Shown: positions 1-64,000 of the stretch, one piece after another | How the letters are laid out: every line of letters begins with the position of its first letter | Numbering within the stretch: the stretch's first letter is position 1 | From: Sphingorhabdus rigui | Lineage (GTDB): Bacteria; Pseudomonadota; Alphaproteobacteria; Sphingomonadales; Sphingomonadaceae | Reading direction: 5' to 3' | Length of the DNA stretch: 64,000 bases | Assembly: GCF_014196595.1 (NCBI RefSeq) | Contig: NZ_JACIEA010000001.1 | Coordinates: 1,110,546-1,174,545 of the forward strand | Program-made: the position numbers and the translations under genes | Notes under the pieces: model-generated | What the model saw: the letters and a program-made list of their open reading frames with translations, nothing else | What the model was told of the DNA's origin: nothing | Databases searched by the model: none

Positions 1-334
1 GAACCAATCCGCCCGCAATGGCCGCCGGAATCCAGATCGGAATAACCAGCACAAGGCAGACCGCGCCTTCGTCAAAAACCGCAACTGCAATTCCCGTGAG
101 GGTTAGAAAAAATATTGTTGGCCAGAAAAAACAGCCCATGGGTGAGCGTGATCCAGATGGATCGACATATTGCGTGACGAGGCCGCCCAGAGCCGCAGGG
201 ATGGCTAAGAGAGCAGTTACCGTGGAAATTTGGGAGTCGTCTTCCGGACCATAAAACAGGAAGAGCATGGCGCCGATGAGAATGCCGATCAGCGTCAGCG
301 TAACCCGCGTTCCAGAGGTTTGTTCGATTGTCAC
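1..334 (-). CDS. Small polytopic membrane protein, unknown function (partial, cut by left edge)
   Basis: About 111 codons are visible from a GTG start at 334; the C-terminus lies beyond the window. A GGGAGG ribosome-binding site ends 7 nt before this GTG, only 13 nt after the trpE stop, so the gene is very probably cotranscribed with trpE. The visible protein has about four hydrophobic segments (roughly residues 11-28, 43-60, 74-90 and 96-111) joined by short polar loops such as YGPEDDSQ and DPSGSRSP. I recognise no catalytic motif or named family. Its place between trpE and whatever follows, commonly trpG in this lineage, is the only clue to context. It is well supported as a gene; its function is unknown. 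Confidence 0.75.
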   Translation of the reverse strand, partial: MTIEQTSGTRVTLTLIGILIGAMLFLFYGPEDDSQISTVTALLAIPAALGGLVTQYVDPSGSRSPMGCFFWPTIFFLTLTGIAVAVFDEGAVCLVLVIPIWIPAAIAGGLV

Positions 335-347
335 GACAGCGCCTCCC

Positions 348-1823
348 TCATTGGCCAAATCCCGCCTCGCCAGCTACCCTTACCGCCTCACGCGCTGCCG
401 CAATGAGCGCCCCGGCTTTTGCCTCGCACTCGCGCTGCTCATATTCGGGATTGCTGTCCGCGACGATACCGGCGCCGGCTTGCACATGGAGGACGCCGTC
501 TTTTACGATGCCGGTCCGCAAAACGATGCAGCTGTCCATGTCGCCATTGGGCGAAAAATAACCGACACCGCCCGCATAGGCGCCGCGGGTTTCGGGTTCG
601 AGTTCGGCAATAATTTCGCAGGCGCGCACCTTGGGCGCACCTGAAACGGTGCCGGCGGGAAAGCCTGCGAACAAAGCATCGATGGCGTCTTTATCGTCAG
701 CAAGCTCTCCAACAACGTTGGAGACGATGTGCATCACATGGCTGTAAAATTCGACCATATAGCTGTCGGTGACAGTGACGCTGCCACCTTTGGTCACGCG
801 GCCAACGTCGTTTCGGCCCAAGTCCAACAGCATCAGATGTTCCGCGCGCTCCTTGGGGTCAGCCAATAACGAGGCGCGGTTTTCAGCGTCTTCGATGCTG
901 CTCTTGCCGCGCGGGCGCGTTCCAGCGATTGGCCGGATTGTGACCTCGCCGCCGCGCGCGCGGACCAATATCTCCGGACTGGAACCGATCAGCGCAAAGC
1001 CGGGAAGATCGATGAAGTATAGAAATGGCGAAGGATTAATCCGGCGCAAAGCGCGGTACAAATGCACAGGCGGCAGATCAAAAGGTGCCGTGAAACGCTG
1101 GGCAAGCACGACCTGAAATATATCGCCTGCCTCAATATAATCTTTGGCCGACGCAACCATCTGGGCATAGCGGCCCTCGGGCAATACGGGTGTGAGTTTG
1201 ATTTCGCGTTCTTCGGATACTGACATCGCGCCGGTCAAGGGCACTTGACCTAGGTTCAATAACCGCTCTGTCTCATCGAGGCGCTCATTCGCCAATGCCA
1301 CAGCCTGTGCATCATTCAGGCCCGTCCAAACTGGCGATACGAGGAACACTTCGTCTTTCAGCCGGTCGAAGACCAATATGACAGTTGGGCGGACGAATAG
1401 CATGTCCGGCAGCTCAAGCGCCGATTGCGGCGCCCGCGGGAGCTTTTCGACCAAGCCAATTGTCTCATAACCGAAATAGCCCACCAAGCAGGCAAGGGCG
1501 GGGGGCAGCTCTTCGGGAACATCCATGCGGCAGTCCGCGGCGAGTGCCCGTAACGCATCCAGGGATGGCAGAGGAGAGGGCGCAAACGCGGTCCTGTCGG
1601 TCATCCACTGACTATTGATTTCGGCTTTATCGCCGGCCGCCCGAAACACCAGATCGGGTGCGATACCAATCAGGCTATGCCGTCCGCGTGTTTCGCCGCC
1701 TTCAACCGATTCCAGGATGAAATCACCGCGTTCCGGAACAAACAGCTTCAGCGCCGCTGATACCGGGGTTTCGGTATCAGCAATGCGCTTGCGCCATATG
1801 AGTTCAGGTTTAGTTGCCGTCAC
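348..1823 (-). CDS. trpE: Anthranilate synthase component I
   Basis: TrpE makes anthranilate from chorismate with ammonia supplied by the glutamine amidotransferase subunit TrpG, the first committed step of tryptophan synthesis. With the GTG at 1823 the protein has 491 residues, a normal TrpE length. The N-terminal domain carries the LES tryptophan-binding motif (residues 37-39, in FILESVEGG), which mediates feedback inhibition in the family. The C-terminal chorismate-binding domain shows IRPIAGTRPRG, LGRNDVGRV and AGAGIVADSNPEYE. The frame is open upstream to an ATG at 1883, but that start would overlap the preceding gene by 74 nt and add a tail unlike TrpE. The GTG at 1823 overlaps it by 14 nt, suggesting coupled translation; no strong ribosome-binding site is visible for either start. 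Confidence 0.95.
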   Translation of the reverse strand: MTATKPELIWRKRIADTETPVSAALKLFVPERGDFILESVEGGETRGRHSLIGIAPDLVFRAAGDKAEINSQWMTDRTAFAPSPLPSLDALRALAADCRMDVPEELPPALACLVGYFGYETIGLVEKLPRAPQSALELPDMLFVRPTVILVFDRLKDEVFLVSPVWTGLNDAQAVALANERLDETERLLNLGQVPLTGAMSVSEEREIKLTPVLPEGRYAQMVASAKDYIEAGDIFQVVLAQRFTAPFDLPPVHLYRALRRINPSPFLYFIDLPGFALIGSSPEILVRARGGEVTIRPIAGTRPRGKSSIEDAENRASLLADPKERAEHLMLLDLGRNDVGRVTKGGSVTVTDSYMVEFYSHVMHIVSNVVGELADDKDAIDALFAGFPAGTVSGAPKVRACEIIAELEPETRGAYAGGVGYFSPNGDMDSCIVLRTGIVKDGVLHVQAGAGIVADSNPEYEQRECEAKAGALIAAAREAVRVAGEAGFGQ

Positions 1824-3750
1824 GGTTGGTGAGGCGGGTGCGCACTTCTGCGATCCCGTCTTCATTCTTTTCAACACCGGCATCCTTCGATGCAGCGACG
1901 ATCAGCTGTGCCGCATATTCCTGCTGCAATATGCCGGAAAGCTCTTGCTTGCGGGCACGAAGCAGATCCGCATTGCCGCTGGCGTTGCCTTTGATGACAT
2001 CGGTCAGATACACCACATACCATCCGCGATCGCCGCCAGCCTGAACAATTTTGGCGGTGCCTTTTTTCATGGCGAACATGAGCGACAATGGCGGCGGCAC
2101 GGGCTGGCCTTCGCGATAGAGATCCGCGCGCGTGCCGGTCAGCCGTTCAATCTGCGCGCCTTGGACATTGGCCGCGGCAAGAGCCGCCTGAAGCGATTGG
2201 CCGCTATCGACCAGCTTGCGCAAACGGTCTGCAGCCGCCCGCGCACCCTTTGCGCCTTCGGAAAACGCCCATTGTTGCTGAACCAAAGCGCGGACGTCGC
2301 TAAGCGGTGGCGGCGCGGCCTCATCATAATCGGCAACAGCGATCATCGCGAATTTCTCGCCGGGTACCAGCTCGATCAGCTGGGCTTCGCCGTTCGTTTC
2401 CATTTGGAATGCTGCGGGCAAAATGACCTGCATTTCCGGAATAGGCTTATATGCGGGGTTGGAGATATCCTGACCCGTCGCCAGCAATTTCGGCGAGGTA
2501 TTCACCGTCAGGCCGTTTTGCTTTGCAATGTCAGATATCGTGCCGCCATCGGCAAATGCATCTTCGATTTCCGAAGTCATCTCGATCAGCATTTCTTCGC
2601 TGCGTGTCTGCAGTAATTCTTTTTCGATTTCCGCGCGGGCAGCGGCAAGTGACTTTGCAGCGACATTGTTCACGCTGTCGACACGTGCGACGGTCCAGCC
2701 CAGCTTGCCGCGGGCTGGCTTTGCCAATGTACCCTGCTTTGCGGCAAAGACCGCGTCTGCAACCGCAGCGGTCGCGGTGCTCGCCAGGCTGCTTTTGGTG
2801 ACGTTGGCGGTTGTCGTTACGGACAGACCCAAGCCGTTGGCGACGTCGGCCAATGATTTGCCCGCCGCGACTTGGCTCATGACAGACTTTGCAGCAGCTT
2901 CGGTTGGCACGATCACTTGGCTGATATTGCGGCTTTCCGATGCGGCAAACTTTAAAGCATTGGCTTTATAATATGCCGCGATGTCGGCTTCCGTCGGTTT
3001 TGCACGACCTGCAATGATAGTCTTATCAAAAATGGCGTAGCTGATTGCGCGCTTTTCAGGGATCGTGAATTTTACCGCGTTATCCGAATAGAATTTGGCC
3101 AGTGCCGCAGTGCTTGGCGGGGCCTTGGGCAAAAATGCAGTGGCGGGAATCGAAGCGATTTGTCCCGCACGCTGCTCAAGCATCAACGATGCATAAGGCA
3201 GAGCCATGCCATCGGGCGCCGCCGGACCGCTTGCCGCAGCCGGCAAGATTTGCTGCGCAAACAAATTCTGTGTCAGATCGTCTCGGATGGCTTTTTCACT
3301 GACACCAATTTGTTGGGCAAAGGCGCGAAAGGCGTCTGCACTAAACTTACCATCAAGCCCCATGGACCCGGGTATTTTGCGAATCTCCGAATCCACGAGA
3401 CGCTTGCTGACGGCGACACCATATTCTTCACCAAAGACAGTGATGGCGTAGCGATTGATTAGCTGGTCGAGCGTTGCATCCAATCCACCACCTTCGACAA
3501 AACCGGCCATATTGAGGGTTGGGTTGTTCTGACGCTCTGCCTTTAAGCGATTATCAAGGGCATCGTTAAGCTCACCCAATGTGATGTTCCGGTCACCCAC
3601 GCGAGCGACGTTACCGCCACTCAAGCCACCAAAGCTGCCTGATCCGGACACATCGCCAAGTGCGAAGGCGATGGCAATCATCCCGATGAATACCAACGCG
3701 AAAATTGCGCCGAATTTGGAGTAAATGAGCGAACGAATGGAGGTAATCAT
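1810..3750 (-). CDS. ppiD: PpiD/SurA-type periplasmic folding chaperone
   Basis: This 646-residue membrane-anchored protein has one N-terminal transmembrane helix (about residues 10-32, YSKFGAIFALVFIGMIAIAF), then a SurA-N-like helical region and a central parvulin-like segment (around RNISQVIVP). The layout is that of PpiD, which helps newly exported proteins fold near the Sec translocon. The rotamase part is divergent, so isomerase activity is uncertain. The ATG at 3750 has an AGGAAA site 9 nt upstream; an earlier in-frame start at 3822 has no such support and would add a tail before the helix. It leads the ppiD-trpE-membrane protein cluster and is divergent from tpiA, with a 154-nt shared intergenic region. 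Confidence 0.88.
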   Translation of the reverse strand: MITSIRSLIYSKFGAIFALVFIGMIAIAFALGDVSGSGSFGGLSGGNVARVGDRNITLGELNDALDNRLKAERQNNPTLNMAGFVEGGGLDATLDQLINRYAITVFGEEYGVAVSKRLVDSEIRKIPGSMGLDGKFSADAFRAFAQQIGVSEKAIRDDLTQNLFAQQILPAAASGPAAPDGMALPYASLMLEQRAGQIASIPATAFLPKAPPSTAALAKFYSDNAVKFTIPEKRAISYAIFDKTIIAGRAKPTEADIAAYYKANALKFAASESRNISQVIVPTEAAAKSVMSQVAAGKSLADVANGLGLSVTTTANVTKSSLASTATAAVADAVFAAKQGTLAKPARGKLGWTVARVDSVNNVAAKSLAAARAEIEKELLQTRSEEMLIEMTSEIEDAFADGGTISDIAKQNGLTVNTSPKLLATGQDISNPAYKPIPEMQVILPAAFQMETNGEAQLIELVPGEKFAMIAVADYDEAAPPPLSDVRALVQQQWAFSEGAKGARAAADRLRKLVDSGQSLQAALAAANVQGAQIERLTGTRADLYREGQPVPPPLSLMFAMKKGTAKIVQAGGDRGWYVVYLTDVIKGNASGNADLLRARKQELSGILQQEYAAQLIVAASKDAGVEKNEDGIAEVRTRLTNRDGN

Positions 3751-3904
3751 GAATTGCAATTTCCTGATATCACGGACTGTGCCGATTGTTGCGTGACGCT
3801 TTAGGCGGCAAGGCTTTGGCAATCAAGGGATAGACTTGCTCCGATTGTCGAAAGCATGCCAGAGCCCAAACAAGATTCGCAAACCCTAAAGATAGGATAA
3901 TGGC

Positions 3905-4651
3905 ATGCGTAAGTTGGTTGTCGGAAACTGGAAGATGAATGGCGTGGCAAGCGACTTAGCCGAGATTGCCGCTATTGCGGAAAAGTCGCTCAGTTATCCG
4001 GCTGTAGAATCCGCGTTATGCTTGCCAGCAACCCTCATCAGCCGCGCGTGTGATATTGCACAAGACTTGCCCATTGGCGGACAGGACTGCCACATACAGC
4101 CATCCGGCGCACATACCGGATGTGTGTCGGCGGATATGTTGGTTGATGCGGGGGCGTCTTTGACAATCGTCGGACACAGCGAACGCCGCGCCGCGCAACA
4201 TGAGCAGGATCACGAGGTGCTGGCAAAGGCGCAAGCCGCGCACAAGGCGGGCCTGAAAGTGATCATCTGTGTCGGGGAAACGCTTGCCGAGCGGGACGCA
4301 GGCAATGCGCTACATATCGTTTTGGGACAGGTTGCAGGTTCATTACCCCAGAACATATCTGGCGACTGGTTGAGTGTTGCGTACGAGCCCGTTTGGGCCA
4401 TCGGCACCGGGCGCATTCCTGAAATGGCGGATGTACGGGAAATGCACGGCGCCATTCGTGCAGCACTGGTCGATCGTTATGGCACGATCGGCAATAGCGT
4501 CCGGATTCTATATGGCGGTTCCATGAACGGAGACAATGCGGCCGAGCTTTTGGCGGTTGAAAATGTCGATGGCGGGTTGATTGGCGGCGCAAGTCTGACC
4601 TGCGCGAAATTCGAACCCATTTTAGCAGCAGCGCAAGCTTTCGGTGAATAG
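3905..4651 (+). CDS. tpiA: Triosephosphate isomerase
   Basis: This enzyme interconverts dihydroxyacetone phosphate and glyceraldehyde 3-phosphate in glycolysis and gluconeogenesis. At 248 residues it has normal family length. Key residues are all visible: Lys10 in GNWKMN, the electrophile His91 in GHSERR, the catalytic base Glu161 in YEPVWAIGTG with the adjoining flexible loop, and the phosphate-binding GGS and GGLIGGAS near the C-terminus. The cytosolic protein is followed by secG and pyrG on the same strand with gaps of about 80 and 100 nt, a grouping common in alphaproteobacteria. Confidence 0.97.
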   Translation: MRKLVVGNWKMNGVASDLAEIAAIAEKSLSYPAVESALCLPATLISRACDIAQDLPIGGQDCHIQPSGAHTGCVSADMLVDAGASLTIVGHSERRAAQHEQDHEVLAKAQAAHKAGLKVIICVGETLAERDAGNALHIVLGQVAGSLPQNISGDWLSVAYEPVWAIGTGRIPEMADVREMHGAIRAALVDRYGTIGNSVRILYGGSMNGDNAAELLAVENVDGGLIGGASLTCAKFEPILAAAQAFGE

Positions 4652-4729
4652 CATTGAAGAACAGTCATGCGCTCGCTATGTGAGCGCAACAACCGGCAAC
4701 TTATTGCCTTTCATTATTCGGAATTCATC

Positions 4730-5089
4730 ATGGGCATTTTCCATTTTCTCATCGTTGTTCAGGCTATTATCGCAGCCTCGCTTGTTGGCATTATCCTGAT
4801 GCAGCGTTCTGAAGGCGGTGGTTTGGGAATGGGCGGAAGCCCCTCAGGATTGATGTCCGCACGTGGTGCAGCCGACTTTCTGACGCGTATGACCACCATA
4901 TTGGCGACCTTGTTCATCGTGCTTTCGATTTCATTGGCGTTCGTCGCTGCGCAAAAAGGTGGCACGGGCGAAATTGATAACAGCCTTCAGCGTACCGAAG
5001 TGCCTGCGACTCCAACTGCACCTGCGACGACTGCTCCAGCAGCCCCAGCTTCGGCGGCGCCTGCAACCGAAGTTCCGCTGGATAAATAA
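4730..5089 (+). CDS. secG: Preprotein translocase subunit SecG
   Basis: SecG is the small membrane subunit of the SecYEG channel that stimulates SecA-driven export. The predicted protein has 119 residues with two transmembrane helices (about residues 1-20 and 52-74) joined by the conserved glycine-rich cytoplasmic loop (RSEGGGLGMGGSPSGL). An Ala/Pro/Thr-rich low-complexity tail follows, common in alphaproteobacterial SecG. The ATG at 4730 was chosen because it places the first helix at the N-terminus; the frame is open to 4667 but the added residues are polar and unlike SecG. It lies between tpiA and pyrG. Confidence 0.95.
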   Translation: MGIFHFLIVVQAIIAASLVGIILMQRSEGGGLGMGGSPSGLMSARGAADFLTRMTTILATLFIVLSISLAFVAAQKGGTGEIDNSLQRTEVPATPTAPATTAPAAPASAAPATEVPLDK

Positions 5090-5189
5090 TCGCTTCGGCA
5101 CAAAAAACGGTTTTTACACAGGTTATTTTTCGGTGAACAGATTCGTTCGCTTGTGTTTTACCGCAAACGTGTCTTAAGCCTTTTCTCCC

Positions 5190-6824
5190 ATGGCACGGTT
5201 CATTTTTATCACCGGTGGCGTGGTCTCCTCGCTTGGCAAAGGTCTTATGGCAGCATCGCTTGCTGCCCTTTTGCAAGCGCGCGGATACCGCGTTCGAATC
5301 CGGAAGTTCGATCCTTATCTCAATGTTGATCCAGGCACGATGTCGCCTTATCAGCATGGCGAAGTCTATGTGACTGATGACGGGGCGGAAACCGACCTCG
5401 ACCTTGGGCATTATGAACGGTTTACGGGCGTTTCTGCACGGCAGTCCGACAACATAACGTCGGGTCGCATTTATCAGACCATCATTCAAAAGGAACGTCG
5501 CGGGGATTATCTCGGCGCGACGGTTCAGGTCATCCCGCATGTGACGGATGCTATCAAGGAATTCGCCAAGGCGGATACCCAAGACCTTGATTTCGTTTTG
5601 TGCGAAATTGGCGGAACGGTTGGCGACATTGAATCGCTGCCCTTCATCGAAGCCATTCGCCAGCTGCGAAACGAGCTTGGCCGCGAACGGACATTGTCCG
5701 TGCATGTCACCCTTGTTCCCTATATTGCGGCGGCAGGCGAGCTGAAGACCAAGCCGACGCAGCACAGCGTGCGCGAACTTACATCATTGGGTATCCAACC
5801 CGATGTCCTTTTGTGCCGATGCGAACATCCGCTGCCCGAAAATGAGCGCGCGAAAATCGCTGCATTTTGTAACGTACGCAAAGAGGCGGTTATTCCTGCC
5901 TTGGACGCGAAAAGCATTTACGCAGTTCCGCTGCAATATCACGCAGAAGGCTTGGATAATGAAGTCCTGCGCGCGTTCGGACTGGAATCAGATGGTGAGC
6001 CTGATCTTACCCGCTGGGATGATATCATTGACCGCCAGTTAAACCCCGAAGGTGAAGTCACCATTGGCGTTGTCGGCAAATATGTTGGCCTTGCCGACGC
6101 ATATAAATCCTTGAATGAAGCACTAACGCATGGCGGACTTTCGAACCGCGTAAAGGTGAACATCAAGTGGATCGACGCTGAACTGTTTGAGCAGTCGGAA
6201 CACGACATTGCAGCAGCGCTTGAGCCCATGAATGCTATCCTCGTTCCCGGCGGCTTTGGTGAGCGCGGGTCGGAAGGTAAGATTGCAGCCGTCAAATTTG
6301 CACGGGAGCGTGAAGTTCCGTTCTTTGGCATTTGCCTCGGCATGCAAATGGCGTGCATTGAAGGTGCGCGGAACACCGCAGGTATCACCGGCGCATCAAG
6401 CACCGAATTTGGCCCGACCACCGAACCCGTTGTTGGCATTATCACCGAATGGATGAGCGAAGAGGGCATCCAGAAACGTGAAACGGGCGGCGATCTCGGC
6501 GGCACGATGCGCCTTGGCGCCTATGACGCAAAGTTGGCTGGAAACAGTCATGTCGCGGGTATTTATGGCACGCAGGATATTTCTGAGCGGCATCGTCATC
6601 GCTATGAGGTCAATGTTCATTACAAGTCTGCGCTGGAGCAGGGCGGTCTTGTGTTCAGCGGGATGTCACCAGACGGTGAGCTGCCAGAAATCGTAGAGCG
6701 CCCGGATCACCCGTGGTTTATCGGCGTGCAGTTCCACCCAGAACTGAAATCGCGTCCGTTTGCGCCGCACCCGTTGTTTGCAAGTTTTGTTGCTGCGGCG
6801 GTGAAGCAAAGCCGACTGGTGTAA
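5190..6824 (+). CDS. pyrG: CTP synthase (glutamine hydrolysing)
   Basis: PyrG converts UTP to CTP using ATP and glutamine, the last step of pyrimidine nucleotide synthesis. The 544-residue protein has both domains. The amidoligase domain starts with the nucleotide-binding loop [10 protein letters not shown] (residues 9-18). The C-terminal class I glutamine amidotransferase has catalytic Cys382 in GICLGMQ and the His516/Glu518 pair in [10 protein letters not shown]. Length and motifs match bacterial CTP synthases without truncation. It is the last gene of the tpiA-secG-pyrG group; a GC-rich hairpin at 6941-6966 separates it from the convergent heat-shock gene. Confidence 0.98.
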
Positions 6825-6940
6825 CGATTCGGTACGCTTTCATCGGTGCATTGGCATCGACAAAGCGACTCTTTCAAAAAGTTGCAATCGCCGTTCACAC
6901 CCGTGCGAACCCATTGCGACCCGGGCTAATAAGATGTGAA

Positions 6941-6966
6941 GGGGCGGACGAGCAATCGACCGCCCC
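6941..6966. terminator. GC-rich hairpin between convergent pyrG and hsp20
   Basis: A perfect 7-bp stem (GGGGCGG at 6941-6947, CCGCCCC at 6960-6966) with a 12-nt loop lies between the two convergent stop codons. Neither side has a good U-run (AAACAAATTT on plus, TTCACATCTT on minus), so it may act as a weak bidirectional terminator or as a transcript-end stabiliser. Confidence 0.5.
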
Positions 6967-6974
6967 AAACAAAT

Positions 6975-7460
6975 TTAGGCTGCGTTTGTGCCTTTTTTCT
7001 TGGCGCTATCTGCGTGCTCAATCACATTAGCTGCAGTTTTGCCGCCAATTGCGATCTTGCGTGGTTTCAATGCTTCCGGCACTTCGCGCACTAACGATAT
7101 AATCAAAAGACCATCGGCCATATCAGCGTCGGTCACATGAATATGGTCCGCAAGTTGGAAGCGACGCTCGAAATTGCGGCTCGCGATGCCCATGTGCAGA
7201 AAATCGCGATTGTCGTTGCCTTCAGCCTGCTTGCTGCCCGTGACGATCAACAAATTCTGCTGTGCTACAATGTCAATCTCGTCGGATTTGAAACCCGCTA
7301 CTGCGACGGTGACTTGATAGTCATTTTCGCCGGTGCGTTCGATATTGAAAGGCGGATAGTTTTCGTTTGTGGCCGCGCGCCCGGTATTTTCGAGCAGTTC
7401 AAACAAGCGGTCAAAACCGACTGTGTTCCGGCGATATGGTGTAAAATCAAAACGTTGCAT
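6975..7460 (-). CDS. Small heat-shock protein, Hsp20/IbpA family
   Basis: A cytosolic ATP-independent holdase of 161 residues. The start MQRFDFTPYRR...FDRLFELLE is typical of proteobacterial IbpA-type proteins. The middle is an alpha-crystallin domain (about residues 35-130, with the pattern YQVTVAVAGF and DGLLIISL), and the tail holds the I-x-I motif (KIAI) used in oligomer assembly. The ATG at 7460 has a GGAG site 8 nt upstream; the open frame extends to 7481 but lacks such a site. It is monocistronic, with a heat-shock-like promoter at 7554-7582 and a leader that resembles a ROSE RNA thermometer. Confidence 0.95.
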   Translation of the reverse strand: MQRFDFTPYRRNTVGFDRLFELLENTGRAATNENYPPFNIERTGENDYQVTVAVAGFKSDEIDIVAQQNLLIVTGSKQAEGNDNRDFLHMGIASRNFERRFQLADHIHVTDADMADGLLIISLVREVPEALKPRKIAIGGKTAANVIEHADSAKKKGTNAA

Positions 7461-7545
7461 ATCAAATTCTCCATCAAGCAATTTGGTGTGTGCTAACCCC
7501 GCAAGCGCAGCAGTCAGCTATGTCGTTTTGGAGCCTTTCGACCTC
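7461..7545 (-). ncRNA. Candidate ROSE-type RNA thermometer in the hsp20 leader
   Basis: The approximately 85-nt leader can form three successive hairpins on the minus strand: GGAG/CTCC; GCTGACT/GGTTAGC; and a start-proximal one at 7463-7485 with a perfect 6-bp base stem (CAAATT/AATTTG). That last stem buries the GGAG ribosome-binding site opposite TTGCT, placing a G opposite a G. The U(U/C)GCU motif facing the Shine-Dalgarno sequence, with a G-G pair, is the known signature of ROSE elements, which open on heating and are common upstream of alphaproteobacterial hsp20 genes. Assignment is by pattern only. Confidence 0.62.
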
Positions 7546-7553
7546 CGGTTGAT

Positions 7554-7582
7554 GAGATGGGGAGTGCACCCAAAATTGCAAG
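7554..7582 (-). promoter_or_regulatory. Sigma-32 (RpoH)-like heat-shock promoter of hsp20
   Basis: On the minus strand CTTG (7582-7579) is followed after 16 nt by CCCCATCTC (7562-7554). This closely matches the heat-shock promoter pattern CTTG...CCCCAT. Transcription would begin near 7545 and give a leader of about 85 nt, a usual size for a ROSE-controlled transcript. Confidence 0.65.
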
Positions 7583-7610
7583 ATGAAAAAATGCATCGCA
7601 AAACAAAGGC

Positions 7611-7650
7611 ACAAAAAACAAGGCCGCCCGGATGTTTCCGAACGGCCTCG
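7611..7650 (-). terminator. Rho-independent terminator on the minus strand
   Basis: The arms AGGCCG (7621-7626) and CGGCCT (7643-7648) enclose a second inner stem (CGGA/TCCG). On the minus strand the hairpin is followed by TTGTTTTTTG (7620-7611), a strong intrinsic terminator. It lies upstream of the hsp20 promoter, so it must end a transcript coming from the right, where the 7677-7799 ORF lies 28 nt away. Confidence 0.75.
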
Positions 7651-7676
7651 CTCTGCAGCTTTGCTAGCGCGTAGTT

Positions 7677-7799
7677 TCAGTCCTCTACCGGTCCCCACCG
7701 GCGGGTCTGATTTTCCCCCTGAACCATCGGCCTGTACAGGCTCTCGACGAATTCCACGCCGTCATCATCCTTTGCGGGCTGCTTTGCAATTGGAACCAC
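7677..7799 (-). CDS. Candidate 40-residue protein divergent from lolC
   Basis: A short open frame starts at GTG 7799 and stops at TGA 7677, between hsp20 and lolC. The predicted product is charged and soluble, with the core GVEFVESLYRPMVQGENQTR followed by RWGPVED. Codons have the GC-rich third positions of the surrounding genes, and a strong terminator follows 28 nt downstream, so something is transcribed here. Against it: the only purine-rich site (GGTGGA) is just 2 nt before the GTG, and the gene is short. A small RNA is the main alternative. I do not recognise the family. Together with the terminator this explains most of the 450-nt gap between hsp20 and lolC; the remaining 7800-7911 should hold the divergent promoters, which I could not pinpoint. 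Confidence 0.45.
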   Translation of the reverse strand: MVPIAKQPAKDDDGVEFVESLYRPMVQGENQTRRWGPVED

Positions 7800-7911
7800 A
7801 CTCCACCGAACGCTTTTTCAAAGGCTGTTGCACCACTGCAACAATGCTTGCCAGTCCTCATGGTGGAACCTAAGAACCGGATATGCCGAAAACATTGACG
7901 AGTGACCGCAC

Positions 7912-9162
7912 ATGATATTGTCGCGATATGAACGCATGGTGGCGCGCCGGTATCTGCTGCCGGGCAAGGGCGAGGGTTTTATCTTCCTCGTCGCGAGTAT
8001 CAGCTTAGTCGCGGTTGCGCTTGGCGTAGCTGCGCTGATCATCGTCATGAGTGTCATGAACGGCTTTCGCGCTGAATTGTTCGACAAGATTGTTGGCCTG
8101 AACGGCCATGCTGTTGTTCAGGGCTATGGCGGGCGGCTTCAGGACTGGCGTCAGATCTTGAATGATGTTGAAAAGACGCCTGGCGTAACCGATGCCACTG
8201 CGTTGATTGAACAGCCACTGCTCACCACCTTCGATGGCAGGGTCGAAGCGATTCTGGCGCGTGGAATGTCGGTGAATGACATCCTGAAGAATGAAACGCT
8301 AAAAGGGAAAACTGTCGCTGGAAGCTTGAGAGCGTTGCGCCCGAATGAGGATAAGGTCGCTATCGGTTCGAGACTGGCCCAAAATTTGGGGGTTCAGGTC
8401 GGACAAAGCATTACGATCATCAACCCTGCTGGACGGACAACGCCTTTCGGAACGGTGCCGCGCGAAATTTCTTACGAAGTGGCCGCGATCTTTGAAGTTG
8501 GCGTTTATGATTATGACAAGGCGTTCGTCATCATGCCCATCGAACGGGCACAGGTGCTTATGTTGTTGGGTGACGAAATCGGGATGATCGAGATTAAGAC
8601 CGAAAATCCCGACAAGGTGAACGAGATTCTCGCGCCGCTTTTGCCCAAACTCGAAAACAAAGGCCTAATCGTGGACTGGAAAAGCATGAACGCATCGTTG
8701 TTTGAGGCGTTGGCGGTTGAGCGCGTCGCCATGTTTGTTGTGCTTTCGATCATCGTGCTCGTTGCCGTGTTCAACATCCTGTCATCGCTCATCATGCTGG
8801 TGCGGGCCAAAACGCGGGATATTGCGATATTGCGGACCATCGGGGCGTCACGAAAATCACTGTTGCGGATATTTATGACCGTGGGATTGTTGATCGGGTC
8901 GTCTGGCATTGTGCTTGGCCTGATATTGGGCGCTATCTTCCTGTATTTCCGGCAGTCGGTGGTCAATTTCATTCAACTTCTCACAGGCCAGAATTTGTGG
9001 GACCCATCGATCAGGTTTCTCACCGAGCTGCCATCGCGAACAGACCCAGTCGAAGTATTGGCGATTTGTGGGCTGGCGCTGCTGTTTAGCTTCCTTGCCA
9101 CCTTGTACCCCGCGCTGAAGGCGGCAAGTACTGATCCAGTTCAGGTGTTGCGTTATGAATAA
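7912..9162 (+). CDS. lolC: Lipoprotein-releasing ABC transporter permease (LolC/LolE family)
   Basis: An inner-membrane permease of the Lol system, which extracts mature lipoproteins from the inner membrane and hands them to LolA. The 416-residue protein has the family layout: one N-terminal helix (about residues 25-47), a large periplasmic MacB-type domain, then three C-terminal helices (about 270-295, 315-340 and 375-400) in an FtsX-type domain. Alphaproteobacteria usually carry one LolC/E-type permease that acts as a homodimer (LolF-like), and none other is seen here. The 8-nt overlap with lolD strongly supports one transporter operon. Confidence 0.94.
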
Positions 9163-9826
9163 TGTCGTTGAACTCATCGATGTGCGCCGCAAATTTGTGC
9201 AGGGCGATGTCACCATACAAGTGCTGCGCGGTGTCGACCTTGTGGTTGGCAAGGGCGAACTTGTGGCATTGCTCGGTCCGTCGGGTTCTGGGAAATCAAC
9301 GATGCTACAGGCGATCGGTCTGCTTGAGGGCGGCTTTTCGGGTTCCATCAAATTGGATGGAGAAGAAGTCAGTTCGGCAGGCGTTGATCGTCAAACCGAG
9401 ATACGCCGGCAGAAACTCGGCTTCGTGTATCAATTTCATCACTTGCTGCCCGATTTCGATGCGCTTGAGAATGTCGTCCTTCCCCAATTGATTGCCGATG
9501 CAACGCCAGAGGATGCGGTCGAACGCGCGACCCATTTGCTCACGCAGCTTGGGCTTTCTGAGCGGCTCCACCACCGGCCGTCCAAACTCTCCGGCGGCGA
9601 ACAGCAACGGGTTGCCGTCGCGCGGGCGCTTGCGAACCGGCCAAAACTGGTACTGGCGGACGAACCAACGGGTAATCTGGATGAACACACCGCCGACATT
9701 GTGCTGGGTGAGTTCATGGCATTGGTGCGTGAGCAAGGCTCATCGGCCATTGTTGCGACGCATAATGAGCGCCTTGCGGCCAAAATGGACCGCGTCGTGC
9801 GTCTAAAAGATGGAAGATTAGCCTAA
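9155..9826 (+). CDS. lolD: Lipoprotein-releasing ABC transporter ATPase LolD
   Basis: The ATPase that powers the Lol permease. It has 223 residues and every ABC motif: Walker [10 protein letters not shown] (residues 41-49), a Q-loop around VYQFHHLL, the signature [15 protein letters not shown], Walker B with [11 protein letters not shown], and the H-loop in VATHNE. Its ATG lies inside the last codons of lolC (8-nt overlap), indicating translational coupling and matched subunit synthesis. The soluble protein is expected on the cytoplasmic face of the inner membrane. Confidence 0.96.
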
Positions 9827-9842
9827 GCTAAGGGGATAGATG

Positions 9843-10331
9843 ATGTCAGTTTACGATTTTTCGGTCAAAATGCCCGGTGGCGCAAGCGAAGCCATGGCGG
9901 CGCATGCGGGCAAGGTCTTGCTGGTGGTAAACACCGCCTCGAAATGTGGCTTTACGCCGCAATATAAGGGCCTTGAGGCGCTGTATCGGCAATATAAGGA
10001 TCAGGGGCTGGAGATATTGGCGTTCCCGTGCAATCAGTTTGGCGCGCAGGAGCCGGGCGACGAGGAAGAGATCAAAAATTTCTGTTCACTGACCTATGAT
10101 GTGTCATTCCCCTTAGCGTCAAAAATTGACGTCAATGGCGACAATGAAGACCCGCTTTGGCATTATCTCAAACAACAGCAAGCTGGCCTGCTGGGATCGC
10201 GCGGTATCAAATGGAACTTCACCAAATTTCTGGTGGACCGAAAGGGCAATGTGGTTGCCCGCCATGGCCCGCAAGTCAAACCCGAAGCGCTTGCCAAGGA
10301 CATTGAAAAGCTTCTTGCGCAGCCTGCCTGA
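9843..10331 (+). CDS. Glutathione peroxidase family protein
   Basis: A thiol peroxidase that reduces hydroperoxides; bacterial members often use thioredoxin rather than glutathione. The 162-residue protein has the peroxidatic cysteine in NTASKCGFTPQY (Cys35, cysteine rather than selenocysteine), the Gln of FPCNQFGAQEPG and the Trp/Asn of WNFTKFLV that complete the catalytic tetrad. Of two adjacent ATGs (9840, 9843), the second has the better spacing (6 nt) from GGGGA. It lies 16 nt after lolD and 62 nt before dnaE. Cytosolic, since no signal peptide is seen. Confidence 0.93.
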   Translation: MSVYDFSVKMPGGASEAMAAHAGKVLLVVNTASKCGFTPQYKGLEALYRQYKDQGLEILAFPCNQFGAQEPGDEEEIKNFCSLTYDVSFPLASKIDVNGDNEDPLWHYLKQQQAGLLGSRGIKWNFTKFLVDRKGNVVARHGPQVKPEALAKDIEKLLAQPA

Positions 10332-10393
10332 TTGTCCACAGATTAGCCGAAAAGTTGGATTGTCGAATCTAGCGGGTCATCTAACATAGCTTT

Positions 10394-13300
10394 ATGTCCT
10401 ATGTGCCTTTCGTCCCTTTGCGCGTATTTTCCGCTTACACCATGTTGGAAGGCGCAATCGAGCCCAAGGCGATTGGCGAAGCCGCAAAAAAGCTAGGGTT
10501 TCCGGCGATTGCGATTTGCGACCGCAATGGTCTCTATGGCGTTATGCCATTTCAGGATGGCGCAAAGTCAAAGGGCGTACAGCCGATCATTGGCGCGCTC
10601 CTTGGCGTCCGGCGGCCGACAAGCGATGGCAAGTTCATCCGCGACTGGTTGCCATTATTTGCGCAGGACGAAAGCGGGTATAATAATCTGTGCCGTCTGG
10701 TCTCCATGGCGCATCTTGACCGTCCCGAAGATTTGGACGCGCATGTTACGCTGGAACAGCTTGCCCAGTTTTCCGATGGCCTGATTGCGCTGACCGGCGG
10801 CGCTGAAGGGGCTGTCACGCAGCTGCTGAGCGACGGCCAACACAATGCCGCGGGGGAATATCTATCACGCTTGCAAGCCTTGTTTCCGGACCGGCTATAT
10901 ATTGAGCTCAGCCGGCGCAACGATAGCCGCGAAGAAGCTGCGGAAGAGGCGCTGATCGATCTCGCTTATGCCCGCGACATTCCAATGGTTGCGACAAACC
11001 CGGCATTTTTTGCCGAACCGGATTTCTTCGATGCGCATGACGCAATGCTGTGCATTTCCGATGGCGAATATGTCGAAAGCCAAGACCGCCGGCGGAGCAG
11101 CCGTGACACTTGGATCAAGACCGGCAAGCAAATGGGCGCTTTGTTTGCCGATGTGCCTGAGGCTCTGGCCAACACGCTTGTTATTGCCCAGCGCTGCGCT
11201 GCACTGGCGCCGTATCGAAACCCCATTCTGCCAAGCCTTGCAGGGGATCGCACGGCGGAAGATGCGCAGTTGCGTGAGGACGCCCGTTTGGGACTGTTGG
11301 CGCGTCTTGAGACCGCAGGCATTACCGATGAAGCAACACGTCAAGTGTATTTCGACCGGCTGACGTTTGAAGCGGACGTCATTTGCTCGATGGGCTTCTC
11401 CGGATATTTCTTGATCGTTGCGGACTTCATTAAGTGGGCAAAGGAGCAAGACATTGCGGTGGGCCCCGGCCGTGGGTCCGGCGCGGGTTCGCTCGTCGCG
11501 TGGGTGCTAACCATTACGGACCTTGACCCCATCAAGCTTGGGTTGCTGTTCGAACGCTTCTTGAACCCCGACCGCGTTTCCATGCCGGATTTCGACATCG
11601 ACTTCTGCGAAACGCGGCGCGGAGAGGTGATCCGTTATGTGCAGAAAAAATATGGCACACGGCAAGTCGCGCAGATTATCACCTTTGGTAAGCTGAAAGC
11701 CCGCGCGGTTCTGCGCGATACCGGGCGCGTTCTGCAAATGAGTTACGGCCAAGTGGATCGGCTGTGTAAGCAGGTGCCAAATCTTCCCGCTGATCCGTGG
11801 GATTTGAAGCGCGCATTGGCGGGGGTCGCCGAATTGCGTGAGGAATATCGTCGCGACGCGCAAGTGAAGCGCTTGTTCGATCTTGCTATGAAGCTTGAGG
11901 GCTTGCCACGCCACAGTTCAACGCACGCCGCCGGTGTTGTTATCGGCGACCGTGAATTGTCCGAGCTTGCGCCTTTATATCGCGACCCGCGTTCGGACAT
12001 GCCCGTTACGCAATTCGACATGAAATATGTCGAAAGTGCGGGCCTTGTGAAGTTCGACTTTCTTGGGCTGAAGACACTGTCCGTTCTGCAAAAAGCCACA
12101 CAGATGCTGGCGAAGCGCGGGGTAGACATTGACCTTGGGCTTTTGCCGCATGATGACCCGGCGGTGTATGAATTGCTGCAGCGCGGCGACACTGTCGGTG
12201 TGTTCCAGCTAGAATCCGAAGGGATGCGGCGGACGCTTGCTGCGGTTAAACCAACCAATTTCGGCGATATTATTGCGCTCGTATCGCTCTACCGCCCGGG
12301 CCCAATGGACAACATCCCGATGTTCGGTCGACGCAAGAATGGCGAGGAGAGCATCGAATATCCGCACGCGCTTCTTGAGCCCGTATTGAACGAAACATAC
12401 GGCATCTTCGTCTATCAGGAACAGGTTATGCAGGCCGCCCAGATATTGGCGGGATACAGCCTTGGCGAAGCAGATTTGCTCCGCCGTGCGATGGGTAAGA
12501 AGATACAGGCCGAAATGGACGCGCAGCGCGAACGTTTTGTCACCGGCTGCGCCACCCATGCCATTCCGCCCAACCGGGCAAATGAGCTGTTCGATTTGAT
12601 CGACAAATTTGCGGGATATGGTTTCAACAAAAGCCACGCCGCGGCCTACGCCGTGCTGGCATATCAAACAGCATGGATGAAAACCCATCATCCTGAAGAG
12701 TTCTTCGCGGCATCCATGTGCTTCGACATGCATCAGACCGACAAGCTTGCGATATTCATGGATGATATGCGCCGCTTAGAGGTCGTGTGCTATCCGCCCG
12801 ACATTAACCAAAGCGAAGCCGAATTTACCGTTGAGACAAACGCCCATGGCGAACATGCGGTCAGATATGCGTTGGGTGGTATTAAGAATGTCGGCGAACG
12901 CGCCATGGAAGTTCTTGTGGCCGAGCGAACTGCGGCAGGGCTTTTCAAAAGCCTCGATGATTTCGCCAATCGTGTTGACCCCAGTCAGATAAACCGACGC
13001 AGCCTTGAAAATCTCGCTGCTGCAGGCGCATTCGATGCGCTGGAGCCAAATCGCGCCGCCGTGCATGGCGCTGCAGAAACGCTTTTGGCTGCGGCACAGT
13101 CTGCGCGCGATTCTCGTGAAAGCGGGCAGGGCGGGCTGTTCGGTGAGGGCGGCTCCGACATGGCAGCCTTACGGATTGATGGGCGGCTATCATGGGCTCC
13201 GGGCGAGCAGATGAACCAAGAGAAAGACGCCTTTGGCTTTTATTTCTCTGCCCACCCATGTTCGCAATATGATGCGCTGGCCGCGAGCCATGGCGCAAAA

Positions 13301-13870
13301 CCTTATGCGGTTTGGCTGGAGAGTGGCCCCATCCCAGAGGGCGTTCGTCGCGCCGCCACGATGTCTGCGCTCATTGAAGGCGTTCGCTGGCGTGAATCCC
13401 GCAAGGGCAAGCGGTTCATGATTGCCGATTTTTCGGACATGAGCGGACAGTTTTCGGTGCGGTGCTTCGATGAGGCGGTGGGCAGTCAACTGGCGGAATG
13501 GGCGAAGGATGCCGAATGTCTTTTGCTGCATTGTGAAATGGATATGCGGGCAGGGGACGAAGTGCCCAGCTTCACCGTCAAAAGCGCAAAGGCGCTGAGC
13601 GGGCTGACAAGCGTATCGCGGTTAAAAATGCAGCTGGATGTGTCGCAAGAAACCGCCATCGCACGTTTGGCCGAGATGGTTGAACCGCTGCAAGGCGGGC
13701 GGAGCGAACTCATCATCAAAACGCGGTCTTCCGAAGGCCAATGGGTGCAGATCGTACTGGGCCGCAAATACCGTATAGACGCGTCTTTGCTGGACCAAGT
13801 AAAGGGCATTGAAGGCGTAGATAATGTTGAACTTTCACCGATTGGGCCGAGCCTAGCATTGGTGCATTGA
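10394..13870 (+). CDS. dnaE: DNA polymerase III alpha subunit
   Basis: The replicative polymerase catalytic subunit, 1158 residues. Domains in order: an N-terminal PHP domain, the polymerase core with catalytic aspartates Asp399, Asp401 and Asp403 in PDFDIDFCETRRGE, the fingers and tandem helix-hairpin-helix region (GYGFNKSHAAAYA onwards), and a C-terminal OB-fold (around GVRWRESRKGKRFMIADF). The PHP entry motif reads RVFSAYTMLEG where metal-binding PHP domains have histidines, so this domain is probably structural and proofreading is left to a DnaQ-type exonuclease. It follows lolC-lolD-gpx on the same strand. Confidence 0.97.
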   Translation: MSYVPFVPLRVFSAYTMLEGAIEPKAIGEAAKKLGFPAIAICDRNGLYGVMPFQDGAKSKGVQPIIGALLGVRRPTSDGKFIRDWLPLFAQDESGYNNLCRLVSMAHLDRPEDLDAHVTLEQLAQFSDGLIALTGGAEGAVTQLLSDGQHNAAGEYLSRLQALFPDRLYIELSRRNDSREEAAEEALIDLAYARDIPMVATNPAFFAEPDFFDAHDAMLCISDGEYVESQDRRRSSRDTWIKTGKQMGALFADVPEALANTLVIAQRCAALAPYRNPILPSLAGDRTAEDAQLREDARLGLLARLETAGITDEATRQVYFDRLTFEADVICSMGFSGYFLIVADFIKWAKEQDIAVGPGRGSGAGSLVAWVLTITDLDPIKLGLLFERFLNPDRVSMPDFDIDFCETRRGEVIRYVQKKYGTRQVAQIITFGKLKARAVLRDTGRVLQMSYGQVDRLCKQVPNLPADPWDLKRALAGVAELREEYRRDAQVKRLFDLAMKLEGLPRHSSTHAAGVVIGDRELSELAPLYRDPRSDMPVTQFDMKYVESAGLVKFDFLGLKTLSVLQKATQMLAKRGVDIDLGLLPHDDPAVYELLQRGDTVGVFQLESEGMRRTLAAVKPTNFGDIIALVSLYRPGPMDNIPMFGRRKNGEESIEYPHALLEPVLNETYGIFVYQEQVMQAAQILAGYSLGEADLLRRAMGKKIQAEMDAQRERFVTGCATHAIPPNRANELFDLIDKFAGYGFNKSHAAAYAVLAYQTAWMKTHHPEEFFAASMCFDMHQTDKLAIFMDDMRRLEVVCYPPDINQSEAEFTVETNAHGEHAVRYALGGIKNVGERAMEVLVAERTAAGLFKSLDDFANRVDPSQINRRSLENLAAAGAFDALEPNRAAVHGAAETLLAAAQSARDSRESGQGGLFGEGGSDMAALRIDGRLSWAPGEQMNQEKDAFGFYFSAHPCSQYDALAASHGAKPYAVWLESGPIPEGVRRAATMSALIEGVRWRESRKGKRFMIADFSDMSGQFSVRCFDEAVGSQLAEWAKDAECLLLHCEMDMRAGDEVPSFTVKSAKALSGLTSVSRLKMQLDVSQETAIARLAEMVEPLQGGRSELIIKTRSSEGQWVQIVLGRKYRIDASLLDQVKGIEGVDNVELSPIGPSLALVH

Positions 13871-13935
13871 TCGGGAATATACACGGCAATATACGCCAAG
13901 AATATTGGCGACGTCAGATGAGGGAGAGAGCTTGG

Positions 13936-15534
13936 ATGTACGGTACGATGCAGGATTGGGATCTTCGGGTAACCCATTTAATTGATTATGCAGCGCGCGA
14001 GCATGGCACGCGCGAAATCGTAACGCGTTGGGCTGACGGTACTTTTGAACGGACAAATTGGGCGGGTGTCGCGGCCGAAGCCCGCAAGCTGTCGCAAGCC
14101 TTTGCTGGCTTTGGCCTGCAAAAAGGCGACCGGATCGCAACCTTTGCGATGAACCACCATCGGCACCTTGCCACTTGGTACGGGGCCATTGGTTTTGGCG
14201 GCGTTATTCATACCGTCAACGTCCGGTTGTTCGACGAAGACTTGATCTACATCATGAACCACGCCGAAGATAAGGTGTTGATGTATGATGCTATGTTCCA
14301 GCCAATTATCGACCGAATAAAGCCGCATCTGAAGACTGTTGAACATTATATCGTGTTTGACCGCGACGATAGCTACGGCGCGTTGATCAATAGCCAAGAC
14401 GGCAATTATGAATGGGCGACCGGTGACGAGCGTGACCCATGCATGCTCTGTTATACCAGCGGTACGACGGGTAATCCCAAAGGCGTTTTGTATCAGCACC
14501 GTTCAACGATGTTGCACGCGATGGCCGAAATCGCGCCGAGTATATTCGATCTCAGCCCACAGGCAGCATTGTTGCCCATCGTCCCGATGTTCCATGCGGC
14601 AAGCTGGGGTTTGCCATTTGCGGGGGCTGCGGCAGGCGTTAAATTCGTCTTTTCCACCACCAATGATGCGGCGACGTTGCACGGGCTGATGCTTCAGGAA
14701 GGTGTCACGCATAGCGCGGGTGTTCCTACCGTTTGGCTCGCCATGTTCGCGCATCTGGATGCGGAGGCTGCTGCTGGACGCGATGCGTCGCTCGGCAAAT
14801 TGCGTCTTGTCACCATCGGCGGTTCTGCTGCACCGCGCGCGATGATCGAACGCCTCATGAAGGCGGGTGTCCGCGTATCGCACGCATGGGGCATGACCGA
14901 AACGTCACCTATTGGCACAATGGGCGCGCCCACGCCCAATTGGGACGAATTGACGCTTGATGAGCAAATAGACGTTGTGTGTAAGCAGGGCAGAACGCCA
15001 TTTGGCGTCGAACTGCGTGTCATTGACAAGGACGGCAATGTCGCCCCGCGCGACGGCGTGACATCGGGCGCGCTTCAGATACGCGGACCTTGGGTCATCA
15101 AACGTTATTTCAAGGCTGACGCTGACACGGTCGATGCCGACCAGTGGTTTGACACCGGCGACGTTTCCGTTTTGCATCCCGATGGTACGATGCAGATCAC
15201 TGACCGCGTAAAGGACGTTATCAAATCGGGCGGCGAGTGGATTAGCTCGGTTGAGCTTGAAAATATCGCCGTTGGTTGTCCCGGAATTGCGGAGGCCGGC
15301 GCGATTGGCATTCCGCATCCCAAATGGGATGAACGCCCCGTGCTGATTGCCGTAAAGAAACCCGGCGCTGAGGTCGATGAAGCCATGGTGAAAGCATATC
15401 TCGCCGAACGGATCGTAAAATGGTGGATGCCAGACCGGGTGCTGTTCGTTGACGAGCTTCCACACACCGGCACCGGCAAGATCCAAAAGGTTGCGCTGCG
15501 CCAGCAGTTCAAGGATTTCGTTCTAGAGGATTGA
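13936..15534 (+). CDS. Fatty acyl-CoA ligase (AMP-forming)
   Basis: This enzyme activates a medium- or long-chain carboxylic acid to its CoA thioester with ATP. It has 532 residues, the AMP-binding motif YTSGTTGNPKG (173-183), a SHAWGMTE-type acyl-adenylate motif, WFDTGDV, DRVKDVIKSGGEW, and the C-terminal lysine motif TGTGKIQKV. The ATG at 13936 has GGGAGAG at 7-nt spacing; the open frame extends to 13867 but the added residues match nothing. The substrate cannot be read from sequence: the closest type is the FadD-like ligases of beta-oxidation. It is the last gene of the lolC-to-dnaE run. Confidence 0.93.
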   Translation: MYGTMQDWDLRVTHLIDYAAREHGTREIVTRWADGTFERTNWAGVAAEARKLSQAFAGFGLQKGDRIATFAMNHHRHLATWYGAIGFGGVIHTVNVRLFDEDLIYIMNHAEDKVLMYDAMFQPIIDRIKPHLKTVEHYIVFDRDDSYGALINSQDGNYEWATGDERDPCMLCYTSGTTGNPKGVLYQHRSTMLHAMAEIAPSIFDLSPQAALLPIVPMFHAASWGLPFAGAAAGVKFVFSTTNDAATLHGLMLQEGVTHSAGVPTVWLAMFAHLDAEAAAGRDASLGKLRLVTIGGSAAPRAMIERLMKAGVRVSHAWGMTETSPIGTMGAPTPNWDELTLDEQIDVVCKQGRTPFGVELRVIDKDGNVAPRDGVTSGALQIRGPWVIKRYFKADADTVDADQWFDTGDVSVLHPDGTMQITDRVKDVIKSGGEWISSVELENIAVGCPGIAEAGAIGIPHPKWDERPVLIAVKKPGAEVDEAMVKAYLAERIVKWWMPDRVLFVDELPHTGTGKIQKVALRQQFKDFVLED

Positions 15535-15556
15535 CCCCAAAATTCTGGGCAGCCGA

Positions 15557-15588
15557 GCAGCTGAGATTTTCAAAAGAGGCTCAGCTGC
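15557..15588. terminator. Hairpin at the convergent ends of the acyl-CoA ligase and radical SAM genes
   Basis: A perfect 9-bp stem (GCAGCTGAG at 15557-15565, CTCAGCTGC at 15580-15588) with a 14-nt loop lies about 20 nt after the ligase stop and overlaps the last codons of the opposite radical SAM gene (stop at 15570). It may serve as a shared terminator, though no clear U-run follows on either strand. Confidence 0.5.
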
Positions 15589-16658
15589 CCATTGATATTT
15601 GGCGGCACGAACAGGTCGGTTCTGACATTCCATTTGGAACCGTCCAAGCCATGTTTCTTTCGCGCGATTTGCATGCGGGTGCGTATCAAATCTGCCCAAG
15701 GACCATGGCCCTTCATCCTTGAGAAAAATTCGGCATCATTGTCTTTACCGCCGCGCATATCGCGAATGATATTCATGACCTTCGCCGCGCGGTCGGGGAA
15801 ATGAACATCAAGCCAATCGCGGAACAAAGGCGCGACTTCATGCGGAAGGCGGATGGGTATCGAACTGATGCTCGTTGCACCTTGTTCTGCTGCGGCGGCG
15901 GCGATTGCCTCAATCTCATGATCGGTTACCGCCGGAATAATCGGCGCAATATTCACATGCACATAGATGCCGGCGTCTGAAAGTTTGCGCACCGCCGCAA
16001 GCCGGGTCATCGGCGATGATGCCCTGGGTTCCAATGTCCGCGCAAGTTTCGCATCAAGCGAGGTTACCGATATCGCAACACCCGTCAGTTGCTTTGATGC
16101 CAGCTGGCTTAACAGGTCGATATCATCAACTACGCGCGCGGATTTTGTTGTGACCACAATCGGGTGTGACGTTTCCACCATCAGCGCCAAGATCGATCGC
16201 GTGATGCGATAGGTTCGCTCAATCGGTTGATACGGATCGGTATTGGTTCCGATCGCGATCGGCGCTGGGCGGTATCCCGGCTTGGCGATCGTTTTGCGCA
16301 AGATATCCGCGGCATTTGGCTTGGCGAAAAGACGGCTTTCGAAGTCCAGACCCGGCGACAGATCATGATAGGCGTGCGTTGGCCGTGCAAAACAATAGAC
16401 GCAGCCATGCTCGCACCCGCGATATGCGTTTACCGAACGGTCAAAAGGGACGTCAGGAGAATTGTTGAACGAGAGTATGGATTTGGCGAACTCTTCGGTC
16501 ACCGTCGTCTTAAGTGCCGGCTTTCCGCCATCTAACGCTTCGCGCGCGTCCAGCCAGTCTCCATCGGCAACACGGCTATTGAGGTTAAATCGCGTTGGCA
16601 CCGCGTTTGTGGGCGCCCCGCGTCCCTTTGTAACATCGCGTTCGACTGCATTCTCCAT
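15570..16658 (-). CDS. Radical SAM protein, PA0069 / SplB-like family
   Basis: A cytosolic radical SAM enzyme of 362 residues. The [4Fe-4S] ligands are Cys82, Cys86 and Cys89 in YRGCEHGCVYCFARPTHAY, the CX3CX2C pattern. Downstream TNTDPYQPIE and the conserved KSARVVDD region match the PA0069/Rv2578c group, distantly related to spore photoproduct lyase. The reaction of this group is not established, so I assign none. The ATG at 16658 fits homolog length; an upstream ATG at 16688 is possible and neither has a clear ribosome-binding site. It is the last gene of a minus-strand run after moaB. Confidence 0.88.
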   Translation of the reverse strand: MENAVERDVTKGRGAPTNAVPTRFNLNSRVADGDWLDAREALDGGKPALKTTVTEEFAKSILSFNNSPDVPFDRSVNAYRGCEHGCVYCFARPTHAYHDLSPGLDFESRLFAKPNAADILRKTIAKPGYRPAPIAIGTNTDPYQPIERTYRITRSILALMVETSHPIVVTTKSARVVDDIDLLSQLASKQLTGVAISVTSLDAKLARTLEPRASSPMTRLAAVRKLSDAGIYVHVNIAPIIPAVTDHEIEAIAAAAAEQGATSISSIPIRLPHEVAPLFRDWLDVHFPDRAAKVMNIIRDMRGGKDNDAEFFSRMKGHGPWADLIRTRMQIARKKHGLDGSKWNVRTDLFVPPNINGQLSLF

Positions 16659-16746
16659 AGGCAAATCATGCCATAAGAATGAGAACATATAAAGAACAAA
16701 TATGCGTTCAGCCCAATAGAATCGCGAACGGCCGTAATCCCCGCAT

Positions 16747-17274
16747 TTACCTTTCGGACAGGCGCGGCATCAGTTCGACGAAATTGCAGGGGCGGTGCCG
16801 GTTATCCAGCTGATGAACCAAAATCTGGTCCCATCCATCCTTCACCGCGCCGTTTGATCCGGGCAGGGCAAAGATATAGGTGCCGCGTGCCAACACCGCG
16901 CAGGCGCGTGACTGTATGGTCGATGTGCCAATGCTGGCGAAGCTCAGCCAACGAAATAACTCGCCAAACCCTGGAATATCCTTGGTCTTAACGCGATCCA
17001 GTGCCTCCGGCGTAACATCGCGCCCGGTGAGCCCCGTGCCACCCGTGGATATGACAACGTCGATATTTTCGTCATCGATCCAATTGTGCAGGCGTGCGGT
17101 AATCAACGCGGTATCGTCACGCAAAATTGCGCGTTCGATGATCTTATGCCCCGCCGCCCTGATGCGTTCAGCCAATAAATCGCCGCTGGTGTCCTCATCC
17201 GGTCCACGGGTGTCGGATACCGTCAGAAGCGCAATATTGACGGGTTTGAAAGCCATGTTGTTATCGAGCGGCAA
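16747..17274 (-). CDS. moaB: Molybdenum cofactor biosynthesis protein B
   Basis: MoaB/MogA-family proteins adenylylate molybdopterin or support that step. The 175-residue protein carries the family signatures LLTVSDTR, STGGTGLTGRDVTPEA and FALPGSNGAVKDGWD. I chose a TTG start at 17274 because a perfect AGGAGG lies 5 nt before it; the next in-frame ATG (17256) has no site at a workable distance. The TTG overlaps the end of slt by 14 nt. No other molybdenum-cofactor gene is in the window, so its partners are elsewhere. Confidence 0.92.
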   Translation of the reverse strand: MPLDNNMAFKPVNIALLTVSDTRGPDEDTSGDLLAERIRAAGHKIIERAILRDDTALITARLHNWIDDENIDVVISTGGTGLTGRDVTPEALDRVKTKDIPGFGELFRWLSFASIGTSTIQSRACAVLARGTYIFALPGSNGAVKDGWDQILVHQLDNRHRPCNFVELMPRLSER

Positions 17275-19048
17275 TGGAGCCTCCTGTCACGCGGCGCGCG
17301 GTTACGGTGCCATTGGCGTCCGGAAATTTCGGCCACATATATTGGGCGAGCCCTTTCAAGCTGCCCGAAGCCTTGTTGGTCCGCATCTCGTAGATCCAAT
17401 AGTTGCGCAGGATAATCGCGACATAGCCCCGCGTTTCCCAATAAGGGATGGATTCAATGAAAAGCAGCGGATCGCCATTGTCGCGAATTTCGCTGTTCCA
17501 GCGCGCAAGCGGAGCGGGGCCTGCATTATAGGCCGCAATCACCTTGGGCAGCAGGCCACCCGTAGCGGGCAAATCGCGCAATTTTTCGAGGTAGGATTGT
17601 CCATATTCGAGATTGATCGAAGGACGATCAAGCTGCGACGCCGCAAATGATGCACCGCGTGCACGCGCCATATCCTGCGCGGTGCCCGGCCGCACTTGCA
17701 TGAGCCCACGTGCGCCCGCCGGGCTGACCACGTCCGTGCGGAAGTTGGATTCCTGCAACGTGTGTGCATAGACAAGGGCCGGCGTTACCCGCCAGCCACC
17801 GAGAGGTTCCCAATTGGGCATGGGATAGCGCGCCATGGCGTTGCTTTGGTTGCGTGCGGGGCCATAATGACCCAACCAAAATTGGGTGGAGGCAAGGTTC
17901 AGCGATCCGGCCAGCTGCGCCAAATTTGTATGCTGCCGCGCATCGCCTATGCGCGCTTGATGGCGCAACGCTTGATCCGCAAGTTTCGTTTGGCCAATTT
18001 CCGCCAAGCCGACCGCAAGGATTGCATTCTGCTGATCTTTCAGGCTGGCCCAATCAAGCTTTACGACTTTGGCTGCCCGGCGGGCGATGGGCTCCATGCC
18101 GAGCGCTTCGCTCGCCAACAGACCATAAAAGGTTTCGGGCAGCTGCGCCGCTTTTTGCATTTTTGGCTGCACAAATTGTGGATATTTCGCCGCCATCGCC
18201 GCGCGCGCGCCCCAAAACAGGCCTGCTGCCTTCAGGTCGTCATTGGCAGCGAGGCGTGAGACCACATCAAATGCCTCATATGCCTCTGCATATTCACCCA
18301 ACCGCCATGATGCCAAGCCATGCACCCATGCCGCCTGTGTGCCCCATTCGCCACCGGCCGTGCGCGCGAGTGAAGCAACGCGTTTCGCAGACTGGTCGTC
18401 ATTTTCGATATAATAGGACCATGCGACGCGATATTGAAGCTCGGTCAATGCTTCGGGTGAAAGCTCTTCGACCTTGGTTTCGAGATATTGTTCCGCGGCC
18501 AAGGACTGGTCATTTTTGATGAACTGCTGAAGCTCGCCGCGGATGATATCGCTCGCCGCGTTTGCAGGCAAGTCCCGCTTTGGCGCACCACCAAGCCATG
18601 AGAAACGGCGGATGCCCGGGCGTTCAGGAAGAATATCCGCGCCACGCTTGCGCGCCATTGTTGCAAGCTGCTCCGCTTGCGGAAGATAGGGTGCCGACTG
18701 CAAAAGATCGTGCAATTGCGCGACCTCAACCTTTGGACTGTCTGGGGCAAGATATAATTCGGCGCGCGCCATGGCGGCCATTGGTCCTTGCGGCGCTTCA
18801 TCGATTAACCGTGCAGCCTCTTCCCATTTCTGGTTTCGAATTGCGTCGTAAATGGCCGAAAAAACGGCCTTTTCCTTGGCATCCAAAACCGTTGGAGCAA
18901 CCTGCGTAGAGACAATCGCACGAAAGCCCTCGCTGGTATTTGCATGCGCAGCCGCCACCGGTGACAGCGCCAATAGTGGACCAAGCCAGCTAAGCGCGCG
19001 CATTCTACTGTGACGCACTTTTGCACTATGCACGTTCTTGGCGCTCAC
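17261..19048 (-). CDS. slt: Lytic murein transglycosylase (Slt70-like)
   Basis: A peptidoglycan-cleaving lytic transglycosylase of 595 residues. An N-terminal signal peptide (LSWLGPLLALSPVAAAHA) directs it to the periplasm. A long alpha-helical superhelical region follows, then a C-terminal SLT domain with the catalytic glutamate in AHTLQESNFRTDVVSPAG, followed by GARGLMQVRPGTA and AYNAGPAPLARW. The GTG at 19048 overlaps the previous stop as GTGA and has AAGGGA about 7 nt upstream; an ATG at 19003 directly before the signal peptide is the alternative. It sits between the glycosylase-like gene and moaB. Confidence 0.92.
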   Translation of the reverse strand: MSAKNVHSAKVRHSRMRALSWLGPLLALSPVAAAHANTSEGFRAIVSTQVAPTVLDAKEKAVFSAIYDAIRNQKWEEAARLIDEAPQGPMAAMARAELYLAPDSPKVEVAQLHDLLQSAPYLPQAEQLATMARKRGADILPERPGIRRFSWLGGAPKRDLPANAASDIIRGELQQFIKNDQSLAAEQYLETKVEELSPEALTELQYRVAWSYYIENDDQSAKRVASLARTAGGEWGTQAAWVHGLASWRLGEYAEAYEAFDVVSRLAANDDLKAAGLFWGARAAMAAKYPQFVQPKMQKAAQLPETFYGLLASEALGMEPIARRAAKVVKLDWASLKDQQNAILAVGLAEIGQTKLADQALRHQARIGDARQHTNLAQLAGSLNLASTQFWLGHYGPARNQSNAMARYPMPNWEPLGGWRVTPALVYAHTLQESNFRTDVVSPAGARGLMQVRPGTAQDMARARGASFAASQLDRPSINLEYGQSYLEKLRDLPATGGLLPKVIAAYNAGPAPLARWNSEIRDNGDPLLFIESIPYWETRGYVAIILRNYWIYEMRTNKASGSLKGLAQYMWPKFPDANGTVTARRVTGGSIAAR

Positions 19049-19806
19049 AAGGCATCCCTTTTTGCAAACATCTGCAGATCTCTCCACGCCTGTGCCTTCA
19101 TGGCAGGCCGCGCGATAAGCGTACGCGGATGGAATGTCGTCAATGCGACGATATTGCGGCCATCATGGTTAACATTTCGCAATTCTGCGCGGGCGTTCAT
19201 AAGATCGGCGTCTAACAGAGCCTTGCAGGCGGATGAACCGAGTAAAATCACCGATGTGGGTTTAATGAGGCCGAGTTGATGGCGCATATAATGGCCCAAT
19301 TCCGGCAGGATGTGATCGGGAAGCTCCCCCGTCGCCGGCACCGTGGTTGCAAGCCACGTCCGGTAACAATCCGAAATGTGGATACCAATCGCCGCCAACA
19401 TACGTTCCAGCAAAATGTGCACCGCAGACGTTCCCGCGGTTGCTTCGTCGGCATCCGTTAAATCGGGTAGATCGGATATGATAACAATTGCGCTGTTTTC
19501 GGCGCCAATTGGGGGAATATGAACTGGGCCTAGGTCGTTGCCAGGAAGCGGTGCGCCATCGCGGACCATCTGCCGCAAGGTCGCAATATCATTCGGCCAG
19601 GCAATAGACGGAACGTGCGGTGCAACAGGGGCATTTGCGGCACTGTTATTGGCGGTAGCAGCCGGTTTTGCAGGATCCGTCACTTCATCGGCGGCCAGCC
19701 AGTTGACGGTTTCATCGCCCACGGCAGAATCCACACCGGCCAGCGTCCACCAGCCAGTTAGCGATTCAACAGCCGCCAAGGCTGCAGTTTCTGCACGATC
19801 CCCCAT
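19045..19806 (-). CDS. Divergent uracil-DNA glycosylase superfamily protein
   Basis: The 253-residue protein has an Ala-rich N-terminal third (about residues 1-75) and a C-terminal domain whose order fits the uracil-DNA glycosylase fold: a first active-site-like loop (IISDLPDLTDAD), a central TSVILLGSSACKALL strand-turn and a last loop TTFHPRTLIARP followed by KAQAWRDLQ. Family 4 enzymes hold an iron-sulphur cluster through four cysteines; only two scattered cysteines are present, so that cluster is absent. Whether it removes uracil is unknown. It is the first gene of the minus-strand run with slt and moaB, sharing a 114-nt divergent region with ETF-QO. Confidence 0.75.
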   Translation of the reverse strand: MGDRAETAALAAVESLTGWWTLAGVDSAVGDETVNWLAADEVTDPAKPAATANNSAANAPVAPHVPSIAWPNDIATLRQMVRDGAPLPGNDLGPVHIPPIGAENSAIVIISDLPDLTDADEATAGTSAVHILLERMLAAIGIHISDCYRTWLATTVPATGELPDHILPELGHYMRHQLGLIKPTSVILLGSSACKALLDADLMNARAELRNVNHDGRNIVALTTFHPRTLIARPAMKAQAWRDLQMFAKRDAL

Positions 19807-19920
19807 AAATCCCTTCAGTCACTTGTTGACGACAGGGTCAATTGCTTGGCATGGCAATTCCCACGAGCTGTCCGAAAATTCGGATGGCCTGATTTACATG
19901 CCGGGTAAAGGATAAAGGCA

Positions 19921-21561
19921 ATGAGTGAACGCGAGTCGATGCCATATGATGTTGTTATTGTGGGTGCGGGGCCAGCAGGGTTATCCGCTGCGATACGCAT
20001 TAAGCAGCAGTCCCCCGACACCAGCGTTTGCATATTGGAAAAAGGGTCAGAGGTTGGCGCGCATATTTTATCCGGCGCTGTCATAGATCCAAAGGCGCTC
20101 GACGAGCTGCTGCCGGATTGGCGCACGATGGGCTGCCCATTGGCGGATACACCCGTGAACGACAACCAGCATTGGATAATGACCAAGACCGGCAAGTTTA
20201 ACATGCCGCATTTCCTGACGCCCGGTTTCATGCATAACAAAGGCACCTACACAGGCTCGCTTGGCAATCTGTGCCGCTGGCTTGCGGGGCAGGCGGAAAA
20301 TCTGGGCGTGGAAATCTTCCCCGGATTTTCGGCTGCAGAAATTCTGTATAATGCGGACGGCTCGGTCAAGGGCGTGGCAACAGGCGACATGGGCGTCGCG
20401 CGCGATGGCAGCCACAAAGATGATTATATGCCCGGCATGGAACTGCACGCCAAATATACCTTCTTTGCCGAAGGTGTGCGTGGACATCTGACCAAATTGA
20501 TTAAGCCGCAGTTCGGATTGGACAAGGATTGCGAACCACAGGTTTATGGCATCGGTCTGAAAGAATTGTGGGACATTCCCGCGGAACAACATTCGGCAGG
20601 CCGCGTCATTCACAGCCAAGGCTGGCCATTGACCGACGCAAATGGTGGCGCATTCCTGTACCATCAAGCAAACAACCAAGTGGCCTTAGGCTTTGTGGTC
20701 TGGCTGAACTATTCCAACCCCTATCTGTCACCCTTTGAAGAACTGCAGCGCTGGAAAACGCATCCAGAGGTCAAGAAGATTTTGGCCGGTGGCAAGCGCG
20801 TTTCCTATGGCGCCCGCGCGATCAGCGATGGTGGCTGGCAGTCGGTGCCAAAGTTGGCATTCGCGGGCGGCGCATTGATTGGTTGTTCGGCGGGTTTCGT
20901 CAACGTGCCACGTATCAAGGGCACGCATACCGCGATGAAATCCGGCATGTTGGCAGCAGATGCCGTTGTGGAAGCACTGGCCGCGGGCCGCGAACATGAC
21001 GAGTTGACCGCTTATCAGACCGGTTATGACAATAGCTGGGTCTCCAAAGAGCTGCATATGGTGCGCAATGTCCTTCCGCTGGTCGAAAAATACGGCAATG
21101 TTGTTGGAACGATGCTGGCGGGCGTGAACATGTGGCTCGAAAACTTTGGTATCCGCATGCCTTTCACGATGAAGCATCATCCAGATCACAAGGCGCTCAA
21201 AAAGAAGAACCAAGGCGAGCGGATCGATTATCCAAAGCCAGATGGTGTGTTCAGCTTTGACCGGCTGTCGTCGGTATTCCTGTCGAACACCAACCATGCC
21301 GAAGATCAGCCCATCCATTTGCAGGTCAAGGATATGGACCTGCAAAAGAACAGCGAGTTCATGGAATTCGCGGGACCTTCAACGCGTTATTGCCCCGCAG
21401 GCGTGTATGAATGGATTGAGGAAGAGGGCAAAGACCCGCGCTATCAGATTAACGCCCAAAACTGCGTACATTGCAAAACCTGCGACATCAAAGACCCCAA
21501 TCAGAATATCAATTGGGTGACGCCGGAGGGTGGCGGTGGGCCGAATTACCCCAATATGTAA
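19921..21561 (+). CDS. Electron-transfer flavoprotein-ubiquinone oxidoreductase
   Basis: This membrane-associated enzyme passes electrons from reduced ETF, fed by acyl-CoA dehydrogenases and related enzymes, to ubiquinone. The 546-residue protein opens with the FAD dinucleotide motif VVIVGAGPAGLSAA and ends in a [4Fe-4S] domain (CPAGVYEW, then NCVHCKTCDIKDPNQNINW). Middle segments such as GGALIGCSAGFVNVPRIKG and HTAMKSG are highly conserved in the family. It leads a seven-gene plus-strand run, and its last 26 nt overlap the next gene. It fits the acyl-CoA and propionyl-CoA catabolism encoded elsewhere in the window. Confidence 0.96.
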   Translation: MSERESMPYDVVIVGAGPAGLSAAIRIKQQSPDTSVCILEKGSEVGAHILSGAVIDPKALDELLPDWRTMGCPLADTPVNDNQHWIMTKTGKFNMPHFLTPGFMHNKGTYTGSLGNLCRWLAGQAENLGVEIFPGFSAAEILYNADGSVKGVATGDMGVARDGSHKDDYMPGMELHAKYTFFAEGVRGHLTKLIKPQFGLDKDCEPQVYGIGLKELWDIPAEQHSAGRVIHSQGWPLTDANGGAFLYHQANNQVALGFVVWLNYSNPYLSPFEELQRWKTHPEVKKILAGGKRVSYGARAISDGGWQSVPKLAFAGGALIGCSAGFVNVPRIKGTHTAMKSGMLAADAVVEALAAGREHDELTAYQTGYDNSWVSKELHMVRNVLPLVEKYGNVVGTMLAGVNMWLENFGIRMPFTMKHHPDHKALKKKNQGERIDYPKPDGVFSFDRLSSVFLSNTNHAEDQPIHLQVKDMDLQKNSEFMEFAGPSTRYCPAGVYEWIEEEGKDPRYQINAQNCVHCKTCDIKDPNQNINWVTPEGGGGPNYPNM

Positions 21562-23185
21562 GCTGACCGCCGCGCTCTTTTTATGCGCGGCGCCAGCTTA
21601 TGCTTCCGTTGATGACGGCGTCACCGCCTATGTGAATGCGCGTGCGGCAGAATTTGACGCGCGTCACGATGAGGCGTTGGCGGGATATCTCAAGCTGTTT
21701 GAAGAATCTGCGGACAGCGAGACATTGGCGAAGCGGGTTTACCAAAATGCGGTGCGGCAAGGTGACTTTGCCGCAGCACTGAAATCTATTCGCGTTCAGG
21801 AACTGAGAAATGACGTTCCGCCAGAGGGGCCGTTGTTCCTGTTCACCGACGCCTTTCAAAAACGTCGCTGGTCATTGGCGTTGCTGGCGGCCGACGAATT
21901 GGAAGCCCGCAGCAATTTTGGCTTTATGGCGCCGATATTGCGCGCTTGGGTATCCGTCGCGACGACGGGCACGCATGACTTGACCCTTAAAGAGGGAAAT
22001 ACGGATTCGTTTTTCAATTTCTACGCCGTGGACCAGATCGTGTATCTTGATCTCGCCACGGGCCAAAATGCCAAAGCGAAATTGGGACTGCGGAATATGG
22101 TCTCGGTTGGTGGCGACGCCATGCGTGATCTCTTCATCAGCGCCGGCCCCGTTTTTGCGCATAAAGGCGATACCGCTTTTGCACATGCAATGCTTGGGGC
22201 CGCGATGGGTTCCGAGTTCGATGGCCAGTTTAACAAAGCTGACGCAGCTGCAAAGAATATCACCCCCAATGTCGGGCTTGCTGCACTATATGTCCGGATC
22301 GCAACGTCGCTGATTGAGCAGGATGTGCCGGAGCCCGGCCTGGCACTTGCACGGTTAGCCCTATGGACCGCGCCGGAATATCCTCCTGCCATCATCACCA
22401 CGGCACATGCGCTGGGAAAATTATCTGGCGGCCGTGATGCAGTTACACTTTTGGATAAAATTCCGTCAGCTTCACCTTATTGGACACGAGCCGTTTTCGC
22501 AAAGGCCGCGTTGTTACGCGATATGGGTGACAATGAAGGTGCAGTTGAACTGGCGCGCCTCAGTTATGATCAGAATGCGAATTCGGCTGCGCGCGCAACC
22601 TTTCTTGGCCAAATGTTGCAGCAAAATGGCCGTCTGCCAGAGGCTATCGCCCAATATCGGCGCACAATGGATTTGGACGACTTCAAACGTCAGGCACCCA
22701 AGAGCCGCGCCTCATTTCATGTGATGCTCGCCAGTGCATTGGATGAACATGGCCAATGGGACGAAGCAAAACAGGCGCTTCAAAACGCGATTGCTTTAGA
22801 CCCATCCAATGCGAGCGCGCTGAATTATCTGGGTTATTCCATGCTGGAGCGGCGCGAGGACGTGGTCAACGCAGAGGCATTTGTGCGGCGTGCATATGAT
22901 GCAGAGCCAACATCATCGGCTTACGCAGACTCGCTCGGCTGGGCCTTGTTCCAAAGCGGCAAATATGATGATGCTGTAACCATGTTGGAAAAAGCCGCGT
23001 CGATCGAAAATGCTGACGCGACGATTTTTGAGCATCTGGGCGATGCATATTGGCGGGCAGGTCGCCGGCGCGACGCGCGACATGCGTGGAATAGCGCGCA
23101 AATTTCGGCGGACGCAGCGGTTGCTTTGCGCATATCATCAAAGTTGGAAGCAGGCCTGCCGGGCGATATCAGGACGCCGAAGTGA
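21536..23185 (+). CDS. Exported tetratricopeptide-repeat protein
   Basis: A 549-residue protein with a signal peptide (KLTAALFLCAAPAYA, about residues 9-23) and alpha-helical TPR-like repeats throughout. The clearest are in the C-terminal half (HVMLASALDEHGQWDEAKQA, ALNYLGYSMLERREDVVNAE, and YADSLGWALFQSGKYDDAVT). It is probably a periplasmic or outer-membrane scaffold; no enzymatic domain is seen. The GTG at 21536 has GGAGG 6 nt upstream, better than the GTG at 21530, which abuts it. It overlaps ETF-QO by 26 nt and ispE by 4 nt. Exact function is unknown. Confidence 0.85.
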   Translation: MGRITPICKLTAALFLCAAPAYASVDDGVTAYVNARAAEFDARHDEALAGYLKLFEESADSETLAKRVYQNAVRQGDFAAALKSIRVQELRNDVPPEGPLFLFTDAFQKRRWSLALLAADELEARSNFGFMAPILRAWVSVATTGTHDLTLKEGNTDSFFNFYAVDQIVYLDLATGQNAKAKLGLRNMVSVGGDAMRDLFISAGPVFAHKGDTAFAHAMLGAAMGSEFDGQFNKADAAAKNITPNVGLAALYVRIATSLIEQDVPEPGLALARLALWTAPEYPPAIITTAHALGKLSGGRDAVTLLDKIPSASPYWTRAVFAKAALLRDMGDNEGAVELARLSYDQNANSAARATFLGQMLQQNGRLPEAIAQYRRTMDLDDFKRQAPKSRASFHVMLASALDEHGQWDEAKQALQNAIALDPSNASALNYLGYSMLERREDVVNAEAFVRRAYDAEPTSSAYADSLGWALFQSGKYDDAVTMLEKAASIENADATIFEHLGDAYWRAGRRRDARHAWNSAQISADAAVALRISSKLEAGLPGDIRTPK

Positions 23186-24015
23186 TGCCAGCGGATACCG
23201 AGACCGCCTTTGCCAAGATCAATCTTGCGTTGCACGTGCGCCGGCGCCGCGAAGACGGCTATCATGACATTGAAACCTTGTTCGCCTTTGCGCAGCATGG
23301 CGATCAGTTGCAGGCATCGCTTTCTGATAGGCTTGAGCTCACGATCGTCGGCCCCTTTGGCAGCGGACTTTCCGTCGATGACGATAATCTGGTGATGCAA
23401 GCCGCGCACCGGCTTCGCGCGCATTTTTCCATCACCGGCGGCGCATCCATCCGTTTGACAAAAAACCTGCCAATAGCTTCGGGTATCGGAGGCGGTTCGG
23501 CCGACGCTGCGGCAGCGGCTCGGTTGTTGAATCGGCTGTGGGATATTCAGGCCAGCGAGCAGGAACTTGCCGATATATTGCAGCCGCTGGGCGCGGACAT
23601 TCCCGCCTGCGTTTTTAGCCGCACAAGTTTTGGCAGCGGAACCGGAACAGCGCTTATATTGCGCGATGACACCGCGGTGCCTGCGCGGCATCTGTTACTG
23701 GTCAACCCGCTACAGTCGGTATCGACAGCCGCCATTTTTACGGCATGGGACGGCAAGGACAAGGGACCAGTGGCGCGGGGCGACATCTGGCAAGCGACGC
23801 TATCGGGACGAAACGACCTTGAACCCATCGCGGCGGGCATTTGTCCCGCCATCACGGACATTTTGCAGGCGCTTGCGCGCGCCAACCCGGCCATGGTTCG
23901 CATGTCGGGGTCAGGCGCGACCTGCTTCGCGCTTTTTGCGGAGGCCAAGGATTTGGAAGCGGCCAAAGCGCATTTGGATCCCCATTGGTGGTCGATGGGA
24001 ACGGAGCTGCGATGA
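23182..24015 (+). CDS. ispE: 4-(cytidine 5'-diphospho)-2-C-methyl-D-erythritol kinase
   Basis: IspE phosphorylates CDP-methylerythritol in the non-mevalonate isoprenoid pathway. The 277-residue protein is a GHMP kinase: AFAKINLALHVRRRREDGYHDIETLF near the N-terminus is shown here only as AKINLALHV and GYHDIETLF, and the ATP loop is PIASGIGGGSADAAAAAR. A late glycine motif (VRMSGSGATCFALF) completes the fold. The frame starts at GTG 23182, immediately followed by ATG 23185; AGGA is 7 nt from the first and 10 from the second, so either may be used. It overlaps the TPR gene by 4 nt and the next gene by an ATGA. Confidence 0.95.
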   Translation: MMPADTETAFAKINLALHVRRRREDGYHDIETLFAFAQHGDQLQASLSDRLELTIVGPFGSGLSVDDDNLVMQAAHRLRAHFSITGGASIRLTKNLPIASGIGGGSADAAAAARLLNRLWDIQASEQELADILQPLGADIPACVFSRTSFGSGTGTALILRDDTAVPARHLLLVNPLQSVSTAAIFTAWDGKDKGPVARGDIWQATLSGRNDLEPIAAGICPAITDILQALARANPAMVRMSGSGATCFALFAEAKDLEAAKAHLDPHWWSMGTELR

Positions 24016-24749
24016 TGGCTGATCCTTTCCGGATATTGGGCGAACCCAAAATCGGGGGCATCCTGATTATTGGCGACCATGCTTCAAATGCGGTTCCCGG
24101 CGACGTGGCGTTGGGATTGGACGCTGATCACCTCAATGCCCATATTGCATGGGACATTGGCGTTGATCCGGTCGCGCATATATTGACGCAAGACACGCGT
24201 TTTGCCGCATTCCTCGGACGTTATTCGCGCTTGGTCGTCGACTTAAACCGCGAAGAGGACGAAGCAGGTGCCCTCCCAAGCGAAAGCGATGGACGTCGCA
24301 TTGCTGGCAATGATTTGGACGAAGCGCAGCGCGCGGATCGGATCGCGCGATACCACCGGCCCTATCATGACAGGCTAGAAACACTTTTGCGGGAGTGCCG
24401 GCCAGCACTCATATTGTCGCTGCATAGCTTCACACCCGCATTGAAGACGCGACCAGATGAGGCGCGGCCATGGGATGTTGGTGTGCTGTACAATGCGCAC
24501 GAAGCGGCATCGAAAACGGCTATCCGTTTCTTACAGGATGCCGGCCTTAACGTCGGTGACCAGCTACCTTATTCAGGCAAATTGCTGAACGCGACGATGA
24601 ACCGGCATGCAGAAGCCAATGACATTCCCTATGTCGGGATTGAAATGCGACAGGATTTGGTCGGCGATGCTGCGGGCCAAGCAAGATTTGCACATATTTT
24701 GTCGGAAATGTGCCATTTTGTTTCGGAACAGCTTGGCTTAACCACATAA
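24012..24749 (+). CDS. N-formylglutamate amidohydrolase family protein
   Basis: This 245-residue cytosolic protein belongs to the family of HutG-type N-formylglutamate amidohydrolases, zinc enzymes related to carboxypeptidases. Visible features are GDHASNAVPGD near residue 20, RYSRLVVDLNRE, SLHSFTPAL (conserved His) and VGIEMRQDL, which carries the likely catalytic glutamate. There is no histidine-utilisation gene nearby, so the true substrate is open. The ATG at 24012 overlaps the ispE stop as ATGA with GGAG 5 nt upstream; ATG 24015 directly follows. Much of the open frame upstream of it is only the shadow of ispE. Confidence 0.87.
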   Translation: MMADPFRILGEPKIGGILIIGDHASNAVPGDVALGLDADHLNAHIAWDIGVDPVAHILTQDTRFAAFLGRYSRLVVDLNREEDEAGALPSESDGRRIAGNDLDEAQRADRIARYHRPYHDRLETLLRECRPALILSLHSFTPALKTRPDEARPWDVGVLYNAHEAASKTAIRFLQDAGLNVGDQLPYSGKLLNATMNRHAEANDIPYVGIEMRQDLVGDAAGQARFAHILSEMCHFVSEQLGLTT

Positions 24750-24785
24750 AAACGCGTAAAGGCCGCGGCGATAATGGAGACCATC

Positions 24786-26507
24786 ATGCCAAACCAATTC
24801 GACAAATCCAAATTGCCCAGCCGCCACGTTTCCGTTGGCCCGGAACGCGCCCCACATCGCAGCTATTATTATGCGATGGGTTTGACCGCTGAAGAAATTG
24901 CACGCCCATTTGTCGGCGTTGTGTCGGCAGGCAACGACAGTGCGCCATGCAATACAACATTGGACGCGCAAGCGGACATCGCGCGTAAGGGCGTAGAGCA
25001 GGGCGGCGGCATGCCACGCCGGTTCAACACCATCACAGTGACCGACGGCATCGCCATGGGGCATCAGGGTATGAAGTCCTCGCTGGTGAGCCGCGAGGTT
25101 ATTGCGGATTCGGTCGAGTTGTCGGTGCGTGGGCACTGCTACGATGCGCTGGTTGGCTTTGCGGGTTGCGACAAGTCGCTGCCGGGGATCATGATGGCAA
25201 TGCTGCGGCTGAACGTGCCATCCATCTTTGTCTATGGCGGCTCAATTCTCCCCGGTCGCTATCATGAAAAGGACGTGACCGTTAAGGACGTCTTTGAAGT
25301 CGTTGGCAAATATGCGGCGGGCGCATGCCCGTTGTCGGAGCTTGAAGAGCTTGAGCGCGTTGCATGCCCAGGGCACGGTGCCTGTGGCGGTCAATATACC
25401 GCAAACACCATGGCGTGCGTGGGCGAGGCGATTGGCCTATCGCTTCCGAACAGCAACATGGCACCGGCGCCTTATTCCACACGTGACCAAATTGCGCATG
25501 CCGCAGGCGTCCAAGTGATGGAGTTGCTCGCGAAAAACATTCGACCACGTGATATCTGTACGCGTGAAGCCTTTGTAAATGCGGCAAGAATTGTTGCGGC
25601 TACCGGTGGGTCAACCAATGGTGCGCTGCATTTGCCAGCGATGGCGCATGAGGCGGGTATTTCATTTGATCTGTTCGACGTTGCCGAGGCGTTCAAAACA
25701 ACGCCTTATATGGCGGATTTGCAGCCGGGTGGTCAATTTGTGGCGCGCGACATGTACGATGCGGGCGGTGTGTACATGCTGATGAAGTCGTTGCTGGCCG
25801 AGGGGCTTCTATATGGCGACTGCATGACCGTCACCGGCAAGACGCTGGGTGAGAATATCGATGAAATCACATGGAACCCTAACCAAAAGGTGATTTATCC
25901 AGCAACCGCGCCAATAACGCCGACGGGTGGTGTTGTCGGCCTTCGCGGTACTTTGGCACCAGATGGCGCAATCGTGAAGGTCGCGGGTATGGACCGCCTG
26001 ACGTTTACAGGTCCTGCACAGGTTTTTGACTGCGAAGAAGATTGCTTTGCCGCGGTTGAAGCACGACAAATCCGCGAAGGCTCGGTCATTGTCATCCGTT
26101 ATGAAGGACCAAAGGGCGGCCCCGGCATGCGCGAAATGCTCTCGACGACGGCGGCTCTATACGGGCAGGGGATGGGCGAGAAGGTTGCGCTCATCACCGA
26201 TGGACGCTTTTCTGGCGCCACACGCGGTTTCTGCATTGGCCATGTCGGCCCCGAAGCGGCCGAAGGCGGGCCCATCGCTTTGATTGAAGATGGCGACGAG
26301 ATCATGATCGATGCCGAAACCGGTGTTATCGACCTCAATGTATCTGCCGAAGTTCTTGAAGAACGGCGGAAACATTGGACGCCACGCGCCACCGATTATG
26401 GGTCAGGCGCAATATGGCGCTATGCTCAAAATGTCGGGCCTGCCTATAAAGGCGCAGTCACACATCCCGGTGGCAGCGCCGAAACGCATGTCTACGCCGA
26501 TATCTAA
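24786..26507 (+). CDS. ilvD: Dihydroxy-acid dehydratase
   Basis: IlvD dehydrates dihydroxy acids to 2-oxo acids in valine, isoleucine and leucine synthesis. The 573-residue protein has the iron-sulphur and active-site cysteines in [19 protein letters not shown] and [16 protein letters not shown], the acid motif [22 protein letters not shown], and a C-terminal swivel domain. The IlvD-type spacing of cysteines and the overall fit favour IlvD over the related sugar-acid dehydratases, but the two cannot be separated fully by eye. ATG 24786 has GGAG 6 nt upstream; an ATG at 24774 overlaps that site and is less likely. Confidence 0.92.
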
Positions 26508-26922
26508 ATATGCGGCAGTAACTTTGCTGCTCGCCAGCCTGGCTGGCTGCGGCAGAGATGGTTCGGTCCCGATCGCGCAGGCAGAGAAAGACGCAGGCGA
26601 CCAAGCCGCGCGTGATGGCAAGATTGTGTGCGCCTTGGCTGGCTCTGATACGTTCGAACGGACATGCACGACGGAGCAAATTACGGGGCCGGATAGCAAA
26701 ATGTTGGTCATCCGGCATGCCGATGGCGGTTTCCGGCGGTTTACTATTTTAACCGACGGTCGCGGGCTCGCCCCTGCCGACGGTTTTGATGAAACGCGTA
26801 TCCGCGTGCTCGGTGCCAATAGGATTGAGCTATCGTCCGGTGACGACAAATATCGGCTTCCTGCGCAGATAAAAGGGCAGGGCAATGCCGGAGAAAAGGG
26901 CGCAAGCAAAGACGCCGGTTGA
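26488..26922 (+). CDS. Predicted lipoprotein, unknown function
   Basis: A 144-residue protein with a lipoprotein signal (residues 1-20) ending in the lipobox LAGC, so the mature protein should be lipid-anchored at Cys20. The mature part is hydrophilic with no motif I recognise; two cysteines (about residues 41 and 53) could form a disulphide. The start overlaps the end of ilvD by 20 nt, and only a weak ribosome-binding site is visible, which fits translational coupling. The gene ends 30 nt before the RNA methyltransferase gene. The open frame extends further left, but that part is antiphase ilvD sequence. Confidence 0.82.
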
Positions 26923-26952
26923 TTGCGCGCGCCTTCACGGGCATGGGGCGCT

Positions 26953-28152
26953 ATGAGCATAGCAGAAGAGATTATCAGGGTCGCAGCGCGCGGCGACGGC
27001 GTAACGGCCAATGGACGCTATGTGGCGCACGCAGCCCCGGGCGACATCGTCGATCCCGCAGGCGGTTTGATCCACGGACCGCATCATGCAACGCCGCCGT
27101 GCCAGCACTTCCCATTATGCGGCGGATGCCAATTGCAGCATCTCGACGAAGACAGCCTGCGCTTGTTTGCTGCAGAGCGCGTCACGCATGCGCTGGCGAC
27201 GCAGCAGGTCGAGATCGGAGAAGTCATGCCCGTCCATTTGTCTCCACCCGCCACGCGCCGACGCATTGCGGTCCGTTCGGCATGGGCCGGAAAGCAGTTT
27301 CAACTGGGCTTCAGCACCGAAAAAAGTCACCGTATCATAGACTTGCGACAATGTGATGTCGTGGTGCCGGAGCTATTCGCATTGCTTAAGCCATTGCGCA
27401 GCCTGCTGGAGCCACGGCTTAACCGCGCGCGTCAGGTTCAGATCAAATTGGCGATGGTCGATCAAGGCGTTGACGTATTGATTGAAAACTGGATCGCCAA
27501 CGATCTCGATACGCATGAGACCTTGTCGGAATTTGCGAAAACCTATGGCCTTGCCCGCCTGTCGCTGGATGAAGGCTACGGACCCGTTCCATTTTATGAG
27601 CCAGAGCCTGTTACCGTCACCCTTGGCGGTGTTGCTGTGGGGTACCAGCCTTATGGTTTCCTGCAGGCGACCGTGGATGGCGAGGCGGCACTGGTGCAGG
27701 CCGTAAATGACATTATCGGCGAAGATACCATCGTGGCGGATTTGTTTGCAGGTTCTGGGACATTTGCGCTGTCGATGGGCGCTGGACGAAAGATTTACGC
27801 AGGCGAGGCTGATCTTCAGGCCAGTCTGGCGCTCAAGGCTGCTGCAGGCCGTTCGGGCCGCACTATATTTGCGGAGCACCGTGACCTTTTCCGCCGGCCG
27901 TTATCGCCAGATGAACTGAACCGGTTCCAGACCGTCGTGCTTGATCCGCCGCGCGCAGGAGCAAAGGAGCAGGTGGCGAACCTTGCCGCTTCCACGGTTC
28001 CGTCGATTGCTTATGTCAGCTGTAATCCCGCGAGCTTTGCGCGGGATGCAAAAACATTGGTGGCCGCTGGATACAGGTTGCAGCGGATTTGGCCTGTTGG
28101 GCAATTCCGCTGGTCAACCCATATCGAGCTGGTTGGGCATTTCAGCCGTTAG
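26953..28152 (+). CDS. Class I SAM-dependent RNA m5U methyltransferase (TrmA/RlmD family)
   Basis: A 399-residue enzyme predicted to methylate C5 of uridine in rRNA or tRNA. An N-terminal TRAM-like segment is followed by iron-sulphur ligands CQHFPLCGGC and a fourth Cys in LRQCDVV. The methyltransferase domain has the SAM-binding VADLFAGSGTFAL, VVLDPPRAG and YVSCNPASFARDAKTL, where the Cys of SCNP is the expected catalytic nucleophile. The four-cysteine cluster favours the RlmD/RlmC side over TrmA, but the target base is not certain. It is the last gene of the run from ETF-QO and ends in a 4-nt convergent overlap with the first MAPEG gene. Confidence 0.92.
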   Translation: MSIAEEIIRVAARGDGVTANGRYVAHAAPGDIVDPAGGLIHGPHHATPPCQHFPLCGGCQLQHLDEDSLRLFAAERVTHALATQQVEIGEVMPVHLSPPATRRRIAVRSAWAGKQFQLGFSTEKSHRIIDLRQCDVVVPELFALLKPLRSLLEPRLNRARQVQIKLAMVDQGVDVLIENWIANDLDTHETLSEFAKTYGLARLSLDEGYGPVPFYEPEPVTVTLGGVAVGYQPYGFLQATVDGEAALVQAVNDIIGEDTIVADLFAGSGTFALSMGAGRKIYAGEADLQASLALKAAAGRSGRTIFAEHRDLFRRPLSPDELNRFQTVVLDPPRAGAKEQVANLAASTVPSIAYVSCNPASFARDAKTLVAAGYRLQRIWPVGQFRWSTHIELVGHFSR

Positions 28153-28592
28153 TGTAAAAGCACCGCCATTACGGCATGCGCGACGAGCATCATGAGTGCC
28201 AATGATGATAGTGCAAACAGTCCAAACCGAATGAGAACGCGGTTCGACAAAATTTGTACCAAGCTATGTGCGACACGAAGGCCGACATATACCCAAGCAA
28301 TCGTTGCGTTCAGATTGTCGCCCTGGCCAACCATGGCAAGTGTCAAACATACCGCATAAAACACCGTAGGTGCTTCATGTAAGTGATTGTAATTGTCTGC
28401 AACCCACGAGGCTTTTTCTTCGCCTTTGGCAGCTAGCGCATCGCGCAAGGCACCGGCGGAGGAACCGACAATCTTGCTTCCGTCAATCCCTGCGCGGTTC
28501 ATGGCGGGTATGCGCGTGGCATACATCCATATCCAGATAATCATCGTCCATGCCGCAAGCGCGACAACTGGTCCTAATATTGCACTATTCAT
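28149..28592 (-). CDS. MAPEG-family membrane protein (copy 1)
   Basis: A 147-residue protein with four predicted transmembrane helices, typical of the MAPEG group (microsomal glutathione transferase and relatives). The conserved block NYNHLHEAPTVFYA, followed by LAWVYVGLRVAHS-like sequence, matches the glutathione-binding side of the family. Enzymatic activity is not established for such bacterial members. The ATG at 28592 has GGAGA 6 nt upstream; a GTG at 28598 abuts that site. It is a clear paralog of the gene just upstream at 28628-29056 and probably forms one transcript with it. Confidence 0.9.
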   Translation of the reverse strand: MNSAILGPVVALAAWTMIIWIWMYATRIPAMNRAGIDGSKIVGSSAGALRDALAAKGEEKASWVADNYNHLHEAPTVFYAVCLTLAMVGQGDNLNATIAWVYVGLRVAHSLVQILSNRVLIRFGLFALSSLALMMLVAHAVMAVLLH

Positions 28593-28627
28593 ATCCACTC
28601 TCCCCTTAAAACAAATTCATAACATCT

Positions 28628-29056
28628 TCAGATCGTCGCCAGCAGCGCTTGAACTGCCAATATCGTCAGGCACAGGCTCGACAGCAGGAAAAATACGAAA
28701 CGTATTGCCACGGTATTGACCGTTGCCTGCCAAATGCTGTGGATCACGCGCAACACGGTATAGCCCCATGCCAGCGACACCGACAGCGATGTTGCCCCGC
28801 CGGAAATCGCAAGAATCATGATCGTTGCATAAAAGATGGTCGGTTGCTCCATCAAATGCGCGTAATTGTGCGATTTCCAGGCAACCGATGGTGATACATG
28901 CGGGTCAATATCCTGACCACGTCCGCCCGGTGCGGCCTTGCTAAGGTCCATGCCGATCTTCGACATTGCAGGAAGGCGCGTTCCAGCCATCCAGAAAAGC
29001 ATGATGATTGACCAGACGACCAAAGCCGCTGCTGGTGCTAAAATCGACGTATCCAT
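28628..29056 (-). CDS. MAPEG-family membrane protein (copy 2)
   Basis: A 142-residue four-helix membrane protein closely resembling the neighbouring copy: NYAHLMEQPTIFYA aligns with NYNHLHEAPTVFYA and LRVIHSIWQ with LRVAHSLVQ. The pair most likely arose by tandem duplication. The ATG at 29056 lies 8 nt after GGGAGGG, which forms the 3' arm of a 12-bp hairpin (29064-29092), so translation may depend on that hairpin. The gene follows the ornithine-type decarboxylase by 67 nt on the same strand. Confidence 0.9.
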   Translation of the reverse strand: MDTSILAPAAALVVWSIIMLFWMAGTRLPAMSKIGMDLSKAAPGGRGQDIDPHVSPSVAWKSHNYAHLMEQPTIFYATIMILAISGGATSLSVSLAWGYTVLRVIHSIWQATVNTVAIRFVFFLLSSLCLTILAVQALLATI

Positions 29057-29063
29057 AATGAAA

Positions 29064-29092
29064 ACCCTCCCAATTGTTATAATTGGAAGGGT
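29064..29092 (-). terminator. Terminator-like hairpin that also covers the MAPEG copy 2 ribosome-binding site
   Basis: On the minus strand ACCCTTCCAATT pairs with AATTGGGAGGGT (12 bp, one G-U) around a 5-nt loop and is followed by TTTTC. It lies 31 nt after the decarboxylase stop, as expected for a terminator, yet its 3' arm contains the GGGAGGG site for the gene starting at 29056. Confidence 0.62.
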
Positions 29093-29123
29093 GCTTCACG
29101 TAACATTGATTGTCAATTGCAAC

Positions 29124-30329
29124 TTATTGCGCGGACCGCTTGCCGATCTTCACAACATTGCTTGCGTCATTGGCGGGCAACTCGGCATAAAGGCTTGCCA
29201 TGGGTTCATCTTCGACCGGAACCGTGTCGGTCTCGCCAAAGCCGTTGAATTCGGTCCGCATCGCGCAGCCATATGCGCCCAGCATGCCGACTTCGATATA
29301 ATCACCGGCTTGCACGTCATCGGGAAGGATGAATGGCCCCGCCATATGGTCCATATCGTCGCAGGTAGGGCCGTAGAAGCTGAATTCTGCCATCTGGGTA
29401 CCAATTGACGTATCCGACCGTTGAAGCGCCACAGGGAAGCGCCAGCCGATATGTGCTGCATCAAACAATGAACCATAGGCACCGTCGTTGATGAACAGTT
29501 CTTGGCCACGGCGTTTTTCGACCTTCACCAGCAAGGACGCGTACTCGGCGCACAATGCACGGCCCGGCTCACACCATAGTTCGGCGGAATAGCTGATTGG
29601 AAGATCTTCGAAGCAATTGTGGATGACTTCAAAATAGCCCTCAAGCGCGGGTGGCTCCATGCCTGGATAGACCGATGGGAAACCGCCGCCGACATCGACA
29701 ATATCAACCGTGACAGACGCTTCAACGATAGCAGCACGCACATGCTCCATCGCCTCGGCATAAGCAGCCGGCGTCATGGCCTGACTTCCAACGTGGAAGC
29801 AAATGCCCAAGCTGTCGGCGACCTGACGGGTCGCAACCAACAGATCCGCTACTTCGGATGGATCTGCGCCAAATTTTGAAGCAAGGCTGAGTTTCGCATG
29901 CTCTGATGACACGCGGATACGCACGCATAGCTCGAGATCCGTAGCGCCATCGGTGGCACGCACGATCTTTTCCAATTCCTCATGGCTGTCGAGGCTGAAT
30001 GTGCGAACGCCATGGTTATGGTAAGCTTGCGCAATCGCGCGTTCGCTTTTCACAGGATGCATGAAGCACAGCTTCGCATCCGGCAGGAACTTGCTCACCA
30101 ACCGCACTTCACCAAGCGAAGCGACGTCATAATGGGTGATGCCCGCGTCCCACAAAGTTTCAAGCAATGCAGGCGACGGATTGGCCTTTACCGCGTACAA
30201 CGACTTACCCTGAAACTTCTCAACGAAGAACCGGGCGGCGCGCGAAGCGGCATGCGGGCGAAGGAGCGTGATAGGTTCGTCAGGGCGCTGGGCGCGGACT
30301 ACAGCTAGAGCGTCAAGATACTCGTGCAA
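29124..30329 (-). CDS. Type III PLP-dependent ornithine (or lysine) decarboxylase
   Basis: A 401-residue alanine-racemase-fold decarboxylase. It shows KSLYAVKANPSP with the PLP-binding lysine, the glycine loop DVGGGFPSVYPG, EPGRALCAE, and the substrate-pocket motif YGPTCDDMD, which is typical of eukaryote-like ornithine decarboxylases. The product, putrescine (or cadaverine), feeds the two spermidine genes directly upstream. No ATG exists near the N-terminus; TTG at 30329 is the most plausible start, and the frame upstream is open but not protein-like. A 129-nt structured leader precedes it. Confidence 0.9.
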   Translation of the reverse strand: MHEYLDALAVVRAQRPDEPITLLRPHAASRAARFFVEKFQGKSLYAVKANPSPALLETLWDAGITHYDVASLGEVRLVSKFLPDAKLCFMHPVKSERAIAQAYHNHGVRTFSLDSHEELEKIVRATDGATDLELCVRIRVSSEHAKLSLASKFGADPSEVADLLVATRQVADSLGICFHVGSQAMTPAAYAEAMEHVRAAIVEASVTVDIVDVGGGFPSVYPGMEPPALEGYFEVIHNCFEDLPISYSAELWCEPGRALCAEYASLLVKVEKRRGQELFINDGAYGSLFDAAHIGWRFPVALQRSDTSIGTQMAEFSFYGPTCDDMDHMAGPFILPDDVQAGDYIEVGMLGAYGCAMRTEFNGFGETDTVPVEDEPMASLYAELPANDASNVVKIGKRSAQ

Positions 30330-30458
30330 CTCAAGGGACCCCCAAAAAAAATAACGTGAAACAACAAGGCTGCCTTGCGGTTATTGGAAGTCCCCCTGGG
30401 GCAGCGGAGGCGTCCCTTATGAAAAGCAGGGGGCTATGTAAAGTGATTCGTTGCGTTT
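30330..30458 (-). promoter_or_regulatory. Structured leader of the ornithine-type decarboxylase gene
   Basis: On the minus strand CCCCCTG (30433-30427) can pair with CAGGGGG (30398-30392), enclosing AAGGGAC (30418-30412). That loop segment is complementary to GTCCCTT (30339-30333), just before the TTG start, which would give an H-type pseudoknot. A small hairpin CAAGG/CCTTG (30377-30365) and a T8G5 tract lie between. The pattern suggests cis-control of initiation; I cannot name a known riboswitch. Confidence 0.45.
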
Positions 30459-31613
30459 TTAGCTGAGCCGGTCCCTAAACTCGGTCCAGTCGAATGCGCG
30501 AACACATTCCAACGCGTCTGTTTCGCTGTTCCAAAGCCAGATGGACGGAAGCGGAACGCCGTTGAAGGTGTTCGTCTTCACCATCGAATAATGCGCCTGA
30601 TCAAGAAACGCGAAGCGCGCGCCGGCCTCTGCAGCGACCGGAAGGCGGTAATCACCGATGATATCGCCAGCAAGGCAGCTGGGGCCCCCCAGACGCACCG
30701 CAGGGCCGTCCTGAAGCTCGCCAAGCATCGCAGGGCGATAAGGTGCCTCAATGACGTCAGGCATGTGGCACGTCGCGCTGATGTCGGTGATACCGACGGG
30801 CAAACCATTTTCAAACACATCGAGCAGTTCGCCAATCAATATGCCGGTATCAAGCGCAATCGCTTCACCGGGTTCAAGATAGACGTCGAGGCCGGTTTCA
30901 GCGCGGACCTGCTGAATAAACGCAACAAGGTCGTCGCGTTGATAATCCGCGCGGGTGATGTGATGTCCGCCACCAAAGTTCAACCAACGCAATTGGCCAA
31001 AATAGGGCGCGATCTGGGGCTTCAGCGCCTCCCATGTGCGCTTGAGCGGTTCAAAATCCTGCTCACACAAGGTGTGGAAATGCAGACCGGACACGCCCTC
31101 CAAATGTTCTGGTTTGAGCTGGCTTACAGGGAAACCAAGGCGTGAACCAGGCGAGCAGGGGTCATATTTCGCAACTTCGCCCTCGGCATGTTCGGGGTTG
31201 AGCCGAAGCCCAACATCGACGCTGTCATTCAGGAATGCCGCAAAACGTGTATGCTGGCTGGGGCTGTTGAAAATGACATGATCAGAAATCTCGACGATTT
31301 CGGCCATGTCGGCTTCTTTATAGCCAGCGCAATAGGTTGCGATCTCGCCTTTATAATAATCGCGGGCAAGGCGCGATTCCCACAGGCCTGAACTGCACAC
31401 GCCATCGAGATATTCACCAATGACGGGCGCAACTTTCCACATGGAAAACGCCTTCATCGCGCACAGGATTTTCGCACCGGACCGTGCTTTTACATCCGCG
31501 AGAATAGCAAGGTTCCGCCGCAGCGCCGCTTCATCGACGACAAATGCCGGCGATGGAACGCGATGCAGGTCGAAATGCGCAAATGCGCCAGGATCACCAG
31601 CTTTGGTTTCCAT
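30459..31613 (-). CDS. nspC: Carboxynorspermidine/carboxyspermidine decarboxylase
   Basis: This PLP enzyme of 384 residues decarboxylates carboxy(nor)spermidine to (nor)spermidine. It is of the alanine-racemase-fold type: PAFVVDEAALRRNL at the N-terminus, the PLP lysine in ILCAMKAFSMW, LNFGGGHHITRADY, YLEPGEAIALDTG and the late GPSCLAGD with the cysteine that reaches the partner active site. The ATG at 31613 overlaps the stop of the upstream synthase as TAATG, so the two are translationally coupled. Open frame to 31733 is only synthase sequence in another phase. With the synthase and the downstream decarboxylase it completes a SAM-independent spermidine route. Confidence 0.94.
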   Translation of the reverse strand: METKAGDPGAFAHFDLHRVPSPAFVVDEAALRRNLAILADVKARSGAKILCAMKAFSMWKVAPVIGEYLDGVCSSGLWESRLARDYYKGEIATYCAGYKEADMAEIVEISDHVIFNSPSQHTRFAAFLNDSVDVGLRLNPEHAEGEVAKYDPCSPGSRLGFPVSQLKPEHLEGVSGLHFHTLCEQDFEPLKRTWEALKPQIAPYFGQLRWLNFGGGHHITRADYQRDDLVAFIQQVRAETGLDVYLEPGEAIALDTGILIGELLDVFENGLPVGITDISATCHMPDVIEAPYRPAMLGELQDGPAVRLGGPSCLAGDIIGDYRLPVAAEAGARFAFLDQAHYSMVKTNTFNGVPLPSIWLWNSETDALECVRAFDWTEFRDRLS

Positions 31614-32821
31614 TAGAACGTCAAAGGTCCGTCCAGTTCCTTCACCTGCCAAGGCAGACCATGCGCGTTGAGCATGTCCATGAAGGGATCGGGATCGAAC
31701 TGCTCCATGTTCCAAACACCAGCACCCGACCATTTGCCCGTGAGCAGCATGGCAGCACCGATCATCGCGGGAACGCCAGTGGTATAGCTGACCGCCTGAT
31801 TGCCCGTTTCGGCATAGGCATCTTCATGGTCGCAGATATTGTAGATGTAGAGCGTTTTTTCTTTGCCGTCTTTGCCAAGGCCAGTTGCGATACAGCCAAT
31901 GTTGGTCTTGCCCTTGGTCGTTGGGCCAAGCGAGGCAGGTTCAGGTAGAACGGCCTTCAGGAACTGAAGCGGAATGATTTCCTTGCCTTCATACATAACA
32001 GGATCAATCCGGGTCATGCCAACCGCCTGAAGGACGTTCAGGTGGGTGATGTACGCATCGCCAAAGGTCATCCAGAAACGGATGCGCTTGATTTCGGGCA
32101 GATGGGTTTTGAGGCTTTCGATTTCCTCATGGTACATAAGATACATGTTCTTTGGACCAACCGCTTCAAAGTCAAAGCTCTGCTTCACCGACATTGCGGG
32201 GGTTTCGACCCAGTCACCATTTTCCCAATGGCGGGCGACGGCGGTGACTTCACGGATGTTGATTTCCGGATTGAAGTTGGTGGCAAAGGCCTGACCATGG
32301 TCGCCGCCATTGCAATCAAGGATATCGAGCGTGTCGATGCGGTCGAAATGATGCTTTTTCAAATAGGTCGTGAATACCGATGTCACGCCGGGGTCAAAGC
32401 CTGAACCCAATAGAGCGGCGAGGCCGGCATCCTTGAAACGATCCTGATATGCCCACTGCCAGTGATATTCGAACTTGGCGACATCCAGCGGTTCATAGTT
32501 CGCCGTGTCCATGTAATGCACGCCCGCAGCAAGGCACGCGTCCATTATGTTGAGGTCTTGGTAAGGCAGCGCGAGGTTGACGACGAGGCTTGGCTTAATC
32601 TGGTTCAGCAAGGCGGTTGTCGCGGCAACGTCATCTGCATCAAGGCCATAAGTGTCGATAACGACGCCCGTACGTTCCTTTACCGAAGCGGCAATCGCAT
32701 CGCATTTCGACTTTGTGCGGCTTGCGAGGCTGATATGGCTAAAAATATCCTGGTTCATGGCCATTTTGTGGACCGCAACCGATCCAACGCCACCAGCGCC
32801 AATTACCAATACCTTGCTCAT
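31613..32821 (-). CDS. Carboxynorspermidine/carboxyspermidine synthase (saccharopine dehydrogenase family)
   Basis: A 402-residue NADPH-dependent enzyme that joins L-aspartate semialdehyde to putrescine (or diaminopropane) to give carboxyspermidine (or carboxynorspermidine). The N-terminal Rossmann motif is VLVIGAGGVGSVAVHK, and the saccharopine-dehydrogenase-like catalytic region includes LGSGFDPGVTSVF and HWENGDWVETPAMSVKQ-type sequence. Such proteins are often mislabelled as saccharopine dehydrogenase; its coupling (TAATG) to nspC decides for the polyamine role. Only 54 nt separate its ATG from the divergent threonine dehydratase, so the promoters must overlap. Confidence 0.92.
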   Translation of the reverse strand: MSKVLVIGAGGVGSVAVHKMAMNQDIFSHISLASRTKSKCDAIAASVKERTGVVIDTYGLDADDVAATTALLNQIKPSLVVNLALPYQDLNIMDACLAAGVHYMDTANYEPLDVAKFEYHWQWAYQDRFKDAGLAALLGSGFDPGVTSVFTTYLKKHHFDRIDTLDILDCNGGDHGQAFATNFNPEINIREVTAVARHWENGDWVETPAMSVKQSFDFEAVGPKNMYLMYHEEIESLKTHLPEIKRIRFWMTFGDAYITHLNVLQAVGMTRIDPVMYEGKEIIPLQFLKAVLPEPASLGPTTKGKTNIGCIATGLGKDGKEKTLYIYNICDHEDAYAETGNQAVSYTTGVPAMIGAAMLLTGKWSGAGVWNMEQFDPDPFMDMLNAHGLPWQVKELDGPLTF

Positions 32822-32875
32822 ATGCCATTTCCTCTTATCAGAGACTCGTTAAGCGCACGCATATAGGGGCCTTTT

Positions 32876-33862
32876 ATGACAGAACAAGAATTGGCTGTAG
32901 CCACCAAGACGCCAACGCACGAAGGGGTGCAGCGGGCGATGGTCAAGATAGCCGCTATTCTGCCAAAAACGCCCTTGCTGCCGCTTGAGGTCGATGGCGT
33001 AACGATTTGGTGCAAGGCCGAAATGCTGCAGCCCATCGGCGCGTTCAAGATTCGCGGCGCGTGGCATCGGCTCTCCGATTTGAACGAAGACGAGCGTGCG
33101 CGCGGCGTCGTTGGCGTATCGAGTGGCAACCATGCGCAGGGCGTCGCCTGGGCGGCGAAGAAGCTTGGCATAAATGCGACCATCGTCATGCCTTCCAATG
33201 CCCCGCGCATGAAGCTGGAGGCGACAAAGGCGCTTGGCGCGCAAGTGGTATTATATGACCGCGCAACGGAATCGCGTGAGGCAGTGGCCGCCGGGTTGAT
33301 TGCACAAAGCAACGCGACGCTCGTGCATGCCTTTGGTGATCCGTGGGTTATCGAAGGGCAGGGCACCGCCGGTATTGAGATTGCCGAGCAGCTACAAAGC
33401 CTTGGCATATCAGGGCCAGATTTGATTGTTTCCTGCTGCGGTGGCGGCGGACTTGCCGCGGGCCTTGCGCTCGCCTGTCCTGACGCGGACATCGCCATCG
33501 TTGAACCCGAGGGTTGGGATGATATCATCCGTTCGCTTGAAGCAGGCGAGATTTTGCCCGTTAAAGACCTTTTGCATCCAACCTATTGCGATGCTTTGCA
33601 AACACCGCAGACCTACCCAATAAACTTTGACGTCCTTCGCAACCGCGTATCGCAGGGCGTGTCGGTTACCACCGCAGAAGTGGCTGCTGCGATGCGATTG
33701 GTGTTTGAGAAACTCCACCTCGTGGTTGAACCGGGCGGCGCAGTCGCGCTCGCGGCCGTCCTCGCGGGAAAGATAGAATTAAAGACGGTAACCGCGGTTA
33801 CATTATCCGGCGGGAATGTGGACCGGGAAACCTTTATGCAGCTTTTGGCTCAAGCAGCCTGA
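32876..33862 (+). CDS. Threonine/serine dehydratase (PLP-dependent)
   Basis: A 328-residue fold-type II PLP enzyme that deaminates threonine (to 2-oxobutanoate) or serine. The PLP lysine lies in [11 protein letters not shown], the substrate loop is [13 protein letters not shown], and the phosphate loop is [13 protein letters not shown]. It lacks the C-terminal regulatory ACT domain of biosynthetic IlvA, so it is the short catabolic type or a serine racemase-like protein. Its last 13 nt overlap the 3' end of the convergent hemA. 2-Oxobutanoate is a propionyl-CoA precursor, a possible link to the propionate genes at 47769-56203. Confidence 0.9.
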
Positions 33863-35070
33863 GCAGCGCGGATATCCATCCGGCCCCAAATTTCGACCAA
33901 TGCGCGCGTTAAATCGCGCATCATCGCCTCGGTATGCTGAGGCCCCGGCGTGAAACGCAGGCGCTCTGTTCCGCGCGGTACAGTGGGATAGTTGATCGGT
34001 TGAACATATACGCCATATTCAGCGAGCAATATGTCGCTGATCTTCTTGGCCTTCACCGGATCGCCGACCATCAATGGCACAATATGCGTATTGCTGACCA
34101 TCACAGGCAATCCCGCTTCCGCAAACAACGTCTTTAGCATGGCAGCATTGGCGTGCTGCGCGGTGCGCTCTTCGCTTGATGCCTTAAGGTGACGAACCGA
34201 TGCCAATACGCCTGCCACAAGCACAGGCGAGAGCGATGTCGTAAAAATAAATCCGGGTGCGTAGGACCGAATGACGTCAATGATCTTCTGATCAGCGGCA
34301 ATATACCCGCCCATCACGCCAAATGCCTTGCCCAGCGTACCTTCAATAATCGTCACGCGGTCGGCGACTTCGTCCCGTTCGCTAATGCCGCCGCCACGTG
34401 CGCCATACATGCCAACTGCATGCACTTCATCGCAATAAGTGAGCGCGTTATATTTGTCGGCCAAATCGCAAACGGCACCGATCGGCGCAACATCGCCATC
34501 CATCGAGTACACGCTTTCAAAAGCAATCAGCTTCGGCGCCTCCGGATCATCTGCTGCAAGCAGTTCTTCCAAATGCGCCAGATCATTATGCCGCCAAACG
34601 CGCTTTTCACAGCCCGCATTGCGTATACCGGCAATCATGGATGCGTGGTTCAATTCATCGGAATAGATGATGCATCCGGGCAAAACCTTAGCCAATGTCG
34701 ACAGTGTAGCATCGTTGGAAACATAACCCGACGTGAACAGCAATGCGCCATCCTTGCCGTGCAAATCGGCAAGTTCATGCTCCAGTTCGACATGATAATG
34801 TGTGTTGCCGCCAATGTTGCGCGTCCCGCCAGAGCCAGCGCCTACGTCATGCAACGCATCTTCCATTGCGGTGATAACCTTGGGGTGCTGCCCCATGCAG
34901 AGATAGTCATTTGAACACCACACGGTGATGTCCTTGGGGCCGTTATGTCCGGCGAAGCAGCGCGCGTTGGGATAATTCCCCTTGTTCCGCAAAATATCAA
35001 TAAACACGCGATAGCGGCCCTCGGCATGAAGACGGTCAATCGCTTTTTCGAAAACAGCATCGTAGTTCAC
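33850..35070 (-). CDS. hemA: 5-aminolevulinate synthase
   Basis: ALAS condenses glycine and succinyl-CoA to 5-aminolevulinate, the first step of heme synthesis in alphaproteobacteria. The 406-residue protein has the family start [20 protein letters not shown], the substrate site [13 protein letters not shown], the glycine-rich [24 protein letters not shown] and the PLP lysine in [14 protein letters not shown]. The GTG at 35070 gives the standard N-terminus; the open frame to 35109 adds unrelated residues. It uses the succinyl-CoA that the mutase at 50676-52799 produces. It follows murI after 129 nt and overlaps the threonine dehydratase end by 13 nt. Confidence 0.96.
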
Positions 35071-35199
35071 GGATACTAACCCCGGGTTTAAGCCGCTGCT
35101 GCGGCGCATCGACGCCCATTAGTCCCCGGAAATGGAAAAATCCAGCGCGAACGACTTGCAACAAGCGGCATAATGGACCGTTCTATGCGATATTTTCGC

Positions 35200-36003
35200 T
35201 TAGAGTGATTTGATTTGCGACAAACCAAAGCGCGATAGGGCGGGGCGCAGGCTTTCGAGCGCATCCAGCGGCCCCGTTGTAACGAATATTCCGTCGGTCT
35301 GTGCATCCGGCCAACGCTGGTCACGCGTCAGGTGGCTAATGCGCCGCGCTATACCCGCTGCGCCGTCGACGAACTGCATGTGCGGCGCGACCGCGCGAAG
35401 CTCATCCTCAACCAAAGGAAAATGCGTGCACCCGAGCACCGTGACATCCAAAAGATCGCCGCCCTCTTGTTCGGTTAGGCCACCCATGGCCCGAATATAG
35501 ACCGAAGGGTCGACGGCCTCTCCGCGCATTTTTGCCTCGGCTGCTGCCACCAACTCAGGGGCCGCGTGGCGCAGCAATGTCATATGTGCAGCATGGTCGG
35601 CGTGCAGCCGGTCAACATAGCTCTGACGCACGGTCGCGGCCGTGCCAAGAAGACCAATGACACTCGTCTTACTCGCTTCCGCAGCGGGCTTTATGGCTGG
35701 AACGGTACCAACCACGGGGACATCAAGCGCGGCGCGCACATGGGCGAGGGCGATGGTGCACGCGGTGTTGCAGGCGATTGTTACAAGGCGCGGCTGGTAC
35801 CGTTCGACAAGACGGCCAAGCAAGGCGGGAACCCGCGCCGAAATTTCTGCCTCGGTCTTGCTGCCATAGGGCAATCCGGCATAATCCGCCGCAAAGACGA
35901 TGGGTGCATTGGGGAGCGCAGCTTTGACAGCCCGCAGTACCGATAGGCCGCCGATACCGGAGTCGAAAAACAATATGGGCGCGTCGTCGGGCGAATGAGG
36001 CAT
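35200..36003 (-). CDS. murI: Glutamate racemase
   Basis: MurI makes D-glutamate for peptidoglycan. The 267-residue cytosolic enzyme has the N-terminal FFDSGIGGLSVL with Asp14, and the two catalytic cysteines: Cys78 in ACNTACT and Cys192 in LGCTHFPL. Length is normal for the family. The ATG at 36003 is preceded by an in-frame GTG at 36006, an equally short choice. It forms a small minus-strand unit with hemA and is divergent from plsY, with 100 nt between. Alanine racemase, the other D-amino-acid enzyme of the wall, is at 58716-59759. Confidence 0.95.
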   Translation of the reverse strand: MPHSPDDAPILFFDSGIGGLSVLRAVKAALPNAPIVFAADYAGLPYGSKTEAEISARVPALLGRLVERYQPRLVTIACNTACTIALAHVRAALDVPVVGTVPAIKPAAEASKTSVIGLLGTAATVRQSYVDRLHADHAAHMTLLRHAAPELVAAAEAKMRGEAVDPSVYIRAMGGLTEQEGGDLLDVTVLGCTHFPLVEDELRAVAPHMQFVDGAAGIARRISHLTRDQRWPDAQTDGIFVTTGPLDALESLRPALSRFGLSQIKSL

Positions 36004-36103
36004 CACTAATCGTTAAACGCCGCCACGCTGGCTGACAAGTCGGTGGCCTTGAGCAGGCGGAACAAAACAGTTACGTCATACAGATATTTAGAGGATTCGA
36101 CCA

Positions 36104-36703
36104 ATGGATGATATTTGGATCAACATGATTGCGGGTCTTCTGCTCGGCTATCTGCTCGGTTCCATCCCGTTCGGGTTGTTGCTGACCAAGGCATCGGGCG
36201 GCGGCGATATCCGGAACATCGGATCAGGCAATATCGGCGCGACCAATGTGTTGCGGACCGGACGCAAAGGGCTTGCCGCACTCACTTTGTTGCTGGACCT
36301 GCTAAAGGGTTTCTTCGCAGTCTTTATCGCCACGCATTATCTGCCCGGCGGCGCAGTATTTGCGGCTGCAGGCGCGTTCTTTGGCCATTTGTATCCCATA
36401 TGGCTGGGCTTCAAAGGCGGTAAGGGGGTCGCGACCTATGCCGGCATCATGTTCGGCCTGTTTTGGCAAGGCGGCGTTGTCTATGCCATCGCGTGGATTG
36501 GTGCGCTTGTGATTTTCAGGATCTCTTCACTCGCTGGACTGCTGGCGGCATTATGCGCACCCATAGCCGCGGCTTATTTCGGTCGATATGATTTGGTGGC
36601 CCTGTTGGTCGCATGCACGTTGATCGTGTTTTGGAAACATCGGACCAATATCGAAAACCTGTTGGACGGCACCGAACCGCGTATCGGCAAAAGCAAAAGC
36701 TGA
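36104..36703 (+). CDS. plsY: Glycerol-3-phosphate acyltransferase PlsY
   Basis: An inner-membrane enzyme that transfers the acyl group from acyl-phosphate to glycerol 3-phosphate, the first step of phospholipid synthesis. The 199-residue protein has about five hydrophobic helices and the three conserved loops: LGSIPFGLLLTK, SGNIGATNVLR (glycine-rich with Asn) and GFKGGKGVATYAG. The C-terminal FWKHRTNIENLLDGTEPRIG is also typical. It leads the plsY-dprA-topA run, with dprA starting 8 nt after its stop. Confidence 0.96.
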   Translation: MDDIWINMIAGLLLGYLLGSIPFGLLLTKASGGGDIRNIGSGNIGATNVLRTGRKGLAALTLLLDLLKGFFAVFIATHYLPGGAVFAAAGAFFGHLYPIWLGFKGGKGVATYAGIMFGLFWQGGVVYAIAWIGALVIFRISSLAGLLAALCAPIAAAYFGRYDLVALLVACTLIVFWKHRTNIENLLDGTEPRIGKSKS

Positions 36704-36711
36704 CCACGGCA

Positions 36712-37806
36712 ATGGGGGGCAGCCAAGCAAAATTTGATCAGCTTCGGCTCATTAGATCACCCAATATTGGTCCTGTCAGTTATCGCCAGCTCATGGGGCG
36801 CTTTGGCAGTGCAAAGGCTGCGCTGGAGGCTTTACCCGACCTCGTTCGTCGCGGCGGGGGCGGTCCGTCGCTTCTTGCCGATGAGGCGAGCATCGCCCGC
36901 GAGTTGCAATTCGTTGCGAAATTTGGCGGGCGTCATATTTTCATTGGCAATCCCGAATATCCATCTTTGCTGTCGCATTTGGACAATGCGCCACCCGTCC
37001 TGTGTGTGAAGGGTGATTTGGGGCTGCTCAACCGCATCGCCATTTCCATCGTTGGTGCGCGCAATGCGTCAGCTGGTGCGTGTCAGTTTGCACGGCAGCT
37101 GGCCTATGATCTTGGCCAAATGGAATTCCCGGTGGTCTCGGGACTGGCGCGCGGGATTGATACCGCCGCGCATGCTGGTTCGATTGAAAGCGGAACGATT
37201 GCAGTGATCGCAGGCGGACTTGATGTTGTTTATCCGCCGGAGAACAAGGCGCTTCAGGACGCGATTGCCGAACGCGGCTTGCTCATCGCGGAACAACCGC
37301 CCGGGACAGAACCCCGTGCGCGGCATTTTCCATATCGCAACCGGATTATTGCAGGGATATCGGCGGGCACGGTTGTGGTTGAGGCTGCACCAAAATCCGG
37401 ATCGCTCATCACCGCGCGGCTTGCGGCGGAGGCGGGGCGTGAAGTCATGGCCATTCCGGGGTCGCCGCTTGATCCAAGATCACGGGGCTGTAACCAGCTG
37501 ATCCGCGAAGGCGCAACGCTTGTGCAGAATGCCGAAGAGATCGCCGAACTTGTCCGGCCGTTGGATCACCGCATGCGCGCGGCGCCGGCGCGCTATGTTG
37601 CATCTGAACCGGCAACTATCGGTGATGACACCAATGATGAGCGGCAAGCCGTCATCGACCTGATGGGCATGACCTATGTTTCGGTGGATGAATTGGTGCG
37701 CCAATCGGGCAGCAGTCAAGCCATTGTGCAGATGGTTCTGCTCGAAATGGAACTGGCCGGAAAACTGGAGCGTGGGGCAGGCGGAAAAGTACGTTTCGCC
37801 GCATGA
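36712..37806 (+). CDS. dprA: DNA-processing protein DprA
   Basis: DprA binds incoming single-stranded DNA during transformation and loads RecA. The 364-residue protein has an N-terminal SAM-like region, a Rossmann-fold core with ISIVGARNAS, VVSGLARGIDTAAH, IAVIAGGLDVVYPPEN, FPYRNRIIAGIS and VVEAAPKSGSLITA, and a C-terminal winged-helix domain (from about residue 305). ATG 36712 was chosen because it lies 8 nt after plsY and gives the family N-terminus. No other competence gene is in the window, and dprA is widespread even in species not known to be competent. Confidence 0.95.
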   Translation: MGGSQAKFDQLRLIRSPNIGPVSYRQLMGRFGSAKAALEALPDLVRRGGGGPSLLADEASIARELQFVAKFGGRHIFIGNPEYPSLLSHLDNAPPVLCVKGDLGLLNRIAISIVGARNASAGACQFARQLAYDLGQMEFPVVSGLARGIDTAAHAGSIESGTIAVIAGGLDVVYPPENKALQDAIAERGLLIAEQPPGTEPRARHFPYRNRIIAGISAGTVVVEAAPKSGSLITARLAAEAGREVMAIPGSPLDPRSRGCNQLIREGATLVQNAEEIAELVRPLDHRMRAAPARYVASEPATIGDDTNDERQAVIDLMGMTYVSVDELVRQSGSSQAIVQMVLLEMELAGKLERGAGGKVRFAA

Positions 37807-37886
37807 AATTTTCGTCTTGACGACACCCCTCCAACCCCATCAGCCTATACGCGTACGCGAGAGATTTTAGAAAAGTCCATATTATC

Positions 37887-40430
37887 ATGCAATTAGTCAT
37901 CGTTGAATCACCTGCAAAAGCCAAGACAATCGAGAAATATTTGGGCCCCGGCTTCAAGGTATTGGCGTCCTATGGCCATATCCGCGATTTGCCGCCCAAG
38001 GATGGTTCGGTTGATCCTGAAAATGGCTTTGAAATGCTGTGGGATAATTACGCCGACAAAGCAAAGCAGCTGAAGGCGATAACAGACGAGGCCAAAAAGG
38101 CCGACGGATTGATCCTCGCGACCGACCCTGACCGTGAAGGTGAAGCGATTAGCTGGCATGTGCAAGAAGTGCTCGCCAAGAAAAAGGCGCTGCCCGCAAA
38201 TGTCGGCCGCGTGACCTTCAACGCGATTACGAAACAGGCTGTCACGGACGCCATGAAGCATCCGCGGGCGTTGGATATCGACTTGATCGATGCCTATCGG
38301 GCGCGCCGTGCACTGGATTATCTCGTTGGCTTTACGCTGTCGCCCGTATTGTGGCGCAAACTGCCGGGCGCAAAGTCCGCAGGCCGTGTTCAGTCGGTTG
38401 CGCTGCGCTTAATCGTTGAGCGTGAACGCGAGATCGAAGCGTTTCGTGCGCAAGAATATTGGTCGGTGAAGGCGGCGATGGAGCATAAGGGGCAGAAGTT
38501 CGATGCCCGCCTGACCCAATATCTCGGCAAAAAACTCGACAAGATGGATTTGAAAACCGAGGCGGATGCAGAGCAAGCACGCGCCGCGGTCGAGGCCGGT
38601 AAGTTCACCGTCGATTCTGTTGAAACAAAGCCGGTTACGCGGAACCCACAACCGCCCTTTACAACATCGACACTTCAGCAGGAAGCCGCGCGCAAGCTTG
38701 GCTTTTCGGCCAGCCACACCATGCGGATTGCGCAGGGGCTGTATGAAGATGGTGCAATCACGTATATGCGTACGGACGGCGTCCAAATGGACCACAGCGC
38801 CATTTCGGCCGCGCGTAAAACGATCTCTGACCGCTTTGATAGCGGCTATCTGCCCGACAAACCGCGGGTCTACCAAACCAAAGCCAAAAACGCGCAAGAG
38901 GCCCACGAAGCTATTCGGCCAACCGATTTCTCCAAGGATAAGGCTGGTTCGGGCGATCATGGCCGTTTGTATGACCTGATCTACAAACGCGCGATGGCCA
39001 GCCAAATGGCATCTGCACGTATGGAGCGCACCACGGTTGATCTGGTCGACGGTACCGGACAGACCGCGCTGCGCGCCACGGGGCAGGTGATGAAATTCCC
39101 CGGTTTCTTGGCGGTGTATGAAGAAGGCCTCGACGATAGCGAGAGCGAAGACGGCGCGATTTTGCCGGCGATGTCCGTCGGCGATGCGCCCGCGAAGCAT
39201 GCTGTCGAAAAAACGCAGCACTTTACACAACCACCACCCCGTTTTTCCGAAGCGACGCTCGTGAAAAGGCTTGAGGAACTGGGTATTGGTCGTCCATCAA
39301 CATATGCGTCGACCATTCAGGTTCTGAAAGACAGGGCATATGTCCGTGTTGAAAAAAATCGTTTCTTTGCAGAGGAATCGGGCCGATTGCTCACAGCATT
39401 CCTCGAACGGTTTTTTGAACGTTATGTCGCGTATGATTATACCGCAGGGCTGGAAGATCAGCTCGATGAAATCAGCGGCGGCCGTGCAAACTGGCAGGCG
39501 TTTTTGGAATCCTTCTGGCGCGATTTTAAGCCAAAGACGGCTGAAGTCATGGAGCAGAAGCCTTCGGAAGTAACTGCTGAACTGGATATCTTCCTGTCGC
39601 CTTATCTGTTTCCTGAGCGTGAAGACGGCACGGATCCGCGCCTATGCCCGAAATGCGGTGAGGGCAGGCTTGCCCTTCGCGGCGGCAAATTTGGCGCGTT
39701 TGTTGCGTGTTCCAATTATCCCGATTGCAAATATACGCGGAAATTCGCGCAGCCAGGTGGCGAGAATGGCGAAGATACGGGGCCTGAAGTGCTTGGGCAA
39801 CATCCAGAAACGCAATTGGAGGTTAGCCGCAAATCTGGCCGTTTTGGCCCCTATTTCGAAATGGGTGAGGGCAAAGAGGCCAAGCGCGCATCTATCCCGA
39901 AAGATATTCCTGCAGAGGATATCGGCCTTGAGTGGGCGATAAAGCTGTTGTCCTTGCCGCGCACAGTCGGAACCCACCCCGAAAGCGGTGAACCGATAAC
40001 CGCAAGCATTGGGCGGTATGGGCCATATCTGGCGCATAATGGGAAATATGCACGGTTGCAGTCGACGACCGAAGTGTTCGAAACGGGCATGAACAGTGCG
40101 GTTGCAAAGCTAGCCGAAGCGGCTGCCAATCCGGGTCGTGGGCGCGGTGCCGCCCGTGCTCCGTTGAAGGAGCTTGGAAAGCATCCACGTACAGAGGCTG
40201 AGCTCAAGCTGATGGAAGGCCGCTTTGGGCCTTATGTGACCGACGGCACGACCAACGCGACTTTACCCAAGTCGATTGCACCCGACGAACTCACCTTGGA
40301 GGAAGCGGCGCAATTGATCGACGCACGCGCGGCCATGCCATCAAAAACTAAGAAAAAAGCGGCTCCGAAGAAAAAGGCTGCACCTAAGAAAAAGGCGGCG
40401 GCCAAGCCCAAGGCAAAAGCGGCGAAGTAA
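37887..40430 (+). CDS. topA: DNA topoisomerase I
   Basis: TopA relaxes negative supercoils by single-strand passage. The 847-residue protein starts with the Toprim domain (VIVESPAKAKTIEKYLG, then ATDPDREGEAISWH), followed by the type IA core with active-site Tyr293 in TYMRTDG. A C-terminal zinc ribbon has four cysteines (CPKCGEGRLALRG and CSNYPDC), with further degenerate repeats (SGRFGPYFEMG, IGRYGPYLAHNG and EGRFGPYVTDG). It ends in a Lys/Ala-rich tail of about 28 residues, likely a DNA-contacting extension. It follows dprA by 80 nt and is convergent with era. Confidence 0.97.
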   Translation: MQLVIVESPAKAKTIEKYLGPGFKVLASYGHIRDLPPKDGSVDPENGFEMLWDNYADKAKQLKAITDEAKKADGLILATDPDREGEAISWHVQEVLAKKKALPANVGRVTFNAITKQAVTDAMKHPRALDIDLIDAYRARRALDYLVGFTLSPVLWRKLPGAKSAGRVQSVALRLIVEREREIEAFRAQEYWSVKAAMEHKGQKFDARLTQYLGKKLDKMDLKTEADAEQARAAVEAGKFTVDSVETKPVTRNPQPPFTTSTLQQEAARKLGFSASHTMRIAQGLYEDGAITYMRTDGVQMDHSAISAARKTISDRFDSGYLPDKPRVYQTKAKNAQEAHEAIRPTDFSKDKAGSGDHGRLYDLIYKRAMASQMASARMERTTVDLVDGTGQTALRATGQVMKFPGFLAVYEEGLDDSESEDGAILPAMSVGDAPAKHAVEKTQHFTQPPPRFSEATLVKRLEELGIGRPSTYASTIQVLKDRAYVRVEKNRFFAEESGRLLTAFLERFFERYVAYDYTAGLEDQLDEISGGRANWQAFLESFWRDFKPKTAEVMEQKPSEVTAELDIFLSPYLFPEREDGTDPRLCPKCGEGRLALRGGKFGAFVACSNYPDCKYTRKFAQPGGENGEDTGPEVLGQHPETQLEVSRKSGRFGPYFEMGEGKEAKRASIPKDIPAEDIGLEWAIKLLSLPRTVGTHPESGEPITASIGRYGPYLAHNGKYARLQSTTEVFETGMNSAVAKLAEAAANPGRGRGAARAPLKELGKHPRTEAELKLMEGRFGPYVTDGTTNATLPKSIAPDELTLEEAAQLIDARAAMPSKTKKKAAPKKKAAPKKKAAAKPKAKAAK

Positions 40431-40436
40431 GCCGCA

Positions 40437-40478
40437 GAGAAACATGTCATCCCTGCAGAGGCGGGGATGACGTCTCTC
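40437..40478. repeat. Palindromic repeat / terminator between topA and era
   Basis: GTCATCCC (40446-40453) pairs with GGGATGAC (40464-40471) around a 10-nt loop, with outer GAGA/TCTC arms, followed on plus by CAGTTTTCATTT. Both flanking genes end here, so it can act as a shared terminator. The GTCATCCC...GGGATGAC core recurs at 50629-50653 in this window. Confidence 0.65.
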
Positions 40479-40497
40479 AGTTTTCATTTGCCCGCGG

Positions 40498-41391
40498 TTA
40501 CTCGACCCATTCGAGCCCGATATCGCGGTATAAAGTGCGATCCTCGTCCCACTTTGCGTGCACCTTCACATGCAAATATAGGTGGACCTTCACGCCCATC
40601 AATTTGGCCAACTCCATGCGGGCCGCTTCGCCAATCGCCTTGATCCGTGCGCCGCCTTTGCCAAGCACGATCGCGCGCTGGGTCGGTCTGGCGACAAGGA
40701 TCTGCTGGTGGATTTCCAACGAACCATCTTCGCGTTCGCTATATTTCTCGGTCTCGACGGCGCTGGCATAAGGCAGCTCTTCATGGAGTTGCAGATATAG
40801 CTGCTCTCGCGTGATTTCAGACGCGATCAGGCGGTCTGTGGCGTCGGAAACCTGATCTTCAGGAAAATGCCATTCGCCCTCGGGCATGGCATCCGCCAGC
40901 GCCTGTTTGAATTCATCAAGGCCATCACCCGTCGCTGCGCTGATATAATAAATTTGTTCAAAATCGCATTTTTCGGTCAATTTCGTCGTGAGCGACAGCA
41001 GCTTTTCCTTGGCGGCGATATCCACCTTGTTCAGCACTAACCATTTGCGTTCAGGACGATCCTTAAGCCCCTCCAATATCTTTTCGACCTTTGGACCGGC
41101 ACCGGCGCGGCCATCAACGATCAATGCAATCATGTCCGCATCGCCCGCACCGTCCCATGCTGCGGCAACCATGGCGCGGTCAAGGCGGCGTTGCGCCGCA
41201 AAAATGCCTGGCGTGTCGACCAATATGATCTGCGTTTCGCCGGCAAGCGCGACGCCCAGCATCCGCGTGCGCGTCGTTTGCGCCTTTGGGCTGACAATCG
41301 CGACCTTTTGACCGACCAAAGCATTGACCAGCGTTGATTTGCCAGCATTTGGTGCGCCAATAATGGCGACATGACCGCATTTTTTGGTCAT
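40498..41391 (-). CDS. era: GTPase Era
   Basis: Era is a GTPase needed for 16S rRNA maturation and 30S assembly. The 297-residue protein has the G-motifs IGAPNAGKST (11-20), switch sequence QTTRTR, LVDTPGI, and LNKVDIA, then a C-terminal KH RNA-binding domain (around LGKGGARIKAIGEAARMELAKL). It is the last gene of the lepB-rnc-era unit and overlaps rnc by 4 nt, a conserved order in proteobacteria that groups membrane-protein processing with RNA maturation. Confidence 0.97.
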   Translation of the reverse strand: MTKKCGHVAIIGAPNAGKSTLVNALVGQKVAIVSPKAQTTRTRMLGVALAGETQIILVDTPGIFAAQRRLDRAMVAAAWDGAGDADMIALIVDGRAGAGPKVEKILEGLKDRPERKWLVLNKVDIAAKEKLLSLTTKLTEKCDFEQIYYISAATGDGLDEFKQALADAMPEGEWHFPEDQVSDATDRLIASEITREQLYLQLHEELPYASAVETEKYSEREDGSLEIHQQILVARPTQRAIVLGKGGARIKAIGEAARMELAKLMGVKVHLYLHVKVHAKWDEDRTLYRDIGLEWVE

Positions 41392-42056
41392 GCGTAGACT
41401 TCCAAAAATGCGAGCGCGGCGGCCGTTTCAGCAGCCTGTTTGCTGTGCGCTGTCGCGGTGACTGGGTCAAAACCTTTTACAGTGACGGTAATTTCAAATG
41501 TCATAGCGTGGGGAGGGCCTTCTTTTTTCGTTATTACATATTCGGGAACCTTGCGGCCATGTGCAGCACACCATTCCTGAAGCGCGGATTTGGGATGCTT
41601 TGGTGCACCATTGGCGGTTTCAATCAACGGACCCCACAGGCGTTCGATAAGCGCGCGCGCGGCGTCGATGCCGTGGTCTAAATAGAGCGCACCAATCAGC
41701 GCCTCCATGACGTCACCAAGCACATTGTCGCTTTGCTGCGCGCCGTCGTCGCGCGCTTGTTTGCCAAGCCGCAAATGATCCGGAACCCCATGTTGACGGG
41801 CGATATCCGCACATGTCAAACCCGATACCAACGCGTTCAGCCGGTGCGACAAGCGACCCTCGGCTTCCTCGGCATATCGGTGGTACAGCATATCCGCGAT
41901 GACCAGACCCAATATCCGGTCACCCAGAAACTCAAGCCGTTGATAATCAGCCTGTCCGGTGCTGCCATGCGTCAGCGCGCGGTGATATAGCCCCAGATCC
42001 GACGGCGGCTTGGGCATTAATGCCTTCAGCCAGTTGTCTTTATCGCTGTTGGTCAA
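41388..42056 (-). CDS. rnc: Ribonuclease III
   Basis: RNase III cleaves double-stranded RNA in rRNA precursors and many mRNAs. The 222-residue protein has the signature RLEFLGDRILGLVIADML with the metal-binding acidic residues, a second acidic pair in LGDVMEALIGALYLDHG, and a C-terminal double-stranded RNA-binding domain (from SALQEWCAAHG). It starts at TTG 42056, which overlaps the lepB stop as TTGA. The N-terminal residues before the first ATG (42017) match the family, supporting the TTG. Confidence 0.95.
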   Translation of the reverse strand: MTNSDKDNWLKALMPKPPSDLGLYHRALTHGSTGQADYQRLEFLGDRILGLVIADMLYHRYAEEAEGRLSHRLNALVSGLTCADIARQHGVPDHLRLGKQARDDGAQQSDNVLGDVMEALIGALYLDHGIDAARALIERLWGPLIETANGAPKHPKSALQEWCAAHGRKVPEYVITKKEGPPHAMTFEITVTVKGFDPVTATAHSKQAAETAAALAFLEVYA

Positions 42057-42937
42057 AACCCTTGTCCAATGCGGTCAGGACGCGCAGCGGTAAACCATGT
42101 CCATGGCAGCAGCCAATGTGACGACCCATCGGTCGAAAACACCGACACCAGCGCGCGCCCAACGAGATTTTCTTGTGGCACGATGCCGATGGCTCCGGGC
42201 TTATCAATGGGTGTCCAGCGGCTGTCCGCGCTGCGGTCGCGGTTGTCCCCCATCAGGAACACGTCCTTTTCGCCGACAACAAAGGCTTCGGTGTTGTCGC
42301 CTTCCAATCCGTTGGCGAGGTCGAGAATTTCGTAGCTCTTGCCCTCGGGCAACGTCTCGCGAAAACGCGGGTACCGGCATTGCGTGCCACCGTCGGGGCT
42401 GGCTTCTTCCATATCGGGACGCCAGCATGGGAAGGGGTTGCGGTCCATTTCAGCGGTGTCGCGCATATTTTGCGTTACCGGAATGACAAGATCGGCAATG
42501 CGTTCTTTTTTGACCGCGACACCGTTAATCTCCAAAATGCCATCACGCATTTGGATCACGTCACCGGGAAGACCAATCACGCGCTTAATATAATCTGTGC
42601 CGTTGGACATGGGTGCCTTGAACACCACAACATCGCCGCGCTTTGGCTCGCTGGCGAATATCCGCCCGGGAATGAGGGGCAAGGAGAAGGGCAGGCTATA
42701 TTTGGAATAGCCGTAAGGCCATTTTGCAACCAACAGATAATCACCGATGAGCAAGCGTGGCTGCATCGATTCCGAAGGAATATTGAATGGCGACACGATA
42801 AAACTGCGCAGAATGAACACGAATAACGCCAACTTCAAAAGGAAGCCGCCAAATTCGCGCCATTCGGAAGGGGGCGCTGCGGGTTGCGGATGTGCGGTCA
42901 CGTTCGCATCGTCCGTCTTGTCGGTGGGTGAAGTCAC
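42053..42937 (-). CDS. lepB: Signal peptidase I
   Basis: LepB removes signal peptides from exported proteins at the periplasmic face of the inner membrane. The 294-residue protein has a cytoplasmic tail, one clear transmembrane helix (about residues 32-52), the catalytic Ser in FNIPSESMQP, the catalytic Lys in DYIKRVIGLPGD, and the late box GDNRDRSADSRW. An insertion with two cysteines (around FPCWRP and TQCRYP) is seen in alphaproteobacterial forms. GTG 42937 was preferred because GAGAT precedes it; TTG 42949 is also in frame. It leads lepB-rnc-era. Confidence 0.94.
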   Translation of the reverse strand: MTSPTDKTDDANVTAHPQPAAPPSEWREFGGFLLKLALFVFILRSFIVSPFNIPSESMQPRLLIGDYLLVAKWPYGYSKYSLPFSLPLIPGRIFASEPKRGDVVVFKAPMSNGTDYIKRVIGLPGDVIQMRDGILEINGVAVKKERIADLVIPVTQNMRDTAEMDRNPFPCWRPDMEEASPDGGTQCRYPRFRETLPEGKSYEILDLANGLEGDNTEAFVVGEKDVFLMGDNRDRSADSRWTPIDKPGAIGIVPQENLVGRALVSVFSTDGSSHWLLPWTWFTAARPDRIGQGF

Positions 42938-43057
42938 ATAATCTCGCAAATTAATGTCGTCTTATGACGGATTGGCTGGCCTTTTATCGCGTAGACGCGC
43001 TATTTGCCAGCGTCGAGATTCACAGGCGACATTCGCGCGATTGATAAAGGGTATATG

Positions 43058-44560
43058 ATGACGGATCACAGCTGGGCTGGACTTGAAAAACAGCAAGAAA
43101 AAACGCTGGTTGAGCTGTTTGCGTCAGACCCCGACCGCGTTGCCAAAATGACCATAGAGCAGTCGGGATTGCGCTTTGACCTGTCGAAAACCCATCTTGA
43201 CGACGCCATGCTGTCCCAATTCGCCAAACTTGCCGAAGACATGCATTTGGGCGACGCCAAATCGGCATTGTTTTCGGGCGCAGCTATTAATGTAACCGAA
43301 GGCCGTGCCGCCGAGCATGCCGCAGAGCGCGGTAATGGGGATGTGCAGGCCGTCGCCCATGCGCGTGCGCTTCAAGAACGCATGCGCGGCCTTGTCGAAG
43401 CGATCGACGCCGGATTTATGGGCGACATCAAGCATATCTTGCACATCGGCATTGGCGGATCCGCGCTTGGGCCCAAATTGCTGGTCGATGCGTTGGGCCG
43501 CGATGGTGCGCGGTACGATGTTAAGGTTGTATCGAACATCGACGGCGCTGCGCTGACGGAGGCTGTGAAAGGCATGGACCCGCATAAGACCATCGTCGCG
43601 GTCGCATCCAAGACCTTCACGACGACGGAAACCTTGCTGAACGCAACCAGCGCGATGGAGTGGATGCGCGACGGCGGTGTTGCTGATCCTTATGCCCAGT
43701 TCGTGGCGCTTACGGCCTACCCCGACAAAGCACTTGAATGGGGCGTCGATGAAAGCCGGATATTGCCGTTCAATGAATCGGTTGGCGGGCGCTATTCACT
43801 TTGGTGCTCGATTGGCTTTCCCGTTGCGCTCGGGCTTGGCTGGGCCGTGTATGAAGAACTGCTTGAAGGTGCAGCGGCGATGGACCGGCATTTCCGCCAT
43901 GCGCCACTGTTGGAAAATGCGCCGACATTGGCTGCGTTCTGCGACCTATATTATGCCCAGATCAAGGACTGCCAGACCCGCGCAGTTTTTGCGTATGACG
44001 AACGGCTGCGATTGCTGCCCGATTATCTGCAGCAATTGGAAATGGAATCAAACGGCAAATCGGTGACAGCCGAAGGCGCGCCGCTCGGCCGCAACAGCGC
44101 GCCCGTCACATGGGGCGGGGTTGGTACCGACGCACAACATGCGGTCTTCCAATTGTTGCATCAGGGAACGCATCTTATTCCTGTCGAATTCATTGCCAGC
44201 AAAACGCCTGGGCACGACTTTGACACCGCGCATCATGAAACGCTGTTGGTGAACTGCTTTGCCCAAGGCGCGGCGTTGATGGCGGGGCAGAAGTCAGATG
44301 ATCTGGCACGCAACTATGCGGGCAACCGCCCCTCAACCACGATATTGATGGACGATGTGACACCATCTGCGTTGGGCGCATTGATTGCGTTTTACGAACA
44401 CCGGACTTTTGTGAATGCGGTGTTGCTGGGCATAAACCCGTTTGACCAATTCGGCGTTGAGCTGGGCAAGCAGATCGCAAAAAGCATCGGCGAAAATGGC
44501 GCCACTGGCTTTGATCCATCCACGACGGCATTGATCGCGGCGGCATTGGGCGACAACTGA
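43058..44560 (+). CDS. pgi: Glucose-6-phosphate isomerase
   Basis: This enzyme interconverts glucose 6-phosphate and fructose 6-phosphate. The 500-residue protein has the family motifs IGIGGSALGPKLL, ASKTFTTTETLLN, the sugar-binding VGGRYSLWCSIGFPVAL and the C-terminal GINPFDQFGVELGKQIAK. The ATG at 43058 lies 6 nt after AAAGGG; ATG 43055 directly precedes it. The open frame further left is not supported. It precedes gor on the same strand and is divergent from lepB. Confidence 0.96.
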   Translation: MTDHSWAGLEKQQEKTLVELFASDPDRVAKMTIEQSGLRFDLSKTHLDDAMLSQFAKLAEDMHLGDAKSALFSGAAINVTEGRAAEHAAERGNGDVQAVAHARALQERMRGLVEAIDAGFMGDIKHILHIGIGGSALGPKLLVDALGRDGARYDVKVVSNIDGAALTEAVKGMDPHKTIVAVASKTFTTTETLLNATSAMEWMRDGGVADPYAQFVALTAYPDKALEWGVDESRILPFNESVGGRYSLWCSIGFPVALGLGWAVYEELLEGAAAMDRHFRHAPLLENAPTLAAFCDLYYAQIKDCQTRAVFAYDERLRLLPDYLQQLEMESNGKSVTAEGAPLGRNSAPVTWGGVGTDAQHAVFQLLHQGTHLIPVEFIASKTPGHDFDTAHHETLLVNCFAQGAALMAGQKSDDLARNYAGNRPSTTILMDDVTPSALGALIAFYEHRTFVNAVLLGINPFDQFGVELGKQIAKSIGENGATGFDPSTTALIAAALGDN

Positions 44561-44601
44561 CCTGACGTGTTTGTTCGATAAGACAGAATAAAAAATGCCA
44601 T

Positions 44602-44634
44602 TGGCATATGCGTTGCGGCGCAACCATATGGCCA
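44602..44634 (+). repeat. Strong imperfect palindrome between pgi and gor
   Basis: CATATG-GTTGC (44605-44616, one bulged C) pairs with GCAAC-CATATG (44620-44630) around GGC, with TGG/CCA extending the stem. About 14 bp form in all. It lies 20 nt upstream of the gor ATG and lacks a U-run, so it may be a leader structure or repeat rather than a terminator. Confidence 0.45.
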
Positions 44635-44653
44635 TGACATAAGGAAAAATCGC

Positions 44654-46000
44654 ATGGCTGAATTTGAGTATGATCTGTTTGTCATTGGCGCTGGCTCGGG
44701 CGGCGTTCGCGCATCGCGGATAGCCGCGTCACACGGCGCGCGCGTTGCCGTTGCCGAGGAACATCGCGTTGGTGGCACATGCGTTATCCGCGGATGTGTT
44801 CCAAAAAAGCTGCTCGTGTACGGATCGCATTTCGCCGAAGATCTTCACGACGCGCAGCGTTTCGGATGGAACATGGCCCGTGCGACGTTCGATTGGAACA
44901 TCTTGCGCGACAATGTCGCAGCGGAAGTGAACCGCCTTGAGGGTCTTTACGGACAGACGCTTGGCAACAACAAGGTTGAGGTGTTTCGCGAACGCGCGGT
45001 CGTGACGGGGCCGAACAGCGTGCGCTTGGCAAGCGGGCGCGAAATTTCGGCGGCCTATATCCTCATTGCCACAGGCGCTTGGCCATCGGTTCCGGAAATA
45101 GCCGGGGCGGGGCATGGCATCACGTCAAACGAAGTATTCAGCTTGCCCGAACTGCCCAAGCGGGCGGTGATCGCAGGCGGCGGTTACATCGCCAATGAAT
45201 TCGCGGGTATCTTCAACGAACTTGGCGTCAAAGTCAGCCTTGTGACCCACGGCGACCGCATTTTGCGCAGTTATGATGACGAAATTGTCGACCGCCTCGT
45301 GGACATTAGCGGCCATAAGGGCATCGATATTCGCTTCAACTGTAGCTTCAAATCCATCACCAAGCAGGATGATGGCAGCTTGGTGATCGAAACCAATCAG
45401 GGCGAGACGATTGAAACCGATTTGCTGCTGTGGGCCATTGGTCGGACGCCGCACAGCAAAGGCCTTGGCCTTGAAGACGTTGGCGTCGCGCTGGGCAAGG
45501 ATGGTTCGGTACAGGTTGGCGACGACAATCGGACCAACGTGCCCAGCATTTACGCGGTGGGCGATGTCACAAACCGCGTTCAGCTTACCCCCATTGCGAT
45601 CCGCGAAGGCCATGCTTTTGCCGACAGCGTCTTTGGCAACAATCCGCGCACGGTAAATTATGACTGCATACCGACTGCAGTGTTCAGCAATCCGCCAATT
45701 GCCAGCGTCGGGATGACCGAGGCCGAAGCCCGCGCGGCGCATCCGGACGTCAAAATTTACAAAAGCGATTTCCGCGCGATGAAGAATGTGCTGGCCGACC
45801 GCAATGAACGCGCATTGTATAAAATGGTCGTCGCAGGCGCAAACGAGCGTGTGGTCGGGTTGCACTTGATTGGGCCGGACAGCGGCGAGATCCTTCAAGC
45901 AGCGGCTATCGCGGTTAAGGCAGGGCTGACGAAGCAGGATTTCGACGACACTGTCGCGCTGCACCCCAGCATGTCCGAAGAACTGGTGTTGATGAAATAA
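44654..46000 (+). CDS. gor: Glutathione-disulfide reductase
   Basis: A flavoprotein that regenerates reduced glutathione with NADPH. The 448-residue protein has the FAD motif FVIGAGSGGVRASRIA, the redox-active disulphide Cys43/Cys48 in GGTCVIRGCVPKK, the second nucleotide motif VIAGGGYIANEFAGIF, the FAD motif IYAVGDVT and the C-terminal HPSMSEELV with the catalytic His. It starts 93 nt after pgi, whose product is fed to the NADPH-producing pentose-phosphate and Entner-Doudoroff routes. It supplies the glutathione that the transferase at 46061-46690 would use. Confidence 0.95.
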   Translation: MAEFEYDLFVIGAGSGGVRASRIAASHGARVAVAEEHRVGGTCVIRGCVPKKLLVYGSHFAEDLHDAQRFGWNMARATFDWNILRDNVAAEVNRLEGLYGQTLGNNKVEVFRERAVVTGPNSVRLASGREISAAYILIATGAWPSVPEIAGAGHGITSNEVFSLPELPKRAVIAGGGYIANEFAGIFNELGVKVSLVTHGDRILRSYDDEIVDRLVDISGHKGIDIRFNCSFKSITKQDDGSLVIETNQGETIETDLLLWAIGRTPHSKGLGLEDVGVALGKDGSVQVGDDNRTNVPSIYAVGDVTNRVQLTPIAIREGHAFADSVFGNNPRTVNYDCIPTAVFSNPPIASVGMTEAEARAAHPDVKIYKSDFRAMKNVLADRNERALYKMVVAGANERVVGLHLIGPDSGEILQAAAIAVKAGLTKQDFDDTVALHPSMSEELVLMK

Positions 46001-46001
46001 C

Positions 46002-46053
46002 CGAGAACGTCACCGTAGCCCTGAGCCTGTCGAAGGGCGCTGATCGGTTCTCG
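46002..46053. repeat. Nested palindrome between convergent gor and the glutathione transferase gene
   Basis: Outer arms CGAGAAC (46002-46008) and GTTCTCG (46047-46053) enclose an inner stem GCCCT/AGGGC (46018-46022, 46034-46038). The inner part, CCTGAGCCTGTCGAAGGGC, is a sequence I associate with widely dispersed intergenic repeats in sphingomonad genomes. It fills almost the whole 60-nt gap and may end both transcripts. Confidence 0.6.
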
Positions 46054-46060
46054 CTGAGGT

Positions 46061-46690
46061 TTATGGAAAGACAGTAACTTCGTCGCCCGCTGTCCATTTG
46101 GGGTAGCGCGTCATGATCTGGCCAAACAGGTCTGACGCAAGCAGTCCGTTCAGCCACGCCTGAAGCGCAGGCAATGGCAATGCATCGAACCATAGCGGGT
46201 CGGTTGCGGCAAACTGGCGAACAAAGGGAAACAAGGCGGTGTCGGTAAACGCAGGCGCGCTGCCGCCCAAATAGGGTTGCGCCGCCAATATTGCGTTCAG
46301 GCCCGACAAATGTTTCAGCGCCGCGTCACGATGTTTCACACCGTCCGCCAAACCATAACGATGCGGATATTTATACCGGTCCAGCGCCTGTTTGAACGGG
46401 CCATCATTGGCCGCGATCATGCCCGCATCCGCATGGGCCAACCAGTTTTCGGGATCATTTTGCGCCAATGCCCAGCGCATGATGTCCAGGCTCTCGTCGA
46501 CAACATGACCATCACCCACAACTAACACCGGAACTGTGCCCTTTGGCGACACGGCGATCATTTCCGGTGGTTTATCCCGAAGCACCACTTCGCGCAGCTC
46601 GACTTGGGCGCCACTCACCGCAACCGCCATCCTTGCCCGCATGGCGTACGGACATCGCCGGAAACTGTAGAGGATGGGCAGATCAGTCAT
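46061..46690 (-). CDS. Glutathione S-transferase family protein
   Basis: A 209-residue cytosolic protein with the two-domain transferase layout: an N-terminal thioredoxin-like domain beginning [16 protein letters not shown] with a Cys-Pro active-site-like motif (Cys13), cis-Pro in GTVPVLV and DESLDIMRW, then an all-helical C-terminal domain. The CPYAMRAR start resembles the glutaredoxin-2/omega-like group that may act as a thiol reductase or transferase. The ATG at 46690 overlaps the trhO stop by 8 nt. The frame is open far upstream but only as a shadow of trhO. Confidence 0.88.
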
Positions 46691-47624
46691 CAAGCCGAGG
46701 ATTGACGCCGATATGCTGTTTGCCGCGCTTTTTGGCGAGCGCGATTTGTTTCTGCCGCTCGGCGAAACGCGCGCGGTCTTCGTCGGTGCGTTCGGCATAG
46801 CAAGCCGGGCAGGCGACGCCTTCGATGAAATGTGCTGACGCCTTGTCGTCCTGCGAAATCGGCCTGCGGCACGCGTGGCACAATTCCATTTCGCCAAGCT
46901 CAAGCCCATGCTTCACGGACACACGCTCGTCGAAGACAAAGCATTCACCCTGCCATTTGCTCTCGGCCTCTGGAATATTCTCCAGATAGCGCAATATGCC
47001 GCCTTCTAGGTGGTAGACCTCGTCTATCCCTTCAGCCTTCAGGAAGGCCGTCGATTTTTCGCAACGTATGCCGCCGGTGCAGAACATCGCAAACTTGGTT
47101 TTACCGGCAGCCAGTTCATCGCGATGCGCGCGAAACCATTCGGGAAATTCGCTGAATGATTTGGTCCGCGGATCGACTGCGCCTTCAAACGTGCCAATCG
47201 CAACCTCATAATCATTGCGGGTATCGATGAGGACGGTGTCCGGATCGGAAATCAACGCGTTCCAATCCTCTGGCTGCACATACGTGCCGACTTCACGTTT
47301 CGGGTCGATGCCGTCTACGCCCAGCGTTACGATTTCCTTCTTCAGCCGGACTTTCATCCGGTAGAAGGGCATTTCATTGGCATGCGAATATTTGACGTCC
47401 AATTCTGCGCAGCCCGGAATAGCGCGCAGAAATGCAATGAGGGCGTCGATAGCAGCAGGCTCTCCGGCGACTGTGCCGTTGATTCCTTCATGCGCCAACA
47501 AAATGGTGCCTTTGATGCCGCCCGCTGTGCACTGCTCGTGGATTTGCGGCTGCAGCATTTCAGGCGCATCGAACGATACAAAGCGATAGAGCGCGGCGAC
47601 TTTGATGGGGTGAACCTGTTCCAT
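46683..47624 (-). CDS. trhO: tRNA uridine(34) hydroxylase (rhodanese domain, YceA family)
   Basis: TrhO makes 5-hydroxyuridine at the wobble position of tRNA, in an oxygen-dependent reaction. The 313-residue protein has an N-terminal UPF0176-type region ([19 protein letters not shown]), a rhodanese domain ([10 protein letters not shown]) with the catalytic Cys182 in [11 protein letters not shown], and a C-terminal cysteine-rich part (CHACRRPIS and CPACYA) that looks like a zinc site. Length is normal for the family. It leads a two-gene unit with the glutathione transferase. Confidence 0.94.
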
Positions 47625-47679
47625 GACGTGGCCCTATAGCGTCCTTTTTCGCTTTTGGCAGCTTTCAATATTGCTGACA

Positions 47680-47718
47680 TAATCGTAAATTTAATCGCAC
47701 GATTAATTTGCAATTGCA
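47680..47718. promoter_or_regulatory. Two palindromes upstream of pccB (candidate operator)
   Basis: An inverted repeat TAATCGT (47680-47686) / ACGATTA (47699-47705) with a 12-nt spacer is followed at once by the perfect 10-bp palindrome TGCAATTGCA (47709-47718). Both lie within about 90 nt of the pccB start in an AT-rich gap. TTGCAA-type half-sites are known from short-chain acyl-CoA regulators of other alphaproteobacteria, but the regulator here is not identified. Confidence 0.4.
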
Positions 47719-47768
47719 TCGCCACGATGCCAAAGCTTCACGCAACAAAATTGCTTATGGGGAAAACC

Positions 47769-49295
47769 ATGTCGGCCAATATCGCTGAACTGGAATTGCG
47801 GCGCGCAGCGTCCAAATTGGGTGGCGGACAAAAGCGCATTGACGCGCAACATGCCAAGGGTCGCCTGACCGCGCGCGAACGCCTTGATATCCTGCTGGAT
47901 GAAGGCAGCTTCGAAGAACTTGACGCCTATGTGACGCATAATTGCACCGACTTTGGCATGGCCGAACAGAAGATCCCAGGCGACGGCGTTGTCACCGGCA
48001 GCGGCACCATCAACGGTCGCCTTGTTTACGTTTATAGTCAGGATTTCACGGTATTCGGCGGGTCGCTTTCCGAAGCGCACGCGATGAAAATCTGCAAGGT
48101 CTTGGACAATGCGATGAAGGTCGGCGCGCCCGTCATTGGTCTTAATGACAGCGGCGGCGCGCGTATTCAGGAAGGTGTTGCAAGCCTTGGCGGCTATGCC
48201 GAGGTGTTTCAACGCAATACGCTCGCAAGCGGCGTAATTCCACAGATCAGCCTCATCATGGGCCCATGCGCGGGTGGTGCGGTATATTCGCCAGCGATTA
48301 CCGACTTCATCTTCATGGTGAAAGACAGCAGCTATATGTTCGTCACTGGCCCTGATGTGGTCAAGACGGTGACCAACGAAGTGGTGACACAGGAAGAATT
48401 GGGCGGCGCGGTTTCGCATACGACCAAGTCGGGTGTTGCCGACAATGCGTTCGAAAATGATATTGAGGCGCTGCTGTCTGTCCGTGATTTCTTTGACTAT
48501 TTGCCAGAGAATAACCGCACCGGCGTTCCTGAACGGCCAACCGAGGACGCGTGGGACCGTATTGAACCGAGCCTCGACACCTTAATCCCGCCAAGCGCGA
48601 ACCAGCCTTATGATATGCATGAGCTGATCCGCAAAACGGTGGATGAAGGCGACTTCTTTGAGGTTCAGCCAACGCACGCGGCCAATGTCATCATCGGTTT
48701 TGGCCGTATTGAGGGCCGCACCGTGGGCATCGTCGCCAATCAGCCCATGGTGCTGGCGGGCGTGCTTGACATCAACAGTTCCAAAAAAGCGGCGCGCTTT
48801 GTCCGCTTCTGCGATGCGTTCGATATTCCGATCATTACCTTTGTCGACGTTCCCGGATTTTTGCCTGGCACAGCGCAGGAATATGGCGGCATCATCAAGC
48901 ATGGCGCGAAATTGCTCTTTGCTTATGCCGAGGCGACTGTGCCCAAAATCACCATCATCACCCGCAAAGCATATGGCGGCGCATATGACGTGATGGCGTC
49001 AAAGCATTTGCGCGGCGACCTCAACTACGCATGGCCGACTGCTGAAATCGCGGTGATGGGCGCAAAGGGCGCAGTTGAAATCATCTTCCGCGGACTTTCG
49101 GCAGAAGAGCAAGCGGTGAAGACAGCGGAATATGAAGACCGCTTCGCCAACCCCTTCGTCGCGGCGAGCAAGGGCTTTATTGATGAGGTCATCTACCCGC
49201 ATTCCACGCGGAAACGGATTGCCTTGGGCCTTAGAAAATTGCGCAACAAGGCGTTAGAAAACCCTTGGAAAAAGCATGATAATATTCCGTTGTAA
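47769..49295 (+). CDS. pccB: Propionyl-CoA carboxylase carboxyltransferase subunit
   Basis: PccB transfers the carboxyl group from biotin to propionyl-CoA, giving (S)-methylmalonyl-CoA. The 508-residue protein has the family start and core: [17 protein letters not shown], the acyl-CoA site [24 protein letters not shown] and the C-terminal biotin-side motif [19 protein letters not shown]. The ATG at 47769 has GGGGAA 5 nt upstream; earlier in-frame ATGs (47757, 47727) are less well placed. It starts a seven-gene run for propionyl-CoA use. The alpha subunit pccA ends that run. Confidence 0.95.
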
Positions 49296-49304
49296 GGCAG
49301 AAGC

Positions 49305-49742
49305 ATGAAACTGGGTCGTCTCAACCATATCGGCGTCGCAACGCCTTCCATTGCGGACAGCATCGTCTTTTACCGCGACGTGATGGGCGCGACGAAGGTT
49401 CATGATCCGTTCGACCTGCCTGATCAAGGCGTGAAGGTTTGCTTTGTCGACACACCCGGTTCGGATGGGGCGTTGAACGGAACGCAGATTGAGCTCATCG
49501 AGCCGCTGCCGGGCAATGCGCCTATCGCTGCTTTTCTGGAAAAGAACCCAGCGGGCGGGCAGCACCATGTCTGTTATGAAGTGCCGGACATTCATGCTGC
49601 CAAGGCGGAGTTTGAAGCCATGGGCAAGCGGGTGCTCGGCGAGCCACGTATTGGCGCGCACGGGACGCTGATTTTCTTTGTGCATCCTAAAGATATGCAG
49701 GGTGTGCTGACCGAAATTATGGAAGTGCCGCAGGGGCATTGA
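49305..49742 (+). CDS. mce: Methylmalonyl-CoA epimerase
   Basis: Mce converts the (S)- to the (R)-isomer of methylmalonyl-CoA, linking carboxylase to mutase. The 145-residue protein is a vicinal-oxygen-chelate fold with two repeats; metal ligands include His8 in LNHIGVATPS and His87 in GQHHVCYEV, and a glutamate near the C-terminus in VLTEIMEVPQ. Length and motifs are as expected. It begins 9 nt after pccB and is followed by a small hairpin, then the enoyl-CoA hydratase gene. Confidence 0.95.
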   Translation: MKLGRLNHIGVATPSIADSIVFYRDVMGATKVHDPFDLPDQGVKVCFVDTPGSDGALNGTQIELIEPLPGNAPIAAFLEKNPAGGQHHVCYEVPDIHAAKAEFEAMGKRVLGEPRIGAHGTLIFFVHPKDMQGVLTEIMEVPQGH

Positions 49743-49752
49743 GAGTAACGTC

Positions 49753-49770
49753 TCTCCCGCCTGCGGGAGA
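49753..49770 (+). repeat. Small palindrome between mce and the enoyl-CoA hydratase gene
   Basis: TCTCCCG (49753-49759) and CGGGAGA (49764-49770) form a 7-bp stem with a 4-nt loop. It lies 11 nt after the mce stop and just before the AGGGAG ribosome-binding site of the next gene. There is no U-run, so it may be a repeat element that trims or stabilises the transcript. Confidence 0.5.
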
Positions 49771-49788
49771 TGTCAGGGAGAAAGCAAA

Positions 49789-50574
49789 ATGACATATGAA
49801 ACCATCCGCCTCGATATCGCGGACAATGTTGCAACAATAACCCTCAACCGTCCTGAGCGGCTGAACGCGATGGCGCCGCAAATGGCGGACGAGATCAGCG
49901 CCGCGCTTGACCAGTTAAACGGTGCGCGCGTTGTTTTGATCACCGGCGAGGGCCGTGCCTTTTGTTCGGGCGCTGACCTGTCGGCACGCGGCGCAGGCGC
50001 GTCGGTGAGCGGCGGGCAGGGGGCCTATTCAGCCCTGACCAAGAGCTACAACCCGTTGATGCTCAAGCTTGCCAAGCTCGACGTGCCGATTATCACCGCG
50101 ATCAATGGCCCCGCAGCCGGCGTTGGCTGCAGCCTTGCGCTCGCCAGCGACTTTGCGATTGCGGGTAAATCTGCCTATTTCCTTCAGGCCTTTGTCAACA
50201 TCGGACTGGTGCCAGACGGCGGCGCAAGCTGGATGCTTTCGCGGCTGGTCGGCAAGGCACGCGCGACCGAAATGATGTTGCTCGGCGAGAAAATCCCTGC
50301 GGATAAAGCTGCAGATTGGGGCCTGATCTACAAGTCTGTCGATGATGCCGAACTGATGACGGAAGCCAAGGCTTTGGCCACACGGTTGGCCAACGGGCCA
50401 ACGGTCGCCATTGGCATCATGCGTCAGAATATCGCTGCGGCGTTGGATGCGGATTATGCAACGGCCCTGCTGCGTGAGGCCGAAGGCCAAAAGATTGCCG
50501 GTGACAGCAACGATGCCCGCGAAGGTGCGATTGCGTTTTTGCAGAAACGTAAGGCCGAATTTAAGGGGGCTTAA
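49789..50574 (+). CDS. Enoyl-CoA hydratase/isomerase family protein (PaaG-like)
   Basis: A 261-residue crotonase-fold enzyme acting on acyl-CoA thioesters. The oxyanion-hole loops are FCSGADLSA and [20 protein letters not shown]; the second catalytic glutamate position reads GLVPDGGA, the aspartate form typical of PaaG-type isomerases rather than the glutamate of classical hydratases. The true substrate is unknown. Its place inside the propionyl-CoA run suggests a step that makes propionyl-CoA or related acyl-CoAs, for instance from branched-chain or phenylacetate breakdown. Confidence 0.85.
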
Positions 50575-50585
50575 CCCACCCATTT

Positions 50586-50653
50586 TTCATCCTGAACCCG
50601 TGTCAGGATGAAGCGCGCAGGTGGACTGTTATCCCGAAACATGTTCGGGATGA
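50586..50653 (+). repeat. Two tandem intergenic palindromes before scpA
   Basis: Hairpin 1 pairs TTCATCCTGA (50586-50595) with TCAGGATGAA (50603-50612), 10 perfect base pairs. Hairpin 2 pairs ATCCCGAA (50631-50638) with TTCGGGAT (50644-50651), flanked by GT and GAC. Both share the ATCC...GGAT core of the topA-era palindrome. They occupy nearly the whole 101-nt gap and can partly insulate scpA from the upstream transcript. Confidence 0.7.
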
Positions 50654-50675
50654 CGATATCTTAGTTTGGAACAAA

Positions 50676-52799
50676 ATGACGAATATCGACGACTGGAAAA
50701 AGGCGGCTGACAAAGAGGTTAAGGGCAAGGACCTGACTTGGCATACGCCCGAGGGTATTTCGGTGAAGCCACTGTACACCAGTGCGGACGCTGGCGACCC
50801 CGGACTTCCCGGCTTTGCGCCGTTCACGCGCGGCGTGCGTGCGTCGATGTATGCAGGCCGTCCGTGGACCATCCGTCAATATGCCGGTTTCTCGACCGCC
50901 GAGGAATCCAACGCCTTTTACCGCCGCAACTTGGCCGCCGGGCAAAAGGGCCTTTCGGTTGCCTTCGATCTCGCCACCCATCGCGGCTATGACAGCGACC
51001 ATCCGCGCGTCGTTGGTGATGTCGGCAAGGCCGGTGTCGCTATCGATAGCGTCGAGGACATGAAAATCCTGTTCGACGGCATTCCGCTCGACCAGATGTC
51101 GGTGTCGATGACGATGAACGGCGCGGTCATTCCGATCCTGGCGTTCTTCATCGTCGCGGGTGAAGAGCAGGGGGTTTCACAGGCCCAACTCGACGGCACC
51201 ATTCAGAACGACATCCTTAAGGAGTTCATGGTCCGCAACACATATATTTACCCGCCCGAACCATCGATGCGGATCGTTTCGGACATTATCGCCTACACCA
51301 GCGCGAACATGCCGAAGTTCAACAGCATCTCGATCTCCGGCTATCACATGCATGAGGCCGGCGCGACCGCGGTGCAGGAGCTTGCCTTCACAATCGCCGA
51401 CGGCAAGGAATATGTGCAGCGCGCGATGGCCTCTGGCTTGGATATTGATGCGTTCGCAGGGCGGCTGTCCTTCTTCTTTGGCATTGGCATGAACTTCTTC
51501 ATGGAAGTGTCAAAGCTGCGCGCCGCGCGCACATTGTGGCACCGCGTCATGGATGAGCTCGGCGCAAAGGACGAACGCTCCAAAATGCTGCGTACGCATT
51601 GCCAGACATCGGGCGTGTCGTTGCAAGAGCAAGATCCCTATAACAACGTCATCCGCACCACGGTTGAAGCCATGGCCGCGACCCTTGGCGGCACGCAGAG
51701 CCTTCACACCAATGCGTTAGACGAAGCCATTGCGCTGCCGACGGAATTTTCGGCGCGCATCGCCCGCAACACGCAAATCATCCTGGCCGAAGAAACCGGC
51801 ATCACAAAGGTCGTCGATCCTTTGGGTGGCAGCTATTATGTCGAAGCCTTGACCGCCGAGCTGGTTGAACAGGCGTGGAAAATCATCGGTGAGGTCGACG
51901 AACTCGGCGGCATGACAAAGGCTGTCGCATCGGGCATGCCCAAGCGCCTGATCGAAGAAGCCGCCGCTGCGCGTCAGGCACGGGTCGATAAGGGTGAGGA
52001 CGTCATCGTTGGCGTCAACAAATATCGCCTGGAAACCGAAGACCAGCTCGATACGCTGGAGGTCGATAACGACTTTGTCCGTCAGGGCCAGATTGCACGC
52101 CTTGCCGCCACGCGGGCGTCGCGTGATGAAGCGGCGTGTCAGGCCGCATTGAGTGCGCTGACCGAAGGGGCGAAGAGCGGCGCGAACTTACTGGCGCTTG
52201 CAGTAGACGCCGCCCGCGCACGCGCCACGCTGGGTGAAATATCCGACGCAATGGAGGCTGTGTTTGGCCGCTATGCAACCACCCCTGTGCCTGTGCAGGG
52301 TATTTATGGCAGCGCGCATGAATTCGACAAACGCTGGGCGCAAGTGCTCGACGGCGTCGCATCGGTTGGCCGCCGCTTGGGCCGCAAACCAAAATTGCTC
52401 GTCGCCAAAATGGGGCAGGATGGCCACGATCGCGGTGCGAACGTCATTGCCTCTGCATTTTCCGACATGGGCTTTGATGTTATCAGCGGGCCGTTGTTCC
52501 AGACACCCGAAGAAACCGTTGTTCTGGCGCTTCAGCATGATGTTGATGCCGTGGGTGCCTCCAGCCTTGCTGCAGGTCACAAGACACTGATCCCAGAGCT
52601 CATAAAGGGTCTGCGCGAAGCGGGGCGTGGCGACATCAAGGTCATTGCAGGCGGCGTGATTCCGCCGCAGGATTATGATTTTCTGCGCGAAGCCGGCGTT
52701 CAGGGCATTTACGGCCCGGGCAGCAACGTTGTTGAGTGCGCAGCCGATGTTTTGACGTTATTGGGGCACAACATGCCGCCTTTGGGAGAAGGCACATGA
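50676..52799 (+). CDS. scpA: Methylmalonyl-CoA mutase (cobalamin-dependent, single chain)
   Basis: The mutase converts (R)-methylmalonyl-CoA to succinyl-CoA with adenosylcobalamin. The 707-residue protein joins the TIM-barrel substrate domain ([16 protein letters not shown], then [17 protein letters not shown]) to the C-terminal cobalamin domain with DGHDRG (582-587), where His584 is the lower axial cobalt ligand. All parts are in one chain, as for the alpha subunit of bacterial mutases. No small subunit or MeaB chaperone is in the window. Its product feeds the citric acid cycle and hemA. It ends in an ATGA overlap with bioB. Confidence 0.97.
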
Positions 52800-53803
52800 C
52801 CGTCCGCACCGATTGGACCCGGGCAGAAATCGCGGCATTGTTTGACCTGCCGTTCGACGAGCTCGTCTATCAGGCACAAACCGTCCACCGCGCGCATCAT
52901 GCGGCCGGGCAGATCCAGCTTTGCACATTGCTATCGATCAAGACCGGCGGTTGCCCGGAAGACTGCGGCTATTGCTCACAGTCCGTCAAGGCAGACAGCG
53001 GCGTCGAGGCGACCAAGTTGATGGATGTGCAGGCCGTATTGCAAAAGGCCGCCGAAGCCGCGGACTCTGGTTCGCGCCGTTTCTGCATGGGGGCGGCTTG
53101 GCGGAACCCCAAAGATCGGGACATGCCAGCGATTGTACAGATTGTTCAGGGCGTGCGCGCCATGGGCATGGAAACCTGCATGACGCTCGGTATGCTGACG
53201 CCCAAGCAGGCCGATATGCTGGCCGACGCAGGGCTCGATTATTATAACCACAATATCGACACCTCGCCTGAGCGGTACAACGAAATCATCACCACGCGGA
53301 CGATGGACGACCGGCTCGACACTTTGGCCGAGGTGCGCCGTGCGGGCATCAACGTGTGCAGTGGCGGCATTGTTGGCCTAGGCGAGACACGCGCCGACCG
53401 CGTCGGTTTCATCCACACACTGGCGACCCTGCCGGCCCACCCCGAAAGTGTGCCCGTCAATGCGCTCGTGCCGGTAAAGGGCACCGTGCTGGGCGATATG
53501 CTCGCCGATACGCCACTGGCGAAGATCGACGACATCGAATTTGTGCGCACGATCGCTGTTGCGCGTATCACCATGCCGATGAGCATGGTCCGGTTAAGCG
53601 CGGGACGCGAAAGCATGAGCGAAGCGACGCAAGCCCTGTGCTTCATGGCGGGCGCGAACAGCATCTTTACTGGAGACAAGCTCTTGACCGCTGCCAATGC
53701 CGGCGACGACAAGGACGCCGCAATGCTGGCCAAGCTGGGGCTCGTGCCGATGGAGGCCGAGGAGCCACTGCGCGCGTGCAAGGCGTTGGAGGCGGCGGAG
53801 TAA
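52796..53803 (+). CDS. bioB: Biotin synthase
   Basis: BioB inserts sulphur into dethiobiotin. The 335-residue radical SAM protein has the [4Fe-4S] cysteines Cys53, Cys57 and Cys60 in [13 protein letters not shown], and [31 protein letters not shown] and [11 protein letters not shown], all diagnostic. Its ATG overlaps the scpA stop as ATGA, so the two are translated in coupling. No other biotin gene is nearby. Its position inside a run that ends with pccA, the biotin-carrying subunit, links cofactor supply to its user. The open frame to 52736 is scpA shadow. Confidence 0.97.
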
Positions 53804-53885
53804 GACGCATGAGCGCTTGTTGGAAACAGCTTTGATAGCCTCCGCAGATCCTATGCCGCATTCAGCGGCCACCAACGATTCGCCC

Positions 53886-54182
53886 GTGGCAAAGGCGTAT
53901 GTCATCGCCGAGGTTGAAGTGCGCGATGCCGCTGCGTACGAAGATTACAAATCCGCCGTTGTCCCTATCGTTGCCCAATTTGGCGGACGTTACATCGTTC
54001 GTGGGGGACAGATCGAAAGCGTTGAGGGCAGCGATCCTAGCGGCCGCATGGTCGTCATTGAATTTCCGAATTTCACAGCTGCCCAGGCTTTTTTGAGGTC
54101 CGAAGAATATCGTCCTGTCGCTGATATCCGGCATAAGACAGCTATATCCCGCATTATGATTGTTGAAGGAACGCTTCCTTAA
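53886..54182 (+). CDS. DUF1330-family protein
   Basis: A 98-residue protein of the dimeric alpha-beta barrel type, family DUF1330: AKAYVIAEVEVRDAAAYEDY at the start, the central GGRYIVRGGQIESVEG and a MVVIEFPNFTAAQAFLRSEEY block are characteristic. The biochemical role of the family is unknown. GTG 53886 gives the standard N-terminus; an ATG at 53853 would add 11 residues, and neither has a clear ribosome-binding site. Its stop overlaps the pccA ATG as TAATG, so both are likely made together. Confidence 0.83.
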   Translation: MAKAYVIAEVEVRDAAAYEDYKSAVVPIVAQFGGRYIVRGGQIESVEGSDPSGRMVVIEFPNFTAAQAFLRSEEYRPVADIRHKTAISRIMIVEGTLP

Positions 54183-56203
54183 TGTTCAAGAAAATCCTGA
54201 TCGCCAACCGTGGCGAGATCGCTTGCCGTATCATCAAGACTGCGCGTCGGATGGGGATCGCGACTGTCGCGGTCTATTCCGATGCGGATGCACGTGCACC
54301 ATTTGTGCAAATGGCCGACGAAGCGGTGCATATCGGGCCTTCGCCTGCTGCGCAGTCTTATTTGATTGCCGACAAGATCATCGCCGCGTGTAAGGCAACG
54401 GGCGCTGAGGCAGTCCACCCCGGCTATGGCTTCCTGTCCGAACGCACCAGCTTTGCCGAAGCGTTGGCCAAGGAAAACATAGCGTTCATCGGCCCGCCCG
54501 TGAACGCAATTGCCGCGATGGGCGACAAAATTGAGTCCAAGAAGCTTGCCATGAAAGCGGGCGTCAATGTCGTGCCCGGCTTTGTGGGTGAGATCGACAA
54601 CACCGAACATGCGGTGCGGATTTCGGAAGAAATCGGTTATCCGGTGATGATGAAGGCCAGCGCGGGCGGCGGCGGCAAGGGGATGCGGCTTGCCTATAAT
54701 GAGCAGGATGTACGCGAAGGCTTTGAAGCGACCAAGCGCGAAGGACTGAATTCCTTCGGCGACGATCGCGTCTTCATCGAAAAATTCATTCTCAATCCGC
54801 GCCATATCGAAATCCAGATATTGGGCGATCAGCATGGCAATATTTTATACCTGAACGAACGCGAATGTTCGATCCAGCGGCGCCACCAGAAGGTAGTGGA
54901 AGAGGCGCCTTCGCCCTTCGTCACGCCAAAGATGCGTAAGGCGATGGGAGAGCAGTGCGTCGCATTGTCGCGCGCGGTGGGCTATTATTCGGCGGGTACT
55001 GTGGAACTCATCGTATCGGGTGCCGACCCCAGCGGCGAGAGTTTCTACTTCCTTGAAATGAACACCCGTTTGCAGGTTGAGCATCCGGTGACCGAATGCA
55101 TCACCGGCATCGATTTGGTCGAACAGATGATCCGCGTTGCCGCTGGCGAGAAGCTCGCCATGACGCAGGATGATATCAAAATCGATGGTTGGTCCATCGA
55201 AAACCGCGTCTATGCCGAAGATCCCTATCGCGGATTCTTGCCCTCAACAGGCCGCCTGACGCGCTATCGCCCGCCAGTCGCAGGATGGACTGAGGACGAG
55301 GACGCTAACGGCCGTCGCGGCGTCGAAGGCGTTCGCGTTGACGACGGCGTCTATGATGGCGGCGAAGTGTCTATGTTCTACGACCCGATGATCGCCAAGC
55401 TGATTACATGGGGCAAAACCCGCGACGAAGCGGCTGACTTGCAAATCGCTGCGCTCGACCGTTTCGAAATCGAAGGCCTTGGCCACAATATCGATTTCGT
55501 CAGCGCCATCATGCAGCATCCGCGTTTTCGTTCTGGCGAATTGACCACGGGCTTCATCGCCGAGGAATATCCAGACGGGTTCCACGGCGCGGCATCAACG
55601 CCGGATTTGGTCAAATCACTCGCGGCCATCGCTGGCTTCGTTGCGACGGCAGAAGCCGACCGCGCCCGCCATGTCGACGGCCAATTGGGCGACACGCTTG
55701 AACCGCCCGCGCGCTGGCAAGTGAAGATCGCTGACGCTGTCCACGATATCGAAATGGTCGATGGCGACATGCACGTCGACGGCGAACATTTCGATCTTTC
55801 GATGGAATATGATCCGGGTGATCGCTTGATCGAGGCGGAAGTCGGTGACGAAGAGCTGGCGGTTAAAATTGCGAAGATGCGGACTGGCTTTAAGCTAACG
55901 ACACGCGGCGCAACCCATATCGCGCGCGTCTTGCCGGGGCATATTGCGCATTTGGCCGATCATATGATTGAAAAGATCGCGCCGGATCTGTCCAGATTCC
56001 TTATTTGCCCAATGCCCGGCCTGTTGACGACATTGCACGTCAATGCGGGCGATGCTGTGGAAGCAGGGCAACCGCTCGCCGTGGTTGAGGCTATGAAGAT
56101 GGAAAACATCCTGCGTGCCGAAAAATCCGGGACGGTGAAAATTGTCAATGCGAAGGCCGGGGACAGCCTTGCCGTTGATGCTGTCATTCTGGAAATGGAA
56201 TAA
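54182..56203 (+). CDS. pccA: Propionyl-CoA carboxylase biotin-containing subunit
   Basis: PccA carboxylates its own biotin with ATP and bicarbonate for PccB. The 673-residue protein has the biotin carboxylase domain (ILIANRGEIACRIIKTARR; MMKASAGGGGKGMRLAY; FLEMNTRLQVEHPVTE), a BT-type linker domain, and the C-terminal biotinyl domain with Lys639 in VEAMKMENIL, 35 residues from the end. It starts in a TAATG overlap with the DUF1330 gene. Together with pccB (47769-49295) it forms the complete enzyme, an unusual wide spacing of the two subunits within one run. Confidence 0.97.
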   Translation: MFKKILIANRGEIACRIIKTARRMGIATVAVYSDADARAPFVQMADEAVHIGPSPAAQSYLIADKIIAACKATGAEAVHPGYGFLSERTSFAEALAKENIAFIGPPVNAIAAMGDKIESKKLAMKAGVNVVPGFVGEIDNTEHAVRISEEIGYPVMMKASAGGGGKGMRLAYNEQDVREGFEATKREGLNSFGDDRVFIEKFILNPRHIEIQILGDQHGNILYLNERECSIQRRHQKVVEEAPSPFVTPKMRKAMGEQCVALSRAVGYYSAGTVELIVSGADPSGESFYFLEMNTRLQVEHPVTECITGIDLVEQMIRVAAGEKLAMTQDDIKIDGWSIENRVYAEDPYRGFLPSTGRLTRYRPPVAGWTEDEDANGRRGVEGVRVDDGVYDGGEVSMFYDPMIAKLITWGKTRDEAADLQIAALDRFEIEGLGHNIDFVSAIMQHPRFRSGELTTGFIAEEYPDGFHGAASTPDLVKSLAAIAGFVATAEADRARHVDGQLGDTLEPPARWQVKIADAVHDIEMVDGDMHVDGEHFDLSMEYDPGDRLIEAEVGDEELAVKIAKMRTGFKLTTRGATHIARVLPGHIAHLADHMIEKIAPDLSRFLICPMPGLLTTLHVNAGDAVEAGQPLAVVEAMKMENILRAEKSGTVKIVNAKAGDSLAVDAVILEME

Positions 56204-56218
56204 TATGCGCGCGGTGGC

Positions 56219-56986
56219 TTAATCCAAAATCGCCACCGCCCTTATCCATCCGGCACTCGCACGTTCGATCTTCACGGGGAAGCATGACAGCGTAAAACCA
56301 AAGGCTGGCAATGCTTCCAAATTGGTAAGCTTTTCAATTTGGTAATAAGGCTGGATACGTCCGGCCTTATGTCCTTCCCAAATGATCGACGGGTCGCGCT
56401 TTTCGGCCCACCGCTTTGCGGTATGGCTGAACGGCGCATCCCAGCTCCATGCGTCGGTGCCGACGACCTCGACACCTTGAGAGGTCAAATACAGCGTTGC
56501 TTCCGCGCCCATGCCAACGCCTTGATCGGTAAAGTTATCCGTTCCGTAAACCGCTCCAGACTGCACCAGAACAATGTCGCGTGGTTGAAGGGTGTAGCCA
56601 ATACGCTTGAGCTCCGCCTCGACTTCCTCCGCACTGACGACATGGCCAGCGGGCAAATGGGAAAAATCCAATTTCACGCCCGGTGCAAAAAATAGGTCGA
56701 GCGGCGCTTCATCAATCGATGGGGCAGGGCGTGCACCGGCATCAGTTGTCGAATGAAAATGCCACGGCGCGTCCATATGCGTTCCATTATGCGTGGATAG
56801 AGTGAGGCTTTCGACCGCCCAACCCTCCCCATCGGGAAGGTCATCCTGCGTGAGCCCCGGGAAGAACATTGCGATCTGTTCCCACGTATTTTCGTGCGTC
56901 ATATAGGAAATCTGCGGCCGCATGACCGGCGGATCAGAAACGACATCGTTGGTAATCGGGATCGACAGATCAATAAATTGCGGCAT
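56219..56986 (-). CDS. Cyclase-family protein (kynurenine formamidase-like metal hydrolase)
   Basis: A 255-residue protein of the cyclase family (PF04199-type), which includes kynurenine formamidase and isatin hydrolase. The metal motif HNGTHMDAPWHF near residue 75 is diagnostic; PRDIVLVQSG and GTDAWSWD follow. The substrate is unknown; no tryptophan-degradation gene is close. The ATG at 56986 has GAGGAG 6 nt upstream. It is convergent with pccA (15 nt between stops) and divergent from the MFS transporter, whose substrate it may share. Confidence 0.88.
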   Translation of the reverse strand: MPQFIDLSIPITNDVVSDPPVMRPQISYMTHENTWEQIAMFFPGLTQDDLPDGEGWAVESLTLSTHNGTHMDAPWHFHSTTDAGARPAPSIDEAPLDLFFAPGVKLDFSHLPAGHVVSAEEVEAELKRIGYTLQPRDIVLVQSGAVYGTDNFTDQGVGMGAEATLYLTSQGVEVVGTDAWSWDAPFSHTAKRWAEKRDPSIIWEGHKAGRIQPYYQIEKLTNLEALPAFGFTLSCFPVKIERASAGWIRAVAILD

Positions 56987-57097
56987 GTTCTTCTCCTCGC
57001 CCAAATCGATAATCGCCCTTGTGGATAAGCGCAACAAGCCGCTTGAACGGCACGACATAGCGATTAAGACAGGCATGAGGGTTTTTAGGGGAATATC

Positions 57098-58684
57098 ATG
57101 GCCGCTGCTGCCGAGAACGAAATCACACTTGATCCGAAACGGGACCGCCTGGTCATAACGGCGTCATCACTTGGCACTGTGTTCGAATGGTATGACTTCT
57201 TTGTCTACGGCATCCTTGCGGCACTGATCGGCAAATTATTCTTTCCTGCAGATAACCCAACCGCTGCAACGCTGGCTTCGCTGGCTATCTTCGGTGCCGG
57301 CTTTGGTGTTCGTCCGCTTGGGGCAATATTATTTGGCTATTTCGGCGACAAGATTGGACGGAAATATACATTTCTCGTGACCATCACGCTGATGGGCGTG
57401 GCGACAGCGGCGATTGGCCTGTTACCGACATTTGAGACCGCAGGGGTTTGGGCCGCAGGTCTATTGTTGCTGATGCGCTGTCTGCAGGGGCTGGCACTTG
57501 GCGGGGAATATGGCGGCGCGGCAATATATGTCGCCGAACATGCACCCGACGGAAAACGCGGCCAATATACCAGTTGGATCCAAGCGTCCGTCGCCGGCGG
57601 CTTTTTACTTGCGGTTATTGTCGTCCTTATCACCCGGCATGCGATGAGCACCGAAGCGTTTGAAGCTTGGGGTTGGCGCGTTCCGTTTCTGACATCGATC
57701 TTATTGCTTGCTGTATCGCTATATATGCGGCTCAAACTCTCGGAAAGCCCGGTATTTAAGGCGATGAAAGCCGCCGGAACCACGTCCAAAAATCCATTTG
57801 TCGAAAGCTTTAAATATCCCGGCAATATCGGACGTCTCTTCGTTGCGTTGTTCGGTGTTGCTGCGGGTCTGACCGTTATTTATTACACGTCACAGTTCGG
57901 CACGCTCTATTTCCTGACGGGCACGGCGCGCGTTCCAGAGGAAGATGCCCTTCTATATATGGCAGTAGGCGCCGCGCTCGCTGCGCCAACTTATGTTGCG
58001 TGCGGTTGGTTGTCGGATAAATGGGGCCGCAAGCGGATGCTTTTGTTAGGCTATGGCCTTTCCATCATCGGCGTATTTCCGATTTTCTGGATGATGGCCG
58101 ATGCCGCCAACCCCGCACTTGCACGTGCGACCGTCAGCAACCCGGTTACGCTTTCCTTGCCGGCATGTGATTTCAACGTGCTCAACCGCACGCATGAGAC
58201 CGAATGTGCGCAGGCGCTGAATTTCCTGACCAAGCGCGGGATTGCGTACAGCAAGCAGTCGTCCGAAACACTGGGGTTGAAGGTTGGGGATTCGCAGCTT
58301 CAGGGCTTTGACGAAAAAGCCTATGTCGCCGCATTGGAAAAGGCGGGCTATCCCGATAAATCTGATCCTGCCCAGCGGCAGCCATGGAAAATCATTCTCG
58401 CGGTGTTCCTGATGGTCGCGTTGTCGGGTATGACCTATGGACAGGTCGCGGCCATTTTGGTCGAAATGTTCCCGGCGAAAATCCGCTACACGTCCATGTC
58501 GATACCCTATCATATCGGCGCAGGCTATTTTGGCGGCTTTCTGCCGTATATCTCGCAATATATTGTGGCGCAGACCGGACAGCCTTTCTCCGGACTTTGG
58601 TATACGGTCGGCGTTACCGCATTGGCCTTTGTCGTTGCGTTGATTTGGCTGCCGGAAACGTCGGGAAAGACCAAGCTGGATTGA
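57098..58684 (+). CDS. MFS transporter, metabolite:proton symporter type
   Basis: A 528-residue inner-membrane carrier with 12 predicted helices of the MHS (ProP/KgtP-like) group. The N-terminal TASSLGTVFEWYDFFVYGIL, the loop-2 motif GYFGDKIGRKYTF and GGEYGGAAIYVAEHAP are typical of this group, which carries organic acids, osmolytes or aromatic acids. A polar insertion of roughly 90 residues (about 335-425), with two cysteines, sits between C-terminal helices; it is longer than in the classical members. The substrate is unknown. It is divergent from the cyclase-family gene by 111 nt and precedes alr. Confidence 0.88.
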   Translation: MAAAAENEITLDPKRDRLVITASSLGTVFEWYDFFVYGILAALIGKLFFPADNPTAATLASLAIFGAGFGVRPLGAILFGYFGDKIGRKYTFLVTITLMGVATAAIGLLPTFETAGVWAAGLLLLMRCLQGLALGGEYGGAAIYVAEHAPDGKRGQYTSWIQASVAGGFLLAVIVVLITRHAMSTEAFEAWGWRVPFLTSILLLAVSLYMRLKLSESPVFKAMKAAGTTSKNPFVESFKYPGNIGRLFVALFGVAAGLTVIYYTSQFGTLYFLTGTARVPEEDALLYMAVGAALAAPTYVACGWLSDKWGRKRMLLLGYGLSIIGVFPIFWMMADAANPALARATVSNPVTLSLPACDFNVLNRTHETECAQALNFLTKRGIAYSKQSSETLGLKVGDSQLQGFDEKAYVAALEKAGYPDKSDPAQRQPWKIILAVFLMVALSGMTYGQVAAILVEMFPAKIRYTSMSIPYHIGAGYFGGFLPYISQYIVAQTGQPFSGLWYTVGVTALAFVVALIWLPETSGKTKLD

Positions 58685-58715
58685 CACGCAATGGGGTAGG
58701 GGCAAAAGGCCGCGG

Positions 58716-59759
58716 ATGACCGATTTTGAACCCCCGCTGCGTTTAATCCTAGATGGCGACGCCCTCGCTGCGAATTGGAAAGCGCTTAACGCGCGCAGCG
58801 GTTCAGCGCTGGCTGGTGCAGCGGTAAAAGCCAATGGCTATGGCCTTGGCGCGCGCGAGGTCGCGGCGCGGTTGCGCGATGCGGGATGCCGAGACTTTTT
58901 CGTTGCCCATTGGGGCGAAGCCGCTGCGATCGCGGATATTATTCCTCCGGCCTGGATATCCGTCTTAAACGGCATTCAGGCCGCCGACATTCCGCACATA
59001 CGCGCTTTAGGCACAGTGCCCGTGCTGAACACACCAGAACAGGTCTCGATCTGGCGCGCGTCAGGTGGCGGACGTTGCCACATCATGTTCGACAGCGGCA
59101 TCAATCGGCTTGGCATCGGGCCGGAGCAGATGTCTCAATGTCGCTTGCAAGATATCGATGTCGATTTGCTGTTGTCGCATCTGGCGTCGGCGGATGAGGA
59201 CAGCGCGCAGAACGAAGCACAACAACGCCTGTTTCGTGAACATGCGGCAGCTTGGGGCGCGAAGCGCCTGAGCCTTGCCAACAGTGCAGGGATCATGCTT
59301 GGCGCGGATTATCATTATGATCTCACGCGCCCGGGGCTTAGCCTTTATGGTGGCATAGCACGCTCCGGCATGGGGGCATTTATCAAGCCGGTTGCAAGGC
59401 TTTCTGCACGATTGCTTCAGGTACGGACGCTGCCTGCAGGTGCGCCTATTGGCTATAACGCGACGCATGTCTGTGGGAACGACACCACCGTCGGGACGAT
59501 TTCTATCGGATATGCGGATGGTTATCTGCGTGCATTTTCCGGCAAGGGCAGTGCGCATCATGGCGCGGCCGCGTTGCCTGTTTTGGGGCGCGTATCAATG
59601 GACCTCGTGACAATCGATATCAGTGCGGCACCTGAGCTCCGCGAAGGCGACTGGGTCGACGTAGAATATGACTTGCCCACAGCGTCAGCGCTGACCGGGC
59701 TTTCCCAATATGAATTGCTCACCAATTTGGGGACGCGCTTCGCGCGCAATTGGCGATAG
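58716..59759 (+). CDS. alr: Alanine racemase
   Basis: Alr makes D-alanine for peptidoglycan with PLP. The 347-residue protein has the PLP lysine Lys38 in VKANGYGLG, the second catalytic residue Tyr266 in SIGYADGYLRAF, and the C-terminal domain with VLGRVSMDLVTIDIS. It is slightly short at the N-terminus compared with the family but complete. It starts 31 nt after the MFS gene and is followed by a clear terminator. MurI at 35200-36003 supplies the other D-amino acid. Confidence 0.95.
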   Translation: MTDFEPPLRLILDGDALAANWKALNARSGSALAGAAVKANGYGLGAREVAARLRDAGCRDFFVAHWGEAAAIADIIPPAWISVLNGIQAADIPHIRALGTVPVLNTPEQVSIWRASGGGRCHIMFDSGINRLGIGPEQMSQCRLQDIDVDLLLSHLASADEDSAQNEAQQRLFREHAAAWGAKRLSLANSAGIMLGADYHYDLTRPGLSLYGGIARSGMGAFIKPVARLSARLLQVRTLPAGAPIGYNATHVCGNDTTVGTISIGYADGYLRAFSGKGSAHHGAAALPVLGRVSMDLVTIDISAAPELREGDWVDVEYDLPTASALTGLSQYELLTNLGTRFARNWR

Positions 59760-59801
59760 TTTGCTCGCGCGTTGTCGCGGCTTGCGATTAACCCAATAAA
59801 A

Positions 59802-59829
59802 AAGGGCGCCACATGGGCGCCCTTCTTTT
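59802..59829. terminator. Bidirectional Rho-independent terminator
   Basis: AAGGGCGCC (59802-59810) pairs with GGCGCCCTT (59816-59824) around a 5-nt loop. Plus strand: followed by CTTTTTG, ending alr. Minus strand: followed by TTTTTTATT, ending the TonB receptor gene, whose stop is at 59848. It is the clearest terminator in the window. Confidence 0.88.
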
Positions 59830-59847
59830 TGCTGGGTCGTGATTAAA

Positions 59848-62800
59848 CTAGAACCTGAAGTTTGTATTAACGAACCACTGGCGACCAGTATAGTCATAAC
59901 CCGAGTATAGCGGGGCGTTACCAATTGTTGTGTAGTATGCTGTGATCTGTGGCGGATCCTTATCGAGCAAATTCCGCACGCCAAGAGTCATCTGGAATTT
60001 TTCCGTGATATTTAGCTGAACCGAAGCACTATGCTGGTAATAATCAGGCACTTCAAGTTGGTAACCTTCAGTCAAGATGCTAACATTTGCCTGGTTAACT
60101 AGACCGGTTGTACGGCTTGTTTGCAGATACTCTGCAGTACCGCTACTGCCATTAAACCATGACACACCATAACGGAACGTCACTGGCCCTGTGCGATAGG
60201 TGGCGTCGAAGTTTCCAACCAAATCTGGAACGTTCGTAGTCCCGTTGCTATCAAGCAAAAACTCTTCGGGAAAAGTTTTATCACTCTGCTCGGTGTACTT
60301 CGTCATGCTCGCGTTAAAAGTAAATCGACCACCGAACAGATCCGTCGCAAACCGACCCGTGAATTCATAGCCCTTTACGATATCCAGTGAAAGGTTCACG
60401 TAGCCGCTTGTCACAGTCAAAATCTGGTTTACGTCACGCTTTACAAACTTACAAAAACCTTCAGCTGGGTTGAAGTCGACCTCGCTGTAGCACCGAGATA
60501 GGATCGTCGATCCCGAAATCGAGGACACTCCGTTAGACACCTTGATATCGAAATAATCAACAGCAAGGCCCAAAGTTGTTGAGTTGGAAATGCGCGGTTG
60601 CACAACGGCACCTACCGACCAGTTGCGTGATGTTTCCGCTGACAAACCAGTTTCCGCACCACCACGCTGGAACAACGTAATGCTCGAATTCTGTTGGAAT
60701 GTGTTAGGATCAATGCCGATTGACCGACAATTGGCAGCACGCTGCTGTTGAGCAGGAGTGTACGCGCTGGGGTTTGGGTTACCATTAAGGCGAGGGAAGT
60801 TATCGGAATCGCACGGATCGCTTCCACCACTACTAAAACCACTGGTTGCGCCCAAAAACTGCTCTGAAAGAGCAGGAGCACGGTAGGATGTACCATAGCT
60901 GCCACGAACGCCGAAGCCTTTAAAAAACTCCCATTCGCCTGCTACCTTATATGTGGTGTCGCTCCCGTATGAAGCATAGTCTGTATAACGGGCAGAAGCG
61001 TTCAAGCTGAGGTTTTGGAAAAACGGACGTTCGGAAACTATTGGAACGAAGACTTCGCCGAACACTTCCTTAACATTGTCAGTACCACGAGTAGGGGTAC
61101 CGGCAGTCAAGCCAAGAAGATTACCGCTGATCGAGTTCGCATCTGGGGTGTCATCAATCTGCTGCTTGCGGTATTCTGCACCCAAGGCCAATTTTACGTC
61201 GCCACCGGGAAGAGCGAAGAGAGGACCATCGATGTTAAAGCTAGCCGTCGATTCACGAAACTTGGTGTTCCCGATCGTGTTAACAAGAATGTAATCACGA
61301 AATGCTTGGGGTAACTTACCGCCAATCACATCTGCGCTTAACCGAGGACCTGGTACACAGTTGACGTTTGAAGCAGCGCTGGCACAGCTCAGGACGCCAG
61401 TGGATGATTCCACAACGTTCATCGCATTTGCCATTCTGTCAATTAAGAAAGACTCGATCTCGTACGTCCCATCCGTCCAAGACTTTCCGACATACGCATC
61501 ATAACGCCAGCCATCGAATGCAAAATCGCCACGGACGCCGGCGCCAGCTCGAACGTAGTCAACTTCTTGGAAGGAATCTGTAAGTCCAAAGCCTACAAAA
61601 GCACGGGCGGCAACCGGTTGACCGCTTGATACGTTGTTCGCGGCGAGAAACGTGCCTGTTCGGAATTCCACCGGTAGAAGAGGGCTGCCCCTCAAATAGT
61701 CTAATGACACCTGACGATATAGAAGTGATGAAGACTTACGGCGTGTAGCAAGCACCTCACCATAAATCTCTGCATTACCTAGAGCGTCCGTCTGATAGCT
61801 TCCGGCAAGGAATCCAGTGTAATTTTCAACCGGAGTAATCAGCTCTTCTTCCTGACTAGCAGGATCGAATGTGTCGCGGTCATATGTACCTACACCGAGA
61901 TAACCAGGTGTCCCTCCAGCCGTTCCTGCAGCAGGGACGAACCTGCTAAAGGTGCCCGCAACGCCGCTTGTGCGACCAATAGCCGAGCGGCTCGGCAAGC
62001 CTAGTGTGTTAATGGTGACCCCGCCATTGTCGAGCGTGAAGCAGTTGCGGGGATCACCCAATGGGTATGGATCATCCGAGCCCAGAGGCGATGCTGCGTC
62101 AAGCTTGTAACCTGGAATCGGACAGCTTGTGAAGTCACGGTCGTTAAGACGCAAAGCTTCCCGCTTACGATACTCAAATGAGCCGAGCACATTGAAACGG
62201 TCATCACCGAAACCAAATGTCGTAGCGATCCGACGATCAACCCCAGCACCCACCTCAGGAACGTTGATCTGCGCGTCAAGTGTTACGCCACGGACTTTCT
62301 TGTCAGTCATAATGTTTACAACACCTGCAACGGCGTCAGAACCATAAATTGACGAAGCACCAGCCTTGAGAACTTCGATCCGCTCAACGATTGCGGTCGG
62401 TAGCACGTTAAGGTCAGCGGCAAGAACGTTGCCTCGGGTACCAGCAGGCGCAAGTCGACGGCCGTTCAGCAAAACGAGCGTTCGTGCGGGGCCAAGGTTA
62501 CGAAGACCAAGCGTGTTTGCTCCGGTCCCACCAGCGGTTACAAAACCGCCATAAAAGTTGTTAATTTGTCCGGCGCCCGCGGTTACTACCTGGCTCTGCA
62601 ACACGTCAGCAGCGCTATTGAAGCCGCCTTGCGTTATTTCTTCAGCGGTTACCACAGTAATTGGCTCGATTGTGCTGAATGTGTCGCGACGAATGCGCGA
62701 CCCAGTAACTACAATTGCGCTGGATGCGTCTTCAACCGCTTCACCCGTTTTGACGACTGCTTCTTCGGCTTCATCTTCCTGCGCAACCTGTGCGTACGAT

Positions 62801-62865
62801 GGAAAAGCGCCAAACAGCGCGAGGCTGACAGCGGACCCTGCAATCAACAAACGTGATTTTTTCAT
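59848..62865 (-). CDS. TonB-dependent outer-membrane receptor
   Basis: A 1005-residue outer-membrane receptor. A signal peptide (residues 1-25, ending SYAQ) is followed by a linker, the plug domain (TGSRIRRDTFSTIEPITVVTAEEITQGG; LGLRNLGPARTLVLLNGRR; VERIEVLKAGASSIYGSDAVAGVVNI) and a long beta barrel ending in a C-terminal aromatic (TNFRF), needed for outer-membrane insertion. There is no STN signalling domain. The ligand cannot be told from sequence; nothing nearby suggests iron or a specific sugar. Codons ending in A or T are visibly more frequent than in the neighbours. GGGGAG lies 7 nt before ATG 62865. Confidence 0.94.
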   Translation of the reverse strand: MKKSRLLIAGSAVSLALFGAFPSYAQVAQEDEAEEAVVKTGEAVEDASSAIVVTGSRIRRDTFSTIEPITVVTAEEITQGGFNSAADVLQSQVVTAGAGQINNFYGGFVTAGGTGANTLGLRNLGPARTLVLLNGRRLAPAGTRGNVLAADLNVLPTAIVERIEVLKAGASSIYGSDAVAGVVNIMTDKKVRGVTLDAQINVPEVGAGVDRRIATTFGFGDDRFNVLGSFEYRKREALRLNDRDFTSCPIPGYKLDAASPLGSDDPYPLGDPRNCFTLDNGGVTINTLGLPSRSAIGRTSGVAGTFSRFVPAAGTAGGTPGYLGVGTYDRDTFDPASQEEELITPVENYTGFLAGSYQTDALGNAEIYGEVLATRRKSSSLLYRQVSLDYLRGSPLLPVEFRTGTFLAANNVSSGQPVAARAFVGFGLTDSFQEVDYVRAGAGVRGDFAFDGWRYDAYVGKSWTDGTYEIESFLIDRMANAMNVVESSTGVLSCASAASNVNCVPGPRLSADVIGGKLPQAFRDYILVNTIGNTKFRESTASFNIDGPLFALPGGDVKLALGAEYRKQQIDDTPDANSISGNLLGLTAGTPTRGTDNVKEVFGEVFVPIVSERPFFQNLSLNASARYTDYASYGSDTTYKVAGEWEFFKGFGVRGSYGTSYRAPALSEQFLGATSGFSSGGSDPCDSDNFPRLNGNPNPSAYTPAQQQRAANCRSIGIDPNTFQQNSSITLFQRGGAETGLSAETSRNWSVGAVVQPRISNSTTLGLAVDYFDIKVSNGVSSISGSTILSRCYSEVDFNPAEGFCKFVKRDVNQILTVTSGYVNLSLDIVKGYEFTGRFATDLFGGRFTFNASMTKYTEQSDKTFPEEFLLDSNGTTNVPDLVGNFDATYRTGPVTFRYGVSWFNGSSGTAEYLQTSRTTGLVNQANVSILTEGYQLEVPDYYQHSASVQLNITEKFQMTLGVRNLLDKDPPQITAYYTTIGNAPLYSGYDYTGRQWFVNTNFRF

Positions 62866-62907
62866 GAAAAAGCTCCCCAGCTTAAATGTTCATCTTCAAT
62901 TAATACT

Positions 62908-62938
62908 TATATAAAGCGCAGACGGGTTGCATGTGCAA
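62908..62938 (-). promoter_or_regulatory. Candidate promoter of the TonB receptor gene
   Basis: On the minus strand TTGCAC (62938-62933) is followed after 18-19 nt by TTATATA (62914-62908). Spacing and sequence fit a housekeeping promoter reasonably. The transcript would carry a leader of about 35 nt to the ATG at 62865. An 8-bp inverted-repeat arm overlaps the -35 hexamer. Confidence 0.42.
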
Positions 62939-62975
62939 TAGCGACGCTCAAGAAAGTCTGATTTTTGCGCTATTG
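62936..62975. promoter_or_regulatory. Inverted repeat overlapping the receptor promoter
   Basis: CAATAGCG (62936-62943) and CGCTATTG (62968-62975) are a perfect 8-bp inverted repeat with a 24-nt spacer. The left arm overlaps the putative -35 of the receptor gene. It may be an operator pair or a leader hairpin; which, cannot be decided here. The remaining intergenic stretch to 63311 (446 nt in all) holds no convincing gene; it is AT-richer and contains many TGC/GCA steps described with phaR. Confidence 0.4.
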
Positions 62976-63175
62976 TTGCCGACGGGCCACATAGGGAAAA
63001 CTGCGGTAATGCCGCGACATTGCATCAAAATTTCATCAGGTGCCTTAGTCGCGAAATTATATAATGCAGCGTGCGAGAAATGCGTAGCAATTGATGTAAA
63101 GTGCAAAAGATCGCTATTCTGCAACGATATTTGCATGTCTGCTGAACGCCTCAATCCGCAAATATGTGAAGTAGA

Positions 63176-63290
63176 CTGCAGGCGATGTTTTTTGTAATAA
63201 AGTTGCGTGCAACGACTGATTACGCGCGATTTTCGTTGCACGGCGCGCCGATGTTGCAGTGCACCACAGCTTGGTGCTATCGGGCCCTTA
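63176..63290. promoter_or_regulatory. TGC/GCA-rich region upstream of phaR
   Basis: Within 140 nt of the phaR start are CTGCAG (63176-63181), the inverted repeat GTTGC-GT-GCAAC (63202-63213), GTTGCAC and GTTGCAGTGCACC. PhaR-type regulators of other alphaproteobacteria bind TGC-rich sites upstream of phasin genes and of phaR itself, so this may be an autoregulatory region. That is inference from the motif density. Confidence 0.4.
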
Positions 63291-63311
63291 TCATCCGTGA
63301 AAGGAACATGA

Positions 63312-63869
63312 ATGGCACGTGCAGCCAGCAGAAATGGTGATGGTCCCATCATCATCAAAAAATACGCGAACCGGCGGCTCTACAACACGCATTCGTCCAA
63401 ATATATTACGTTGGACTTCCTCGCGGAACTGACTCGTAAGGATATCGACTTCAAGGTTGTTGATGCCAAAACGAATGAGGACATTACCCATGGTGTGCTC
63501 ACACAAATCATCATGGAAGAAGAAAATAGCGGGCAGCAAATGTTGCCCGTCGGCTTCCTGAAACAATTGATCGCCATGTATGGTGACTCGATGCAGGGGA
63601 TGGTCCCGCAGTTTCTCGAAAGCTCCATGGACAATTTCCGCAAAAACCAGAAGCAGGTGCAGGATGCGATTGAAACCGCAATAACCTCCGGTCCTTTTGG
63701 TCATATTGCAAAACAGAATATCGAGTTCATGCGTTCTGCACGCGAAGCGTTGATGCCCAATCTTGGCGGCCTGACGGGGGGCAAGGCGGCGCAGACGGAG
63801 ACGGTTGCCGACCTCAAGCGGCAGATTGCGGAGTTGCAGGCGAAGCTCGATAAAATTGCGGCGGATTAA
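63312..63869 (+). CDS. phaR: Polyhydroxyalkanoate synthesis regulator PhaR
   Basis: A 185-residue DNA-binding repressor that senses polyhydroxyalkanoate and controls phasin expression. The N-terminal PHB/PHA accumulation regulator domain is unmistakable: IIIKKYANRRLYNTHSSKYI, then LDFLAELTRKDIDFKVVDAKT is given here only as TLDFLAEL and DFKVVDAKT, followed by DITHGVLTQIIMEEE. The C-terminal part is a coiled-coil-like segment (DLKRQIAELQAKLDKIA). ATG 63312 lies 7 nt after AAAGGA. No phaC or phasin gene is in the window. It precedes proS by 39 nt. Confidence 0.95.
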   Translation: MARAASRNGDGPIIIKKYANRRLYNTHSSKYITLDFLAELTRKDIDFKVVDAKTNEDITHGVLTQIIMEEENSGQQMLPVGFLKQLIAMYGDSMQGMVPQFLESSMDNFRKNQKQVQDAIETAITSGPFGHIAKQNIEFMRSAREALMPNLGGLTGGKAAQTETVADLKRQIAELQAKLDKIAAD

Positions 63870-63908
63870 CGCCGCGCTCATATTCACTATAAAGTAACAG
63901 GTAAGATT

Positions 63909-64000
63909 TTGATAAAACATGCTTTAAGCGTCACGCGCGCTCAAAATTTCGCGGGCTGGTATCAGGAAGTCATTTCGGAGGCCGACCTAGCCGAGGAATC
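63909..64000 (+). CDS. proS: Prolyl-tRNA synthetase (partial, cut by right edge)
   Basis: Only the first 30 codons are visible, starting at TTG 63909 (no ATG is in frame) with an AGGTAAG-like site just upstream. The residues HALSVTRAQNFAGWYQEVIS followed by EADLAEES match the N-terminus of alphaproteobacterial (short-type) prolyl-tRNA synthetase. The enzyme charges tRNA-Pro; its catalytic domains lie beyond the window. Confidence 0.82.
   Translation, partial: MIKHALSVTRAQNFAGWYQEVISEADLAEE

Follow-up and report, generated by a model that had tools for sequence, protein, structure and literature searches.

A predicted ROSE-like RNA thermometer in the hsp20 leader of Sphingorhabdus rigui, conserved across the order and overlooked by Rfam

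The hsp20 locus and its leader

The window, the whole stretch of 64,000 nucleotides that was analysed, carries a gene for a small heat-shock protein, hsp20, on its minus strand. The following features were assigned to the gene and its leader:

6975-7460, minus strand: hsp20 coding sequence, ATG at 7460-7458, 161 amino acids, matching PF00011 (64.9 bits, E 7.7e-18)
7582-7579, minus strand: CTTG, the -35-like element of a sigma-32-type promoter, read from the sequence
7562-7554, minus strand: CCCCATCTC, the -10-like element, 16 nt from CTTG; CCCATCT is kept in close genus leaders
7546-7530, minus strand: hairpin I, in the minimum free energy (MFE) fold; a competing alternative pairing of the same stretch is predicted at 37 °C and above
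7518-7492, minus strand: hairpin II, in the MFE fold and in the consensus fold of 14 genus leaders
7485-7463, minus strand: hairpin III, the putative ROSE-like thermometer hairpin, nine pairs with G7479 bulged, from the fold, covariation and the covariance model R1 (see below)
7481-7477, minus strand: UUGCU, the anti-Shine-Dalgarno motif, from the sequence and homologous leaders
7472-7469, minus strand: GGAG, the Shine-Dalgarno (SD) sequence, with its last three bases paired in hairpin III and G7472 in the loop

The ATG start is backed by an alignment of homologues, the N-termini of which read M-x-R-F-D. Among named sequences, those closest to the Hsp20 protein come from uncultured Sphingomonadales and from Sphingorhabdus (S. 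wooponensis, S. contaminans, and S. profundilacus). Downstream of CCCCATCTC, the leader would comprise approximately 85 nt. Promoters recognized by sigma-32 combine a CTTG -35 element with a CCCCATnT-like -10 element at a suitable spacing, and the CTTG-N16-CCCCATCTC arrangement of the hsp20 leader agrees with this generally known consensus of RpoH promoters. CTTG together with a -10-like box was retrieved from 64 of 110 homologous leaders and from 1.9 % of shuffles, using a regular expression that was composed after the genus leaders had been inspected. The same genome encodes an RpoH homologue (G000:C1:1327408-1328229, E 6.0e-92). The sigma-32-like promoter proposed in the initial annotation is a reasonable reading given the RpoH homologue and the recurrence of the elements. 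We infer from the sequence that this promoter is used, and hence where the 5' end of the hsp20 transcript would lie.

The MFE fold at 37 °C contains the three hairpins that had been suggested for the leader. The shape of hairpins I and II is kept in 14 close relatives; in hairpin II, one pair is changed on both sides among these 14 genus leaders and several changes are one-sided. Hairpin III is formed by pairing of CAAAUU with AAUUUG and of CUU with GAG. That the last hairpin would hide GGAG by means of UUGCU was borne out by both the predicted fold and the homologous leaders. The suggested G facing a G was not recovered: G7479 of UUGCU is predicted to be bulged, being unpaired in both the MFE and the centroid fold between conserved flanking pairs. 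A bulged G is also part of the ROSE motif as described in the available portion of a published study (PMC11342760). The total fold energy of the leader is unremarkable (z -1.1, with 22 of 200 shuffles folding equally well) and was dropped as support for a thermometer; the case for the hairpin therefore rests on comparison.

Conservation and covariation across the order

An hsp20 gene was found in 40 of the 41 genomes of a first set and in 106 of 118 genomes of the order, together 131 distinct genomes. Leaders were compared from 110 of them, one per genome (30 from the first set and 80 from the order set). In 109 of these 110 leaders, an SD core lies 1-14 nt downstream of a U(U/C)GCU motif, an arrangement seen in 1.5 % of dinucleotide shuffles; the sole leader lacking it, from genome G125, reads ACGCU. 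The expected conservation of TTGCT opposite the ribosome-binding site is thereby confirmed, and the arms around it covary. Within its own genus, hairpin III shows little variation, so that most of the informative differences are contributed by leaders of other genera.

Covariation was assessed in two ways. In a MAFFT alignment of the 102 distinct segments among the 110, which is independent of the choice of SD anchor, the nine-pair structure has a standard pair in 86.7 % of the cells, compared to 75.8 % with shuffled partners (none of 500 shuffles was as high) and 40-58 % when the partners were slid by 1-3 columns. Cells changed on both sides numbered 88, against 36.8 expected, while two of the five covariation measures used, the number of pairs with both-sided change and that of further pair types, were not above the shuffles. 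In a hand-anchored count (105 of the 110 rows, 77 of them distinct), with the SD anchored at the final xAG(A/G)A in the purine run, the four arm pairs were formed in 74.7 % of the cells and in 26-43.5 % in slid registers; this value depends on the anchor, as it is 49.9 % with an earlier, poorer one. At one arm pair of hairpin III, AU, UA, GU, UG, and CG all occur. The loop varies freely in sequence and in length (2-9 nt). Upon exchange of the 3' arms between genomes, the own arm folded better on average than those of other genomes in 80 of 94 distinct hairpins (mean -5.4 kcal/mol, swapped -4.0 kcal/mol); the sequences are related and not independent, so the p-value of this exchange is not to be taken at face value. 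Hairpin III, its position on the SD sequence, and its conservation and covariation are thus apparent from the comparison of the leaders.

Rfam families and the covariance model R1

No Rfam family reaches its cut-off anywhere in the 64-kb window. Under permissive filters, RF00435 (ROSE) is the only match in 7440-7620. The search with this family, put forward as a check at the outset, gave a divided answer: all 94 model positions align in the right place (1-94 at 7548-7456), but the score of 19.1 bits (E 0.66) stays under the cut-off of 45. RF02523 (ROSE_3, cut-off 43) does not match the hsp20 leader itself (7440-7620); sub-threshold matches were obtained in two relatives (L021, 30.2 bits, E 0.03, in addition to RF00435; L076, 25.8 bits). 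Seven of 18 homologous loci match RF00435 at the leader with E ≤ 10, and nine of 20 further loci do so with E ≤ 1, the best (L070) with 39.4 bits and E 0.0017; none is above the cut-off. The second hsp20 locus was searched along with the 18 and is not counted among them. Altogether, 59 sequences were given to Rfam and none passed a ROSE cut-off. As the gathering cut-off of RF00435 is not reached, the leaders are not members of the family in the strict sense, even though position, gene, and orientation are consistent in every case. The Rfam ROSE model is thus blind to a putative thermometer hairpin with which 109 of the 110 hsp20 leaders are equipped, and annotation pipelines based on Rfam will miss the element.

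A covariance model of 31 positions and nine pairs, R1, was built from the homologous leaders; since it was trained on them, its matches on these leaders are by construction. In the 2.47-Mb genome, R1 reports one significant site, the hsp20 leader (30.2 bits, E 3.2e-4). The next-best site scores 18.0 bits (E 1.1); this site and one of 15.2 bits were considered as further ROSE elements and taken as chance matches, the reading frames downstream being 59 and 94 amino acids long and lacking a match to hsp20. The second hsp20 gene of the genome has UCGCA in place of the motif and gives no R1 match at E ≤ 10. At E ≤ 0.05, R1 matches 56 of the 118 genomes of the order. Of the 62 matches, 54 are located at hsp20 starts, spread over 53 genomes; the eight others are near the chance expectation of 5.9 and were set aside. 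Tested on 64 named loci, R1 matches 43 at E ≤ 0.004. The 21 loci of the Sphingopyxis type (L187-L205, L207, and L209) yielded only two matches, both weak (E 0.48 and 0.83). Three genomes that look similar to the Sphingopyxis type (G056, G097, and G121) carry UCGCUUU followed by a AAGGAAGGA-like SD sequence, so the hairpin seems to have been remodelled in this lineage. In the class, 57 of 193 genomes have a match. Among 27 class-level loci outside the order that were examined, 18 lie at an hsp20 start, three at rpoH, and six elsewhere; 19 of the 27 were tested with Rfam and none passed a cut-off. R1 thus recovers the hsp20 element, and its range extends to hsp20 leaders of other orders.

Comparison with known RNA thermometers

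The features by which ROSE elements are recognized in the literature, a terminal hairpin with U(U/C)GCU on the SD sequence in the 5' UTR of a small heat-shock gene (here a PF00011 protein), are all found in the leader. The ROSE-like thermometers of hspA in Bradyrhizobium and of ibpA in Pseudomonas and E. coli share with it the terminal 5' UTR hairpin before a small heat-shock gene, the imperfect pairing of U(U/C)GCU to the SD sequence, the predicted bulged G, and the presence of additional hairpins upstream. With Pseudomonas ibpA, it also has a sigma-32-type promoter in common, and two-layer control by such a promoter and a thermometer is known for that gene (PMC3669281, as far as its text was available). 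Hairpins I and II differ in sequence from those of known ROSE elements, as deduced from the poor RF00435 score. A fourU thermometer was considered and rejected, as the partner of the SD sequence is UUGCUU and not four consecutive U. More than 40 ROSE elements have been predicted in diverse alpha- and gammaproteobacteria (Waldminghaus 2005, cited through the accessible parts of PMC4166951 and PMC3669281). In the part of a study on Hsp17 of Sphingomonas melonis that was available (PMC10434288), the word thermometer appears in the reference list alone, and among the literature matches listed, none describes an RNA thermometer in sphingomonads in its title or at the start of its abstract. The element in the window is of a known kind and ordinary by mechanism; its value lies in the order-wide conservation unseen by Rfam and in the lead to rpoH described below.

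Hairpin III as a probable heat-opened element

Taken together, the sub-threshold end-to-end match to RF00435, the motif in 109 of the 110 leaders, and the covarying arms support the ROSE-like reading of the initial annotation. Very probably, the hsp20 mRNA carries a ROSE-like RNA thermometer in which a heat-opened hairpin III covers the SD sequence, downstream of a sigma-32-type promoter. At growth temperature, the terminal hairpin would pair UUGCUU with the SD sequence and keep ribosomes off. Upon heating, the short stem, rich in A and U, that surrounds the bulged G would loosen and free the SD sequence, so that Hsp20 could be made at once, and the sigma-32-type promoter upstream would add heat-induced transcription.

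The opening of hairpin III with heat is expected by analogy with characterized elements. Hairpins of the ROSE type that have the same core gave an approximately 4.7- to 6.3-fold response at 42 °C in reporter assays, and deletion of the bulged G, as reported for the oppF element, weakened the heat response of such a hairpin (both according to the accessible text of PMC11342760). The calculated folds give a different picture. The probability of the C7478-G7469 pair, computed with ViennaRNA, is 0.96 at 30 °C, 0.90 at 42 °C, 0.79 at 50 °C, and 0.45 at 60 °C; the hairpin thus remains mostly closed up to 50 °C and is half-open only at about 60 °C, and a sharp switch at 37-42 °C does not follow from nearest-neighbour folding on its own. 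Between 25 and 48 °C, the predicted opening of the SD sequence, averaged over 25 genus leaders, barely moves (0.41 to 0.44). The folding parameters may be poor for the bulged G and its neighbours, which makes the lack of predicted melting a real but weak point against a thermometer.

The small predicted change between 25 and 48 °C would also fit a hairpin that is real and represses translation without heat as the main signal, being opened by a small RNA or a protein or only setting a low basal rate. A conserved candidate small RNA gene directly upstream points the same way. This possibility is considered unlikely: a loop that is free to vary between 2 and 9 nt next to a conserved core and conserved pairing does not resemble a typical binding site, and the tested ROSE-like hairpins with the same core did respond to heat in the reporter (PMC11342760, in the portion available).

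It is less likely still that control is exerted mainly at the start codon, with AAAACG (7529-7524) and CAU pairing with the AUG region and hairpin III being secondary. The MFE fold at 15-55 °C does pair AAAACGACAU with AUGCAACGUUUU, and it is for the AUG that heat raises the predicted opening, which is 0.01 at 15 °C and 0.34 at 50 °C. Against this, exchanging the start regions between genomes made no clear difference (-8.7 kcal/mol with the own start and -8.5 kcal/mol after the exchange; p 0.78 for 26 distinct leaders), and the AUG is left open in many genus members. The long-range helix of 7529-7524 with 7454-7449, predicted in the leader itself and in its nearest relatives, was rejected for want of support in this exchange. 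Hardly credible, finally, is a conservation of UUGCU and the SD sequence for separate reasons with the hairpin as an incidental product, since, although the core U-A and C-G pairs are nearly invariant and give no covariation signal and the total fold energy is ordinary (z -1.1), the flanking arms covary and form in register (74.7 %, against 26-43.5 % when slid), the MAFFT-based count agrees, and the 3' arm exchange (80 of 94) disfavours it.

On the preferred reading, hairpin III is a ROSE-like thermometer element, kept in the hsp20 leaders that were compared across the order.

Neighbouring RNAs

A candidate small RNA gene was noticed at 7605-7870 on the minus strand, a conserved stretch of approximately 265 nt upstream of hsp20. 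It ends in a terminator-like hairpin followed by a T run (about 7649-7613) and can be aligned across 18 members of the genus, among which long blocks are invariant; in its predicted fold, only three of 55 pairs show both-sided change. The best Rfam match of the stretch, to BSR0739 (14.9 bits), does not exceed chance. A 6S RNA was ruled out, as 6S lies elsewhere in the genome. In two other families of the order, sub-threshold matches to BjrC1505 and SorX, both alphaproteobacterial sRNAs, were seen near hsp20 (L029 1264-1409 and L030 1261-1382, plus strand); the SorX match has 36.3 bits (E 4.1e-05) against a cut-off of 46.6.

ROSE-like hairpins before rpoH

The three class-level R1 loci at rpoH (L121, L122, and L130) lie directly before a sigma-32 gene. 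The encoded proteins match NCBIfam PRK06596 with 336-345 bits, all above the cut-off, and TIGR02392 above its cut-off in L121 only. In one order of alphaproteobacteria with small genomes, that of G205, R1 matches at E ≤ 0.02 in 30 of 43 genomes, where about 0.9 would be expected; of the 30 best loci, 25 are at rpoH. RpoH was found in 41 of these 43 genomes. U(U/C)GCU precedes the SD sequence in 36 of 40 rpoH leaders (all 30 in L238-L267, four of eight in L278-L285, as well as L210 and L212; the incomplete leader of G357 was left out), compared to 2.7 % of shuffles of 27 leaders. The arms of the rpoH hairpin are paired in 91.2 % of the cells and in 19-67 % in slid registers, with changes from U-A to C-G at one pair (41 rows, 32 distinct; L248 and L252 were anchored on the first of two AAGG runs). 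These hairpins are approximately 30 nt long and ROSE-like, and they end ahead of the start codon; that of L121, for example, spans 1501-1532. The rpoH leader of G346 lacks the motif. Those of G341, G342, and G343 (L281-L283) read UAGCU or UGGCU with GUCAU/AUGAC arms that are still paired, and are natural variants of the second position. A ROSE-like hairpin was also seen before rpoH in both of two genomes from the order of G166; RpoH was checked by profile in one, and in the other (L301) the frame reads like RpoH.

HSP20 is encoded in 42 of the 43 genomes of the order of G205, and the motif is absent from all 12 hsp20 upstream stretches sampled there. The part of a 2014 review that was available describes the ROSE family as invariably linked to small heat-shock genes (PMC4166951), and among the literature matches listed, none reports a ROSE-like thermometer on rpoH in its title or at the start of its abstract. 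ROSE-like hairpins are probably not confined to small heat-shock genes: a hairpin of approximately 30 nt would control rpoH in the order of G205, where hsp20 is without one. In the rpoH thermometer of E. coli, too, an mRNA structure puts the translation of sigma-32 under heat control, as would be the case for these hairpins. The E. coli structure extends over the 5' UTR and as much as 229 nt of the coding region (PMC4166951, available portion), whereas the rpoH hairpins of the order of G205 take up approximately 30 nt.

If this is true, one type of SD hairpin acts on the effector gene in other orders of alphaproteobacteria but on the regulator gene in the order of G205, where temperature sensing would have shifted to the top of the heat-shock response. 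Should it prove responsive to heat, the rpoH hairpin would be a compact thermometer of sigma-32 translation, unlike the long structure of E. coli.

Follow-up and report, generated by a model that had tools for sequence, protein, structure and literature searches.

The ornithine decarboxylase (ODC) gene of Sphingorhabdus rigui is preceded by an RNA leader that is a real element, conserved throughout the Sphingomonadaceae. Compared with the published text description, rather than with a letter-by-letter consensus, this leader is very probably a member of the odc1 (uORF-25-1) motif (PMC8632094), and thus not new, and with the same high probability it acts by translational control, which would most likely operate through masking of the Shine-Dalgarno sequence and a choice between two adjacent UUG start codons.

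Results

Locus and reach of the leader

Within the window, by which we mean the whole stretch of 64,000 nucleotides analysed, the ODC gene begins at a UUG codon, and no in-frame ATG, GTG or TTG was found upstream of this TTG (30329-30327), so that positions 30458-30330 are noncoding for ODC. The original prediction had named both the non-AUG start and, as the observation that would speak against it, a start further upstream; the former stands.

29124-30329, minus strand: ODC gene with the second UUG as its start (Pfam PF02784/PF00278; UUG start kept in orthologues)
30327-30409, minus strand: core of the putative odc1-motif RNA, including the ODC start codon (single model match; DNA conservation in 146 of 150 family genomes)

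ODC is preceded by two genes, one of the saccharopine-dehydrogenase fold (carboxynorspermidine-synthase-like) and one for an nspC-like decarboxylase. Two adjoining genes of the MAPEG family (PF01124) follow it on the 3' side (28149-29056, minus strand), and 55 of 80 named relatives, the closest of which are Sphingorhabdus and other Sphingomonadaceae, likewise have MAPEG genes on that side. In 43 of these 80, nspC lies upstream on the same strand as ODC, so that read-through from nspC is possible; it is absent from the flank in 36.

A DNA search with positions 30480-30100 (minus strand) as the query matched the leader in 146 of 150 Sphingomonadaceae genomes and 94 of 96 genera, the matches typically extending from about 30410 into the ODC gene; in genus g75, the two genomes that have no leader match also have no close ODC homologue. 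From the relatives 138 leaders were extracted, and 73 sequences, that of the window among them, were aligned and used to build a covariance model (R1). The model has one match in the window (30409-30327, minus strand; 85.2 bits, E=2e-25, the window sequence being part of the model's 73) and one in each matching genome. At 23 of the 25 match loci examined ODC follows directly, the other two being weak chance matches outside the Sphingomonadaceae. When the class was searched, 7 of 385 genomes matched, of which five are Sphingomonadaceae; the remaining two (G217 and G571) lack an adjacent ODC and have E-values of about 5e-4, near the chance number expected across 385 genomes. All matches in the order belong to members of the family, and no convincing copy was found outside it in the sampled genomes of the order or class.

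Two crossing helices

The constant part of the element reads GCUGCC-CC-A-(G)GGGACUUCC-..-ACCGCAA-GGCAGC-linker-GG(G/A)GGUCCC-UUG-A(G/A)-UUG or, condensed to a consensus, GCUGCC..GGGACUUCC..CCGCAAGGCAGC..GGRGGUCCCUUGANUUG, and it contains two helices that cross each other, GCUGCC/GGCAGC and GGGACUUCC/GGGGGUCCC (GGRGGUCCC in relatives).

30400-30405, minus strand: pseudoknot strand GCUGCC, partner 30374-30369
30386-30394, minus strand: 5' strand of the stem, GGGACUUCC, pairing with the Shine-Dalgarno strand
30375-30380, minus strand: inter-stem loop CCGCAA, almost invariant (near-invariant alignment columns)
30369-30374, minus strand: pseudoknot strand GGCAGC, partner 30405-30400
30335-30343, minus strand: 3' strand of the stem, GGGGGUCCC, with the Shine-Dalgarno sequence (GGGGG; GGAGG in many relatives; from alignment and pairing counts)

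The T8G5 tract to which the original prediction drew attention does lie just 5' of GTCCCTT and the TTG start (30329-30327); its T8 is a variable linker, and its G5 is the Shine-Dalgarno sequence, GGAGG or GGGGG in relatives. At least eight of the nine GGGACUUCC/GGGGGUCCC pairs can form in 96% of 133 leaders versus 3.7% when the loop is shuffled, sliding the partners by one to three columns lowers the share of paired cells from 94% to 41-61%, and the Shine-Dalgarno variant GGAGG stands opposite UU in 35 of 35 cases. Two-sided covariation was seen in none of the nine pairs of this stem, where free covariation is barred by the Shine-Dalgarno sequence on one strand, which barely varies. What supports the predicted stem is pairing frequency together with one-sided changes, not two-sided covariation. 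The pseudoknot helix GCUGCC/GGCAGC has all six pairs in 128 of 133 leaders and has undergone compensatory changes, from U-A to A-U in five genomes (GCAGCC/GGCUGC) and from C-G to U-A in G085 (GCUGCU/AGCAGU). The original prediction of a pseudoknot in the leader where ODC translation starts thus agrees with these crossing helices; across the leaders the two helices first proposed are not supported, and compensatory changes occur in GCUGCC/GGCAGC instead. In five leaders (L043, L085, L092, L106 and L112) an extra, hairpin-forming insert separates the first pseudoknot strand from GGGAC, and the loop 3' of that strand therefore tolerates insertion.

Folding energy is uninformative, at z=0.19 for the whole leader and no more than z=-1.28 for single-sequence folding of the core. 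RNAalifold favours a different helix, in which CAAGG pairs with CCUUG and the first UUG would be masked; CAAGG is present in 101 of 109 sequences, both strands are nearly invariant, and pairing is retained in six of eight variant sequences. In the window the corresponding local hairpin CAAGG-CAG-CCUUG (30377-30365, minus strand) would rival the pairing of the pseudoknot strand. Stems equivalent to it, with at least four pairs, occur in 58% of leaders versus 9% of shuffles, a comparison that ignores kinship and is suggestive of such competition.

Dual starts and a decoy ORF

The sequence TTG AG TTG at 30334-30327 places two UUG codons 5 nt apart, with 2 nt between them, a spacing shared by 137 of the 138 extracted relatives (L137 has 1 nt between). 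Reading from the first UUG gives a short decoy.

30305-30334, minus strand: decoy ORF opened by the first UUG, LSCTSILTL (9 codons) followed by TAG, overlapping ODC out of frame

It runs to 11 codons in 129 of 138 leaders, to nine in seven and to ten in L137, and a stop by codon 12 is lacking solely in L107 (the decoy ends of the last two leaders were read by eye from their sequences); among leaders with standard spacing, a stop at or before codon 12 was counted in 136 of 136. The nine-codon decoys belong to the window and four congeners, which gained a TAG at codon 10 and kept the old one at codon 12 (the ancestral TAG is still present in the window at 30301-30299), and, separately, to L073 and L140 in two other lineages.

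The decoy stop is formed by the third base of ODC codon 10, which is A in 104 of 110 genomes versus 4.8 expected from ODC codon usage, the genomes being related and not independent trials. The amino acid at codon 10 varies among Val, Leu and Ile, the stop varies among TAG, TGA and TAA, and after synonymous recoding the first decoy stop falls at codon 12 in 10% only. Because stop type and amino acid change while the place stays fixed, the stop appears to be selected and not merely inherited, and this pattern of codon choice leads us to conclude that it is under strong selection, a feature that is new here. The variable end of the peptide, taken with the fixed stop, suggests that the position at which the ribosome stops translating the decoy counts for more than the peptide made. 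We infer that ribosomes at the decoy stop and at the main start would be about 25 nt apart, near one footprint. The third bases of ODC codons 2, 5, 9 and 11 in relatives also depart from ODC codon usage; at codon 5, T occurs in 94 of 110 genomes versus 28 expected.

In G085 (L174/L263) both UUGs have become AUG (GGAGGUCUC AUG AG AUG) with the 11-codon decoy kept, and the starts read GUG-AA-UUG in two genomes from a different genus, likewise with an 11-codon decoy. Both start codons, as read from these genomes, can change yet remain starts, which is also new here.

Two further leaders have lost parts of the element. G176 (L069/L173) has lost its 5' half and retains GGGGGUCCC-UUG-AG-UUG together with the 11-codon decoy stop, and so offers a natural test of a dual start without the pseudoknot. 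L107 (G164), with a decayed core and two UUGs left but without the codon-12 decoy stop, is a natural partial loss of the element.

A predicted promoter

Conserved columns upstream of the core point to a promoter.

30437-30442, minus strand: -35 element TTTACA of the predicted ODC promoter (conserved columns -37 to -32 from the first pseudoknot strand)
30416-30421, minus strand: predicted -10 element CATAAG, TATA-like in relatives (conserved TATA columns -15 to -11; 10 nt before the core)

In most leaders the -10 element ends 8-10 nt 5' of the core, and ODC is predicted to have its own conserved promoter directly 5' of the element. The original view of ODC as simply the last gene of an nspC operon does not agree with this promoter or with the 36 of 80 relatives whose flank lacks nspC. 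Many relatives (L051, L070, L099, L113, L119, L130, L133, L136 and others) have a G run, often GGGGGGAC or GGGGGGU, right after the TTTACA; such a run in the promoter spacer could be an operator.

Discussion

The odc1 motif, in the text of its 2021 description (PMC8632094), has its ribosome binding site on the right-hand strand of a long stem, as in GGGACUUCC/GGGGGUCCC; a pseudoknot that joins the 5' end to the loop, as in GCUGCC/GGCAGC with its compensatory changes; strictly conserved bases just 5' of the pseudoknot strand, as in CCGCAA; and two UUGs 2 nt apart, as in TTG AG TTG. That text also places it in Sphingomonas, with a short overlapping uORF and, downstream, ODC followed by pfam01124 genes, a neighbourhood common to the window, where PF02784 is followed by two PF01124 proteins. 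It differs in the decoy, which in the window has nine codons, whereas the uORF is described there as having 11 codons without length variation, as observed on 272 sequences. Decoy length does vary, and the published generalisation fails. We nevertheless file the window as odc1, since uORF length is an observation and not part of the definition, and the nine-codon members keep all else.

All 4227 Rfam families were searched, across the window with the gathering score as threshold and within 30000-30700 with E<=10, and gave chance matches only. In SAM-II and preQ1-II riboswitches, too, a pseudoknot buries the Shine-Dalgarno sequence; the present leader differs from them in having no Rfam match and in its dual start codons. 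The speF motif RF00518 (PMC1273637), to which the original prediction had pointed, is likewise an alphaproteobacterial leader 5' of ornithine decarboxylase, but it is a long bulged stem-loop of other sequence. It was rejected, as it has no match in the window or the genome (gathering cut-off 37 bits), and real speF matches elsewhere have no recognisable core in common with the leader.

Translational control, which the original prediction had proposed, is the best reading of the leader as its sequence stands. According to our model, transcription from the gene's own promoter would start at the 5' edge of the element, near 30409. The stem GGGACUUCC/GGGGGUCCC would then bury the Shine-Dalgarno sequence and reach the first UUG, with the pseudoknot GCUGCC/GGCAGC forming around CCGCAA. 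With the stem closed, both starts would be blocked; with the stem open, initiation at the first UUG would yield the short out-of-frame decoy, which terminates at the selected stop some 30 nt into the gene, and initiation at the second would yield ODC. The element would thereby set ODC synthesis through access and start choice, and a small molecule of ornithine or polyamine metabolism may drive the switch. Counting against the model are the stem's zero two-sided covariation, the different helix favoured by RNAalifold, the modest folding score of the core, and the leaders of G176, which keeps both UUGs and the decoy stop without the 5' half, and L107. The present analysis contributes the conservation of structure, both starts, the selection on the decoy stop, the promoter and the restriction to one family. 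In E. coli reporters, as described in PMC8632094, both UUGs initiate, and three mutations of conserved bases abolish expression of the main ORF, two of them sparing the uORF.

A more specific form of this model, to which we give somewhat less than an even chance, holds that the pseudoknot is locked when ornithine, putrescine, spermidine or a similar compound occupies a CCGCAA pocket. A metabolite riboswitch is one of the possibilities listed in the text of the odc1 authors (PMC8632094), and it would fit the compact pseudoknot, the almost invariant loop, the sequestered Shine-Dalgarno sequence and the strict association with ODC. However, the E. coli reporters in that text gave modest expression only, with an effect of the medium on both starts, and a proven spermidine riboswitch, which resembles this leader in controlling polyamine genes, has an unrelated aptamer, a SAM-I-type variant that acts via transcription termination (PMC10853860); the paper describing it does not mention the odc1 motif.

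Alternatively, the decoy ORF itself could be the sensor, its nascent peptide or its termination causing a polyamine- or ornithine-dependent ribosome stall. SpeFL and the mammalian AMD1 uORF are known to stall ribosomes in this way in their polyamine or ornithine response. A stop position fixed under apparently strong selection would be expected on this account, as would the constrained third bases of ODC codons 2 and 5, which keep Thr4 and Leu/Ile7 of the peptide. We nevertheless regard it as improbable, given that residues 9-11 vary (R/P/H/L, W/R/G and L/G/P) and that three lineages have nine codons only, which argues for selection on the end of translation more than on the peptide. Still less likely is that the pseudoknot serves as the binding site of a protein, be it ODC or some other RNA-binding protein; a lineage-specific partner would fit the restriction to one family.

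The H-type pseudoknot first proposed, CCCCCTG/CAGGGGG with AAGGGAC/GTCCCTT, can practically be dismissed, exact as its complementarity is in the window, because its outer stem of 7 bp forms in 8 of 133 leaders, all from the window's genus, with 8.3% expected from shuffles, and because its upstream strands lie between the predicted -35 element and transcription start. All four strings are indeed on the minus strand (CCCCCTG 30433-30427, AAGGGAC 30418-30412, CAGGGGG 30398-30392, GTCCCTT 30339-30333), but CCCCCTG falls between TTTACA and the -10 element and AAGGGAC, whose exact strand is confined to the window plus four close congeners, overlaps the latter. Both being within the promoter, neither is expected in RNA from the gene's own promoter; they would occur in nspC read-through transcripts and could have a minor role there. 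The conserved structure does include GTCCCTT and a portion of CAGGGGG, albeit with other partners. The original prediction had picked up a genuine signal but assigned it incorrect pairings.

Taken together with our model of Shine-Dalgarno masking and start choice, these findings raise the tentative idea, which we consider doubtful rather than probable, of a new class of riboswitch, responding to ornithine or a polyamine, that steers the ribosome between starts 5 nt apart and has the termination point of the decoy as part of the device. The candidate is still absent from Rfam, and its selected decoy stop, together with start-codon changes that keep the architecture, makes this orphan riboswitch candidate a source of clean test targets. 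If the idea were true, ODC, the entry step of polyamine synthesis, would be controlled in the Sphingomonadaceae via a choice between adjacent starts, which would be unusual in bacteria.
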